From positions 5,584,001-5,648,000 of the forward strand of contig BSYQ01000007.1 in the NCBI GenBank assembly GCA_030272585.1: a stretch of 64,000 nucleotides of DNA, written 5' to 3'. Under the pieces are notes generated by a model. The model made no database searches and was not told the DNA's origin. It worked only from the letters and a program-made list of their open reading frames with translations. This document shows positions 1 through 64,000 of the stretch, in pieces. The stretch's first letter is position 1. Every line of letters begins with the position of its first letter. The translations under genes were made by a program, and so were the position numbers. The stretch is from Bryopsis sp. KO-2023 (Eukaryota; Chlorophyta; Ulvophyceae; Bryopsidales; Bryopsidaceae).

Positions 1-206
1 AACACTACATCAACCCACTTCTCAACTGGCCCAAAATTTTTGTCACGCAGCCAAACCCAAATTTCTTCTCATATCCGGATAACGTTTTTAAAATAGCCCC
101 CCCATATCAGAAAAATTGCAAATTCTGAAGAGGGCCATGTCAGAACAACGGAAGAAACAACAATTTTCTTTTTCTTGAAAAGTTAGAAACAAAAGCATGT
201 GCTCAC

Positions 207-1804
207 CGTCATGCGACACTCCCTTGGATTTTGTCGCTTCAGGTCTGTATGCCCGACTACCAGCGCTCCTGGTGCTTGCGCTGAGTCGAGATTGAACGTT
301 CGATTGCAGTGTGGGCCGGCTCCTAGGAGGCGGCATGGATGAACTCCTACCATGAGCGTTTGGATCGTGAAAAGGGGCCTCCCGTGTCGAAATACCAGGG
401 TTATATCTAGGATACTGTGGCCTCCGAGGTATGTTTGAAGGAGGTGGCGGTGGCGATGGCGTCCCCTCCAGCCTCGGGTACAATTCTTGCTGACGCAGTG
501 CTCGATTTGTTGCAAATATCCTATTCATCTATCGCATCATCAAACGAAAAAATTTCAAAAAATAGTTGCTGAGCAGGGCTTTGATCCAGGCATCATTACC
601 AGAAGAAGAAGAACAAAAAATCCTGAAGAGCATGTGGAGGATTCAACATTTCTTTCTTTTCACAATTGCAACAGAATATAACGGAACCCTCTGCCCGGCC
701 CACGAACCTTCTGTTGTTTTTCCCCTAATTGCATCTGAATTTGCTCCATGAATCTCTCTTTGAACTCCCAAATGTTGATAAATCCCTGTCGACGCCCCTC
801 CTCCTGCACTTCCTCTGCGGCAGGCTCCTCTTCCATTAACCCCAAATCCTCCTTTTCGACCTCCTCATCTTTCCCCTCCTCCTCCGGCCCCTCATTCGAG
901 CTACCGGGTTTCTCCTCGATTTCACCGATTCCCACCACCTCCGGTATAGCCGGAATCGGAGCAAAATCCCCCCTCGGCTCCACTGACCTCACCAATTCTA
1001 AATCTAAACTGTCAGGTTCTGACGTACTTTCACACTCCTCCTCTTCGAAAGGCAGTTGAGGTTTTATCGGGGAGTGGTACATCGTTCTGCTGCGTGGCAG
1101 CGATGAGATTCTGCCCCCCGTGGAGGGCCCCCCACCAGTGGAGGCGCTGTCCGGGGAGTAGTTCTGGTAGTTATCCATGGACATGCACCTTGCAGTTCCA
1201 CCATAGCTGTTGCTGTGGTGAAGCGTCAGGCGGGGCACAGGAGAGCAGAAGCCTGTGCCACTGGAAATTTCTGACTGGGCAAAAAAAAAAGAAAAAAGGA
1301 CGACGTCATAGGTTAGAAACAAAGCAAATCAGCATTTTCATGGTTCAAGAAAATCACATGTTCCGTGGATGCTTTGGCTGAACGAAGGCATTTTTTCTGG
1401 GATGTGTTTGGTTGATTCACGCTCCCTCTAGTGAGTGTAAAGCCACATGCATGGTATGCATGACTGCCCAGCAAGCCCCTTGTCAGTTGGTAATCGCCTC
1501 AGACATTGAGTCCATGCATTTCAAATTCAAATTCTGCATCCATCGTACCTGTGTAAATGACTAAACACAAACACTTTTCTTTTCAGGGAGTTCGTTTTTT
1601 TTTGGGGGGGGGGAGGGGGGGAGGAGGGATGCCTCTTCATTGACTTACTTTGAGTGGACTTGAGATTTCCGTTTTGAAAGGTTCGTCCACCCCGGCGCCA
1701 ATCCTTGAAGTCCCATTTGAAGTAGCCCTTGACCCAAAGCTGGACACTTTTCCCATTTTCCCAAGTTCGTATGCATCATGAAATCTTGTCCGGACGTCAG
1801 GAGC
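207..1804 (-). CDS. Unrecognised Pro/Glu-rich protein gene, partial
   Basis: I do not recognise this gene. Three minus-strand exons are supported by splice signals: 1804-1649 (ends at a GTAAGT donor), 1274 to about 690 (starts after a long pyrimidine tract and CAG), and 528-207 (ends at a GTGAGC donor). The middle exon encodes a Ser/Gly-rich stretch and then a strongly acidic Glu/Pro/Ser segment. The last exon is rich in Pro, Arg and Ser with a run of five prolines. Composition suggests a disordered protein. No domain, start codon or stop codon was found. The gene probably continues leftwards beyond position 1. The donor of the middle exon is uncertain. Confidence 0.4.
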
Positions 1805-1809
1805 CTTGC

Positions 1810-2865
1810 ACACATGCAAAAAATAAATATATAAATTGATAATAAATAAACAAATCCCCACAAACCCAACACATTTCACGACATTTGTCTTTCTCAGAAA
1901 TGGAGGCATTATTAATAATTGGACTTTTGTAAGAATTTAAACTCTTTCATTGAAAAGATTATTTGGGGCTCAAATACTCCCCAAACAATGGAATAATCTA
2001 TTTCGAGAATGTGCCAGAAATTCCCCTTTCCATGTGTTGGGAGTGGCCAGATTTTCTCACCCCATATTTCTCAGTAAATGTCTTTGCCCGGGTAGTCTTC
2101 TTGTTGGAAGGGAACCCCTTGCTTCGATGCTTCGGCTTTGGCCGGGGGGGCTCAACTGGGAGAGCTAAGCATTGCCCCTTGTTTCAACCCAGCACAAATA
2201 ACTTCATTCAGGCCCATGGATTCTTAAATGCACAGCATTCATGGTGTGATTTTCTAAAAAGCTCCTGAGGGTCAATTTTTGACGTCCAGATTATCGTCAC
2301 GCGATTTCGGAATAATTAGGCATTCGTTACAGGGAGTGCATAATTTCGAGGCGGCGCCGCCGTTGGGACGAAGCTAACCAAACTCACGGCCTTGTACAAA
2401 CCCCTTTATTTCCCCCAAACCCCACTCTACCGAGGTCCCACAACCGAAACTTGCTGGCAGCGCTCCACGTCAATATGTAACGAATTCAAACGGGACGTCA
2501 CCTTTCCCCGGTACGTTCATTCTCCTAGTGAACAGGTCGCACCATTTGGGAATAAGAAGGAGCTGGGCCTCTCGGGTCTAGGGCCTTGTACTTCCAGATC
2601 CCCTCGAACGACCGCAGCAGTTCTTATCACAAAGCGAGCGGAAGTCGAGTATACCGTAATAAACGCCGAGCGGCAAAACGCCCTCTGGGCGAAGGCAACG
2701 TAGACGACTCAGTGCTCCTCCGTTTATGATATCTACTGCAAGGGGTCTCGAGGTCATGTTTGGCAGCTCGATATTTTCCTGATTTTTCCACGTGGGGTAC
2801 TCACGTCCCACCGCAGTTCGTCTCCATCAAGTCGCCAGTCTGTCACTTGCACACGAAGTAGGGCA
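1810..2865. other. No gene recognised
   Basis: Short ORFs occur on both strands but none has a domain, convincing splice signals or protein-like composition. The stretch ends at the target-site duplication of the Mutator-like element that begins at 2875. Confidence 0.5.
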
Positions 2866-2874
2866 CAATTAGGG
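2866..2874. repeat. Left 9-bp target-site duplication of the MULE
   Basis: CAATTAGGG, identical to positions 12781-12789 and in the same orientation. Confidence 0.75.
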
Positions 2875-2950
2875 ATGTACCCCCATATCTGCAAATCCCA
2901 TATCCGACAGTCCCATGTTCGAAAGTCCCGCGAACGCTAAAGTCCGACAT
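2875..2950 (+). repeat. Left terminal inverted repeat of the MULE
   Basis: Reads inward through CCCATATCCGACAGTCCCAT and then TCCCGCGAACGCTAAAGTCC. The same blocks occur in reverse complement at 12691-12780. The two ends differ by a few substitutions and by one internal repeat unit of about 30 bp that is present only on the right. Confidence 0.8.
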
Positions 2951-4923
2951 ACACGCATCAATGTTCTGACTCTGCCTTCGTCCATTCCGCCTCAGCAACC
3001 CACCAGAATCGGAACAGCATTCCATGTCTGGCCATGCCCCAAACTTTTCTCTTTCGCTCGTCTGCGGTCCGCAACCGTTTCCGCTTCGCAAAAGGAGCGC
3101 GCGCCACCGTCGCCGACGCCACTGCGCGTCTCTACCTCTCCAACTCGCTGTCGCTGAGGTGGTCGTGTCGCGTCCATGTCGAATGCTGCCGAAACCCTCT
3201 GCGACCTAGGGTAAGCTCCATCTCTTTTTCGTTTTCGCTCTCTTCGCTCGTGCCCCGTGTAGAAATCACTTTCCCTGTCGCCGTTCCTTGCTCGTGTGTG
3301 TTTCTGTGTGCTGTGTGGTGTACAGGATTGCGTGCTCCTGTCAGGTTGTACGGCGTATTCCTGGGTTGACACTCCCTCTCCTCCATGCACTCTCCCTGTT
3401 GGGGAACAATGGTTTGTTTGTTCCTTTTCTTCCACTCGATTTGGTTGTCCCCTGCTCTTCTCTCTCTTGCTATTTGGTCTGCCTTTTCTTCTTTTGTTTG
3501 GTTTCCTTGACTGTCTTGGTGTCCTGTTTCCTCTCCTTGCTCATGTGTGCATCTGTTTGCTTGGTGGTGTGCAGGGAATGTGGAATGAGTCGCCTCCAGG
3601 AGCTAATCTGACCTTCAATGAATCCAGAGCTCGATTGATGTCATCCCATATATAGTGATGTGTATATCCACCAACAATTTTAAACGAGAAAGAAGCGCTG
3701 CATTTGAAAAGAATTCCTGGGCTGGGGGGGGATCGAAGAATGTGGTATAAAAGCGAATCCAAACCAGATGAGTGAAAGGATCCATCAGAGCCCGACAAGC
3801 TTCTTGGAAGCACACCCAGAAGCAATCCCAGAATAGAAAGCGCGCTCCTGGAGACCGCATCTCGCTGATACGGAAGAGAAGACCAGGAACCCCCAAATTA
3901 GGTACTGCTGGTTGAATATCCTCTTCGAAAAATTCATTTTCCCTTGTAGTAAAGCTCTCTTGCTGAGTCCAGTTCGTCGTACACAATCCCCAACCAAGAA
4001 CAGCAGAAACCCTGCCATCAGTCCGTGTAGTTTTGTCCTTAGTGTCCCCCCGACAGTCCCTTCCAGGAAGGAGACCCAACTGGTGGTAGTGGAAACCCTT
4101 AGCCTGTGGGTGTTCAGTGGAGCCTGTAGAGACTCGCTGCTTGGATGTGCCTGTTTGATTAATGTGTTCCCTTTTCTGCTCTCTCTCTTGTGAATTTGAA
4201 TGTCTTCTCCAGTGCTGTTGTCCCGAATCCCTTGTATCCCTGTTTGCCGTTGCGTGTATGTCTGGTGTGGTACCCAGCGTTGAATTTGTATGTGTCCTTG
4301 TGTGTCCCCCAGATGTCGATGAAAAGGGTAATGATCTTGTTTCGTGCTTCAGGTGATGTACAGGTGGCCATGCCCCATCAGCAACGTGCCCGAAAGAGGT
4401 TGCCGCCCAAGAACTCCTGCGGAGCAGACCACCGCGAGGGGCCGTGCCCCATCAGCAGCATATCAGGTCGCCGCGCGAGAACGGATGCGCGTGACACACA
4501 GTAGTAAATCTTCTTTCATACAGGTTGGGTTCTTGTTTCCTCCCATTCTTGTATACTTGTTCATCAAATTTTTGCAGACCATTTTGCAGTCTATTTTGTC
4601 AGGGGGGGACACTTGCTTGATTTCATGTGATGTTTTTATTGTTTTCTTTTGGGACTCATTTTTCCCTTCCCTTTCGTACTTATTTTTTCAACCAGCAAGG
4701 TTTGTTTAGCCCCCACACACACACAAACAGGAGTGCAATGGGGGCGAAGCATTTGGCCGATCGAAAATATGGCAAAAATACGGGACAGGGGGCAGTAAAC
4801 CGAAACCATCGCAGCAAGGCACCTAACCGCGCTGTCCTCAAGTGAAAGTAGAAGTGATTGGAGCAGTGGGCGTTGATTTTTGAGGGGTGGAGGGGAAGTG
4901 ACGTAGTGTGTGTTGTGGGGCAG

Positions 4924-5414
4924 GAATGGGAGGCGCTCAGGCCCAACAGCTTCAGGGTGCTAATTTGTTGTTGAGCATGCTGAGGAGAGCAACACGTCCT
5001 GCTCAGCAGGCCAATCCCTTGGTAGCGATGGCCGCTGCGCAACAGCAACAACAGCAGCAACAGCAACAGGAATTGCCAATTGCAATTACACCAATTGCAG
5101 CAGCAGTTGCAAGTAAGTGCATTCGGAACACTACCCCCAGAATTGTATCATGCTACCAAAAGAATAAAGCAACAAACAAAATAATGTGCCAACCCTGTCA
5201 ACTGAATACGTTTTTTTTTCCTTTTGCCAAGGGGGGAATAAATAGTAATAAAATACTTCTCTCAATTTGTGTCTAGGCCCAGAGAAAAATGGTATACGAC
5301 CATCCTGCAGTTGCACGCTGCAGGGAGTACCTGTCAATAGTTCACAGTTCACTGACTGGTTCAGTGTGCCACAGTTTGGTGGTGGTCGAAGTGAAATACA
5401 GTGGCGTTAGATAA
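4924..5414 (+). CDS. Putative second MULE gene, polyglutamine protein, partial model
   Basis: Not recognised. One exon starts after a CAG acceptor near 4923 and ends at a strong donor (GTAAGT) near 5111. It encodes a Gln/Ala-rich stretch with about ten consecutive glutamines. A second exon starts after the TAG acceptor at about 5277 and runs open to a TAA near 5412, encoding about 45 residues. Upstream exons may lie between 3000 and 4900, where donor-like and acceptor-like sites occur, but I could not join them into one frame. It is convergent with the transposase gene and inside the transposon, so it may be an accessory transposon protein. The end of this exon overlaps the unit of the 120-bp satellite array at 6246-7165. 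Confidence 0.35.
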
Positions 5415-5506
5415 CTAAAAACAAAATAATTTTTTTTTTGGGGTTTTTTCCCCTTCTTAAAAAAACAACTGTTGCAGCGCGTCCCAATCGTCACAACAAC
5501 CCTTAA

Positions 5507-8500
5507 TCATTCGTTAACTCTTTTCCCCCAAGACTCCCTGACCATATCTAAAGCGAGTTGTCCTCTCAACGCGCTAAGATTATCGGTAGTGCATGGTACG
5601 AGTGGTTTCCCGGAAGCGAGTCTGTCTCCAAACCAGCACACGAATACGCCACAGCTCCAAGCGTCGTCTTGGATACGAGCTTCGTCAAGTGACCTGAAAA
5701 CCCATTCTTTCTCCTTGTTCAACAGAGGGCAAAAGTCCAACATCGCGTCGATTACGTTGTCCATGAATTCTCTGTCTGTATGTCGTGCACTGTCGATGAA
5801 GAACCCAAGTGCCTCTTTGGGTTTCAGTGCGAACAGGATCCTATAAAGAAATGTGAAAAAATCAATAGTATTACAAGTGGAAGGATACTATAAAAAATAT
5901 AGTATTCTAATACACTAGAATATTAGAATATTAATATAGTATTTTGTATATTGTATTAATAAAAATAAATAAATAATAATAATAATTAATAATTAATTAA
6001 TAATAACAATAATTAATAAAAAAACATATCTTTTCAGCATTTTTACCAGTGCTTATTCTTTTGGTTCAGGGGAATGAGAAGAAGGGATTTGCTGGATATG
6101 GAGTGGTGATCCATCCAAGAAGAAGCTCGGTCGACACCATCGTCCATAACAAGCTTCGAGAGGGCGCAGCTCATTGCGGTAATGTCGGGCCCAGCTCTTG
6201 CAGCCCTATCCAGCTACGAAAAAAATCCACGAAAAACTCTTTTTCTAAAAGATAACTAAAAACAGAATAATTTTGGGGTTTTTTTTTCCCTTTTTTTCTT
6301 TAAAAAAAAAAAACTGGTTGGTTCAAAGTGACACAGTTTGGTGGTGGTCGAAGTGAAATACAGTGGCGTTAGATAACTAAAAACAGAATAATTTTGGGTT
6401 TTTTTTTCCCCTTTTTTCTTTAAAAAAAAAAAAACTGGTTGGTTCAAAGTGACACAGTTTGGTGGTGGTCGAAGTGAAATACAGTGGCGTTAGATAACTA
6501 AAATCAGAATAATTTTGGGTTTTTTTTTCCCTTTTTTTCTTTAAAAAAAAAAACTGGTTGGTTCAAAGTGACACAGTTTGGTGGTGGTCGAAGTGAAATA
6601 CAGTGGCGTTAGATAACTAAAAACAGAATAATTTTGGGGTTTTTTTTTCCCTTTTTTTCTTTAAAAAAAAAAAACTGGTTGGTTCAAAGTGACACAGTTT
6701 GGTGGTGGTTGAAGTGAAATACAGTGGCGTTAGATAACTAAAAACAGAATAATTTTGGGTTTTTTTTTCCCCTTTTTTCTTTTAAAAAAAAAAAACTGGT
6801 TGGTTCAAAGTGACACAGTTTGGTGGTGGTCGAAGTGAAATACAGTGGCGTTAGATAACTAAAATCAGAATAATTTTGGGGTTTTTTTTTCCCTTTTTTT
6901 CTTTAAAAAAAAAAAACTGGTTGGTTCAAAGTGACACAGTTTGGTGGTGGTCGAAGTGAAATACAGTGGCGTTAGATAACTAAAAACAGAATAATTTTGG
7001 GGTTTTTTTTTCCCTTTTTTTCTTTAAAAAAAAAAAACTGGTTGGTTCAAAGTGACACAGTTTGGTGGTGGTCGAAGTGAAATACAGTGGCGTTAGATAA
7101 CTAAAAACAGAATAATTTTGGGGGGTTTTTTCCCCCTTTTTTCTTTAAAAAAAAAAACCTGGCTGGTTCAGTATCAAAGTGAATAATCTGAATATATATT
7201 TCCATGAATGAATATTCGGGATCTGGAATCGTTGGCTGTTGAACTCCAACGAGTCATTCGGTGTGGGTTTCATTGCAGTGACATGGCCATCAGGGCTATC
7301 AAGATATTCTGGAAACATGCAGTGTGGCCATTCCCTATGCTGCCTCCGAGGCAGGTCCAACTGTTGGTCAGGCAAGGAGACGCCGAGCAAAACCATGAGG
7401 TTCCATGACCCCTGGAAAAAAACTGAAGACGTGCACTGCTCGGAAAAAGTAAGGGTTGTTTGGGGGGCTATAGAGCACAGTACAACTCAGCCACAGAAAA
7501 CGTATTAAAAAAAATCCCTAGAGGCGAAAACACCGTTAATCTCCCCCCTAACATTGTCTTTACTGAAGGGGGAGTTTAGAAGGGAGGGATGAACGTGCTT
7601 GCTGCCAATGCCGAGGCTTTGTCTCGTTCAAATTAATTTGGATTAATTTGGCAGAATGCTGTTTAGCAGAAAATTGCAGCCCGGGGGGAAATACGGTTGA
7701 AAGGAAAATATAGACACCTGCATTTATGGGGGAGTGTTAGGCCATGTAGGTTTTGATACAACCTAAATGGCCAAACACTCCCCCATAAATACAGGTGTCC
7801 ACATTTTCTTACACATAGTACATTTCTTACCCCATAGTCGATCACGGTATCGTTGAGCCATCCCCCCCCCCTTGTCGTTTTTAGACTTCTGACGGTCAAC
7901 AATTCTTTCGTGGGCAAAAAGCCATAAACTTCGGCGTCATCGGCTACGGTAAAGGCGCGTAAAATTTCAGTTCCCAAATTTTGGGGGGTGAAATGGTCGG
8001 GGGCTTCGATCCACTTCGTCGAAGGTGGAAGGAAATTTTCCAAATCAATCTCCGTAACCTGTATTTCTCGTGCCAAGGAACAAAAAAAATATTAAAAATA
8101 AAAATAACTTTTGCATACAATATTTAAATCATTTGGATACAAAAATTCTCGGTTGTTTCTTCGACCCTTGTACGGACCTTCGTTCCCAAACCCAAACCGG
8201 TTGTGTGGGCTTCTCCCGAACCCGAACCCGATGCTGGGGCTGCTCCCCAACCCGAATCTGTTGCCGAGGCTGCCAAAAAACCCGAACCCGATGCTGGGGC
8301 TGCTCCCCAACCCGAATCTGTTGCCGAGGCTGCCAAAAAACCCGAACCCGATGGTGGGGCTGCTCCCCAACCCGAATCTGCTGCCGAGGCTGCCAAAAAA
8401 CCCGAACCCGATGGTGGGGCTGCTCCCCAACCCGAATCTGCTGCCGAGGCTGCCAAAAAACCCGAACCCGATGGTGGGGCTGCTCCCCAACCCGAATCTG

Positions 8501-11500
8501 TTGTCGAGGCTGCCAAAAAACCCAATCCCGATGTTGGGGCTGCTCCCGAACCCAAACCAGTTGCAGGGGCTGCCAAAAAACCCGAACCCGATGTTGGGGC
8601 TGCCAAAAAACCCGAACCCGATGCTGGGGCTGCTCCCCAACCCGAATCTGTTGCCGAGGTTGCCAAAAAACCCGAACCCGATGCTGGGGCTGCTCCCCAA
8701 CCCGAATCTGTTGCCGAGGCTGCCAAAAAACCCGAACCCGATGGTGGGGCTGCTCCCCAACCCGAATCTATTGTCGAGGCTGCCAAAAAACCCAATCCCG
8801 ATGCTGGGGCTGCTCCCGAACCCAAACCAGTTGCAGGGGCTGCCAAAAAACCCGAACCCGATGTTGGGGCTGCCAAAAATCCCAAACCTGCTGCTGGGGC
8901 TGCCCCCAAACCCAAACCCGATGTTGGGGCTGCCAAAAAACCCAAACCCGTTGTTGGGGCTGCCCCCGAACCCAAACCCGATGCTGGGGCTGTCAAAAAA
9001 CTCGAACCCGCTGCTGGGGCTGCCAAAAAACCCAAACCTGATGCTGGGGCTGCCCCCGAACCCGAACCCGCTGGTGGGGCTGTTGATAAGGGAGGATCAG
9101 GAACCGTAGCTGGTGCTGGTCGAGTTTTTCCCCCCCGAAACTGCTCGGAGCCACCCTTATCAAACCCGGGTACATTATAGGCGACACCTCTCAAGAACTT
9201 TTCAAGAGTGATGTCGCCTTTAAGGAATTGCTCGTGTAGTCGAATAAGACGTTCGTCTACACGAGCGTAGGATTTTTTTTTCCTTTTAGGAGCTGCCCCG
9301 GCCTCCAGTTGTGCTATCAAAGCACCGGCGTCACTTTCCTCCTTCTGAAGTTCATCGAGGAGCTCCCATATGTTAGGGTGTGTTTTCCCCAGTAACCCGT
9401 TTAATTTTCGATGATACCCTTCTGCGAAATTTATCGTTCGGTGGTCGAAGCGATTATGAACATTCCAAATGCCTACCCCTCCCCGGTGATTCAGCCAATT
9501 AACTCGGAAATACTCCAATAATTGGGTAATTGGGGTCACCGAACTGTTTGAGCGTTGTGAAGCTTCCTGGACAAGAATAGCAAATCCTTCGTTCACCCGG
9601 GGGGGGGGCAAGAATGCGAGAGCCATCAGTTTCTTAACAAACACCCGGAAGACTTCATCGCGATTGTATTGGGTCTTGAGACCTAAATCACAAACTCGCC
9701 GCCATATACACTGCGTGAAGTGAAAGTAACAACCGTGTATCGGAACATTCCACACCCCCCGGGCCGCCTCAATAGCGGCGTGCTCAAAATCGAGGACCAT
9801 CTCCGTGGGCTGGAGATGGCGGAGGGTTTCAAACAATTTTCTGTAACTCTCCTCATCCTTGTTTGTAAGGAGAGCAAACATGCCGGGCACGGCGTTTCTG
9901 CCGTGCACCGAATGTATAATGTATATCTGTTGGAAAAAACGAGGCGCCGCTCGAAATGTGCCATCGAGAAACCAAATTTCCTGATCCATGCGCGCCAAGC
10001 TTGAGGGAGTAGCGAATATAATTATCCTTTTCTCCCCTTCCATAATATCAGCATGCAGAAAATTTTCACCGGACAAAGACTTTGCCCATTTCCCTTTCCA
10101 AAACAAAATTAAATAAATTTTACAGAAAAATTCTTTTGAAAAATACAAGCCTCGTATAAATTTCCAGCCCCCAAACCTGATTTCTAATGAAACAAAATTG
10201 AATTCGCAGAAAAATTTTAATGATTTTTTTACTTTTATATGAGAATATATAACTTTTTCTCTTATTTTGTACAAGAGGTTTTTATTTACCCTCGTAAATA
10301 ATTTTTGCTTTTTTTATTTCTAAAAAAAAAAATCCGTACTTACGCGAGTAAATAAAAAAAAATAACTAATGCCTCACCTTCAATTTTCAGAGCACCAAGG
10401 GACGAGGGGATACCCGGAAGTACGGCACGACGGGCGCGATACATCCTCTTTGAGAGGGTGCGAAAATCAGGTAGGGCGTTGACAACACCTAATGCGGCAG
10501 ATTCGATGCGTGCTTCCCTATATATTTTAGGGACTGAAAAAAAAATCGTTTTAATTGACCCTTGAAATTTTCGGAAAAGAAAAAAGGCAATATGGCCATC
10601 TTTGGGTTCGAATCCCAAATGCCTTAAAAAGAAATTTTCTGTGGATCTTAGCGTATTTGTTTCCAAAAAATAAAAAAGGAAAAAATATATATATATTTTT
10701 TTTAGTTCCCTGAAATATGAGATATCCACAGAAAATTTCACATGATTTTTTACTGAATCTGAGCATCTTTTTTTTTCAGAGTGCAATAGTCACAAAAAAA
10801 AATAAATATAAGAAATTTATTTTAAAAAAAGGCAATATGGCAATCTTTGGGTTCGAATCCCAAATGCCTTAAAAAGAAATTTTCTGTGGATCTTAGCGTA
10901 TTTGTTTCCAAAAAATAAAAAAGGAAAAAATATATATATATATATATTTTAGTTCCCTGAAATATGAGATATCCACAGAAAATTTCACATGATTTTTTAC
11001 TGAATCTGAGCATCTTTTTTTTTCAGAGTGCAATAGTCACACAAAAAAATAAATATAAGAAATTTATTTTAAAAAAAGGCAATATGGCAATCTTTGGGTT
11101 CGAATCCCAAATGCCTTAAAAAGAAATTTTCTGTGGATCTTAGCGTATTTGTTTCCAAAAAATAAAAAAGGAAAAAATATATATATATATATTTTTTAGT
11201 TCCCTGAAATATGAGATATCCACAGAAAATTTCACATGATTTTTTACTGAATCTGAGCATCTTTTTTTTTCAGAGTGCAATAGTCACACAAAAAAAAAAA
11301 ATACAAGAAATTCATTTTAAAAAAAGGCAATATGGCAATCTTTGGGTTCGAATCCCAAATGCCTTAAAAAGAAATTTTCTGTGGATCTTGGCGTATTTTT
11401 TTCCAAACAATAAAAAAGGAAAAAAAATATATATATATTTTAGTTCCCTGAAATATGAGGTATCCACAGAAAATTTCACATAATTTTTTACTGAATCTGA

Positions 11501-12179
11501 GCATCTTTTTTTTTCAGAGTGCAATAGTCACACACAAAAATAAATATAAGAAATTTATTTTAAAAAAAGGCAATATGGCAATCTTTGGGTTCGAATCCCA
11601 AATGCCTTAAAAAGAAATTTTCTGTGGATCTTAGCGTATTTGTTTCCAAAAAATAAAAAAGGAAAAAAAATATATATATATTTTAGTTCCCTGAAATATG
11701 AGGTATCCACAGAAAATTTCACATAATTTTTTACTGAATCTGAGCATCTTTTTTTTTCAGAGTGCAATAGTCACACACAAAAATAAATATAAGAAATTCA
11801 TTTTAAAAAAAGGCAATATGGCAATCTTTGGGTTCGAATCCCAAATGCCTCGAAAAATACACTTTTTTTTTGATATTTTTAACAATCACATACCTGGAGT
11901 GGTCTCAACAGCCGCTCGCTTTTTTATAGCCCCTTCTAGTCGTAAGACCTGAACCCTGGAAACGTCACCCGGGTGGTGATGGTCTTTTTCGTTTGTTTGG
12001 ACCACTAAAGGCGTTTTCGATTTGATGCTGCATCTAGCTTCGCACTCCGTTTCGACGCAAGTGAAATAATGGGGGAGTTCTGGTTTTTTTCCGTTCGTCC
12101 GACGGAACCAATATCCATTCTCAATGTCGAAGAGAAGTTCCCCTCCTTTTTTCCCTTTTCCTAACTCCCACCGACTCAT
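5507..12179 (-). CDS. FLYWCH-MULE transposase-Ulp1 protease fusion
   Basis: Six exons, 12179-11894, 10533-10378, 10093-8178, 8058-7831, 6213-6047 and 5840-5507, join in compatible phases to 1,028 codons plus a stop. Residues about 20-70 form a FLYWCH-type zinc finger (Cys41, Cys46, His67-69). Residues about 148-380 are a MULE transposase core with candidate DDE residues Asp191 (LDGTF), Asp249 (VLDFEH) and Glu372 (FAEGYH), plus the family's Cys-His motif near 269-272. A Gly/Ala/Ser-rich tandem-repeat linker follows, to about 786. The C-terminal part is a C48/Ulp1-type cysteine protease: WLND at 853, HW with His917, Asp934, Gln975 and Cys981 in QDDAWSCGVFVC. The His-Asp and Gln-Cys spacings (17 and 6) match Ulp1. 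Start: the ATG at 12179 precedes the zinc finger, and an upstream in-frame ATG at 12383 is possible. The role would be DNA cleavage and strand transfer, plus probable cleavage of SUMO-like modifiers. Confidence 0.85.
6246..7165. repeat. Tandem array, about 120-bp unit, 8 copies
   Basis: The word CAGTGGCGTTAGATAAC recurs every 120-121 bp (near 6361, 6482, 6601, 6722, 6842, 6963 and 7084). Each unit contains a poly-T block, a poly-A block and GTTTGGTGGTGGTCGAAGTG. The array lies inside the intron between exons four and five of the transposase (7830-6214). A diverged founder-like copy sits at 5355-5475, overlapping the end of the plus-strand gene. Confidence 0.9.
7703..7810. repeat. Foldback hairpin in a transposase intron
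   Basis: ATTTATGGGGGAGTGTT and its flanks are repeated in reverse complement around a short loop near 7755, giving arms of roughly 45-50 bp. It lies just downstream of the exon-four donor (7830). It may be a tiny foldback element nested in the intron. No target duplication is obvious. Confidence 0.7.
8203..9090 (-). repeat. 60-bp coding minisatellite in the transposase linker
   Basis: A 60-bp unit (and shorter 30-bp half-units), about 14 repeats, within exon three of the transposase. It encodes Gly/Ala/Ser-rich repeats of the type SGLGFLAAPxxGLGSGAAP. Because the unit length is a multiple of three, all copies keep frame. The opposite strand is also open in two frames for over 300 codons, which is a by-product of the repeat. 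Confidence 0.9.
10556..11856. repeat. Tandem array, about 245-bp unit, 6 copies, with tRNA T-arm-like hairpins
   Basis: Six copies (period 243-248 bp) lie in the first intron of the transposase (11893-10534). Each has a perfect hairpin TTTGGGTTCGAATCCCAAA (starts 10601, 10846, 11093, 11341, 11584, 11827). Most copies flank it with GGCA and TGCC, which can also pair. GGTTCGAATCC matches the RNA polymerase III B-box consensus. No A-box or full cloverleaf is present. Confidence 0.85.
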
Positions 12180-12690
12180 CGCTTCAACGCAAGGAACGAA
12201 TCGAACCTTCCCACTCTTAAGAGTGCAGCCACAGTTGCGTCCAATATGTACATGATCGAAGTTTCCGACTGTAAGAATTCCACAGGATCGACGTTTCTGA
12301 CTGGAACAACTCCACAGGCTCGAAGTTTCTGGAAGATGTACGTCCACTCGCATTGCCTGGGATTCGAACTGTCGCGCACTCACAACTGTTCGACGCCGTC
12401 ACTGATCGCCCAGGAGACGACTGCCCCCCCCCCCTCCCTCGACGACGCGCATCGATAATGCTTGGGAGGCGGGAGGTGGAGGTCCTGGTATACAGGTTTT
12501 GGCGAGGCGAGGGGATGTCTGCAGGGGTAGACCTTCGCGCACGACGCACGCTCGGACTGCTCGGGTCTGTTATGATGCTTCCATCTCACGCGTTGCTTCG
12601 GTCGTGCGCCGAAGACAGAAACTGCAGGGCACGGAAACTTGTGTCTGTCGGACTCTTGCGCACACGTCTGTGTGTGCTGGGGGGATATAT

Positions 12691-12780
12691 GTCGGACTTT
12701 AGCGTTCGCGGGAGATGCGGACATGGGACTGTCGGATATGGGATTTGCGAACATGGGACTGTCGGACACGGGGTATAATC
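12691..12780 (-). repeat. Right terminal inverted repeat of the MULE
   Basis: Reverse complement of the left end. ACATGGGACTGTCGG occurs twice in tandem here (12720-12734 and 12750-12764), so this end carries an extra sub-repeat. Confidence 0.8.
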
Positions 12781-12789
12781 CAATTAGGG
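12781..12789. repeat. Right 9-bp target-site duplication of the MULE
   Basis: CAATTAGGG, identical to positions 2866-2874, immediately outside the right inverted repeat. Confidence 0.75.
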
Positions 12790-15600
12790 GGGGCTGGGCA
12801 GCGCTGGCAAAGTAGTCACCGCGTCAGACCCCGATTGGGCTGTTCACGTGACTGATTTTTGGCATCTTTGGCTGCTGTTTCTGTTTCTCAACGACTCTGG
12901 TGTCCGCCCGTCAGACTGTGACAAAGCCAATACGTTGTGTGAAGAGTGTGACGGAGCGTGAGTGCGAACTTCAGCTCACTCCTCCATGAACTGTCAACTC
13001 TTTCACGGTGCGATCATTTCCTTCGTGGCTCTGACTAGAATTTTCCAACCGACTAAACTTCACTGGGGCTGATAAGAGTAAGTGATGACCAGGGGATTTT
13101 TTTTTCCATTCCGCTGGCCCAAAAGTGGCCCTAAATTTGTACCAAAAAATATAGAATGAGGCCCCAACTCTATTGATACAAATTATAAGGTTTAAAACAC
13201 AACATTGATTTGTTGCTCTTGTGAGTTTTGTGAGATCGTTGATTGGCTTCTTGGATGTGGCCCTTTCGCCACCCCAAATATTGCCAGGCATTTTTTTTTT
13301 TTTTTGGGGGGGGGGGGAGGGGGCACCTCCAGCAAGCTCCATCATTCCCCACAGAGGTGGTATGCTGACAAACCTTTTGGTTTGATCAGCCATGATTTCA
13401 AAGGCTCAAGCAAAATGACAATGCCAGGATATATTACGGATTGTTAATGAACCCCATGCACATAAAGAGTATGCACACTGTAAAAACAATGCAACACAGT
13501 AATATAAAAACTGTCAAATGCAGATACCTTCCCATACCAGGCCAGACCATTAATTTCAGTAACTGAAACAAGAGAATGTTTCTGGGATGTATGGAGATTT
13601 CAGCCTCGATGAATACATTAATAAAAAAGACGAGGGATCTGACACACAACAAAGACAAAATATCATTACAACATCAAAAGCCCAGATATATATTATTATT
13701 GCTATCCTGCTCAAAAGCAACTGGTGCTTTTCGTTTTTCTTTTTCAAAACCCTCCCCCGTGGCAAGAAGCCCTTGCATAAACTCAAACAAAAGAAGAATA
13801 AACTTTTTGTACATAACAATCAGATGGTTGCCTCCACCCCCCTTCTCTCTCTCTCTCTCTTTTTTGGTGTGTTCATGAGCACACCTGTATTTGTAGCTGT
13901 ATATTCATTTTTTTTTTCATTTTTCAAATTACGATCACACAATCCCTTTCCCTTAATGTTCAGTAGAACACATCCATTCCAACACCAGCCTCACCAAAAG
14001 GACCAAAATTTTATTGTCTTTTCAATAAAGTTCAAATGACACGATATCAAGCTGTGCACAGATTATTTTCGGATTTCACTCCCCCTCTCCATTGTTTTTT
14101 TGGTTCCTTTTTTTTCAGAATATTTTTTGTTTTGGACAAACCCTAGCAAATTTCGACCCTCGGTGTTCTGACTTTCAGATATAAGATTTGGAAAAAGAAA
14201 CTCCCTAAAATAAGTTTACAATCTTCCAACAAAAAGATCATACCAAAGCAGCTTTTTTTTTTTTTTTTTCGCTTTTTCAAGCAAAACTGAACCACACAAT
14301 CCAAAAAGACAGACTGTGCAGCCCAAAACATAAATAAATAAAAGCAGAAAGAACATGCCAACCCCACCAGCCCCCATAACAAGCCACACCAACAGAACCC
14401 TAACAGATACTGAAACACAAGCAGCATAGTTTATTTTTGACCATCATTTTGCCCACAGGTTTTTAACCTTATTTCCATTTTTTGGAGCAAAATCATCTAG
14501 ATTTCAAATTCTATTCACGAATAGCAGCAAAGCAGAGGAAAAAAAAGCCAGCACACTCAAAACAATTACGTGCCAACAAAAATCCACAAAAAGAGAAATA
14601 TGGAATATTTTTTTTTCTTTTTCAGTTTTTTTTTTCTGGTTGGGAAACCATAATTCTCTTTCCCAAAACCGAACCATGCACAGCTCTTTAGTAACCCCCA
14701 AAGAAAGACATCCTTTGTACAAAAAGATGCTCCAAATTACTCAACGAAACACCCAGAAAAACACCACCACAAAGGTGCTATGAAGTACAAAAAAAGACAG
14801 AAATAACATACCTGAAAACCTTTCAAAACCTAGATTCCCCAAAATACCCAAAGCTTAGCAGAAGTACAAATTTTTTCTTCGGATCACCAGATGGTGCTCA
14901 AACGAGTAGCTTTTTTTTTATCAACAGCAGTAATTGGTTCACGAACACAGACAAAAAAAAAGATTCATAAAAAAGAACCAATAATACTGCACAGTGGAAT
15001 ATACAAGTAAAAGAGAGAGAGAAAGAGTTCAGAGCAGGGCAGAGACAACACCCATATGACAAAATGACACCCTTTTGTCATTTTTTCTTTATTAGTACAG
15101 TCGCACATATATTTTTTTCTTTTTGATTTTCCTTTCTTTCGTTTCTGTTTCTTTATTTCCTCAAAATATTGATGCAGCCCTGCAAAAAAGCTCACCCAAA
15201 ATACGATTTCCAACTAAACCCAAAGAGATGTGGCAGGGGAAAGTCTCTACCGCACACTCCAAACCAATACCTCAAGTCATCATTCCCTTTTGCAAAAAAT
15301 CACAGTTACCCAAAGAAGGCAAAACGGCTGCTTTGTGCCTCTTTTCACCCCAAAACCTACTTTCACATGTATTCACATGTTTGTTGCTCTTAATTTATAC
15401 CTGCATCAAGAAACACACACAAAAAAAATCAATTAAAATCAAGCACATATTTACAGATTTTTAGTCCTATCTACTTTCATTTAAAAAAACTGTTATTTTT
15501 TCATTTTTTTCATTTTTTTTTTTGGGGGGGGGGGGATTCGTCTCATTTCGTTTCATTTCGTCTCATTTCCCCCCCGCCAAAAAAATAAAATAAAAATGGC
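12790..15600. other. No gene recognised, low-complexity DNA
   Basis: Many T, A, G and CT tracts, for example near 13290-13320, 13843-13866 and 14250-14270. Short ORFs on both strands lack domains and credible splice structure. Confidence 0.5.
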
Positions 15601-15666
15601 ACTTTCACAAATCATTACCAAGAAAATCACGTAGTTGCTGGGCTCCTAGGAAGGTTGCAGCACGAT

Positions 15667-16928
15667 TCAGTTCGAATGCACCAACAGAACATCCTGAATC
15701 TCCAAGCCATCTTGACGGAACCCTGCTGCCAGCTTCAGCGCAGCATGCATCTCCCCAGCGTTTACATAAGCCTGGACCACCGCTTGAGCAGTGTTCTCAT
15801 CCGGTTTCATTTTCGCTTTCTTAATATCCGCAAGGACATTCATGGCATCACCATGTCGGCCAGCAGCAGCCACCGTTCTCAGAGCAGCATTGTATGTGTC
15901 CAAATCGATGACTATATGTGCACCTCGCATGGCTTCCAGCAATTGCAACACCATCGAGTGCCTTCCACCGGCTTCCAGAGCAGCTGAAACAAGCAGAAAC
16001 AGAACCACACAGTCAGGAACAGCTCAAAACCCAACCTAAAGCTGGAAGTCCTTCACAAAAGCAAACTGCTTGGCCAAAAGGCTGATGTTCCTAGAGCTAG
16101 AGGGATTACTAATTACTAGAAATGTAACTCCATATTCTGGGAGTATTGCTCACCCATCAAAGCACGGCAGGCATGCTCATCCACAGTTTGACCTTGCATC
16201 TGCATCGTCAAGAACAGGTCCAGAGCTTTGCTCCAGTCTCCCCTCTTCGCATAATGACTCAGCAGCTCAACATAGACCCCGCTCGTGCCAGGGAGCCCCT
16301 GAGCATGCATCGCGCCGAGAATCTTTTCCGCGCGCTCCCAGTCTTCGCATTTTTCGCAGGCCGACAGGGCGGAGATGAATGTGATCTTGTCCGGGGTGAT
16401 CGACGATTCCAGCATTTCGTCGTAGAGGTCGATAGCTTTTTGGAATTTGCCACCGCGCTCGCAGGCGGTGATAAGCGCGCTGTAGGTAACGTGGTTTGGC
16501 CTGCAGCCCGGGTCGCTTGCCGCAGCCTCTTTCATGGAGGAGAATACCTCCAGGGCTTCTTCCCATTCTCCAGCGCTGCTGCATGCGCTGATCAGTGCGG
16601 AGTAGGTGTAAGTATTGGCTCGAACGCCCCGCACGTACCTCATCGCTTCGAACACTTCCACAGCTTTCCTCCAGTCGCGCAGACGACCGCACAGGTTGAT
16701 AAGAGTGGTGAAAGCCTGCTCTCGCGGGCGGAACGTGCACGTCTCGATGGCGCGTTTCACTTCGCCTCGACCGGCGACCGAAAATCGAACGGCTGCTTTG
16801 AGAGTTTCCATGTCCCACGCAGACTTGGCGGGAGGTGGGCTGTCTGGCGCTTGCAGCCCCCATCGACCGTAGCCTCCTGCACCCCACGAGCCCATTGGCA
16901 ACGCGTTGACTGGGATGGTCATGGCCAT
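15667..16928 (-). CDS. Pentatricopeptide repeat (PPR) protein
   Basis: Two exons, 16928-16154 (donor GTGAGC) and 15983-15667 (after a TTTCAG acceptor), join to 363 codons plus a stop. The protein has consecutive P-type PPR motifs of about 35 residues, recognisable by TYTYSALISACSSAGEWEEA, HVTYSALITACERGGKFQKA and KITFISALSACEKCEDWERA, and continuing through the second exon. PPR proteins bind organellar RNA and act in processing, stability or translation. The first 40 residues are Gly/Pro/Ala-rich and may be an organelle-targeting sequence, but this is not decisive. No DYW or E domain is visible. A second ATG two codons downstream is an equally good start. Confidence 0.85.
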
Positions 16929-16929
16929 T

Positions 16930-18199
16930 TTAGCTATGTCTGAAATTCCTGCACAACCATAAGATCAATTCGATGCGCGCCGTAGGAGCCACCAAACGAT
17001 ATATCCGAGGGGAGCTACGCCACAGCACCAACAAAAACCTCCCGACTGGACGCGCTACTGGATTGGCGATCGCGGAAGAAGGAGAAAGCGAGGCATGTGT
17101 CTTTCGAGATCGAAACAACACCTGTTGGAAGATTTTGTGCGCTGCTGGTGGCGGCAGACAACTTGTCCCAAAAGAGCACGCAAAGGAGAACAAGGAAGCC
17201 TGCAAAATGTGAGTCGCAAAACGAGGCCAGTTTTGTTAGGGAGGGTCGATCGTGGCGTCCGCAGGAAGGTTTTTGAAAGGGAACGCAAAAAGTCTGCTCG
17301 CTTCTAAAGAATTTTCACCCTGCTTTTCTTTGTCGAATACATCTCGCGAACATGTTAAGTAGCGAATGACGGCACTGTGGGGGATAGAGACAGGAGGTCG
17401 CATCACGTCGGGACGAGAAGGGAAGTCTCTGTCCAATCATGCTGTCTATGCGCCTCTTTTGCTGGTTCGTGGCCGTTCCATTTCCTCCAGGTCCTCGTTT
17501 GCCCAGAAATCGTCAAGAAGCCAACAGGTGGTTCGACTCTGTTTTTTGGTATCTCATGTTTGTTTGGTTGGTTTGGTTTCTGATTATCCTTGATTTGTTA
17601 CATTATGTTGATATGGTCAAATAAATCAGCCTATTTCCATTATTGCTTTTAGGAGAAAAGCCGATTTGGTATGATGGGCTTCCAACTGTTTGGATATTTT
17701 ATTTTACAATGACACTTTTAACAAGAGAACCACACCATCCTCCACCACAATAAAATTTCGAGGTGGGTTGTGTTGAGTATTATAAGCGACCTGATTGATC
17801 TTATGGGACGAATAGCACCCACAAAACATGCCGACTTGTTTTCTAAATATTTTGTTTCTAAAGCCCCCGATTTTCCCCCTTTTTTTTTCTTTTTTTCCAA
17901 TGGGTAGACACGTGAGAAGCATTTCGGACTTTGGTTCCTTGTTGCGTTTCTGGATGGGGCCGTATATTTTTTTTCCCTCAAGTTGAGTTGTAAAGCAATG
18001 CTTTGTGAGCTGGTGGCTGTGAAAGGCTGAATGCCTGAGTTCATTTGGAAATGTTTTGAAGTCACAAGGTATTCGCTACATGCCAACGAATGTTCCACCT
18101 ATTTTTCCGGTTAATAACACAAAGTGAAATAGTGATACGCTATTCACTAACCACAGAAACCAAGCCTCTTTTTCGCACCACACCCCAAACGACGATATC
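16930..18199. other. No gene recognised
   Basis: The upstream region of the PPR gene, then AT-rich DNA. ORFs here are short and overlap on both strands without recognisable domains. Confidence 0.45.
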
Positions 18200-18221
18200 A
18201 GGAGCACATATCTTACCCAAG
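18200..18221 (+). promoter_or_regulatory. Conserved upstream motif shared with the paralog at 27.8-28.0 kb
   Basis: Differs at one position from the 22-bp sequence upstream of the related gene (minus strand, 28088-28067); both contain CACATATCTTACCCAAG. Here it ends 186 bp before the ATG; in the paralog it ends 75 bp before. It could be a promoter or 5' leader element, or simply residual homology of a duplication. Confidence 0.45.
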
Positions 18222-18406
18222 CGCACCCACGCATCCTGTTAGTGAATGTCAATGTGTTGATAATGTGCATTCTATGTTTGCCACCAATACAGTGGCAGAG
18301 TTTCTGGCACCCCCTTTCGCTTTTATTCCAAACGAACAAGTCCTCGTCCTCGTTTTTCGGGTTGACAAGGTGTGACTCTTTTACTGAGCACCAGCGACAG
18401 TTTCGA

Positions 18407-18610
18407 ATGGGTTTGATCAAGACAATCGCCTCTGTTGCACTCTGCAGTGCGATCTGCTTGGTTTCAAGGAAGCTAAGGCGAGCCCAGGCACAAGCACAAC
18501 TTCAAGCCTTTATTTCTGCTTGGGATTCGTATACCACAGACTCTGAGGCCACAGACACGGACACAGACACGGACTCCAGCACCTCTAGCGCAAGCACGGA
18601 GGCGGAATGA
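18407..18610 (+). CDS. Small MGL-family protein 1 (67 aa), unknown function
   Basis: A single-exon 67-residue protein. Residues 1-20 are MGLIKTIASVALCSAICLVS, a hydrophobic segment beginning Met-Gly with Thr at position 6, compatible with N-myristoylation or a short membrane anchor. A basic patch (RKLRR) follows, then a Gln/Ala helix-like stretch and an acidic Asp/Thr/Ser tail with repeated TD. The protein encoded at 27780-27992 on the other strand has the same order of segments and near-identical N-terminal residues. That similarity is the main evidence that this short ORF is real. I chose the ATG where similarity begins; in-frame codons extend upstream without it. Function unknown. Confidence 0.65.
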   Translation: MGLIKTIASVALCSAICLVSRKLRRAQAQAQLQAFISAWDSYTTDSEATDTDTDTDSSTSSASTEAE

Positions 18611-21223
18611 GCTGGCTGACCAGGAATTTTATTGTCGAGCATGGATTTTCTTAAGCTGGGGACAAAAGGTGAGGAAGGAAAGGTTTTTTTTTTTATCTTG
18701 CTATTAAATATGTGAAACACGGTGCTCTCGGCTTGTATAATTGGCCTTGCCCGTTGTCTAACCGCCATTGTTGACGCCTTTCTGCCCACATGACTGACGG
18801 CCAACATGTTTTATCAAACGAATAGGTACTCATGGAGGTAACAAGCAATCACTTGCAGTTCCACATAGACAGACACAACAATCATCAGCCTTCTTCATTC
18901 AGTGATATTGGAAGGAGATGGCTTGGGTACAACAAGCAAAGGGGGGAATTAGGTGGAGGGGTAAATATTCAAGTGTGGTACGTGGGAAAATTAGAAAGAA
19001 CACAATAGTTTGATAAGGTAGGTCTCTGAAGTCAGATGGGAAGTCGGATGGAAGCTGGAGGAATGCAATCCATCCTCGACCAGACATATTGTGGAGGGTG
19101 GATTTTTAGGATCCAGGCACCCGTAGTAGGCAGCCAGTTTTATTCTGGTGTTAGTTTTCTGAATAGTTCGCACATTTGACTTGCGGGGGCGGGGAGGAGG
19201 GGAATCGGATGACATTTGGCGTTGGTTTTATGAAATCATTTCTTAAGTTAGATACAAAAAGACTGTACATACTGGGTCGAAAAAAAGAAAGAAAGGGGGA
19301 GATCATTTAGAAAACATAGTGCCTGTGGGAGAATGGCGGGAATCTGGAGCGGATGGGTGAGTTTTGATAGAAGACGGGGGTTTTGTGAAATAGTGTACAA
19401 TCGTTTTTCAATTTTTTTAAATGTTAGGAATGGTAATCTGTTTTACACTTGAGAATGCTGTTGGGGCCTGTTTCAAGTCTCAATTTAATGTAATTTGATG
19501 TTGTTTGTTTGTTTGTTTGTTTCAAGTCTCAATCAATGAGCTAAAAAAAACGGAGAAGAAATGTCAAGGCACGTTACTTCACTAGCATCGATTAAAAAAA
19601 ACCGACACCCTGGTGTGCGGAGAATATGTCCTCGTCTGGAAAATTCCGTCCATTGAATGCATTTGGGACAGTTTGGCACTATTGTGGCGTTTCGTAAGGA
19701 AAGGAGAATCGTCTGTGGAATCTGGGTTACATTCCATAGGAGGTATGCTCTCTTGTGGAAGCTTTTCGTGTTCGAAGAATTAAGGGGAAGGATCGATGGA
19801 ATAATGAACACCGTGTTCAACAGTGACTATTGCCAAAGTTTTATTATAGAGTTTTCGGGGTGCATTTCTTTTGGTGGGAAAAAAAAACTTTCTGAGCAGA
19901 TTTGTCTTACCTTGGGAATGCTATTAGTGACTAACATTAATGTTTCAGAAATGTATGATCTAGCCGGAAAACGCAACAAGTATTTTTGATTCGACGTTTT
20001 GTTTTTGGATGTGGAACAGAAAGGACTCAGTCTGAGAGGCCGACCCTTTGTTTCTTTTAGGTATTGATAAGATGGGAGTTAGGCCATCCGACCGAAAGTA
20101 TGGGTGCGCCTCAACCTGGATGAATGGGAGAGAGTCACGACACATGAACACTTGGATATTTTATTGTTGTTATTCCGTACTTGATGTCGTCAGGTGAATT
20201 CTTATACTCCAACATTCACGAGAGATCTGTTCGCTATCTTATCTTACCTGATTGACGGCTGGTTTAATCCTTGCTGTTTCCAACAAGTCCTTGAGCTTCG
20301 TCCCTGGAAAGTTGCTTACGCCGATCGCTCTTACCAACCCGTCGTCAACAAGGGATTTCATCGCATTTGCTGTCTGAGTTTTTTTTTTCTGTTCAAAAGA
20401 AATACAGGACGAAAACTGTATGAATCTACATATAAAACTTCATTAAAAGTGTCCCTCGTTCAATCCAGCCTTCCCTTCTGTTCTTTGAAAACGAAAAGCT
20501 TGCGCAAGCACAGCGAAACCTCTTCCCGATTTCAAATACTATTCAAAAGGAAAGCGCGAACCAAAGAGGAGTCACTTTTTCTTGCAAAACACCACAATTT
20601 AGCCAAACTATTCCAAATATCAGAACTTCCCCATCCACCCCCTCTTCCTGACGTTTTCACTAAATTTTCCCCCAAAAAACCTCCCCCTTTTCTCTTTTTT
20701 TTTTCTCTACCCGGTTTGTCCAGTCTCCTAGTCTCCTACTAAAGCTATCTTATTCTTTACAAGAATAAATATATTCACCAACCTGGGGCCAAATACTTGC
20801 CGATCCCCCTTCCCCTCCACCCCCAAAACAAATCCGACGTCTGTCCACAAAAACTAACACCAGTCTGAAACTGGCTGCCCACTCCAGGTCCACTCACAGA
20901 TGCTACTAAACCCCGCTCATCATCATGTCTGACCGAGAATGGATTCCCTAATCCCCCTAAATCCACTCATCACACTTCAGGTCCTCCCTTTTCACTAATT
21001 CCCCCTTGCACGCCCTTCCTTCTGCGCGGCCTTGGGGATGTTTCTTTTTCAGATCCATCGGAGAAATCCACAGTTGCTACGCCTGAATGTACAAAGGAAG
21101 AAGTCCTTTTTCACATCATATTTATAATAGTCCCAGCGCGGGGGGGGCAAAAATCCCTGTCGCTCAGAAGAAAAGAGCTACAAACTCCACCCAGCGTCTG
21201 CAAATGATCGGTAGTGATGTATA
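18611..21223. other. No gene recognised
   Basis: Short unsupported ORFs, a (GTTT)n run near 19500 and homopolymer tracts. Confidence 0.45.
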
Positions 21224-21231
21224 TGTCAGAA
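21224..21231. repeat. Left 8-bp target-site duplication of the foldback element
   Basis: TGTCAGAA, identical to 22537-22544. Confidence 0.75.
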
Positions 21232-22536
21232 CAGACCTGGGCCCGACCGGACCGGCAACGAAAAACCGGTCCGGTCCGGTCCAACCTGTCCATGGACCGG
21301 CTGACCTGTCCGGTCCTGTCCGGTCCAACGAAAAAACGCCGGTCCTTGCAAGACCGGACAGGTTGTGACCTGTCCGGTCCTGTCCACTCCGGTCCAGTCA
21401 ACCTCGGAAATCTGCAGAAATCTAGACCGGTTTTCTGACAGATTTTCCGTTTTTAGACAGGTCACACCCACATTTCGCCTTTATTAGACCGGCGATGTGA
21501 CCTGTCTAAAACCGGAACGACCCTGTCTTGACAGGGTTGTTCTCCTGTTTTAGACCGGCTCCAGGTCGGTCTGGACAGGTGGGCTGCCTGTCCAGACCGA
21601 CCTGGAGCCTGTCTAGAACAGGTCGCACAATTAAGCACTTTTAACGTGCTAATTGTGTATCAATCGACTGAGAACTGATTCAATTAATTAAAGAACGAAG
21701 TATTATTTATTATATGCATTTTTAATGCATGAATGACGTGAGCCAAGCCCACCAGCCACCGACTAGAGGGAGTCGGTCGACTCAAGGAGGATTCGAACCC
21801 GGGTTGGCTAAGCCCGAGTCGAAGACACTATCACTAGTGGACCCCACCACAGGGACGCTCAAAAGGGGGTCGTTACTTTTAAGTACCCGTTTAATTTTGG
21901 AAAATTAAACGGGTACTTAAAAGTAACGACCCCCTTTTGAGCGTCCCTGTGGTGGGGTCCACTAGTGATAGTGTCTTCGACTCGGGCTTAGCCAACCCGG
22001 GTTCGAATCCTCCTTGAGTCGACCGACTCCCTCTAGTCGGTGGCTGGTGGGCTTGGCTCACGTCATTCATGCATTAAAAATGCATATAATAAATAATACT
22101 TTGTTCTTTAATCCATTGAATCAGTTCTCAGGCGATTAACACATTAAAAAGTGCTTAATTGTGTGACCTGTTCTAGACAGGTGCCAGGTCGGTCTGGACA
22201 GGCGGCCCACCTGTCCAGACCGACTTGGAGTCGGTCTAAAACAGGTCATATTGGGCGTCACATCGGTCTAAAACAGGGTCACACCGGTCTAAAACAGGTC
22301 ACACGAGTATGACCGTACTAGACAGGCGACAACCTGTCTGGAAAGGTCAAATCCGGTCCAGAAAGGTCAAATCCGGTCTAGAAAAGGTGGCCTTTACTAG
22401 ACCGGATTTGACCTTTCTTGGACCGGATTTGACCTTTCCAGACCGGATTTGACCTGTCTAAGAAAGGTCAAATCCGGTCCAGAAACTGGTTGCCGGTCCG
22501 GTCCGGTCCGGTCCAACGGGTCGGCGCCCAGGTCTG
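21232..22536. mobile_element. Foldback DNA element, hAT-like, non-autonomous
   Basis: A 1,305-bp element made almost entirely of two inverted arms meeting at 21899-21900. The inner part of the palindrome, about 21650-22150, is nearly perfect. Both termini begin CAGACCTGGGC inward. The 8-bp word TGTCAGAA lies directly outside each end (21224-21231 and 22537-22544). An 8-bp duplication with CA-starting termini fits the hAT superfamily. Outer arms are filled with GGTCCGGTCC-like and GACAGGT/ACCTGTC repeats. No transposase is encoded, so it would be mobilised in trans. Confidence 0.8.
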
Positions 22537-22544
22537 TGTCAGAA
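22537..22544. repeat. Right 8-bp target-site duplication of the foldback element
   Basis: TGTCAGAA, identical to 21224-21231. Confidence 0.75.
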
Positions 22545-22637
22545 TCCAGATTTGTTTAGATTTGGCTTCGAAAAGTTTACGAAAAAAGGTTTCGAATTCG
22601 AAACCTTAAATGCCTTTTTCACTATAGGAAATCGCGC

Positions 22638-23290
22638 TCTGTGCGGGGTGTTTTACTGACCCCGCACAGAAGCCTAAAACCCGTGTTTAGCCACGCACAG
22701 GGACAGAATAGCCCCGCACGGCTCTGTGCCCGGGTTTGGCCGGTCTGTGTGCGGGGTCCCAATTTCACCCCGCACAGACTGGAACCCCGCACACAGGACC
22801 TGACGTCTTTCCCGTTGTGGGACCCCGCACAGATGAAACATAGCCCCGTACAGTGTGCGGGGTACCCTATCCTCCGTACGGGGGTGCCGTGCGGGGTGGA
22901 TATGGAAGACGTCAGGTTCTGTGTGCGGGGTTCCCGTCTGTGCGGGGTGAAATTGGGACCCCGCACACAGACCGGCCAAACCCGGGCACAGAGCCGTGCG
23001 GGGCTATTCTGTCCCTGTGCGTGGGTGTTCAGGGTGCTGTGCGATTCTGGAACCACCCCGCACGAAAGAGTCATACCCTCGTACAGCTGTGCGGGGTCTC
23101 TGTGCGGGGTGGCTGTGAAAACCTTGTGCGGGCTCCTCTTGTCTGTGTGCGGGGTGATTGTTGAAGGCGTGTGCCAGCGTATTCCGCCCCCGTGCGGGGT
23201 CCTTATCTGTGTGTGCGGGGTGGTTGGTGAAGGCGTGTGCCGGTGTATTTCGTCCCTGTGCGGGGTCGCTGTGCGGGGTTATGTTGTGTG
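22638..23290. repeat. Left subterminal TGCGGGGT repeat region
   Basis: More than twenty copies of TGCGGGGT or its complement ACCCCGCA. About 22670-22810 is repeated in inverted orientation at about 22905-23045, so the two strands encode look-alike spurious ORFs. Confidence 0.85.
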
Positions 23291-23666
23291 CATGCTGTGT
23301 GATTGTAGAAACATCTGTGTTGTGGTTGTTACAATAAAACTACGATGACAAGACCCCCTTTGAATGTAGACCCCATTTTTTTTTATCAAAGACTTGCCCA
23401 TTCCCACTTATTCCAAAAAAGAAATAGAAACAAAAAAAAAGGCCCAAAACCATGAACTCCAATCCTACCATTCCGACCCTGCGCTTGTCTTTCAATAAAA
23501 CAGACCCACTGACCCACTTCCAACTGTTCTATCATATGCATATGAATCCGGGTTCACTGAGGCTGGAAAAGTCTTAATAAAGTCAGTTTCCTGAATCAAA
23601 ACCAAAGTGATGGGTCTGGGTGTTGCTGTTTTTTGCGTGTTTTTTTTTCAGTCTTCGATATTTTCG

Positions 23667-26600
23667 CTATATTTTCCCTAGCTGGTCAGGCCTAGCGGAG
23701 AGGGCGACCAACGCATCCACAGCAGCAGTGCTCGCACCGTACCTAAATTGCATCGTTGTTTTTGTAATTTCCTTTTTTTTTAATGATTTGAGACAACTTC
23801 TGTAAATAAAATATGATGTCATCTTTTTCTTATCTAGAAAATGAAAAACAGCTTCTAATATTCAAAAATAACGTTTTTGTTTCTCTTCCCTTTAAAAAAC
23901 AAAAGGAAATTATATTCTCAAGCACATTTGAAAAAAAAGGGGGCAACCAAAAAAAAGAAAAGTTCATCAAAAGCAATTTTATTTTTGGAGGAAAAAAAAT
24001 CAACACAGTCCTGCTACCCCTTTTTCTTTTATTATTCTTTCATTTTTTCTTTTTTTTCAAGGTGACACTCACCAGGAAGAGTCAGGCATGTTGTCATTCA
24101 GGATGACTGACAGCAGCGCCCCAATGACTGACTTGAATGAAGATGGCTTCGATGAATCGATGATTATCTCTTTCAACAATGTGCATGCATACTCCAATGC
24201 AACTACATCCACATCATCCACATGGAAAATCTATATATTTTCAACATGAAAAAAATAAATAAAAACAAAACCATTCAACCATTCATTGTTAAAACACAAC
24301 CAGCCAATCAACCACAAACTTTAAAAATTCAGATTTCCCAAATCAAATGTAACGATTGTTTTTATTAGACATCCTTACAAATATTTACTTATTTCTTCTG
24401 TATATATATATACTACCTTAATTTATTTCCATACCACTTTTTAAAAAAATAAAAAATAGTACGTGTGTTTAATAACAAAAAGTTACCTGGATGATTGCAT
24501 CCACATGTCCGACCAGCATGGGCCTCCACTGATCGATTCCCATAGTAAGTATTTGAATGGCACCCCTTGCCTAAGCAATAACAGAAAATTAAGGGTTTTC
24601 AACAATTTTTTTTCATTTTTTTTTCCTTTCAACTCTTTCTTTCGTCTATGAATTTCAGACTGAATTCACTTCAATACTTTGAATTTACAATCGTTCCACT
24701 TTAAAACTCTTGAGTATTTTTTTTTAATTTTTTTTATATATTTCAATACACTTATGATGCAATCTTTTTAACATACCCAGATTTTGTTTGGAGCTCAAAG
24801 AAAAATGCAGAAAAATGAAAAGTGAAGTTTCGACCCTTTCCCCCTCCCCTTGTTCTTTTATTTCCTTTTTCTCTTTTTTTTTTCTTTTTTTACAAGAATG
24901 AAATCGCTATGGAAAAAAAAAGAAAATTAAATCGCTTCCGAGAAAAAGAATAGATTTTTTTTTTCATACCTGAGTGTGTCAATGACATGTGGTGGTGATT
25001 TTGCCTCACAGCTGATTTGTTTTGCCAGACATCCAGGGGATGTGCCTGTTGCATATGCATTTTTATCAATAACCTACCTCAATTTCCAACTAGGATGTTG
25101 AGAATGAGGATGTTTGTGTGTGTTTTTTCCAGGTGGAAATAAAAATAAATAAATAAATAAACAGCAAAATTATGAATTTAAAAACAAAAATTTACTGGAA
25201 AGGTCTTAATTCTCCAAAAAAAAAAGGAAAAGAAAGACAAGTCGAACTCGACTAAAATACACGAGTGGCCGAATTCCCATTTTTTTTCAAGTATATATAA
25301 AGAAATTCATCAAGGTTTTTATTACTAGATTTTTTTTTTTCGACCCTTTTCGAATCCTCACCCTTTTGCTCTCCACCAAACGCGTCTTTGGCGAGAGGGG
25401 ACAATTTCTTTTCGCGTCGTTTTTAACCTCTCTATATCTGTTCGATATGAGGATCAGGGACATCGCGACGCTGTCTGGCAGACACCCACTTTTGCACAGA
25501 TGTTTGACCATCTCTTCCAAAGACACCATTTCCTCCACAGTCACACCCACCGTCAGTCCGATCAAATTGTTTGCTGTCACCAGGGGATCTCCTGATGTTC
25601 CTGTTGGATTTTCAGAATCCTCATCTGACCAAGGTCATTAAAAAAATAAAGAAATGAGAAAATGAGAAAAAAAAAACACTGATTGTGTTTGTTTTTTTTG
25701 TTTTTTTTTTTTTAAACACTAGTTCTGAAGCCATTTTTGTTTTTGAATCTGATTTTTTTTGGTTTATTTTTTGCAACTCATTAACAGAAAAAAAAAATTA
25801 AGAAATTGTGTTTCACATAAATTCTTCGAGGCTTTTTTTTCTTTTTTCTTGAATTCAAAATGAGATTAAAACCCTTTTCCATGCAAAGTTTGAAAAACTC
25901 ACTCTTCTTAATTTTATTTTTTTTCAATTAAAGTGTTATATTATTTCGCACTCACCAGGACTGTCGATGTGAATGTCTCTGAAAGCGTCAATGACTTTTG
26001 ACTGAATGGATTTATCCATGCTGAATATCAAAGTCAACATTGTTCTGACCGCATCATCCAGCCCTTCGATTTCGAACTACGAAAAAAAAAGGAAAAAAAA
26101 AATAAGACAGAAAAAAAAAGCCAATGCAATACGTATGTTTCTATAAAATTCTGTTTTCACTTTCTTTGCCCAGATTTCAAAAATGGGTTGTCTTTTTCTT
26201 TCAGCAGCGTGATGGCAGCTTTCTGAATGAAGGCCGCCTTGTCTGACAGGTGTCGATAGCCCGCTTCTGCCAGCGCAACGTAGTGGTCTATCGGAATCAC
26301 TTTGCTTTGCACCAGCATCGTCCACACTCCAAAAGTCCGAGCCCTGTGTGAAGGGTTTCATGTTCATCCGTTAGCATGGTGCTTTCAAATCTTTTCGGGT
26401 GCGGGGAAAAAAAAAAAAAAAAAGCTAAAAAAGCAAACACAAAAAAAACACGAAAAAAAACAAAAAAACTGAACCAAGAAAAACAGGAAAAAAAAATATA
26501 CACAAACAAACAAAATGAAAGTAAACACAAAATGAACCAAAAAAAAGCAGAAAAAAAAACAATTTATAAACCCCCCAAAAAATGAAAAAAAGAGAAATAA

Positions 26601-26706
26601 ACCGAAAAAAAAACAAACAAACAAAATGAAATAGAATAGAATGCTGCACGAGCGAACCCCCCTACCTCGTGTATGGGCGGACATCCAGGAACCTGTCCAT
26701 CAGTCC
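23667..26706 (-). pseudogene. Condensin complex subunit 1 (CAP-D2)-like gene fragment
   Basis: At least eight minus-strand exons: 26706-26666, 26343-26161, 26076-25956, 25624-25428, 25045-24970, 24565-24487, 24230-24073 and 23742 onward. They spell a HEAT-repeat stretch typical of CAP-D2: RFLDVRPYTRARTFGVW, then AGYRHLSDKAAFIQKAAITLL ending DNPF, NLIGLTVGVTVEEMVSLEEM, RGAIQILTMG, and WYGASTAAVDALVALSARPD. Several junctions join in compatible phase. The junction after DNPF and the one around 25045 do not close cleanly. The frame reaches a TAG at 23667 soon after the last motif. Only about 300 residues are covered of a family normally above 1,000, and both ends are missing. The fragment lies wholly inside the CACTA element, which suggests capture by the transposon. 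Confidence 0.65.
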
Positions 26707-27069
26707 CTAGCGCCCTGTTCTGAAACCTCAAGCTCCGCTCAACATCCACCACCCCCTTTTCTGAACACCCCATGAGCCTGCTTTCGTTAAACACCACATG
26801 GCCCAGCGCCGAAACAAGAGAACTCCTGATCGTGTGGACCGAACACTCCCAACAAGGCGTCCCAAGCTTCGGGACACATGTAGTCGAGGTACGATAAACT
26901 TGACGAAGGGGGAAAACACCTGCGGAGCGTTTGTGCGGTTTACTAAAGCGGGGTTGGTTTCTGTAAAGCTATTTTGGGATGTGGCTGCCCCGATGTCCGA
27001 CGAGTAGCGGTGGTGGCAGTAGCGGACATGGGAGTAGCGATTATGGGAGTAGCGATTATGGGGCGACAC

Positions 27070-27312
27070 CCTCTGTGCGGGGTTACTGTTCTGTGCGGGG
27101 CTGACTGTGCGGGGTTGATTTCAGCGGTTTCATCCGTCGCTGACGACTTCGTCAGCGACGGCGTTTTCCGGCCCCAGATCGTCACAGGAATGCCTGGGAG
27201 TCGAACCCAGGTATTTCCGACCATTTCCTTTCACTGCCGCGTCGGTTTTCGCGACTTCGATTTTCGGCGGAAGTCGACGGTGATTTTACTACCCCGCACA
27301 GAGCGGGTTTTC
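27070..27312. repeat. Right subterminal repeat region of the CACTA element
   Basis: Several TGCGGGGT/ACCCCGCA copies plus a perfect 12-bp hairpin at 27134-27161. A T-arm-like hairpin CCTGGGTTCGACTCCCAGG lies on the minus strand near 27190-27210. Confidence 0.75.
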
Positions 27313-27779
27313 CCATAGTGTTTTCTGAGGGGGACAAGGGAAATAATATTGCACCTTGTCTCTTGCTGATTTTGGGAGTCGATGTCCAGGCCCTTCCGAT
27401 GCTACAATTGCCTCCACGACTATTTCGACATGAATATCCTAAAAAAAAACAAAACGGCAATTTCACGTTTTGATTAGACAGACGAGGTGCTGAGCCAATA
27501 TTGGCGGATTAGAATACAGGCTTTCTCTGCTGTTGATTGTTGTGTCTATGTGTAAGCAATTGAAATTCTAATTGGCACTGCAAGTGGTTGCCTGTTGCCT
27601 GCAAAAGCAACTACCTGTGTGGCGGTTAGAAAATGCGCGTAGGTCCAATTGTACTAGAAAATCTGTAAGGTTAAGTCGAGATCACTGTGTTTCACATCTT
27701 CAATAGCAAGACCTTTTTTGTTTACTGCTTGCATTCACGCTCAGGCGAGAAGCTGACGTCCAGTTCCCGGTCAAGCACT

Positions 27780-27992
27780 TCACTCTTCCTCCTCCGAGGA
27801 GGAAGAGCTTTCGCTTGACGTGCTGTCGTCCGTGTCTGTTGCCTGGGAGTCGCTGTCTAAGTTCAATGCCAGCACCATTGCTCTGGCCTGAGCACGTGCC
27901 TGCGCCTGGTCGTAACGACGCCTCAGCCTGCTCGACAGGAAAGTGATCGCACTGCAAAGTGCGACGGTGCCGATAGTCCTGAATAACCCCAT
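27780..27992 (-). CDS. Small MGL-family protein 2 (70 aa), unknown function
   Basis: A single-exon 70-residue paralog of the protein at 18407-18610. It begins MGLFRTIGTVALCSAITFLS, followed by a basic SRLRRR patch, an Ala/Gln/Arg stretch and an acidic Ser/Asp/Glu tail ending in EEEE. Shared features are Met-Gly-Leu, Thr6, VALCSAI, a LRR basic cluster, ATDTD and the acidic tail. Gly2 with Thr6 fits an N-myristoylation signal, which is inferred only. It lies about 460 bp beyond the CACTA element and on the opposite strand from paralog 1. Function unknown. Confidence 0.65.
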   Translation of the reverse strand: MGLFRTIGTVALCSAITFLSSRLRRRYDQAQARAQARAMVLALNLDSDSQATDTDDSTSSESSSSSEEEE

Positions 27993-28066
27993 TTTGTGAG
28001 CGATTCTGTTCGCAGTGCTGAAAACGGAGTTCTCACTGTGGCCGCCCGCCACAGTGATTGGTTGTG

Positions 28067-28088
28067 CTTGGGTAAGATATGTGGTCCT
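28067..28088 (-). promoter_or_regulatory. Conserved upstream motif of small MGL-family protein 2
   Basis: On the minus strand it contains CACATATCTTACCCAAG, ending 75 bp before the ATG. It is the same motif as at 18200-18221, with one mismatch over 22 bp. Confidence 0.45.
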
Positions 28089-28459
28089 GAAGGTGTTGCT
28101 GTGATTCGGGGGGTGGTGTGATTCGGGGGGGTGGTGTGAAAAAGAGGTGCAGAGAGAAAGCGGCATTCTATGGTTAGCGAGGGGTGTATCGCCATTTTAT
28201 CTTCCGTGTTCGTAAGTGGAAAGAAAGGTGCAATATTTGCTGATACGCACAGGACCTTTTGACTTGAAAATATTTCAAAAAAAACTCAGATGAGCCAGCA
28301 GTTTGCAGGGCGATCATCGATTTACAAGTCAGTGTAAGGGAAGATCAAAAACGTCCCCATCCAAAAAACGCAACAAGAACCAAAGTCTAAAACGTCTTTC
28401 ACGCAGCTACGCACAAAAAGAAAAGCAGAAATATTAGAATTGGGGTTTTTTTGGGAATG

Positions 28460-29057
28460 CTATTCGTCCCACAAGTCCCACAAGTCCGCAACCGTTTTGT
28501 AAGGTCCGCGGAGATTAGTCAAGAAATTCCCATCCAGCATTCTTGTTTGAGTGCTGAGCGCCGACAGAGCAGCATGGTCTGCATCATCCAAACTCCAACT
28601 GAAGACGTCCAAGTTTGCCTGCAGTGGAATCACTGCTCATAAAATAACGACACTCTAAGAGAAAATCGTCAGGTGTCCCTTTGACCTTGCTGATGTCTTT
28701 ATCCGGTGCAAGGCGGTGCTTCACGAATCTTGATTCTGGCGGGATTGGCACTCTTGGGAAGAACGCTGGTTCCTCGCTGCACCGCCCATCGAATAAGGAT
28801 CTACACAGACAAAGCAAATTAAGCAAGGCCAGGACTTCGTCCGCCCAAAGTCGTCGATATCCAAAACTTTCAGTATCGATAGCATCGCATCACCTGTGCG
28901 GCACTCTTGTCAAGCTTTCTCGAAAGTTCGTTCAAGAAGGGGTCTTGCATGAGTTTAGGTAGTTTTCGTTTTGCTAGCGACTTGTTGTCTGGCGCTCCAC
29001 CCAACGGAGAGTACGCTGTCATGTGAATTCCACGACTTTTGCAAAAGTCGAAGGCAG
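28460..29057 (-). CDS. Aldo/keto reductase, C-terminal half
   Basis: Three minus-strand exons. 29057-28894 encodes FDFCKSRGIHMTAYSPLGGA and ends at a GTGATG donor. 28800-28725 encodes ILIRWAVQRGTSVLPKSANP. About 28632-28460 encodes NLDVFSWSLDDADHAALSAL and ends with TAG. These are the AKR family's AYSPLG, LRWALQRG/PKS and C-terminal helix signatures, forming the late strands of the TIM barrel and the NADPH 2'-phosphate-binding region. Exon one to two joins in phase. The last junction inserts a few unusual residues and its acceptor is uncertain. I found no exons for the N-terminal half with the catalytic Asp/Tyr/Lys, so the gene may be truncated, or its 5' exons may be further away. Confidence 0.7.
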
Positions 29058-29137
29058 CTCAGTACCAACGTTCTTCCACTCTGAGAAAATTAAGGTGGTA
29101 GGAAGGGTTATTCCTTTGTACTCATAACTACAACACA

Positions 29138-29138
<1 letters not shown>

Positions 29139-29213
<75 letters not shown>

Positions 29214-29217
29214 ATAT
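29139..29217. repeat. Compound microsatellite (CA)n(TA)n(TG)n
   Basis: A run of CA dinucleotides passes through TA repeats into TG repeats, so the tract can fold on itself. Confidence 0.95.
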
Positions 29218-29219
29218 CT

Positions 29220-30890
29220 CCACATTCTGATTCGAACCAATTCAATTCAATTACATTATAGAAAAAGAGGCCATCACCCCCCATAATAATGCCAGTGTTG
29301 GACTGGGGTTTTTGAACGGCAGCCATGAGGATCAGTTTGAGTGCATGCATGCACATATGTGAATATTGAAATGGATTAGTGAACTATATAGTCATGGGGA
29401 GAACGGTGAAGTCAGAAAGGATAAAGGAGTTGCTGTGAAAGAAAAAGGACACCTGTTTTAAAAGTTTGGTTTGCAACTTTAACACCAGAGTAATACAAAT
29501 ATAAGAACGATAGAAAACCCACCCAAGAGAAAACTTCCAGGACAACAAAAAGAAAATCCCACCGTTCCAAAAGAAATATGATTAAGCTAAGAGAGATTGT
29601 GGACGTTGATTCAAACCACCCACGTCTAAAAAGGGATATGCGGCACTTAGAATCTCGTGTTTTCAGAGTTACGCATTGAGCGCGCCACAACACAGTAGAA
29701 CCCCACCAACTTCCGAATTCGAACTTGGAACGAGAATGGGTCCATCGGAGATTATTACTAAGCGCCCTGTGGTGGGACGTTGGACTGACAGAGGATTGTG
29801 GTAAGAATCAAGTCCGAACACAAAGGCCAGAGTGCAATATTAAATCAAAGGAAAAGAAAGCCTTTCTTTGACTAAGATGGAGGTTTTGGCTCTTCGGATC
29901 GTTAAAACTCTGGTCTTCAGGTCTTTTCTTTGTTGGTTTCTTTTATGGCTTTGATATTTTGTTGGGAAAGGAAAATCTGTCATATATAGAATCAGGCTGC
30001 ATCTAACCATGGAATATTATTCCAGGATAATTTGCGCCTGAAATTAATTTTTACCACTGGATGACATCTCTTCTAGGCAATTTTTTTTCTCGACTAATTT
30101 TTCCTAGTTACCTTTCTTCATGTAGAAGAGCTCACATCCACAGCGAATCGCCCTGTCCTCCCTCCTAGTTGCATGTCCTTTTCTTGTATCTTGTCTGTTG
30201 CTCATGCTTGGGACGGTGGGCTTTCCTTTCAATAACAACAACAATGACTACACATGCAAAAGCCGCCTGGCGTCTGTTGCGGAAAAAAGTTCAACTTGAA
30301 CCTCATCATTCTCTCTTTTTTTTCTGTTATTTTTTAGCCAACTTCCTTGTGGCCAGCCACTTCAAGGGGGGACGAAAATCAATTCCAGGCCAGAAAATGT
30401 TCTTTTCGCATTACAAGAAGAAAATCCAAACTACCGTCAAAGATCTTTCAAGGAAAGATCATGTCCACCTCCATTGCTTGGTTTGATTTGTTTCGGCCAG
30501 GGAAAGAAAAAAAAACTCCCAAGCACCTAGAACATGAGACAGTCTCCAAATTTATTGGATGGCAATGCTTGCCATTGATAAAGCTCGTTCCAACTCGAAT
30601 GAATGTGCCCTGAACGCGCCCAGCCCTCCATTCTCGACCCCACCCCCCATCTCGCGTTCAAAATAAGATACAAATGTACAGCAAAATCCACTAGGGAAAA
30701 AAAACAAAAAAAAATATCAGAGGACTTGCAACCCAAATCTTCCCACTAGATCCCAAAGTGAGGAAAAAAGAGGGGGGCGGGCGGGACCCCAAAAAACCTT
30801 AAAAATTTGCCAATTTTTATTTTGCTTTCTACCATTTTTCTGTCATTTTTCGAAATTTCTGGAGTGGTGTTTTTTTTTCCATTTTCTGCT
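29220..30890. other. No gene recognised
   Basis: Searched for the missing N-terminal exons of the aldo/keto reductase without success. Short ORFs are unsupported. Confidence 0.45.
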
Positions 30891-30893
30891 GTC

Positions 30894-31970
30894 CTACATA
30901 TCGCTGAGGACTATGAAAATCACCCAAACACTTTGAATCACTGCAACTAGGTACCATATCGCGGCTTGGGTGTCAGAGATGCTCTGTTCGAAATCGATGG
31001 AAACTTCTGAAGAGTAGTTTCGCAAAACGAAAGCCTTCCTTCTGGCGATATCCAAGTTGTAAGCCAAAGCAGTCGGAACCAAAACCCCCAAAAACAGCAC
31101 TACCGAACCCACAATCAAAACACAACTGATTCTGTCCTCTCCGACCACCGCGTTCGACAGAACCACCATCAGCATATTTACGATAATTGCCAGTTCCTCC
31201 AAAACTCGCATCATAAGGGTCCCACAGGAGCACAGCATTTTGCAAAAATTGAAACTCCACAGAAGAAACAATGGGGTGTTCAGAACTTGAAGCATGAGGT
31301 TATGGTGCAGGGGTAGGTTGCCATTCAGGGAGAAAAACAACCCCACTGTGATGGGCGATTTTTGTACAATCGATGCCAGCAAGGAGCATGCACTGGGAGT
31401 TTCAGAATCCTCCTCTTCGTGGGCCAAAAACTGGAACATCGAAATCGCATGCAGATTGATGAACACAATAATGGCGGTGCGAAGTCGCCTGTACAGCGAG
31501 GCTTTGCGCAGGCAAATGTACAAGCAGAGGGGCGCTGTGATCAAGGACAGCGACATCATAGTCGCTAACCCAACCCACGAAACCGATCCCCAATACCGGT
31601 AGGCCAAGTATAAACCAGGGAACAAGCCATGGAAGTGCACTTGGACGTCTTGGCGGAGTTTCACCCTCAGCGCTTCTGCCTGATACCTGGCACCCCAGGG
31701 GGAAAACAGCGACCAGGGCACACACTCTCAAATTTTTTCCCGCTCACATTTCCCCAAAATATTTCCTCCAGTTGCTCATTACCGGTGCTTGGATCGATTG
31801 AAGAAAAGGACCCACCTGCGCTCGACTTCCGCGTTCCGGAAACCAACTGCGAGACCCCAGAAATTGTCTAAATTGAGGGATACATCAGGTCCCTCCTCAT
31901 GGAGAGCAGAAGCGAGGACGCCATCGCTCAAGTCTGCCGGGGTAGTCGGGGAATGCGGAGTAGCCACCAT
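30894..31970 (-). CDS. Multi-pass membrane protein, family of three, member 1
   Basis: Two exons, 31970-31816 (donor GTGGGT) and 31686-30894 (after GCCAG), give 315 residues. Exon one encodes a soluble N-terminus ending DNFWGLAVGFRNAEVERR. Exon two starts at a Tyr codon split in phase 2 and encodes about six or seven hydrophobic segments. Its conserved spots are SVSWVGL, KSPITVGLFFSLN, FCKMLCSCG, VGSVVLFLGVLVP and QSISDTQAAIWYLVAVIQSVW. The two other members (48712-49741 and 51171-52195) share these motifs and the identical intron position. I do not recognise the family. Multi-pass topology suggests a channel, transporter or receptor, but no known motif supports any one of these. Four CACGTG boxes lie 124-171 bp upstream of the ATG. 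Confidence 0.8.
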
Positions 31971-32093
31971 TCACAGGTTTCCCAGTCATTCACTCTGGGT
32001 CCCTCTACACCCAATGTCTGAACCGGAGCATGACAACTGGCGGGTCAGGTCAAAAGGGCCTGTTTCCGGCAGCGAATCAATCCTGGAGATGAG

Positions 32094-32141
32094 CACGTGC
32101 GGAGTCGCACGTGCGGAGGTGCACGTGCGGAGTTGCACGTG
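32094..32141. promoter_or_regulatory. Array of four CACGTG boxes
   Basis: The palindromic hexamer CACGTG occurs at 32094, 32108, 32122 and 32136, exactly 14 bp apart, within a GCACGTGCGGAG repeat. CACGTG is the G-box/E-box bound by bZIP and bHLH factors in plants and algae. It lies just upstream of membrane-protein member 1 and between that gene and the 3' end of the exosome gene, so it most likely belongs to the former. Confidence 0.5.
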
Positions 32142-32801
32142 CGGAGTCGCGCGTCTTTGGAACCTCAAAGTGATGGAAACGCCAATTCGACAAATCTTGA
32201 CCTTGCGCTGCGTCAAATATGTTTTCTTGCAATTTCTGGTGTGGTTCAGTTCGGCCTGGCAAGGGAAATCCTTGACAGCCAACACAAAACCCCCTCTCCA
32301 CTTCCCTTTGTGCGTGAAATAGGGAGTACGATGTTGTAAGGGCGTGGGATGCATACATGTTTATCGATATGTATCGATATTTACCGAACCTCGAAACAAA
32401 GCTCTTTGTCCTGGAAATTTCTCCCCCTTGACACACTTGTGTCAACACCTGAGTCCCAACATTTGAGGATCTTGCATGAGGCCTTGACATTCAGATTGGA
32501 AAAATAATATTTTTCCCAGTACAAGGGGTGCACCAAACGATGGCAAACTGTCTTGGCGTTGAATCATTGTTTGGCCAACACCGAGCAGGTGCCTATGAAT
32601 ATCGTGGTGCTTTCAAACAATTCTGTAGACAATCCTGTACATCCTGCCCCCTTCCTCATCTTTGAGTTGTTCCTACCCCAGGTGTGGCCTGCTGCTGAAC
32701 CATCCCCAGATTCCGTTTTATGACACTGCGCTATTCGATATTGAATTGACGATCCTATTTCGACTTGTATGTGCAATAAATTCCATTTTCTCCCTGTTTT
32801 G

Positions 32802-35548
32802 TCATTTTCTTTTCTTGATGGCATCTTTCAGATCAGTGAGTTCCTCTTCTCCCCTCGCCGAAGCTCCAGCAATGAACGCAGCCGCCTCTTGAATCTTGGC
32901 CTCATCCATGCCGCCCTTAGGTATTCTGGAGATTGGTGGCGCCCCAACACCAGCAGCCTTTTGCAAGACAATGTCAGGCTCCATGTCTGCTGGTGTTTTC
33001 CGACCTGCATCCCCACTTGTCGACGTATTGGTTTCGTTCCCTTCTCCTTCTACGTCTGACTGGGAGGGCTCCGATGAGGAGGCACTCTCCATTTCCTCCA
33101 AACTTTCACTCTCCTCCAGAACAGCAGCGGAAGGTGCTGTATCTTTTGCACCTACAAACCCAACACACACCACGTCTCAGCGCTGCTCTGCTGTTAATAT
33201 TCTGATTCGAACAACAATTGAAGAATAAATATTGTCTGATAGAAAATTTGCTCACTGAAGCCCATGCAGAACAGAAGCGATGCCCAGAGAACAGAAAAAT
33301 GGTGCAAAACACATCAAAAAAATCCACAGGATCTCAGGGTGAATGGAACTCGATCAATTGTGCACAAAGCGGAATTGACCCACCATCTCCTCTGACTGAT
33401 ACTCTTGGAACCGCCGCGATCATCTTCCCAGTGGCTTGGCTCAAGAACGACAAATCGTCTTTCCTTCTCACTCTGGATTTAACCCTGGCCACCTCATATG
33501 CTTTGAGCGCCTCCTGCAAAATTTTTGAAATTTCCTGACCTCGGTTGACGGCTGTGGCTACACAGTTCATCGTTTGGGCGAGGGACAGGCCGATTCCTTT
33601 GACTTTGTGCACGCCACAGATTTTGCCTTGAGGATCCACGACCACTGTCATTGAGCCAGTGGTGGCTGCCTCCTCTTTGATATCAGGGTCCATGACAACC
33701 AATTCGCCATCCTGGAAATTAAAAAAACAAAAAGATGGAACACTGCAGCTGCATGACGGCTGAACGCATACATTTGGAAAGACAAAACCAAACACCATCG
33801 CAAGAAATTTTCAGTGAAAATGAGATACCCACAAGAACCAATGGAATTCCTTGTTTTTTCTTTTTTTCTTTTTTTTTTTGGGGGGGGGCAGATAGCCCCA
33901 TCGTTCTACTATACCTCAAAGAAAGCAAAGGTCACTGGAATTGGCAAATGATGCAGGGTGAGGGGCAACGGCTCCCGTTCCTGACATGCACAACGTTTGC
34001 AGCATTATTCGGCCAAAGTTGTGCATTCCAATCAATGCTGTCAAGTTGAGAAGGCAATTCTTTAGAATTCTCTCTGTGACTAAACCATAGAAAAAAAATA
34101 TTGGAATGAAAGACGAGGTACCGTAGCAGTTCTGGATGGGAAATTTTCTCAAGGCATTTCTGTGAGCAAAACATGTCCCCACATACACAGAGGTCATGCA
34201 TAAGCACCATTCCTGCAGGGAGATGTATTTCTTGATCTCGTTAAAAAGAAATGTGGGTAAACCAACCTCTACGGAATGCTGAGTTATTTTCCCAGTCTGT
34301 GGATCGACAGAAATGTCTGGCCGCCGATAGGCACACAAGGCAGACAATGCCCCCAAACAGCACGCATCCATCAAATTTCCATCATGATCCAGCACATGAA
34401 TGTCCACCTTCAAATTCCAAGCCTATGCAGGGTTCGCACAAAAGGAATACATAAGCAACACCAACAAAAATGTCAGGGTGTGTAAAAAATGTTTCAGGAG
34501 GATACCTCTTTAAAGTGCTTAAAACGAAGGGCGTAATTAACTGCGAACAGCTTCGATATAACGACCTTAAACACGGTCTAAACTTGTTTAATCATCTGCT
34601 CATGCCTGTTGAAGGATCTGCTGTTGAATTCAGCGTGGAATTTGATCAAGGTCACCGGCATGCATCAAAACGTTTGAGAACTCCCCAAATAAAGCTCGCC
34701 ATTCATTTATAGTTGACGAAGCATGCACATCAATTTCCCATTTTTTTTATTATTCAATTTTTTCAATCTGCTTCCAGTCTGTGCATTGGCTAACCCACCA
34801 CTTGTCCTGCAATGATGCAGAGGGCCTCCCTGTCCAAAGCTTTGCTGAAAAAGATCAACCTCTCGATCATTCTCATAATGATTATGGATTCGTTGTTTCT
34901 CTGCTCCTTGAAAGTCAAAGAAGCCATCGGACTGAAATCCACGTCAAAAAATAGACAACCTTGATGAGGCTGCACCGGAGAAGGTTCACCCAGCTCCGCA
35001 TGCACCGAAGTGAAAACTCGAGTCTTTCCCATCAGTACTGTTGAGGAGGAGCCATCCAGAGAAAACTGAAAACACATACATCAAGCCTGTGGAACTCTGA
35101 TCTATAACATGAACACATGGCAATGTCTGGATCCATGCAAATCCTTGAACATGTGCAGTGAACCCTCAGTGCATGCACCGAATGAAGCAGTGCTCATGAT
35201 TTTGCCACCCCACACTAAGAGCTCAAATAAAGGTGCAGCTGATCATTCTATCAATATTTTGGAATGGGATGTACTGTACATGGTCCTGTAACAAAAAAAA
35301 ACACCCTCACAACTTTCACAGTATTCAAAGGCTTTTAATCACCTCAAAAGAAGGTTTTCTCATGTCTTGAGGCCCACGTCCATCTGTGCGAAGTTGCTCC
35401 TTGAGTGCCTGTGGCGCGAAGATAAAATCTCTCAACGATCAAGTCGCTCAGTTTTTGTTTAGAGAAGGCGATAAAAGATATGTTTTTTTCTGCCTACCTC
35501 AACGATGAACTCCTTGTCACAGATCGGAATTTCGATTTCGTCGCCCAT
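32802..35548 (-). CDS. RRP45: Exosome complex subunit RRP45 (EXOSC9-type RNase PH protein)
   Basis: Seven exons, 35548-35498, 35408-35343, 35065-34802, 34422-34267, 33980-33915, 33711-33384 and 33151-32802, close to 426 codons plus a stop. It is a RNase PH-fold subunit of the exosome ring, which threads RNA to the catalytic subunits in nucleus and cytoplasm; family members are themselves non-catalytic. Signatures in order: RTDGRGPQDMR, GKTRVFTSVHAELGEPSPVQ, DFSPMAS, RLIFFSKALDREALCI, VDIHVLDHDGNLMDA, RRPDISV, LHHLPIPVTFAFFE, and an IAxG-like second RNase PH half. The last exon adds an acidic Ser/Glu-rich tail typical of RRP45. The donor of exon three (34802) is chosen because it keeps phase; it makes the loop before AWNLKVD one residue shorter than usual. 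Confidence 0.9.
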
Positions 35549-36450
35549 CGCGCGAAGACAAGCTTGAAAGCTGCAGGGGCTGAGGGGAAAATACTTAATG
35601 TTCGCAGATTGTGAGTCACTCGTTATTCACCCAATTTCTGTCAGAGTAGCGCCGCCGCGCGCAAGTTCATTGTTGTCCAGAAACAGGCTGCGGAGTTGTC
35701 GCCAACCGTCGCCACCAGCTGTTGGCACCTCCGCGGCAATACGCGCGAGTCACCGTGACGGGTTGATTGCAATCAATAGGGTCATTTTGGTGAGCAGTTG
35801 GACGAATTTTGAAGCCTATTGTGTGTGTGGTCAACCCACGGCGCCGAAACGGAATGCAAACACGGAAGAACTCAGAACAAACGAGCTGACTGAAAGAAAG
35901 GGGATGGACAATATTGAGCGAGAAGAGAAAGCACCAAAGAAGAAGGCATGGCTGTGGCATATAACGAAAATTGTGTTGGGGAAGAAGATTGCCAAATCTA
36001 GGTGGGGCTGAAATAACATGTTGTTTGGGTGTGCTTTTTTTTGTCTTCGCTTTGCAAAAATAAGTACCCTGCTGAAATTTTGAAGAAAAAAAAATACAAT
36101 ATGTTTAGTTCTTATTTCGATGACAAGGCCAGGATGGAGGAAGCTGGCAATTCAGCCAACCACCGCACACGCAAAAAAAAAGGGAGGATTTCGTCTGCGC
36201 AAACGGAAGAAAAAAAAGGTCCGACATGTTCTTTATATGCTGGGTTTTTTTAAGAATTTTGCCAACATATATATTGGCTATGGACGCAGAATTCACTGCT
36301 TTTGAAATTCGAAACTTTTACATGTTGTAGCTGTATCCCAGACCCACACCTTCAGACTTGCAATGACGCAGATTTGTCATTAGGTTCGATTCGAAACCTC
36401 CACAAAGAAAACAACAAAAGGCCACAGTCAGTTTTTCAAGCACTTCTCAG

Positions 36451-39400
36451 AAACATCAAAACGCTGGAGTCGCTGGAGGGACTTTGTCCTCCTGTGTTGC
36501 ATTTTCGACACATGGTTGATGGGTTTCCAGCTTGCTTGTGGGACGAACTATCCCCCACTTCACAATCTCCGTGTAATCGACAAATTGGTCGATGCGATTC
36601 TCTTTTTGGATGCATTCCTGCTTCTTTGCGAAAAGGTGACGTGAACAGTGATGGACAGTGTTTCATTGCTTGCCTGAAACGGGTTGAGTTCAAACACCGT
36701 CCTGAAATGTGGCACCATTTGTTTGTCGTAACCAGATTTGGGTCGATCACGGGACGAAGGAGGATTCAGGGTCATCAATGTCGAGCCAATCGACCAAGTC
36801 AGGGAGAAAGAAAGGCTCATCGAGTCAGCAATGGGACCTATTGAACGGACCGAATTTTCGAAGTTTCCTTCGAAAAAGGTTTTGGCTGCTTGTTTCGGCG
36901 TCCATTTTGCCGCATACCGTGATCCCCTTTGTCCACCACGACCTGGCAGCTATAGCGTTGTTACCAAAACTAGTTCGCCTGGTTTTGGTATACGAATACT
37001 TCAGGTACCCCAATCAGTTTTGCCGTTGGAAAACACATTTATCAAAGACACAAAGTAGAGAGCTGTACAAATATGCCTGTTATGGGTAGCAGGGACGAAC
37101 GCTTGGTAAGTGCAGGTAAACACAAACACACACAAATAAGGACAACATGGAGAAGGAGATAGCCTGCGCCATTTGATCAACTGGTCTCGCTTTTTTCAAT
37201 TAAAAAACACACAAACGCACACAAACATTCTGCATGGTCGAACGGCGGCTTCTGGACTCAACTCATTTCCATGACTTTGGTCGCTCGCCTAGGTCCAAGG
37301 AAATGGAACTTGGCATCAACGTTCGACATGTGGCCTTTATCAAGTTCTTCGTTCTTGTCTTTGGAACTGCCCATTGGTCAGGATGCATGTTTTATTTTCT
37401 CGCGAGATTGTCCAATTTCAGCTCCACGGAAGGGGAAGAATCATGGATCCGTTTGTTTCCCGAAGATACAGGTAAATGACATTTACCGCAACAGGTCCAA
37501 CAGGTGCCCACAGTAAGAGGCTGAAACATGGGTGTCCCTTGTGTTGAGTAAGAATAGCAGAATGTGTTCCTTTTGTGAACGTTTTCCTGATGCACAACTA
37601 AATGGTTTGCAGACAAAATCATAGTTCTATAGATCATTAACCAGCGGCTATATGTGAAAGCGAAGAGTCGCGGGCAGATTTGGGTCTGTATGAACATTTC
37701 TGTAAAACAAACCAGCAAAAATTACCCACAAATCAGCGTGTCTGGTATCAAATGCATGGCATCCTTTGCTCTTTTTTAGGTCTTGACTTTGTTGCCGGGA
37801 GGACATCAACCCTGAAAGCATACATAGTAATGCTCTACAAGGGCTTCAACTGCCTGACGAATTTGGGATACGACTCATACATTCCCCAAAGACCCGAGGA
37901 GTTCATTCTTCAAATCCTGGTGATCAACGTTCAGATCGTGATGGCGGCGTATATTCTTGGTAGGGAGCATAAATCAAGCCTTGTGAAAACGGGGACTTTG
38001 CAGGCTTGAGCACCCAACGCAAAACATGTTGAAATCCCCTGTCCATGTCTAATAGGTACCCTGTTCCACTATTTGGTCAAGACCGACGCTATGGCTGAAG
38101 CTTTCCGCCTCCAGTTGAGAGCTCTAAACTCCTATTGTCAGCATCGCAATCTTCCGAGCAATCTTAGGGACAGACTGCGCAAATATTTTGAGTTTCAACA
38201 TGAAAAAGTTATTGGGGATGACTCAAAAATATTGAAGGCTCTTCCAGCGTCTTTGAAAATGAAGGTGACGAACGAAAACGCTGGGTGATGCATGGTGGTT
38301 GTGAAGTGAAAGTCTTCAGATGTGAGAAAGCGGCTTGTTCCTTGGACAATGCCACCTTGAATCGAATACAACGAAGCAACTTCTATCTTGGCTGCTTGCT
38401 TATGCAGGTCGCAGAACACGACTACAGCACCGTGCTTCTCCAGAACAAGAGTCTATTCAGGAATTGCAACGCCCAATTTCTTGTTCACCTCATGGCCAAT
38501 ATTTGGGAAATGCATGTGATGCCCAAAGAAGTTCTGCTCAGAGAAGGTACTATCTCATGTCATAAAAAATACATATTCGCTGTACTGAAAATTGTATCCA
38601 CATCAGAGAACAGAAACACGTAATGCCAGAACACCTGTGTTAAGTTGGTATGGATGCTGTGGGCAGGCGACATGGGAGAGCTCTTCTTTTTGAAGAGTGG
38701 GACCGTCAATGTTTTCAAGGGCGAAAAGCAGATTCGAACGCTTGTTGGAGAACGGGGTGGAGCAAATGTTGCTGGGAAGATATCGTTTTTCATTGGTATG
38801 CCAATATGAGCAGTCGAAAATTGACATAACTTCAGCGCCTTGAGGGCGCCACCTGCCAAAGACAAAGCTAACATCGAACTATTGATCTCCAGGAGTACCT
38901 CAACCCTTCAACTACGTAGCCTCAAACACAAGAGATGCCACTGTACTGGTCATGAATAGACTCAACTACGACCAGGTGGTTTCGATCTATCATGAAGATC
39001 ACGACATAGTTGTGGGGAACATTCTATTCCAATTCGGCTTAGATAAGGACGGAGAGGAAATAGCAAATGGTGGAAATCCTGACGAGATTCATGAAGAGGA
39101 GGCAAAATTGAAAGAAGGAATTCAAGCTGATTTGAGAAGAAGGAAGCTGGACGCATCTACAGCGCTCACCTACGCCGCAGAACAGGGTGAAACGAAACAC
39201 CCCTGCCCCTAGAGATCTCTTGTGTACAGTCGTGAAATGTGCTCCACATAAAAGGAAGAATTCAGGGTTCAAGCATCTCATAATTGTACAGGCGACGTCG
39301 AATTGGTCTCGAATCTCATAAATCAAGGCTGCAATATTGGAAACACCAACTATGACGACCGATCGGCTCTTCATGTGGCCGCTTCGGAGGGACAGGTGAA

Positions 39401-41660
39401 AGTGGTGAGTGTTTTGGTGCAAAAGGGGGTTGGAACAGAGGAATTGATGAAGCGCGACAGGTGGAACTTGACCCCTTTGCATTGTGCACTGATGGAAAAG
39501 CATCATGAGGTCGTACAGATGTTGCTGAGAACAGACTGTGCAGAAAGGTGGGTTCACGTTCGTTCAATAGCATGGACGAAGGATAATTTTCTATATTCTT
39601 TCAGTGCTCTGGAAGCGTCGTCTTCCTGTTCAGCCAACCAAACAATTGTTGCTTGCCACGGAGACTAAAACTTGTACTTTTGCCTCCAGCTTCGATGATC
39701 CCACAACCCATCTGATACGGACTGCGGCAGAAGGAGATATTCCTATGCTGAGGCTAATCGTGCAGGCTGGAATAGACATTAACAGTCGCGATTATGACCA
39801 GCAAACGTGTTTTCATGTCGCGGCGAAAATGGGGTGGTTCCAAGTTGTCGACTTTCTTCTCGACTACAAAGCTGATATAAACTTGAGGGACAGATGGGGA
39901 CACACGCCGTTGATGTACGCAATTGAGGCGCACCAAGAACTGACTGCCAATCTTATCCGAGAGAACGGAGGCTGGAGTGACGAAGAATGGGGGGTTCGCA
40001 TGCTATTGAACGTATGTAGACCTTCAAGTAGACTTGGGTGAGGACTCCGTGGAAACATAAACTTGTTTCCTGAAAGGCACGAATGTCGTTCTCTTCAGGC
40101 CGCTTGGGAGGGAGACGTTCAAAAACTGCGTCTATTGGCGCAGAAAGGCATGCCTGGTTTGGATACTGGCGACTACGATAGAAGAACTGCGCTCCATTTT
40201 GCAGCACGAAGCGGACAAATAGTGGCGGCTGATTTCTTGATCAATGCCTGCCACTGCAAGGTCAATGTGCCTGATAGATGGAACAGGACCCCCCTTGAGG
40301 TACTCGGATCTATGCACAAGTCAAGTTATGGCACCTGTCTTGACGCGCGCTCACTGACTGTGATCAAAGACGTCCAGTTTTCTATGCTGGAGGTCAATAC
40401 TCGTTCTCAGCGTGTCAGTTTGGTGGAAATTATCACTGCAGGAGGCGCTCATGCACAACCACTTCAAAGTCGCTTGCTTGATCAAGTCCGCAGGAGGAAT
40501 AATTTGTAACGAAGACTCGATGCCGCTTCTCGAAAACGCTTTTGCTAACATCCAGCAAGTACGGATGGAAGTCAGGGAACTCACGGAAGAAATTGTTTCA
40601 GATCCCAAATCCACCAGAATTTCAACCACCCTGCCGTCAAGAAATGTTGACGTGCGAGGACTGTGGGCAGCACTTCACAGCAGTATCGAATCCTTGAGAA
40701 TCGTATCACCAGCATTGAAAGAGTAAGGATCGAGTCTGCTGATTTCCCTGTTCCTTCATCCGTCCATCAAGTAGCACTCTTTTCTCGCTGTTCTATTGAA
40801 AGAGACGCTCCAGGAACTCAGTCGACTGGACAAGTTTTCTTTTTGAAAAGCTGCACGACCTCAGCCACTTGATAACCTCATTTCCCCTTTGGCTTATTTC
40901 ACTGTGTTCGCCTCACCAGAATAAAAGTCAGAGTTGATGAGCTGACACATGCAACAACTGGATTGTCATTTTTTCTTGGAGTTGTTCATAGCCAACATCA
41001 GCAAACCACTCAACAACAAAACGATTCGGGAACTCTAGCCGAGGTGGGTATGCATACAATGAAGCTTTTCCTTGTGCAAGCGTTGTGAGTCATGTGAAGT
41101 TTGTACAATGAGGCTCAAACGAAAAGAGCCTTTTGGTGTTCGTTCTTGCGCACTTGAATCTTAAACAGATGAAACCTCCGTGAATTTTAATATCAGGAAG
41201 GACCTGTGGCACTGTGGCTGTCTTCCTCCCGGAATCGTGATTCCAGCGAGAGGAGGTCACCCAATGATCCAGTTATTAAAAGGCTGCATTCTTCACGAGA
41301 GGTATCTCGACATCGTGAAAAAATACCGTCCCGTCGAACCCATTAGTCTAAACCACCACCACTCCTGACTGGATTGTTTTTGATTATTCCAGAAGTCTTC
41401 AAACCTCGAATCCGATAGCGAGCGGTCTCTGCGGGCTTTCAATGCAACTATCTTGAAGTTCCCGTTGGTAGAGAAGGCCGTGAATCCATTGCTGATCGTC
41501 GTCCGAGAGTTTCGTAACATGCCAGCGGCGATGACTTTGACGAGGCTGTTGGAAGTGCTGGACATCACAATGGCGGAGGAGCAAAAGAGCGCGATCTACA
41601 ATGATACCATTACAATGAAACCTGGGTGGCCTACAGACACAATATCCATATCAAGGTGAG
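36451..41660 (+). CDS. Cyclic-nucleotide-type K+ channel-like protein A with ankyrin repeats (apparent frameshift)
   Basis: Exons 36451-36635 (S1-S2), 36736-37004 (S3-S4), 37293-37471 (S5), 37780-37959 (pore-S6), 38056-38264 and 38408-38546 (C-linker), 38668-38795 and 38893-39186 (cyclic-nucleotide-binding domain), then ankyrin exons 39292-39547, 39690-40011, 40099 to about 40308 and about 40441 onward. Nearly all phases agree. Order S1-S6, cNBD, ankyrin is that of plant AKT-type channels. The pore reads CLTNLGYDSY, not the canonical TVGYGD. Around 38700 the frame jumps between ELFFLKSG and TVNVFKGEKQ, as if one G were missing. Ankyrin units show DRWGHTPL-like cores. Coiled-coil-like and unassigned exons follow to about 41660. 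The N-terminal exon is unassigned; an ATG at 35884 with a Lys-rich reading frame is a candidate. No clear end separates it from protein B. Confidence 0.7.
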
Positions 41661-42062
41661 CCGTCTTGGAGGTTAGGCCCATCACCAAACCCGCCCTAGT
41701 ATTGTGGCCTCTATTGGTTTTGACCTCAACCAAGAAGTACAGAGCACGACAAGAACTGTTGTTCAACATTACTGGTTGTTTCTGCTGTGCTTTGGAGTAT
41801 GTTTCCTACATACGTTTGAGAGGGGCTGCGCCGCATAAGTTCATCAATGCTGTCCACAAACTTCGATTCTTCGCTTTGTAGGCTCCTTGCCAACCAATGG
41901 TTTCGTGAAACTGTGATGGACACCATGGACGCTGCAGAGGAGGATACTGCACATCCAAACAACACCTTAGAGGTGGAGCGCTGTACTCTTTTTCAAACAG
42001 TTCATTGTCGTCACACGCTGCTGTGGAAAGCGCACATCATTCTGAACGCTTGGGGCTTGTAG

Positions 42063-45000
42063 GCACTAAGGACGGCGATGAATATTGTGGACGACGTTTT
42101 CGCCATCTTAGACACTGCAGGCGATGGGTTCATCGAGATCGCAGAGATCGATCGATTCCAGAAGCGTTTGGGATGGCCATCTATGACGGAGGTGGACCCC
42201 AACTACTTTGGAGGCAATGAGGAGCTAGATCTCGCTGATTTTTACGAGTTATTCATGCATTGGATTGGATCCAAGGTGAGCGTCGATTTCTTGAAGCAAG
42301 GATGACTTTATTATCAGCAACACATGGCTGGTGGGGGTGTCCACTTAGCGTATTTAGTAAATATGAAGATCGCGACTGTGGATGGCTTGTTCGCATGCCA
42401 TGCTTATTGTGTGCGTGAGAAAATTGGGGCAGCTTATTTTGTTCTGGAAGCTTATGGAATAACTTGTGTTTTGGTGTACGATCTCTCCATTGTGGGTTTT
42501 CAGCGTCATAGGGGGTGATTGCCTCGTTTTGCTGTGTTTAGTACTTCCTTTTTGTTCAGGAATTATAAAAATATGATTTCTGACGCTGGTTTCACATACA
42601 GGAATTGGAGGAAGCCGAAGATTTGGAGGAGGCGTCCAGTTCAAATGTGTCCTGGAACTCTCAAGATTTTGAGTGCGATTTGGCGATGGCATCTGCGCAG
42701 CCATTGTTAGCACCTCAGCCGAGTGCAGCCCCACCCCCTCCGTTAAAAAAATCTTTGAGTTGGAAACCCCGCACTTTCGTTGCAAAAAAGTCCCGAGGTC
42801 AAAAGTTATGGGACAGGGTGTGGTTTCGGATGAAGTGCATTTTCAGCGCTGCAGCTAACATCGAGCTACGAGTTGATGATGTGATGAAAAGGATCGATTC
42901 TAACAACGACAATATGATCCAGAGTGATGAGCTGAGACAGGGAATCGAAATACTTCAGTCAAGGTGCAAAAGAACGGGCTCTCTTATAAACTCTCTCGAT
43001 TATAATCTCACACCGTGATGAAGGTTAGAAAAGAGACACCTGACAAGCAGCGCCAACATCAGATATGAAGGTCATTGAAGCCCTTCAAGAGTCCAGTTGT
43101 GAAGCAGAATCAGGGCTTGTTTCAGAACTTGAAGTGTCCTTCCCCAGGTTTCGTGGGCTCACAGAAGCCGAGCTCCTGAAATTAGCTGACAAAATTGATG
43201 TGGAAAACGATGGGGTGGCTTCGAAGGAAACGCTAGGAAAATATCTAGAGCCCTTCCAAGCCAGTCCTGGGAGCGAAATCGATATGCCCATGAGAACTCA
43301 GGTCCCAAACGATGCGAGCCCCCTGGTGGTCTACCCCCACTGGCCAATGCTTCGAATTTGGGATCGCATCATTGGGGCTTTGGCCATCTACATATTTTTT
43401 GATGTTCCATTCAAGCTCGCCTTTGTCTCGCATGCGAATCACTCTTGCCAAGCAGGTGACTGTGCTCCTTTTCTCGCACGAATTCTCTCTACCTGTCAGA
43501 GGTTGCAATGCGTTTTCTTGCTCTTGCCGTGTGACGGAAATTGGTGCTTCTTTACTCGACTGGTTTTGACTTGTTTGAATCCCCCAGATTCTTGTGCCAT
43601 TATGCGCGTTGCCACTGCTGTCGACATCCTTCTTGCAATGGACATGGTGTTGAGATTTTTTCGAGCCTACTATGATAAGAAATCAGTCCTGATCTACAGC
43701 CTGGGCGACATCCGTCACAACTATCTTGGTATGCTCTCACGACTATTCTCCAGATAGGCAATCGGTTTTTCAACCACATTTTTTTTCTTGTTGAATGGAA
43801 TACTGCTTTTGACGAGTGACTGGCATGGTGTGCTTCATGTGTGCTCTACAGCGACTACATTTTTCCCCCAGTTTCTCGTTGCAGTGCCAGTGGATATCAT
43901 CCTGAAGATCACTGGTGCATCCTTGCACACCCGACTTCTCAGCAGGCTCCTCAAATTGCTCCACTTGCGTGTTCTTGCAACTTGGTTTCGGACTGAATTG
44001 AAAAAGGCGGATGCACAGACTGTGGGAGCTGGGATTCGGCGAATGGCACCCGTTGTCTTCGGACTATCTCATATTCTTGCTTGCATCTGGTGGTACATTG
44101 GTGTTCACCCCCTCAATGACGGGGGGGATGTTGATCATCACTGGATTGGGTCATACCAAGGCCTTGGCGCAGAAAGGATATGGGAGGAGGCCAACGTTGC
44201 AAAGCAGTACCTGCTAGGCTTCTACTGGATTACTGCAACGCTGTCTACAAGTGGACTGGTTGCAGAGACACTTCCAAAGAACACCGTGGAGCTGTGCTTT
44301 GTTTGTTGTTTGATGTTTGTGAGCTTGACACTGTATGCTTATATCCTTGGTTCGATTTCGGATCTGGTGATGAAGCAGGTAAGGAAACTGCTGCGTTTTT
44401 GCGAAAAGGTTTAGTTGCTACTTGGAATCGACATTTTTGTTGACCACCACACATTCTCGTGATCGTAGGATGAAGCCTTGGTTGGGAGACGAGAGCATAT
44501 GATGCTGGTGCAGAACTTTGTTCGAAATCGAGATCTGCCCTTGGATTTAACAAAGGAAATACAGACGTTTTTCGATATGACCATGAAAAACGATTCTGAT
44601 GCAGACGGGGAGAAAGACATTTTTATGCTCTTGTCTTTCTCGTTGCAAATCGAGGTGGCTAGATACATCAGTTGGGAGCTCTTGACCGAGACCAGAATAT
44701 TCCGACAATGCAACGAAAATTTCCTCGCCTCCGTCAGTGTCCTCGTCCGCGAGGTTAATATAAATCCGGACACATATCTCTTCAGGTCGGCCATCAAAGC
44801 TCCCAGCTGCCATTGCAGAATTAATTGATTGCATCGTCATGGTACCAAAGTTCTGCTGCCACAGGCGCGATGACGTTTGTCGTGAGCTACACATTATTTC
44901 GGAAGGTTGCATCGAACTAGTGTGCATGGATGAGGAAACCAAAGAAACTGTTCATGTGAGGCGGCGGCGAGGACAAAGCGTGGGAGCTCTATCATTTTTC

Positions 45001-47523
45001 TTCAACGTTAGAGAAAACGAAGATGCGGTGGTTCCTCAAAACACCTTTTGCGCCTGTTTTGTCCTGAAACATGAAGATTACAAGCAACTCATCAAATTAT
45101 ATCCAGATGCTGAGGAGCTTGTTCATCAAAACGCCTTGGGAGACTTGAGCAGCATTCGCAATCAAGGCCGGAAAAGGCTGGACAGCGATAACTCTGGGCA
45201 CAGTGGTGAAACATGCATATCGGAATTCCACGGTGTGTAATTATAGGTAACCTTGTTTGCTTCCATAGATAACCCCGAAAGAGTGTTGCCAGTTCATATA
45301 TTTTTGCACATATCCCCGTCATATGTCATTTGTGTTCCAATCCCGGTTCTATTTTTGTGTGAAGGAGGAATGGTCCACTCAACAAGTTAGTATTTTTCTG
45401 GTCAGGCGGCGCTTCCGCAGCTCAAGTATCCTTGGATCTTGCAAGGAAAAGAAAAGAATTAGAACGCACTGTCCAGGTGGTGTACTTTGCAGCAAACGGT
45501 GATTTGGAGGGCCTCCAGCGTTTCTTAGGGAATCACAACGTGGATGTTGATAGAGGGGATTCCCTCAAACGCACAGCATTGCATCTGGCGAGCAGCAACA
45601 ACCATATCGACGTGGCCCAGTTTTTGGTCAATGATTGCAATGTGGACATCAACGCTCAGGATAAATTTGGATTTACTCCACTCTCCGATGCAATACGCCA
45701 CCAACACAAGGTCGCACACAAGCGGAATACCGCAAAACAATGCCTTGTTTGTCTATGACGGGTAGCTACCCGTCGAAAAGTCCTTTATCGTTCTTTTGGG
45801 ATATAAGCGATCTTACCTATTTTTTACCTAGGGTATGATCTACTTCTTGCAAAGCAAAGGAGGGGTAGCGACTGGCGCTGGAAACTGTCAGGAGTGCGCA
45901 TTAGCTGCTGATGGAAACCTCTCGATGCTGAAGATAGTTTTGTCCTGCGGCGCAAACCCGAACCAGCGTGATTCCCGTATGCGCACTCCATTGCACCTAG
46001 CCGCGTCGAATGGGCACTTGGAGATAGTCGAGTATTTGTGCAGTCTTCCTGGCATAGACGTTTCGCCTGTGGATGACAACAATGGCACGCCACTTGAAGA
46101 TGCAATTAGGCACCAGCACGTTGAAATAGAGGAATTTTTGAGGGGCAAAGGAGCTCAGTTGCTCCGCCCAGATGTAGACATGAAATTGTGCACAGCCGCC
46201 GCCATGAACGATGTGGAGACGTTGAAGATGTTTCGGGACAACGGTGTCGACATGAACACAGTCGATCACGCGAAGCGAACGCCTTTACATCTTGCTGCTG
46301 GAAATCGCAGTCTTGAAGCTGTTGCATTTTTGCTGAAAGTTGGCGGAGTTGACGTGAATCCAGTGGACATTCACCAATGCACACCCTATGACGATGCTGT
46401 CCGGGAGGGCGATCCAGTCGTTCGTGCACTCTTAGAAAGCCACGGGGGTGTTCATGGGAGTAATATTTCATCCAAGGATCTGTGGGGCAAAGTGAAGGTG
46501 ATTTTCTCGAATGCACGCAAGAGGACATGCCTGTTTTTGGATTAAAAAAACATACTTGATCAAGTGTTCAGAGTGCACTAAAACTGCATATGTTCATCAC
46601 AGTCAGCAGAGTGGGACAACAACCGCCAAAAAAAGACCAAGGGAAAATCATTGACCAAGACTAAGGCAAGCCGAGGCTCACAGTGTCAGTGCGCTCAGAG
46701 GATTTATTGTTTTTCTTACCAGTTTCTTTCGCGAGTGGTTCTTCGCCAGGGACTTTCCCTTTTGCTCCTGGAACGGAAGGAGTTGCTAAGAGATGGATTT
46801 GCCACACTTTCTAATGACCTCGCTTTCGTTTCGTATAGGAAGCGTTGATGGCGTCCAGGATACAATCGTTGGCGTACCAGTTATCTTGCTACAAAATCGA
46901 GATTCAGCGTCATTGCGATGTGTTCGAAGATTCCCTCAGATCGCTTATTTTCAAGAGTTTTCGACGGGAAGAAGTAGACGATAACTTCTCGTTCAGGGAA
47001 GCTGTGTTGCTGCGCACTGCAAGAACGATTATAAGAAAAACTGATGAATATTGTGCAAAGATGGATTCCAAAGAAGCGAAGGGCGACATGCAAGACAAGC
47101 TGACATTCCTGCTTTGCCCAGATCTGAACAAGAGTATCAATGGTCTACGGGTAAAGATGAACAATTTGAAGGTAAGGAATGCCTTCACCCGCATAACATA
47201 ACATAACGAGAACGGTTCAAGTCTACAGATCATATCATGGGGTGCGAGCGCTTGCTTGCAAGTGTCCATCTGTTGAATAGATGCAATGCTATATTTGGCG
47301 CCGAGAATGGTAGGCTTCTTTGTGTTTGTCACGGAGGGGTATCGGCTTTTTGAAACAGGGGATGCTTATCGCAATCATGGAGAAAATGGAGGAGGAAGGA
47401 TTCGATTTCCCAATTCTTCAGAAGGCGGAGCATCGACGCCTTCTTCTCAAGGGGTCGAAAACAATTCTCCAAGAAAGAAACTCAAGGTGGAAGCAAGCAT
47501 CATGGGTGAGGATCATTGACTGA
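42063..47523 (+). CDS. EF-hand / cyclic-nucleotide-type channel B with ankyrin repeats
   Basis: Starts with EF-hand exons: 42063-42275 (loop DTAGDGFIEIAE), 42602-42962 (DSNNDNMIQSDE) and about 43065 onward (DVENDGVASKET, lacking the final acidic residue). Then S1 (WDRIIGALAIYIFFDVPFKL), S2 (VDILLAMDMVLRFFRAYYD), S5 to S6 around 43990-44377 with pore GFYWITATLSTSGLVAE, C-linker from about 44469 (DEALVGRREHMMLVQNFVR), cNBD to about 45235, ankyrin repeats at about 45408-45720 and 45833-46495, and C-terminal helical exons ending with a stop at 47523. The pore lacks GYG, so K+ selectivity is unlikely; calcium regulation through the EF-hands is inferred. The start was not found: exons are continuous with protein A, so A and B may be one gene. 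Confidence 0.65.
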
Positions 47524-47672
47524 TTCGTAGAAAAGGAAAATCATATGTCTCACATGCAGACAACCTATTCGTTATTTCGATGCATATTTTACTTGACTAG
47601 GCAACCTGAAATGAGCTGGTTGTTGACCTAGAGATGAAAGCATCCCTGAAAGGGGCTGTCCTCTTTTTTTCT

Positions 47673-47703
<31 letters not shown>

Positions 47704-48711
47704 TCGATTGCTGTCACTTGCTGATTGCTATTGCAGGTGGTACCAATGGACAAACGCCACATGCGGGTTAGCCTCATCGAACAAACGATAGTCAGTGACG
47801 AATATATCTAAGGCACTCTTTTTCCCCACCGCTTCATGACACCGGGTGCAATATTTGTCCGTCTAAGCATCAGAGTGCACAGAATTTCGCCAACAAACAC
47901 AAACAATTTTGGAATTCTTTTTGTGTATTGCCATCCTCCTCACACAAATGGAAAGGGTTTTGGCAGGCAAAATGTGGAACCAGAATATCAGAATCTTCAG
48001 TGATGGCTCAACAAAAATGGAATGTGGTAATTGATTCAAACCTAGCACACCCAAACTCGAAAAAGAGTGCAACAACAGAGCAGCAATTTGAGACAGCCAA
48101 GCGGTGATTCATGATGGCACACTTCCTGCTGGGATCCCTGAGCAAATATTTCGATTTCAATTTTGACCACTTCCTTCCCCACAATTCCCTGAACACAGCC
48201 ATCAGCCCATGACAATCCTTTACAACATACACCAAGGTGCCTAAAACAGAAATGAAGGACCAAATGCATACTATCATTGGTGAAACCCCAATAATAATAA
48301 TAATAATTTTTTTTTTTTTCTGATCCCTTCAAAATTCATTTTTCACCAATTGAAAAAGCTAGCAATAAAACAAACTCATACTCGTTGAATAATCTTTTGT
48401 TTTCGCACAGCAACAAATTCTCGGATATTCTCATCCCAAAGAAAAGAAACCACCACAGCCCCACGATCCTGGACCAAAAATGAAACTTCAATCATTCCAA
48501 TTCACAGTTCTAAATAATGTACAAGAATACAAAACCACCCTCCTCATTTTTATTGTGCGATTCATGTTGGCCAAATGAGCGGCATCACCATCGCAATAAT
48601 ACAGCTGGCTAATTCCGTTTTTTTTATTTTAAATCGTTTAAGGGCCCATCCTATTCTTTGTCCAGGACAAATAAGATATTGAGAATGCAATTTGAGGGCC
48701 ACCCCTGTCAT
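47524..48711. other. No gene recognised
   Basis: Contains a poly-T run of about 38 bases near 47666-47702 and an (AAT)n run near 48290. It separates the channel gene from the convergent membrane-protein gene. Confidence 0.5.
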
Positions 48712-49741
48712 TCAATCACCCCATGATTCACCCAGCAAACGGCACACAATCCAAGCAACTTCCATTCCAGCTATAAAATAGAAGGCAGCCTTTTGCCTGC
48801 TGTCTGATATTGTTTGCTCCAGAGCCCTGGAATTGGCAAGCTCAGGAAAATGCTTGATGGCAAAAGATTCCCGTCGTACAACTTCCACCAAGTAGACCAG
48901 CAGGAGAGGGATCAGAAATCCCATCACCAGGACGATCATCCCCACCACCACGAAACAGCCGTACACGGGGCCCCCTTGCTTATCGACTTTTTGAAACATC
49001 CACAAGCAATTCCCTAAGATGTACCCCATCCTTTCGAGTTCATCATCCAGCGGGGTGGGATTTCCTGAGCCGCACGCGACGCAAAACTTCGAGGCCCACG
49101 CGATCAAACCTGGCACAGTGCATATCTGGACGACAATTTGGCGGCGGAAACCGATGCTGAAATTCAAGGCAAAGAAAACCGCCACTCCGCATGGCGACCT
49201 CAGCGCGATGCGTCCAAGTATCTTATACCACCTTGGGGAGGGAGCATCTTCCGCCACGAAACAGTACACCAACATCGTGTGGAGCATCAAAACCACCACC
49301 AGCGGTGTTCGATACTTCATGTAGAAAGATTTCCTTCTTCGAGCCATAAACCAAGCAGTGGGGGCGCCGAGGAGGGAATTTGCGAGGAGCCAGAATAATC
49401 CCATCCACGAAATCGAACGCCATTGGCTTATAGCAAGCACCGTTGCTGGAATCATCCCTTGTTGATGGACGAACTCTTCATGCTTTGTCTTGGCGACCAA
49501 CGTTTCCTCTTCATACCTGCATTAACGAACGACACCGATCACATGTGTTCTGACCTTGTTGGTGTTAGGAGGTTTTGCCCCAAACCCGAAGCAATTTAAT
49601 CCCTGACTCGTGCCTTCTTTCGATCGCAAGGTCTTTGAAGACAAGCGTCGAGTCCCACAGGTTATCGACGCCGCCATCATCATCCACATCTCCATTCGGA
49701 TCACTTCCGCCAGCGCCAGAAGATGACCCCTCAGTTGCCAT
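48712..49741 (-). CDS. Multi-pass membrane protein, family of three, member 2
   Basis: Two exons, 49741-49614 and 49516-48712, give 310 residues. Exon one has an acidic Gly/Asp-rich N-terminus ending DNLWDSTLVFKDLAIERR. The exon junction is phase 2, just before a Tyr codon, exactly as in the other two members. To keep this junction the donor must be GC (AG then GCACGAG), a rarer but known donor type. Exon two carries about seven hydrophobic segments with the family motifs SISWMGL, RSPCGVAVFFALN, FCVACGSG, VGMIVLVMGFLIPLLLVY, VVRRESF and QTISDSRQKAAFYFIAGMEV. Family and function unknown. Member 3 follows about 1.4 kb away in the same orientation. Confidence 0.8.
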
Positions 49742-49744
49742 GGT

Positions 49745-51165
49745 GGGAGAAGTTCTGGAAAGATCACCAGTTGACAGGTTTTGTGGATGTTACAACCCGT
49801 GCTGCAATGTAATTTCATGTCAGTTTGTTAGTCACTATTAGTTCGGCTGCTGTTCCAATCGTCTCTGTGGATTTTTCGAACGGGGTGGGAACACCAACTA
49901 GGGCGGACACGCTGACGAGCAAAGAATGCAACTTTGTTATATTAGGGTAGTTAAAGTGAGATCTGAAATGGAGAAAAAAAAACACCACATGATCTGAATG
50001 TTTGGATATAAGGAGGGAAAAGCATGGACTATCTTCCTGGAAGGAAGTGCTGTTTTATGTTTGTACGAGGTAACAACTTACAATCGAGAAACTGCACAAT
50101 CAATATCCAAACCAACTGTGAATATCACCAGAGTTTTAAAGGAACCTCCTCACCTACCCACAACTGCGAAGATCCAAAGGGATTCGCTACTCCACATCAG
50201 TGTCAATTTGTGGTTCTGCTCGATTCAAAAAACAACTAACCACCCAATCTAAAAAAAGCAGCTTCAGTCTCCCAATATTATTTCCCTTCTCCTCGCAGAG
50301 AGAGAGAGAAGATCGTCACACGACTGATAGATTGATGTTGGCCCAAATCAAACCCGGTACATTTAGCCCCAGTTTCGCCAAAATGAGCTCCCCTGGTTTG
50401 CCTTAATGCAGCCTCAGAAACCAACAATGATATCTACACTGACATTTTCTACACCTCTCCAAAAAACTTACAAGATCTTTTCAAAAAAAACAAACATGAG
50501 TCCAGAATCGATCCATCTGAACACGATATCAAACACTGGGCCACCCATCTCTGACATACAATAGGGATGAATAAACTTTTCAGGACCTAAAGTCTAGGCT
50601 TGCCATTGTATTTGATGGCACCTTTCTAAGATTGCTTTCCAGATGGCTTTCTATCACATCTGGCAGCTAGGCTCTTTCCTGACATACATACCATTCCTCC
50701 CCAAAAAAAACAAAATATATATATATATATATAGAAATAGAAAAGAAATTTGAGCCTGAAACTCAGTATCAAAGATCTCAAGAAAACACCTTCCCGTCAA
50801 AATATCTCCTGGCTGATCCAAGAATGACTAAGAGACAAAAATAAACCCCATCAGTGCATCCACTTTTCCCTTTTTTTACTGTCAACATAGATCATCACTT
50901 TTTGCATCACCCATTTCTATTTTATCTCTACTCTCTGGAACAAATACTCTCGTCATCTCCCTCCCTTTTTGAAAACATCCAAAAACTTTCAAGACCATTA
51001 CGCTTGTCCTGATATTGATAAACAGAGTATAAACAGACTGTGTCAAAAATGCCCAACTGAGGATCTTCAAAAAGGATTTCGAAAGGACAAAAGGGGGGGC
51101 ATGATAAGAAGATCCCAGCATGACACATTGACACCATTTGCGAACAAAATTCTGCTGTTCCCCAC
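49745..51165. other. No gene recognised
   Basis: AT-rich spacer between two membrane-protein paralogs, with a short (TA)n run near 50718. No supported coding exon. Confidence 0.5.
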
Positions 51166-51170
51166 ACCAC

Positions 51171-52195
51171 CTACTTCCATCCATCAATGAAACTGCCAAC
51201 TACCCTAGAGATAATCCAGATCACTTCGGTCCCTGCGACCAAAAACCAGGCCCCGGTTTCATAGCTGTCAGACTTGCTCTGGTCCACAACCCTCGACACG
51301 CTCCCTGCAGGAATTTGCCTTTTCAAGAAAGCCGCTCGGCGAAAAATATCATGGAAATATCTGAGCCCAACAGGGACCAAAAGCCCGAACGTCAAGGAAA
51401 GCATTCCCACGACTGACATGCACCCAAAAGTGTTCTTTTCGTTGGAGGATACAAGGAAAACCGACAGGACATTGTCGATCGTTCTCCCCAAGGCTTGAAA
51501 GGTGGCTTCGTAGTGCGTTGCGGAGGCATGGCAGGATGAGCAGAACTTCCAGGACCACTTCAACAGGCAGGGCAAGTGCATGAGCCTCAGGATCAAGTGA
51601 TCTCGAAAGCAGAAGGCGAAATTCAGGGAGAAGAACATCGCAGGCAAGCTTGGCGATTTGAACAAGATTCTGGTGAGAATGCCTATCCATGTGGGTGCTG
51701 GGGGTGGCTCATGCAGGAAGTGGAACAGGGACAACGATTGAAAGGTGATGACCACAATGATGACCATTCGCCAGGTGCTGTAGCCTTGTCTGTTGCAGCG
51801 AGATAAACAGACCGTCCCCATGCAGAGCAGAGAGTTCAGGAGGCACATGCCCAGGCCCAAAGTCGAAAAGTTTCCCCAGTTACTGATGGCCAAAATAAGC
51901 CCTGGCAGAACGGTCAATGGGAGCGAAGCAATCTCGTGCCGAACCCTCGCAGCCTTCACATCTTGCAGATATCTGGCTCATAACAAAAGCTCTATGCTAA
52001 GTTTATTGACGCGGCGTTCTAAATACAACAGCCCAGTGTGTCTCAATCTCACTGGTAGTCAGAGAAAATGGTTCAACGAGAAAACGCAAGAAACGTGGGT
52101 TTCCCCCCGATGCCTCCGTACTTTCTCTCTGTTTCGATGTCTCGAAACGACAAGGTGAGACCCCAAACATTCTCGGCGCTGTGCTGGGTATCCAT
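51171..52195 (-). CDS. Multi-pass membrane protein, family of three, member 3
   Basis: Two exons, 52195-52122 (donor GTACGG) and 51972-51171, give 291 residues. Exon one is short and ends AENVWGLTLSFRDIETER, aligning with the N-terminal exon of members 1 and 2. The phase-2 junction precedes the same conserved Tyr. Exon two has family motifs NFSTLGLG, KSPSLPAMFFSLN, FCSSCHAS, VGMLSLTFGLLVPVGL, FRRAAFL and QSKSDSYETGAWFLVAGTEV. It is head-to-head with the kinase gene whose start lies 745 bp away, so the two could share a promoter region. Function unknown. Confidence 0.8.
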
Positions 52196-52940
52196 GCGAA
52201 GAGTGCTGGGCGTCAAGACAAGTCTGGGGGTAGAATCTTGGTGTTAAGTACAGGAACGGTGGACGAGGACGGAAATGGAAATTCCGCACGAAATTGCGAA
52301 ATCCGCCACACCAGCAACTGTACTTTGCCTGCGACGTCTTTCAACAACGCGGGTACGATGGTTGTTCGCGAGGTTTACTCCGTTCGCGACGGTGGCTGCG
52401 ACAGGCTTTTGAGGACTGACTGGAGGCCCAGGTCCGTCATCCCTGATGCGTGGGCTCGAAGGCCCTTCGACTCGAAGGGGCGAACCGTCTATTTTCGGGT
52501 TTCCTTGGGGACTTTTTTGGCTCGCCAATTATACGACACTTTGAGAAGGCGGCGTTCCGATTCGTCACGACTCGGTCGATGGGTCACGGAGGAACGCTTG
52601 GGAAGCACGCCGAAGAGAGCCAACGCAAAGTCGCCCAGTCCTGTCCCAATCGGGAGTTGATCCAGAGGGCAACGACTGACGCCTTCGAAAAAGTTTTGGG
52701 GGTAAAATGGCTGACAGTTTGCGATTCCTGTAGAAGTGCGCGACAGGGCTCTCAGTCTGACATGCGCAGCAGAATTCTCTGGGAGTGGAAGAACAGGACC
52801 ATATTGTTTCCGTGCACTGAGAGGGGGGACAGTGGACGGTTTCAACGAGACTTCCCCAAAACGAGGTCTTTTTCGCCGGGAAACCATCGTGAGCCGTTCT
52901 GTGGGTGGAGAGGTTTACCCTGTCGTGGCCCATCGCGCCC

Positions 52941-54887
52941 ATGTCCGTCCAGGATACGCTTCCCTCGTGGTTTGTCGTCGAGGAAGCAGAAAGCACCAGA
53001 GGAACTCAGGGAGTGTTTCTCAAAGCGCGGGATTGTCGACTCTCCGAAACACAGCCGAAACGGGAGTTGGTGGCAATTAAATGCATCCCTCGAGGTGTCG
53101 CCGTTACGGGCGAAGTTCAGGACGAGGTCTTGACCCTGCGACAGCTGTGGCACAAGCACTTCGTCGGCTTCCGAGAGGTGTTTTTGACGAAGACGCATCT
53201 GTGCATGGTGTTCGAATACGCGCATAGAGGCTCCGTATTCGATCTGGTGCGGAAGAAACGGTGAGTCGCTCGGGAAGCCGTGTTCGGTGGCGGTTATTAG
53301 CGGTTTTATATTTTTTCAGGTTGTAGTTTGGGGGATCGTAGAACTTCAAGCAAAACGCTCCGAAGTGTGGGGCGATTGTTACGGGAGCAGCCAGCCAGGC
53401 CCAAGCCTGTCGCTATCGTAACCATTCATGGCGATCGTGCCGGCCCGCGTGTACTTCGAGACCCCCAAATTGATGGGGTCCTTTGCGATACGCTTGGTTG
53501 CTGGACCACGGCGACATTACGCATTCTTAATGCTCATGAAATTTGATCCGTTGAAAAGAATGATGTCGGTTTCAGTCTGCATGTCAGACATAGTCACTAC
53601 TTTGACTCAACTGTGGGAAAATCTGAGCTGCTGCCCAAAATCAAAAGCTGATTGGTCTGCTGCCCAAAATCGATGGTTGATTGGTATGAAAGCAGTTTGA
53701 AAGAGCAGGGGGGTCCCACAAGTGTGGGTGTTTTTTGGAAATGGTAAAAAATTATTGATTGGGTGAACTTTGCCTTTTTGGGTTTTCTGACCTTCCAGAG
53801 TGCTTTTTTTTGCAGGAGATTGCCCGAGGAGCTTTCTAGGTGGGTTTTCCAGCAGTTGATCACGGCTGTGGATTACCTGCATCAGCTCAAGATCGTGAAT
53901 CGAGATATTAAATTGAATAACCTGCTCATCGATGGAGAAGGTGGCTGCCCGATCGTCCTGTGCGATTTTGGCTTCACCAAATTGACTTCCGTCGATTCAG
54001 ACTCTCATCTGGGACCTGGATATGTGGCTCCCGATTTTGAATATCGAAACGGAAAGGCGTTTGATCCCAAAGCGGCTGATGTTTGGTCCTGTGGAGTTTG
54101 CCTCTTCTATATGCTATACGGAGCTTTTTTTGCAGTGAAGGTGGGTTTGAAAACATATCACAACACCAAGTGTCCAAGTTTTAAGGCGAAGAAAAAGAAC
54201 AGAAAGAGCAGGTTTATATGAAAAAATCCCTGAATTCTTTAGAAAATGTGTAAGAAAAAGCTGAAAAAAGAAGAGTTGGGCCTCCCTCAGGATTTAAGTC
54301 GATTGCACAACGAGTCAGCGGGTGTTGTTTGGTGGTTGATTTTTTTTTAATCATGTTTTTCTGCTTTTGTCTTGCCGAAGCGTCCTTTTGAATGTTGTTT
54401 TTGAGTTTCGGGCATGTTTCTTTAAGCAGCACAATCATCTGGAACACGGCAGGGGTAGCTACAAAGTGCCAGATATGGAGGTGGTCATTCCAGATCGGGT
54501 TAATGGAAGCGGGGACATAGCTTCTGAGCAATGCAGGGACTTCTTGAGGAAAGTTTTGGAGGTGAGGTCGACGGCTGTTGCAGGAAACTCGCTAGTTTTA
54601 GTGTGGAAAAGGAGCTTCCATAGGAAATTCATCATCTATATGTATATATATATATATATGTTGCAATGGTGGGTTGAATTGGTGATCTGGAATCCCAGGT
54701 TAACCCAGAAAACAGAATAACAATGGACGAGATCTGGACGCATGAATGGTTCAGGAAGGATTTACCCGAAGGGAGCAGAGAATATAATCTGCTGACCACC
54801 AACAGCGAAATGCTGAGGGAGCACTATGGGGAGGTACAGAGTAAAGACGATATTCTTAATATTATAGATATGGCTAAAAAACCCTGA
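52941..54887 (+). CDS. SnRK2-like Ser/Thr protein kinase, divergent
   Basis: Four exons, 52941-53260, 53816-54140, 54430-54561 and 54699-54887, close to 321 codons plus a stop. Catalytic landmarks: ELVAIKCIPRG (ATP Lys), an Asp/Glu-rich alpha-C region, FEYAHRGSVFDL hinge, IVNRDIKLNNLLI, LCDFGFTKL, YVAPDF and ADVWSCGVCLFYMLYG. The tail has VNPENRITMDEIWTHEWF and then QSKDDILNIIDMAKKP, which resembles the SnRK2 box. SnRK2 kinases act in osmotic-stress and ABA-type signalling in the green lineage. Oddities: HRD is NRD, APE is APD, the glycine loop is degenerate (ESTRGTQGVF), and the activation segment is short without the usual Ser/Thr cluster. It may be weakly active or regulated differently. 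The ATG at 52941 is the first that keeps the kinase frame. Confidence 0.8.
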
Positions 54888-54889
54888 TC

Positions 54890-56330
54890 CCATGTATTTA
54901 GGATGAGAAAGAGGGAAACTAAGAAAGAGAAGAAAAAGGAAAGGTGTCGAAATTATTAACAAAGAAGCGTGCAGAAGGGGGGGAGGAGGGGAAAATACAA
55001 GAAAGGAAAGGAATTAAAGAGAAAAAAATGTAGGTGTAGCCATGGAGAACAGAAAAACCTGAACAAAAAAGATGGGGGGGATGAACAAAAAAAAAAGGAA
55101 TTGAAACAATATGTTTTGTGAAGGAGTGTAGTAGATGAAATGTTTTTTGATTTGTCCTACTAGAAAAATCCAAGGCAAAAAAAAAAGAAAGAGAAAAAGG
55201 AAGAAAAAACTATGTGACATGGAACTGCTTTTGAATGCTACAAAAAAAAAACAAGGTTAATATTGCTTTCACAGAAAAGAGCTTTTTTGGAGATGCTTGA
55301 TTGAGTACTCTTTTTTCTTGCGATTTTTTTTTTCTTCTGGTTTGCTGATTTTTTCCCCGATCCACGTTTTGTTTTTATTTGTTTTATCGAGTATCATGTG
55401 GGAGCCATTCTCCCTCATCTTCTTTCCAGTCGAAAGCTATTCGAGGGTGGTTGGGGAAAAAGAAAAACAAAAAAAAGGAGAAGAAAAGAAAATTCCAAGC
55501 AGAGGAGAATGAACTATTGGTTGAAAAGAAACCTGACAAAAAAAAAGAAAAAAAAAACAGAAAAAAAAAATAAAACCAGATTTAGAGAAATGAACCACAA
55601 ATTTGGGAACAGCAGTTTTGGTGGATTGATCGTTGGATCTCTTTCAAATGATTTTGACGGAAACGAAACTTTGGGCGAGGGGGGCAAAAAAAAAAAAACA
55701 CTCACAGGAACAAACAGTTTTAGATACTCCAAAGGGCTACAGATTTTGGGTTCCGATCATCTTTCAACATTATTGTATGTTGCTGTTTTCAACCTTTTTT
55801 TATTATTTTTGAAACAGGATAGCTTGTTGAATGATCCATTTTTTTTATTGGATAATTTTGATAAAAATATGGGGTGACGGTAGTGGTAGTAGTCTACTAC
55901 TAGTAGAGATCTTGGACTTGGGGCTACTTGTACTTTTAGGATTGAGTTGTGAGTTTTAGGATTATGCAGTTTGTGTTAATACTGGGAGTGTCGAAATTGG
56001 TCACCTTGCTCACACTTTTTCACATTGGCAACCACCTTCTCTCACTCTTTTTCAGTCAACCAGAATCACGATGATAAATCACTCTACAACCAGAATATGA
56101 CAAATCGATAATGAAAGCCTGCGAGTAATGCATTACATGATGGTATTCTGCAGATCCAGTCCATATTCAGTGTTGGTTGCATACATATTGTGTATTCATC
56201 TGTGATCTTTGAAACACAGCAATAGCTCCTACACTGCCATTCCATTTTCAAAAAGAAATCACAGACGGTTTTTCTCTTCCAACTGTTCTTCACACTGCAA
56301 AACTCTACAAGTAGACATGACCATTCCTCA
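54890..56330. other. No gene recognised
   Basis: A-rich, Lys-codon-rich low-complexity DNA and spurious ORFs. No supported coding exon. Confidence 0.5.
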
Positions 56331-56333
56331 TGG

Positions 56334-57797
56334 CTAGGGCTTTCCTTCTGGATCTGCCATCTTCAGAACAAAAAGGTTGCCTTTGTCCCCGCGGCTGATC
56401 CTCAGCTCTTCATCCACGAATGTGGTGTCAAGCCTCCCTGTAGGTTGCACCATAAATCGACCCCGATTAATTGGCTTGATAATATTGACACGATGTATAT
56501 TCTGCAAGCATGGAGCCCTATGGAGTAAGGGAAAGGAAACTAGGCACGACAGCTGCATATATTGCCTGAGAATAGCAGGAATTCCCAGATATAGAGCCAA
56601 GAAAAGAGGAAGAATAATGACTGATGTTGGCAATTTTCTGCAGCCATCGGCCAAGACATCACCTGTGGCGGTCTCCGGAGCTTTCACAGGGAGCAGTCCA
56701 AAAATCTTGAACTCTATGAACTGGACCTTGACTTCGGACTTCGACAATGGTGTCAACTCAGCCGAAACCTGATAGTGTGCCATTCCCAAAAGCTCAGTTT
56801 GTATGGTTTCTTTTGTAAAATGCTCTCTGGACCATCCATAACATATTATCGGAGGAGACCTTGGAGTGTAAAAATGTGAAAAAAAAAGCCAGAGTCAATC
56901 ACTTAGCCTTTATCCACCCAATGCACCATTCAGTGAAAGTGCAAATGATGTATAAACCATCACCTGTGAAAAGAAGGGCCACGTCTCCGTATTTCTAGCC
57001 TTCAAGTTCTTGGCATCTGCGATTGCCGCAAGGAAAAAATCCAAAGGAAAAACTTCAAGAAATCCAAGGCAAACCAACTGTTGAGCCAATCAAAGCTTGT
57101 CGAAGGTGATGACAATTGGGCTCCTTGCAAAAGGTTCATATAGAATTTGAGGTTGCTTCATATGGAACGTCATGACGAACGTCCATACCAATTGTTTGAA
57201 AGATGGGTCCGTTTGGCCTGAGGAAAGCTGGGCGGCTGGTTCCCAAAATGGAGTCGCTCGTGGTGTAAATCAGCAGCCATTTTCCATTGATGAGGGGGGA
57301 GGCCAAGGATTCCGGATTGGGGTTCACTTCCTCCAAAGCTAGCAGCATGGCACACACACACACACATCATTCTTCATTGAAAACGCCCTAGCCTACTATG
57401 CTACTATGCTACTACTCAAGTCTGAGTCCTCCATACATAGAAAAATTTGCATCAATTAGTCAATTTCTGGAGGCAGGGGCTGCACACCTTGAACCAAGGA
57501 CTCAATGTTGGCCTTGTCTTCAGAAGTGGCGCTGACTCCCCGGCCGAGCGGCTCAATAGCTTCTATCAACTAAGCACTGAAATCAATAAAATCATGAAAA
57601 TTTCATGACGACCTGGATCGGTTTCTCTTTTTCCTCTTTCCATAGCAGATGAATGATCGATGGACCCTAACCTTCGCTTTCTTCTCAGTTACGCTTGAGG
57701 TCGCCCTAACGCTCATGGCGAGACGCCGCCCCCTTGGCCGCACGGAAACGCGGCTTACGGCCAGTCCCGGAATCGATCGACACGCCAACGACGCCAT
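56334..57797 (-). CDS. Plastid lipid-associated protein (PAP/fibrillin)
   Basis: Six exons, 57797-57672, 57569-57488, 57338-57189, 57016-56964, 56768-56663 and 56437-56334, close to 206 codons plus a stop. Residues 1 to about 35 are Arg/Ser/Ala-rich without acidic residues, a chloroplast transit peptide. The fibrillin domain follows: [82 protein letters not shown], and the C-terminal [19 protein letters not shown]. Fibrillins are lipocalin-like proteins of plastoglobules, thylakoids and stroma that bind lipids and isoprenoids. This is direct evidence for a plastid. It is divergent from the RPB3 gene, with starts 268 bp apart. Confidence 0.92.
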
Positions 57798-58064
57798 TCG
57801 AATCCTGACGGATGCTGCTGGGTTTTGGACAGGAGATGTTTGAAATACGAGTCGCAGTGCGTTGTACGGAGAAAGCCATCAACCAAATGCCATCCATTTG
57901 GAACAGATTTTCTTTTCCCCACAGGTGTTTTGAGAAACTGGCTGGCGGACAAATGGGTTGCGTCGCCGAAACTGGAAAAGACGTTTTTTGTTCAGAGCAG
58001 TCTCGCAAAAGGCGTCGGCCACCGTTAACGAACACGGGATAAACACCGAGAGTTCTACGAGAGG

Positions 58065-59648
58065 ATGACCCTGGGCGCGACCAGGCCGAATCAACACCAT
58101 CCCAAAGTCGAGATTCGCTCCTGCACTGAGCTCTACTGTGAATTTGTTCTTTCCGACACGGACACCAGCGTAGCGAACGCGCTGCGGCGAATCATCATCG
58201 CCGAGGTCCCCACTGTTGCCATAGAGTTTGTCGAGATCGAAGTGAACACCACCAGTTTGAATGACGAGTTTTTGGCGCACCGTCTCGGGCTGGTTCCCTT
58301 GAAGAGCACTGGCGCGAAAGAAATGAACTCGCCTTACGACGCTGGCGACGAGCAAGTGGATGAAGTGGAGTTCATTGTAGACGTCAGGTGAGTTTCAAGG
58401 GAAACATCATCTGAAATCAACAGAAACCCGGAGTTGGTCAGAATCTGTGAAAAGCTAAAAACCTGGAAAGCAGAGACTGAAAAATTTTATCAACCATCTC
58501 AAAATCTTTCCGCTTAATTTCCTCCTACCCCTTTTTTTCTCTCCACTGGTAGAATTATGGATGAGGTTCTGTCACACTTTTCCAGGTGTGAACACGAGTC
58601 CACCATGGATGTGACCTCTGATGATTTACAAATAGACCCTTCACACCCGAGCGTCGTACCCATCGGACAGACAGACTTTGGAGGAGAAGCCATGGTCAAC
58701 AAACCTGTGGTGATTGTTAAAATTAGAAAGGGGCAGGAGCTCAAGTTACGAGGGATTGCTGTGAAGGTGAGCAGGAAATTTTTGTGGAGTTCAGCAGAGG
58801 GCAAAATGTTGGTTGAGATTTTTGGTACATCATTGGCAGCATATGAGTACATCAAAATAAATAAACTACAGCATGTCCAGTAGCAGAATTGGATTTTTTT
58901 TGCCGTATTCTTCAGGGTATTGGTAAAGATCATGCAAAGTGGAGTCCTGTCGCCACCGCTCGGTATTGCTTCATGCCAGACATAGTGATAAATGAGTCGG
59001 TCGAGGAAAAAATGTCGGAGGATGACAGGAAAGAGTTTATCAATAGCTGCCCTGTGGGCCGATGCCCGTTTCGAATTAGTCATGAAGGAAAGGTGAGGCC
59101 CATTTGAGATGGAAACTGGAAACAACATCTCTGAGCGTTTCTTTTCCCGTTCTGATTTACGATCCATGTTTTGAATTATTCATGGTTTCTTGGTTTAAGT
59201 TTTGAGGTTAATTAGGGAAAGACAGCCTAAAAACATCTTCTACCACTTTGCTTTTTGTTTTTACGTTTCCTGGTTATTACTAATTAGTATTTGGTTGGGG
59301 TGCATCTCTAGCAAACAGCAGTACAGTCAGATGTTTGAAGTCAAAATATATATATACCTAAAAATAGAATAGGCAATCACTCTCGGTGTGCTGAAAACGC
59401 AGCTCGAAGTTCATAACCCTGAAGTCTATCCATTCGACAACGAGTGCATTTTGAAGGCCGAAGAAATGAACCTGCCCGGGCTGGTGAAAATTCGAAGGCG
59501 AGACGACGTTTTCGTTTTCAAGGTTGAATCCACAGGGGTGTTGCCTGCAGGGCAAATCGTGTACGATGCCATAGAAGTGTTAATCAAAAAGTTTAGAACC
59601 TTGCAATCGACGTTGCAATCGGAGTTGAAGGAGGGTGGGGACAGATAA
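58065..59648 (+). CDS. RPB3: RNA polymerase II subunit RPB3
   Basis: Four exons, 58065-58387, 58586-58766, 58916-59092 and 59373-59648, close to 318 codons plus a stop. Homologue of bacterial alpha in the RPB3-RPB11 platform of RNA polymerase II. Signatures: TSVANALRRIIIAEVPTVAI, LNDEFLAHRLGLVPL, KIRKGQELKLRGIAVKGIGK, DHAKWSPVA, and C-terminal LVKIRRRDDVFVFKVESTG. The text resembles plant RPB3 more than the Pol I/III paralog AC40. The zinc loop that normally carries four cysteines (about residues 90-103 here) has none and reads YDAGDEQVDEVEF, so zinc binding at this site appears lost. The ATG at 58065 gives the expected N-terminus. Confidence 0.92.
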
Positions 59649-59950
59649 TAGCTGTGGTATTGGCATTGGGGGGGGGGACAGGGGGCAGCTTGTGCTTGTT
59701 AGATAGAGGATGTATCACTTAGATTTGTAAGAGCCCAATTGTTGGTGCAACAGAATTGGAGGTCTTTTTGGGGGTGGGATTCAGACCAATTGCTCATCCT
59801 TCAAACCAAATTTTGTGAATTACTAATTGTATCCTGCTTCAGATGTGCATGCATCTCCCCGAAGAGTTCCACCATAGCTTCACAGCTTTCTGGTCAGGAA
59901 TAGATACGTCTGCACATCCCTTTTCTCCTTTTTCCCAAATCGTCAGATCC

Positions 59951-60178
59951 ATGTCGCATTCCAACGACCACCAAACTCAGACTCAAACTTTGCTCGGAGT
60001 GTTGGCACAACAGACAATCTCATTTAAGTCTCCAGTACATTTGTTAGCGAAACACCCTACCACAAGCTTGACTGCAGCAAAGGGAGGACCACTTCAAGTG
60101 TTCGCTGGTTTTGGACGAGCCAGTAACTCCACCGCGTTTCAATCATTTGGCCGCTTCAAAGCTGTTGCAGTTTGCTGA
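59951..60178 (+). CDS. Small hypothetical protein (75 aa)
   Basis: An open frame from ATG 59951 to TGA, 75 residues, rich in Ser, Thr, Gln and Ala; the C-terminal part reads FAGFGRASNSTAFQSFGRFK. An AATAAA lies about 40 bp after the stop (60219). No domain recognised. It could be the last exon of a longer gene, because the frame is open upstream to 59843. Confidence 0.3.
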   Translation: MSHSNDHQTQTQTLLGVLAQQTISFKSPVHLLAKHPTTSLTAAKGGPLQVFAGFGRASNSTAFQSFGRFKAVAVC

Positions 60179-60613
60179 CTGTTAGCCAGTTAGAGTGCGG
60201 TACAGACATGTTTCTCAATAAAAGCTGAGAGACGGTTCCTTCTTTCCATGCTTCGGTTTCCAGTCGTTGACACGTTTTGACCTCTCCGCGTGTTTCTCCG
60301 TGCAGGAAACAGATTCCGCCCTTCCGTTCCCTTTTCGTGCCCCCAAGCCTGAAGGATCGCTCAAACGCGGGCTGCGAAAAAGGTGCGTGGGGGGCGAGAG
60401 CCGGGGACCTCCCCGCGGTGCCCCCTGGTAACTGCGCCTTCGGACACTGTTCGAAGGACAGGCTAACACCCGGCTCGTGTTTCCTGTCCTTTTCCTTTCT
60501 CTGTGCACTTTGCTCTGTTCGATTCGTGTTCACTTTGTGTGTTTTTGTGTTGTCCTGGTGTTTTTTTCTTTTTCTGTTCGGACACGTTCCCGGAGCGCAG
60601 GTATGCTCCTGCG

Positions 60614-60829
60614 TCATAAAGAAGAAGAGAGTTTGGTGCGAGACGTATTCGAACGTCTTTTGAAAAGAATTATCTGTTTCTTGGTGAATTCTGGCTGAGC
60701 ACACTGTTCGAGTGCTTTGCAGAACTCCTGGAGGAGGGAGTAGGGTCCGTCATCCTCCTTTCTCAAACGGGTAAGCGAATGTTCGCAGGGTCCGGAAAGG
60801 TCGTCCAGGGGAAGGGGTCTCCTAACCAT
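60614..60829 (-). CDS. Small hypothetical protein (71 aa)
   Basis: An ATG-initiated 71-residue frame with protein-like composition (charged, with EDDGPYSLLQEFCKALEQC). No domain, no paralog in the window and no splice evidence. It may be an exon or chance. Confidence 0.25.
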   Translation of the reverse strand: MVRRPLPLDDLSGPCEHSLTRLRKEDDGPYSLLQEFCKALEQCAQPEFTKKQIILFKRRSNTSRTKLSSSL

Positions 60830-61607
60830 TGCTTTTCTTTTGTGTTCCTTGTGACGATTTTTTTCCTTTCCTTTTCTTGGCCAAAAGAAAAAAACTAATA
60901 ATGCATTCCTTGATGTTTCCTAATTGCAGCGTTTGTGTGAACCGTTGGTAGAAAAGGAGGCAGTTGAAAAACAATGGTTTTCGTCGCCCCGATCACGCCT
61001 TCACGGGGGACATTCACGCTGTGATCACGATCCATCAATCACGTAATTCAGCCGTTCACGCCCAACATCGGTGCTGACGCACCCAACGAGATTCTGGCGA
61101 CTCGTGGGGTATTATGCCTCGTCGCGAGGATCCCCGCGCGGCCACTCGACGACTTCGTGCAAAGCCGGTTTGGATAATCGAGACATACTCGAAGCACGCA
61201 CCGGGGAGAACCCGATTCCGTGAATTTTGTTTTTCTGCTTGTCGTTTACAGTCCGTGCTTTGCGCTGGGGGTGTTGTATGTCTCGGGTTTGCGTTCGTGG
61301 AAGTCAGCAAAAAGGGACTGCCTGCCGAAACGGAAACCCGAAAAACTTAAAACTGACGTCGGAGATCAGTGCAGTCAAGTGGCGCTTCTCGGTGGAATTC
61401 GTTTGACGAATTTCGAATTTCTGGGCAAAAGGATTTATTCGCAACTGGACGCTTCCCTACTTTCTTCCGTGCGCAGTCGCTTGTATCTCTGGCCCTGGCA
61501 TGTTTTCGACGACTTGTCCGACTTTGTACCCCGCCGTTTAAAGACTCCCCCCTTCTTTTTACCTAAACTAACTCAAGCAGGTTTATATTCTGCCCCTCAT
61601 TACTTTC

Positions 61608-61689
61608 CTTGGAGATGAACAAACCAGTGCAAGCAGCAAGCAAACCCTCTTGGAGATGAACAAACCAGTGCAAGCAGCAAGCAAACCCT
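61608..61689. repeat. Perfect 41-bp tandem duplication
   Basis: Two copies, 61608-61648 and 61649-61689, starting CTTGGAGATGAACAAACCAG. Apart from this, 60830-62380 holds no gene I can support. Confidence 0.9.
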
Positions 61690-62629
61690 CGCAGATCAAG
61701 CTTTTGGTTGGGACCAAACAACTTCGCGACAAGTTCATGCCACAACTTTTCAAGCCACAGATTTTCGCGAACTCTCCACTGGAACTATATGCGCTTTTTT
61801 TTCTTCTTTCCTCTCCTCACAGACGCGGAACTATGACTTCATGATAACAACAGGAACCACTATATCGCGGGGGGAAAACCAACCAACTTCACTGAGATGG
61901 CCCAGATTTTTCGAGGCAAAACTGCGGCTGGGCACAGTATCCATTTTGCGCGCGTCAGCTTCGCCTCCTAGAAAGTGGACTTACAGTGGCAGGTGGAGAG
62001 GAACAAGAGCCGTTGCGACATAGCAAAAGTGACGATATTATGACGGAAAGGTGAGAATTCCATTGACATTAATCATTTGGTGTTCAAGAGTCACTCTAGT
62101 CTTAGACTTGCATGAATAAAGATGCATTTTCATGCCTTGGTTTGCTTTTCATCGGCAGCTGGTGAATTCTTTTCCACCCCACAAAACGAACTTCATGAAT
62201 TTGCTTTTGACCAAGGTGTTGTGAATCGCAACTGAGATGACATTAGATTGGGAGTCTAGTGAACTGAAAGAGTGTGAGTAAGGCTAAGTGAGATGAAGTG
62301 GGATGCAGTTGTGTTGACTTGTGGATGCGAATGGAATCGTGAGAGGAACAGTAAGATGGTGTGGGTAGTCTTTTAAGGGGAACTGGTGAACCTAAGTTCG
62401 TAACAGGCAAACTTTCTGAAAAGGTGTTTCAGAGTGCTTGTTGAACTGCGTCCGAGAAAAGAAAAGCAATCTACGAAAAGAGACTTACAACAAAGGATAC
62501 ATTCCAATAATAGGCCCAAAAAAACATGTGATAGCACAATGATTACCGCAACAAAAACGTCCTTCCCAATAATTGAATTGCAAGAGTAAGGCCAAATTCT
62601 CTGGGGGTTCACCCAAAATAAATTATTTT

Positions 62630-63474
62630 CCATACAAATACCAAAAATATTGATGCTGGCATCTTCCCCGAGCCGATCCCTGAGCTCCACCGAAAAAAAC
62701 TTTTTCGAGGAGTCCCTGGCTGAGGTAGAACCTCGAATCTCGATTCCCATGGGCCCATTCACATCCCAATCTGAAAACCAGAAATAAAAATAAAATAAAA
62801 ATTTAGGATAGTTAATGTAGTCAGACATCCCACACACATACGTAACACTGAAATGTTCATGCAACACAATATTGTTCTTATTTAAACCACGGGTAAACCA
62901 GACACCTCCTGCACCTCAGTAAGCAAACATGCCGTGCCCTAATCTCATAAAACCATATACCCCACACCCTGCAATGTGTCAATCTCTCGCGTAGCTCCCA
63001 GTTATCCACTCCTCAACATATATATTGGATAGAATTCCACCACCAGAGACTGCATAGACTGCGGCGGCGGGACAAGGCCTCACCACTAGGAAGGCCCAGA
63101 GCACCGAGCATCAACAGGGGCGATCGAGCGCTGTGACATATCTTTTCTTCCTCGCGGTCGTTGCTTGAGCTTCCCTGAGCTACGTACAATTCCCCCAAGT
63201 CTACACAGTCGCCCCTGTCTTGCGGTGCCACCTGCGGCGCCTCTGGTAATCACCTCTCCACCTGCCACGATCGTCAGCTGATAAGTTTTCGGGGCAATGT
63301 TTTTGGGAGCCTCTTTGGTGGATCTCGATGGGGCCTCTTCGTTTTCAGTCCAAAGCTTTGTATTCTCCACCTCATTATTTTTGGGGGGAAGAAAAAAGGA
63401 TCAGAGGCGCAGTGGACGGCGCAGTTATGCGACTCAGGAATGAAAAATACTTTCAGAAGTCGCGACGAGGTCAT
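62630..63474 (-). CDS. Unrecognised gene, putative exons
   Basis: Low-confidence minus-strand model. A frame from ATG 63474 (MTSSRLLKVFFIPE) is followed by a Lys/Pro-rich stretch ending KTYQLTIVAGGE before a GTGATT donor near 63250. A better exon starts after TTTTCAG near 62772 and encodes NGPMGIEIRGSTSARD and FFSVELRDRLGEDASINIF before a GTATTT donor near 62640. Splice signals and composition look real, but I do not recognise the product, and the exons were not proven to belong together. Confidence 0.35.
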
Positions 63475-63644
63475 TTTTTCGTGTCACCAGCGGGGACGGC
63501 ATAAGCTAAAGCCTCTGAAAACTTCGATCCCCTCCTTTGCAGCTCATGCCGATGCTGATACGGACGCTTTTCACTTGAAGTTTTTACAACTTAAACCAAG
63601 GATACAATGCCCCAAACTTCTCTACTTAAATAGTCTACGCTCCT

Positions 63645-63716
63645 AGCGAGACTCGAACCTCCACCGTCCATTCCCGAGTGACTCACTCTACAGCTAGCGC
63701 TCTAACCAGCCACGAA
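63645..63716 (-). ncRNA. tRNA-like (SINE-like) RNA polymerase III sequence
   Basis: On the minus strand an A-box-like TGGCTGGTTAGA (63712-63701) is followed about 40 bp later by a B-box-like GGTTCGAGTCT (63659-63649). Stems pair poorly, so a functional tRNA is unlikely. A tRNA-derived SINE head or a degenerate tRNA is more plausible. The remaining sequence to 64000 shows nothing recognisable. Confidence 0.4.
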
Positions 63717-64000
63717 CTCCCACCAACCACTCACGACCACGTAGTACAGTGTCGCGTCATCTCACCAGAGCCCCACATCGTCACGTGATCGACTGATGGG
63801 TCTGAGAGTGATGGACGCGTGACCGTAGGGTCGAGTCAGTGGTGGAGAGCGCTGTTGGTGGTTGAGGTGACTACCGGTCACCACAGTCGTACGTATCAAC
63901 TACTCCCCCTCCCCTCAGTCATTTCGTCCCGAATGACTTTCTTGGATGAGAGGGATCGTACAGCGACGTAGACTTTAACCACAGATGTGACCGAAACCAT

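Follow-up and report, generated by a model that had tools for sequence, protein, structure and literature searches.

An apparently recently mobile MULE transposon in the green alga Bryopsis with a transposase probably joined to an Ulp1-like protease

Six minus-strand exons in the window, the 64,000-nucleotide stretch of Bryopsis sp. KO-2023 DNA analysed here, can be joined into a predicted protein of exactly 1,028 amino acids, with GT-AG boundaries at all five introns (Table 1). An earlier note on this DNA had proposed such a six-exon, stop-free protein and had singled out Asp191, Asp249, Glu372, His917, Asp934, Gln975 and Cys981, all of which are present at those positions. The single reading frame depends on the predicted splicing. 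The exon 1 edge is matched in a relative at 43% identity (L066), where exon 2 is matched as an exon at 53% identity. Joinability by itself is weak evidence, because an open frame resulted from 21 of the 216 junction combinations tried, and two of the three sense frames of the linker array contain no stop.

Table 1. Positions of the element, its gene and associated repeats in the window.
Feature	Position	Strand	Basis or remark
Whole transposon, 9,907 bp	2874..12780	-	ends and copy comparison
Left target-site duplication CAATTAGG	2866..2873	.	identical 8 bp on right side
Right target-site duplication CAATTAGG	12781..12788	.	
Left imperfect inverted-repeat end, starts GATGTACCCCC, contains TCCCGCGAACGCTAAAGTCCGACA	2874..2965	+	inner limit approximate
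Right imperfect inverted-repeat end, starts GATTATACCCC, holds same 24-mer as left (TCCCGCGAACGCTAAAGTCCGACA)	12679..12780	-	inner limit approximate
Exon 1 (residues 1-95), with the FLYWCH-like zinc finger	11894..12179	-	predicted splicing, Pfam (below cut-off), alignment
247-bp tandem array, 5.2 copies, inside intron 1	10580..11850	-	
Exon 2, residues 96-147	10378..10533	-	predicted splicing, copy comparison
Exon 3, residues 148-786: MULE DDE core (D191, D249, E372), KRKKK at 417, then linker	8178..10093	-	
60-bp minisatellite that encodes the larger part of the Ala/Gly/Ser linker (roughly residues 491-786)	8219..9082	-	
Intron 3, junction deciding fusion or separate gene	8059..8177	-	fusion donor AAG/GTCCGT after 8178
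Exon 4, residues 787-862: C48 domain start (WLND motif)	7831..8058	-	
Extra 43-aa exon, public model only	7283..7411	-	gene-model comparison
121-bp tandem array, 7.6 copies, inside intron 4	6250..7170	-	
Exon 5, residues 863-917: catalytic His917	6047..6213	-	
Exon 6, residues 918-1028 and stop: Asp934, Gln975, Cys981	5507..5840	-	

Two further full-length copies (C10 and C5), each of 9,057 bp, were found elsewhere in the Bryopsis sp. KO-2023 genome, with target-site duplications AAGAAAAC and AGTACAGG, each present on both sides. All three full copies have a perfect 8-bp duplication, distinct in each, and imperfect terminal inverted repeats (TIRs); both features fit a MULE, taking as yardstick the duplications of about 8-11 bp in a table of PMC6446971. 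These two genome copies (the earlier note had suggested checking other copies for the fusion) carry the same 1,028-aa frame free of stops, again with five GT-AG introns. Identity among full copies is about 99%, which together with the perfect duplications points to recent movement, and the element is apparently a recently mobile, autonomous MULE DNA transposon. Nine other ORFs in the element (eight within 2874-5500) matched no Pfam family over its cut-off; the element has one recognisable gene. The earlier note had given neither the element ends (2874-12780), nor the two other complete copies, nor the family of small derivatives that the element also has.

Both main domains that the note had named exceed their Pfam cut-offs, the MULE DDE core (PF10551) at E 1.1e-6 and 29.4 bits against 27.6, and Peptidase_C48 (PF02902) at E 8.4e-11 and 42.5 bits against 20.7. 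The FLYWCH finger is less clear: PF04500 scores 14.5 bits (E 0.042), under its cut-off of 23.6, but the Cys/His pattern aligns with homologues, and four of the six homologues scanned exceed that cut-off. We class the element as a candidate FLYWCH (Phantom-like) type of MULE. D191, D249 and E372 are invariant in all 14 aligned rows, which include 13 of 32 MULE homologues. PF02902 is named for none of these 32, although their lengths (264-840 aa) leave no room for a 1,000-aa fusion. A protein search with fusion residues 140-450 in the 565-1800 aa range yielded none at E<=0.01 among 3,787 candidates, a weak null because P0021 (799 aa, E 2.4e-37) surfaced only in another search. Eight pattern matches in viral contigs included no relative.

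The C48 domain aligns to the yeast Ulp1 structure 1euv (E 6e-8, 35.4 bits) with His, Asp, Gln and Cys all aligned at Ulp1 spacing, and these residues are intact in the three full copies; judged from sequence, it is most likely an Ulp1/SENP-type cysteine protease. Exon 6 compared with four loci gave dN/dS of 0.18-0.47, each value on 11-17 changes only, while an exon 5-like relic gave 0.51 and an exon 4-like relic was saturated. When the genome was searched with the element's C48, none of nine PF02902 places outside the family appeared among the best 21 candidates scored (E<=1e-3), which argues against a close host donor. Between the two halves, the long Gly/Ala repeat linker of the earlier note was recovered as 14.4 copies of a 60-bp repeat with 0% indels. 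Over this array, the three codon positions give even counts when read in the fusion frame (48/41/46), and neither these nor synonymous/nonsynonymous counts made any frame prominent.

The public gene models BSKO_05981 and BSKO_11591 make the protease a gene in its own right, of 609 aa, and read the minisatellite in another frame. One element would then make two proteins, with the protease translated separately and the transposase ending after its repeat tail at a stop near 8126, a reading that we consider possible but doubtful. The array is also stop-free in the public-model frame, the GT after 8119 is a usable donor, and alternative choice of the two donors could yield both forms; the two public tags are not independent support because they are one identical sequence from two copies. 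Against this, the public ATG (9175) lies out of frame over transposase codons, overlapping the end of a stretch (FLRGVAYN, 9197-9174) common to homologue P0006. The model also requires an 85-bp intron beside the array and a weaker donor, with U1 pairing of 5/9 after 8119 compared with 7/9 after 8178, the top value among seven GT sites in 8110-8210. Its extra exon lowers the 1euv match from 35.4 to 20.5 bits, although Pfam does not separate the two models, since C48 scores are 42.5 bits for the fusion and 43.5 for the public protein. Two protein searches, one of them a weak null, turned up no public model covering the transposase, which suggests that this part was probably masked as repeat and the public model shortened. 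Residues 304 to 876 of the fusion contain no Met, and exon 4 therefore brings no start of its own. Because of this missing start, the superior U1 pairing of the fusion donor and the damage that the extra exon does to the Ulp1 match, we favour the fused transposase-protease as the better supported of the two predicted gene models. A further point in favour is a second MULE family in the genome (L057), in which the transposase frame continues into its own Gly/Ala/Pro repeat. The predicted single polypeptide of the earlier note keeps its open frame in three of three copies; the public models contradict it by splitting the gene.

The suggestion that such a fusion had not been described was too strong, because Ulp1 joined to transposases is already in print: at the C-terminus of the DDE transposase of Ginger1 from Hydra (PMC2836005), in reported rice proteins with Tnp2 and ULP1 (CACTA), and in Mutator transposases, whose Ulp1 domains are aligned according to a figure legend of the Ginger paper (PMC2836005). 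Ginger1, like the Bryopsis protein, has a DDE transposase and C-terminal Ulp1 in one polypeptide, in some cases with introns, but differs in its Gypsy-integrase-type core and another zinc finger, and the accessible text mentions no minisatellite linker (PMC2836005). The Bryopsis fusion hits no Pfam integrase family at E<=1, so that the Ginger1 type of core was not found. Mutator elements with Ulp1, as cited in PMC2836005, come from hydra, lancelet, maize, rice, melon and Arabidopsis. These and the ULP1-MULEs of grapevine share the pairing of MULE and Ulp1, and in some families Ulp1 follows the transposase on the same strand, but no alga is among the hosts named, and no repeat linker is mentioned, in the accessible parts of PMC2836005 and PMC2528002; in plants ULP1 lies downstream of the transposase ORF in both orientations (PMC2528002). 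In Arabidopsis MULEs, Ulp1-bearing VANC (KIU) genes are linked to anti-silencing. The KI-MULE/KIU systems thus resemble the Bryopsis element in a MULE-borne Ulp1 domain with a possible anti-silencing role, yet their Ulp1 is reverse to mudrA in non-TIR elements, whereas that of Bryopsis is joined in the same orientation between TIR ends (PMC13317346, PMC2528002). The earlier note was right that Ulp1 is known in plant MULEs, but Kaonashi (KI) identity is ruled out here by the same-strand C48 and the TIR ends. Phantom MULEs resemble the element in their TIRs, duplications of 8-10 bp and, with the Bryopsis finger below its Pfam cut-off, the pairing of FLYWCH and MULE; in those of aphids a minisatellite follows the transposase ORF, whereas the Bryopsis repeat is coding and leads into C48, and the accessible texts of PMC6446971 and PMC3169594 mention neither Ulp1 nor protease. 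Rehavkus identity was rejected, with no PHD finger hit at E<=1 in the Pfam scan of the fusion. An arthropod MULE survey (PMC13359780) contains no occurrence of ulp, protease, peptidase, OTU, FLYWCH or fused. What is new here is the predicted combination of FLYWCH-MULE, minisatellite linker and C-terminal Ulp1 in a green alga.

We propose, with the balance about even, that this recently mobile, apparently autonomous FLYWCH-MULE makes one transposase-tether-Ulp1 protein whose protease promotes transposition by removing SUMO, or a related tag. The fusion would be spliced and translated as a single protein, with the N-terminal zinc finger binding element ends, the DDE core cutting and joining DNA, and the Ala/Gly/Ser linker acting as a flexible tether to the putative Ulp1/SENP-type protease. 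This protease would strip the tag from the transposase itself or, alternatively, from host proteins for silencing or repair that have collected at the element ends, and tag removal would lead to more transposition. It is very improbable that C48 instead cuts the fusion, for example near FRGG/K at residues 466-470, to free transposase and protease: Ulp1-type enzymes do cut SUMO precursors after Gly-Gly, and one Gly-Gly stands directly ahead of the linker with none inside it, but Gly-Gly is listed at six positions in the protein, the enzymes act on a folded ubiquitin-like partner, and Pfam finds no such domain upstream. Distinctly unlikely, too, is a captured Ulp1 gene piece carried along with no part in transposition; gene capture is frequent in MULEs, and the accessible text of the grapevine authors gives repeated ULP1 transduplication as one explanation (PMC2528002), but the intact catalytic residues, the exon 6 dN/dS below 1 and the lack of a close host donor among those best 21 candidates speak against a passenger.

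As to the proposed tethered deconjugation, a role for Ulp1/OTU in transposition was offered only as a possibility by the Ginger authors (PMC2836005), and a 2026 review, in its accessible part, calls Ulp1 function in plant MULEs unknown. Ulp1-like proteases appear, from the literature available, to have repeatedly joined unrelated DNA transposons. In Bryopsis the protease would act in cis, as part of a transposase whose element has known ends, intact copies and a set of small derivatives. The strain is described as long-term cultivated in a title and abstract, and the system offers a setting in which to ask if SUMO removal helps transposition or counters silencing.

At other sites, relics carry fragments of MULE or of C48, never both within the stretches examined. 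At MULE loci L056-L059 the C48 match is never better than E 1.5, L060 has none at E<=1, and none of three older MULE relics (L065-L067) has one at E<=0.1. Two 6-kb stretches of C2 (L062 and L063) contain decayed exon 4-like and exon 5-like C48 pieces, and neither gives a MULE match below E 0.34; in L063, GA rather than a GT donor follows the C48 piece. It seems rather unlikely, though worth stating, that Bryopsis MULEs form a modular series of FLYWCH-MULE, fast-evolving coding repeat and exchangeable ubiquitin/SUMO enzymes (C48; C19-like), each tethered to its transposase and thereby deconjugating at element ends, with a related metagenome protein, P0027 (RING, MULE and FLYWCH), as the conjugating counterpart. 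Another MULE family (C8:2513-2519k) may carry, by a weak match, a USP/C19-like domain in the position of C48 (ORF at C8:2517826-2518686); its second copy (L064) speaks neither for nor against this link, because the match stops inside its linker.

The MULE element on the minus strand of the window is real, has probably been mobile recently, and probably encodes its transposase and C48/Ulp1 protease as one fused protein. Rebuilding the six exons of the earlier note from the sequence gave exactly 1,028 residues with all five introns GT-AG, and each active-site residue it had assigned (Asp191, Asp249, Glu372, His917, Asp934, Gln975 and Cys981) was correct in the rebuilt protein. Its three-domain reading held in Pfam for Peptidase_C48, far above cut-off (E 8.4e-11), and for MULE, barely above it (E 1.1e-6), but FLYWCH fell under cut-off (E 0.042). 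Across the 14 rows obtained by aligning residues 1-450 of the fusion with 13 of 32 homologues, D191, D249 and E372 never vary. The C48 part can be aligned to yeast Ulp1 (1euv; E 6e-8) with all four catalytic residues (His, Asp, Gln, Cys) in register, and to SENP1, SENP2, SENP3 and SENP5 as well.

Two further near-identical copies (~99%) sit on contigs C10 and C5; surveyed for the same fusion, as the earlier note had proposed, both keep the 1,028-aa frame without a stop, with 4 and 5 residue differences relative to the window protein. Similarity among the copies ends at window 2874 and 12780, the limits of the element, whose two ends start GATGTACCCC and GATTATACCCC, and all three copies are flanked by perfect 8-bp duplications that differ from copy to copy (CAATTAGG, AAGAAAAC and AGTACAGG). 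The window copy exceeds the other two in length by 850 bp, with alignment offset shifts of ~358 bp within intron 4's 121-bp array and ~487 bp within intron 1's 247-bp array. A 24-mer from the inverted-repeat ends occurs 38 times in the genome at up to 2 mismatches, and the reversed 24-mer, used as a control pattern in the same search, gave 0 occurrences. L061 (~2.6 kb), the sole derivative read through, retains exon 1 together with the final 65 exon 6 codons, their order and strand unchanged. The copies, duplications, 24-mer pairs and this derivative together suggest that the element ends have been mobilised repeatedly. The short derivatives on C1 and C10 might make a short regulator. Inside the element, a Gln-rich ORF on the plus strand (window 4902-5273, with a GTAAGT near 5112) matched no Pfam family over cut-off and could contain the first exon of a second gene.

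Comparison of the full element with diverged copies gave dN/dS values of 0.40-0.46 for exon 1 (3 loci) and 0.18-0.47 for exon 6 (4 loci), each value resting on 11 to 17 changes and with some loci being parts of one copy. An exon 5-like relic gave 0.51, and an exon 4-like relic was saturated. Small as the numbers are, these values suggest that the C48 domain is constrained and coding. The same exon edges recur in a further genome stretch, L066, whose identity is 43% in exon 1 and 53% in exon 2.

What speaks most against the fusion is a public gene model of 609 aa, P0001, in which the protease is encoded apart from the transposase. Among 1,144 candidates in a protein search queried with the C48 part, this was the one cluster returned (Bryopsis sp. 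KO-2023 BSKO_11591/BSKO_05981); its two entries are placed on two contigs and its pieces are identical to the C10 and C5 copies. Exons 4, 5 and 6 are common to both models, which differ in the start, the frame of the minisatellite array and an extra exon. Met is absent from residues 305-875 of the fusion frame, so that exon 4 (residues 787-862) brings no start of its own to a separate gene. The public ATG sits out of frame over the last part of FLRGVAYN (residues 447-454, 9197-9174), a transposase stretch that by eye looks like the C-terminus in homologues such as P0006. By a simple position count, the fusion donor AAG/GTCCGT matches U1 at 7/9 positions, the top of seven GT sites in 8110-8210, against 5/9 for the public donor. 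Including the extra exon lowers the 1euv match from 35.4 bits (E 6e-8) to 20.5 bits (E 0.0018) with loss of the WLND region, and the public model is therefore probably wrong at least there. We also counted for the fusion another MULE family, L057, whose transposase frame runs stop-free into its own Gly/Ala/Pro repeat. Against the fusion, or neutral, are the C48 Pfam score (42.5 bits versus 43.5 in P0001), the array counts, which are flat when read in the frame of the fusion (codon position 1, 48; position 2, 41; position 3, 46), and the open joins given by 21 of 216 junction combinations, which make such a join not rare. On balance a single fused protein is probably the better reading of the sequence; both donors could possibly be in use, yielding a transposase-linker protein alongside the fusion.

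Coordinates of features (P0001 positions are window-equivalent)
Feature	Location	Strand	Remarks
P0001 start	ATG at 9175		then 24 residues in a non-transposase frame
P0001 skip	after first 24 residues		85 bp, then minisatellite in third frame
P0001 exit from exon 3	after 8119
P0001 remainder	extra exon 7411-7283		exon 4, extra 43-aa exon, exon 5, exon 6
Tandem array, 247 bp	10580-11850		intron 1; length differs, window copy versus other two
Tandem array, 121 bp	6250-7170		intron 4; length differs, window copy versus other two
24-mer, full elements			ends of 3 elements
24-mer, 2 pairs			2.5 kb apart
24-mer, one pair			12.4 kb apart
24-mer, 12 pairs			265-321 bp apart, MITE-like
24-mer, singles			2
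Short derivatives	L061:1723-4327 (C1:1961.2-1963.8k); C10:2325.5-2328.0k		zinc-finger exon and last 65 protease-exon codons
C8:2513001-2521000 family	L059:343-5686 (C8:2513343-2518686)	same strand throughout	FLYWCH exon, MULE exon, Pro-rich repeat, then ORF
L057	C13:1127001-1135000	minus	FLYWCH-MULE family, frame continuing into Gly/Ala/Pro repeat

MULE transposases cut at TIRs, and SUMO is processed and removed by Ulp1/SENP enzymes. The sequence shows the architecture, the intact active-site residues and the three insertions. In the mechanism proposed for the fused protein, the zinc finger would bring it to the element ends, the 296-residue Ala/Gly/Ser stretch would act as a tether, and the protease would strip SUMO from the transposase or from nearby silencing or repair factors. 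Cleavage of the fusion by its own C48 domain has a single point in its favour, a GG at 468-469. The closest functional lead we found is the Arabidopsis VANC genes with a captured Ulp1 domain, which excerpts of one report place in an anti-silencing system while describing the role of Ulp1 as unknown (PMC13317346).

The green alga Bryopsis belongs to the Bryopsidales, and the earlier note had considered such a fusion undescribed in an alga. Each ingredient of the fusion is already known: Ginger1 transposases carry a C-terminal Ulp1 (or OTU) in one polypeptide, Ulp1 domains of Mutator transposases are aligned in a figure of the same paper, and its text names hydra, lancelet and plants as hosts of Mutator elements with Ulp1 (PMC2836005). 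In grapevine MULEs, ULP1 lies downstream of the transposase and can point either way; the same source mentions rice proteins combining Tnp2 and ULP1 (PMC2528002). A table of MULE groups gives Phantom as having FLYWCH, duplications of 8-10 bp and, in aphids, a minisatellite that follows the transposase ORF, and Rehavkus as having a C-terminal minisatellite (PMC6446971). What stands of the novelty claim is the combination: in the literature listings searched, which leave most subscription journals outside, no green alga turned up with a FLYWCH-MULE, a coding minisatellite and a C-terminal Ulp1 together.

Other families may point to a wider pattern. The C8 family has Pfam matches in its FLYWCH (E 5.9e-5) and MULE (E 7.4e-14) exons, and the ORF after its Pro-rich repeat contains a Cys box (GFNNKQNSCGHDS), two CxxC pairs and a His box; we take the Cys and His boxes to be USP/C19-like. 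With Pfam UCH at E 0.04 and USP21 structures at E ~1, a USP-like domain here is a tentative lead. P0027 (532 aa), one of the 32 public homologues, combines RING, MULE and FLYWCH and is possibly a ubiquitin-ligase transposase. In L057, 200 residues of the later ORF had no Pfam match. Of the 51 genome matches to the transposase, 20 lie on contig C2 (8.8 of 91 Mb); they are short, many are interrupted by stops, and this contig may be a transposon graveyard. C48 domains also lie beside GCR1_C-like stretches on C15, C1 and C10, slightly under cut-off in L016 (E 2.9e-4) and L019 (E 7.4e-4), with L020 similar to L019 by eye; these appear to be a different element type that also carries Ulp1, perhaps Crypton-like.
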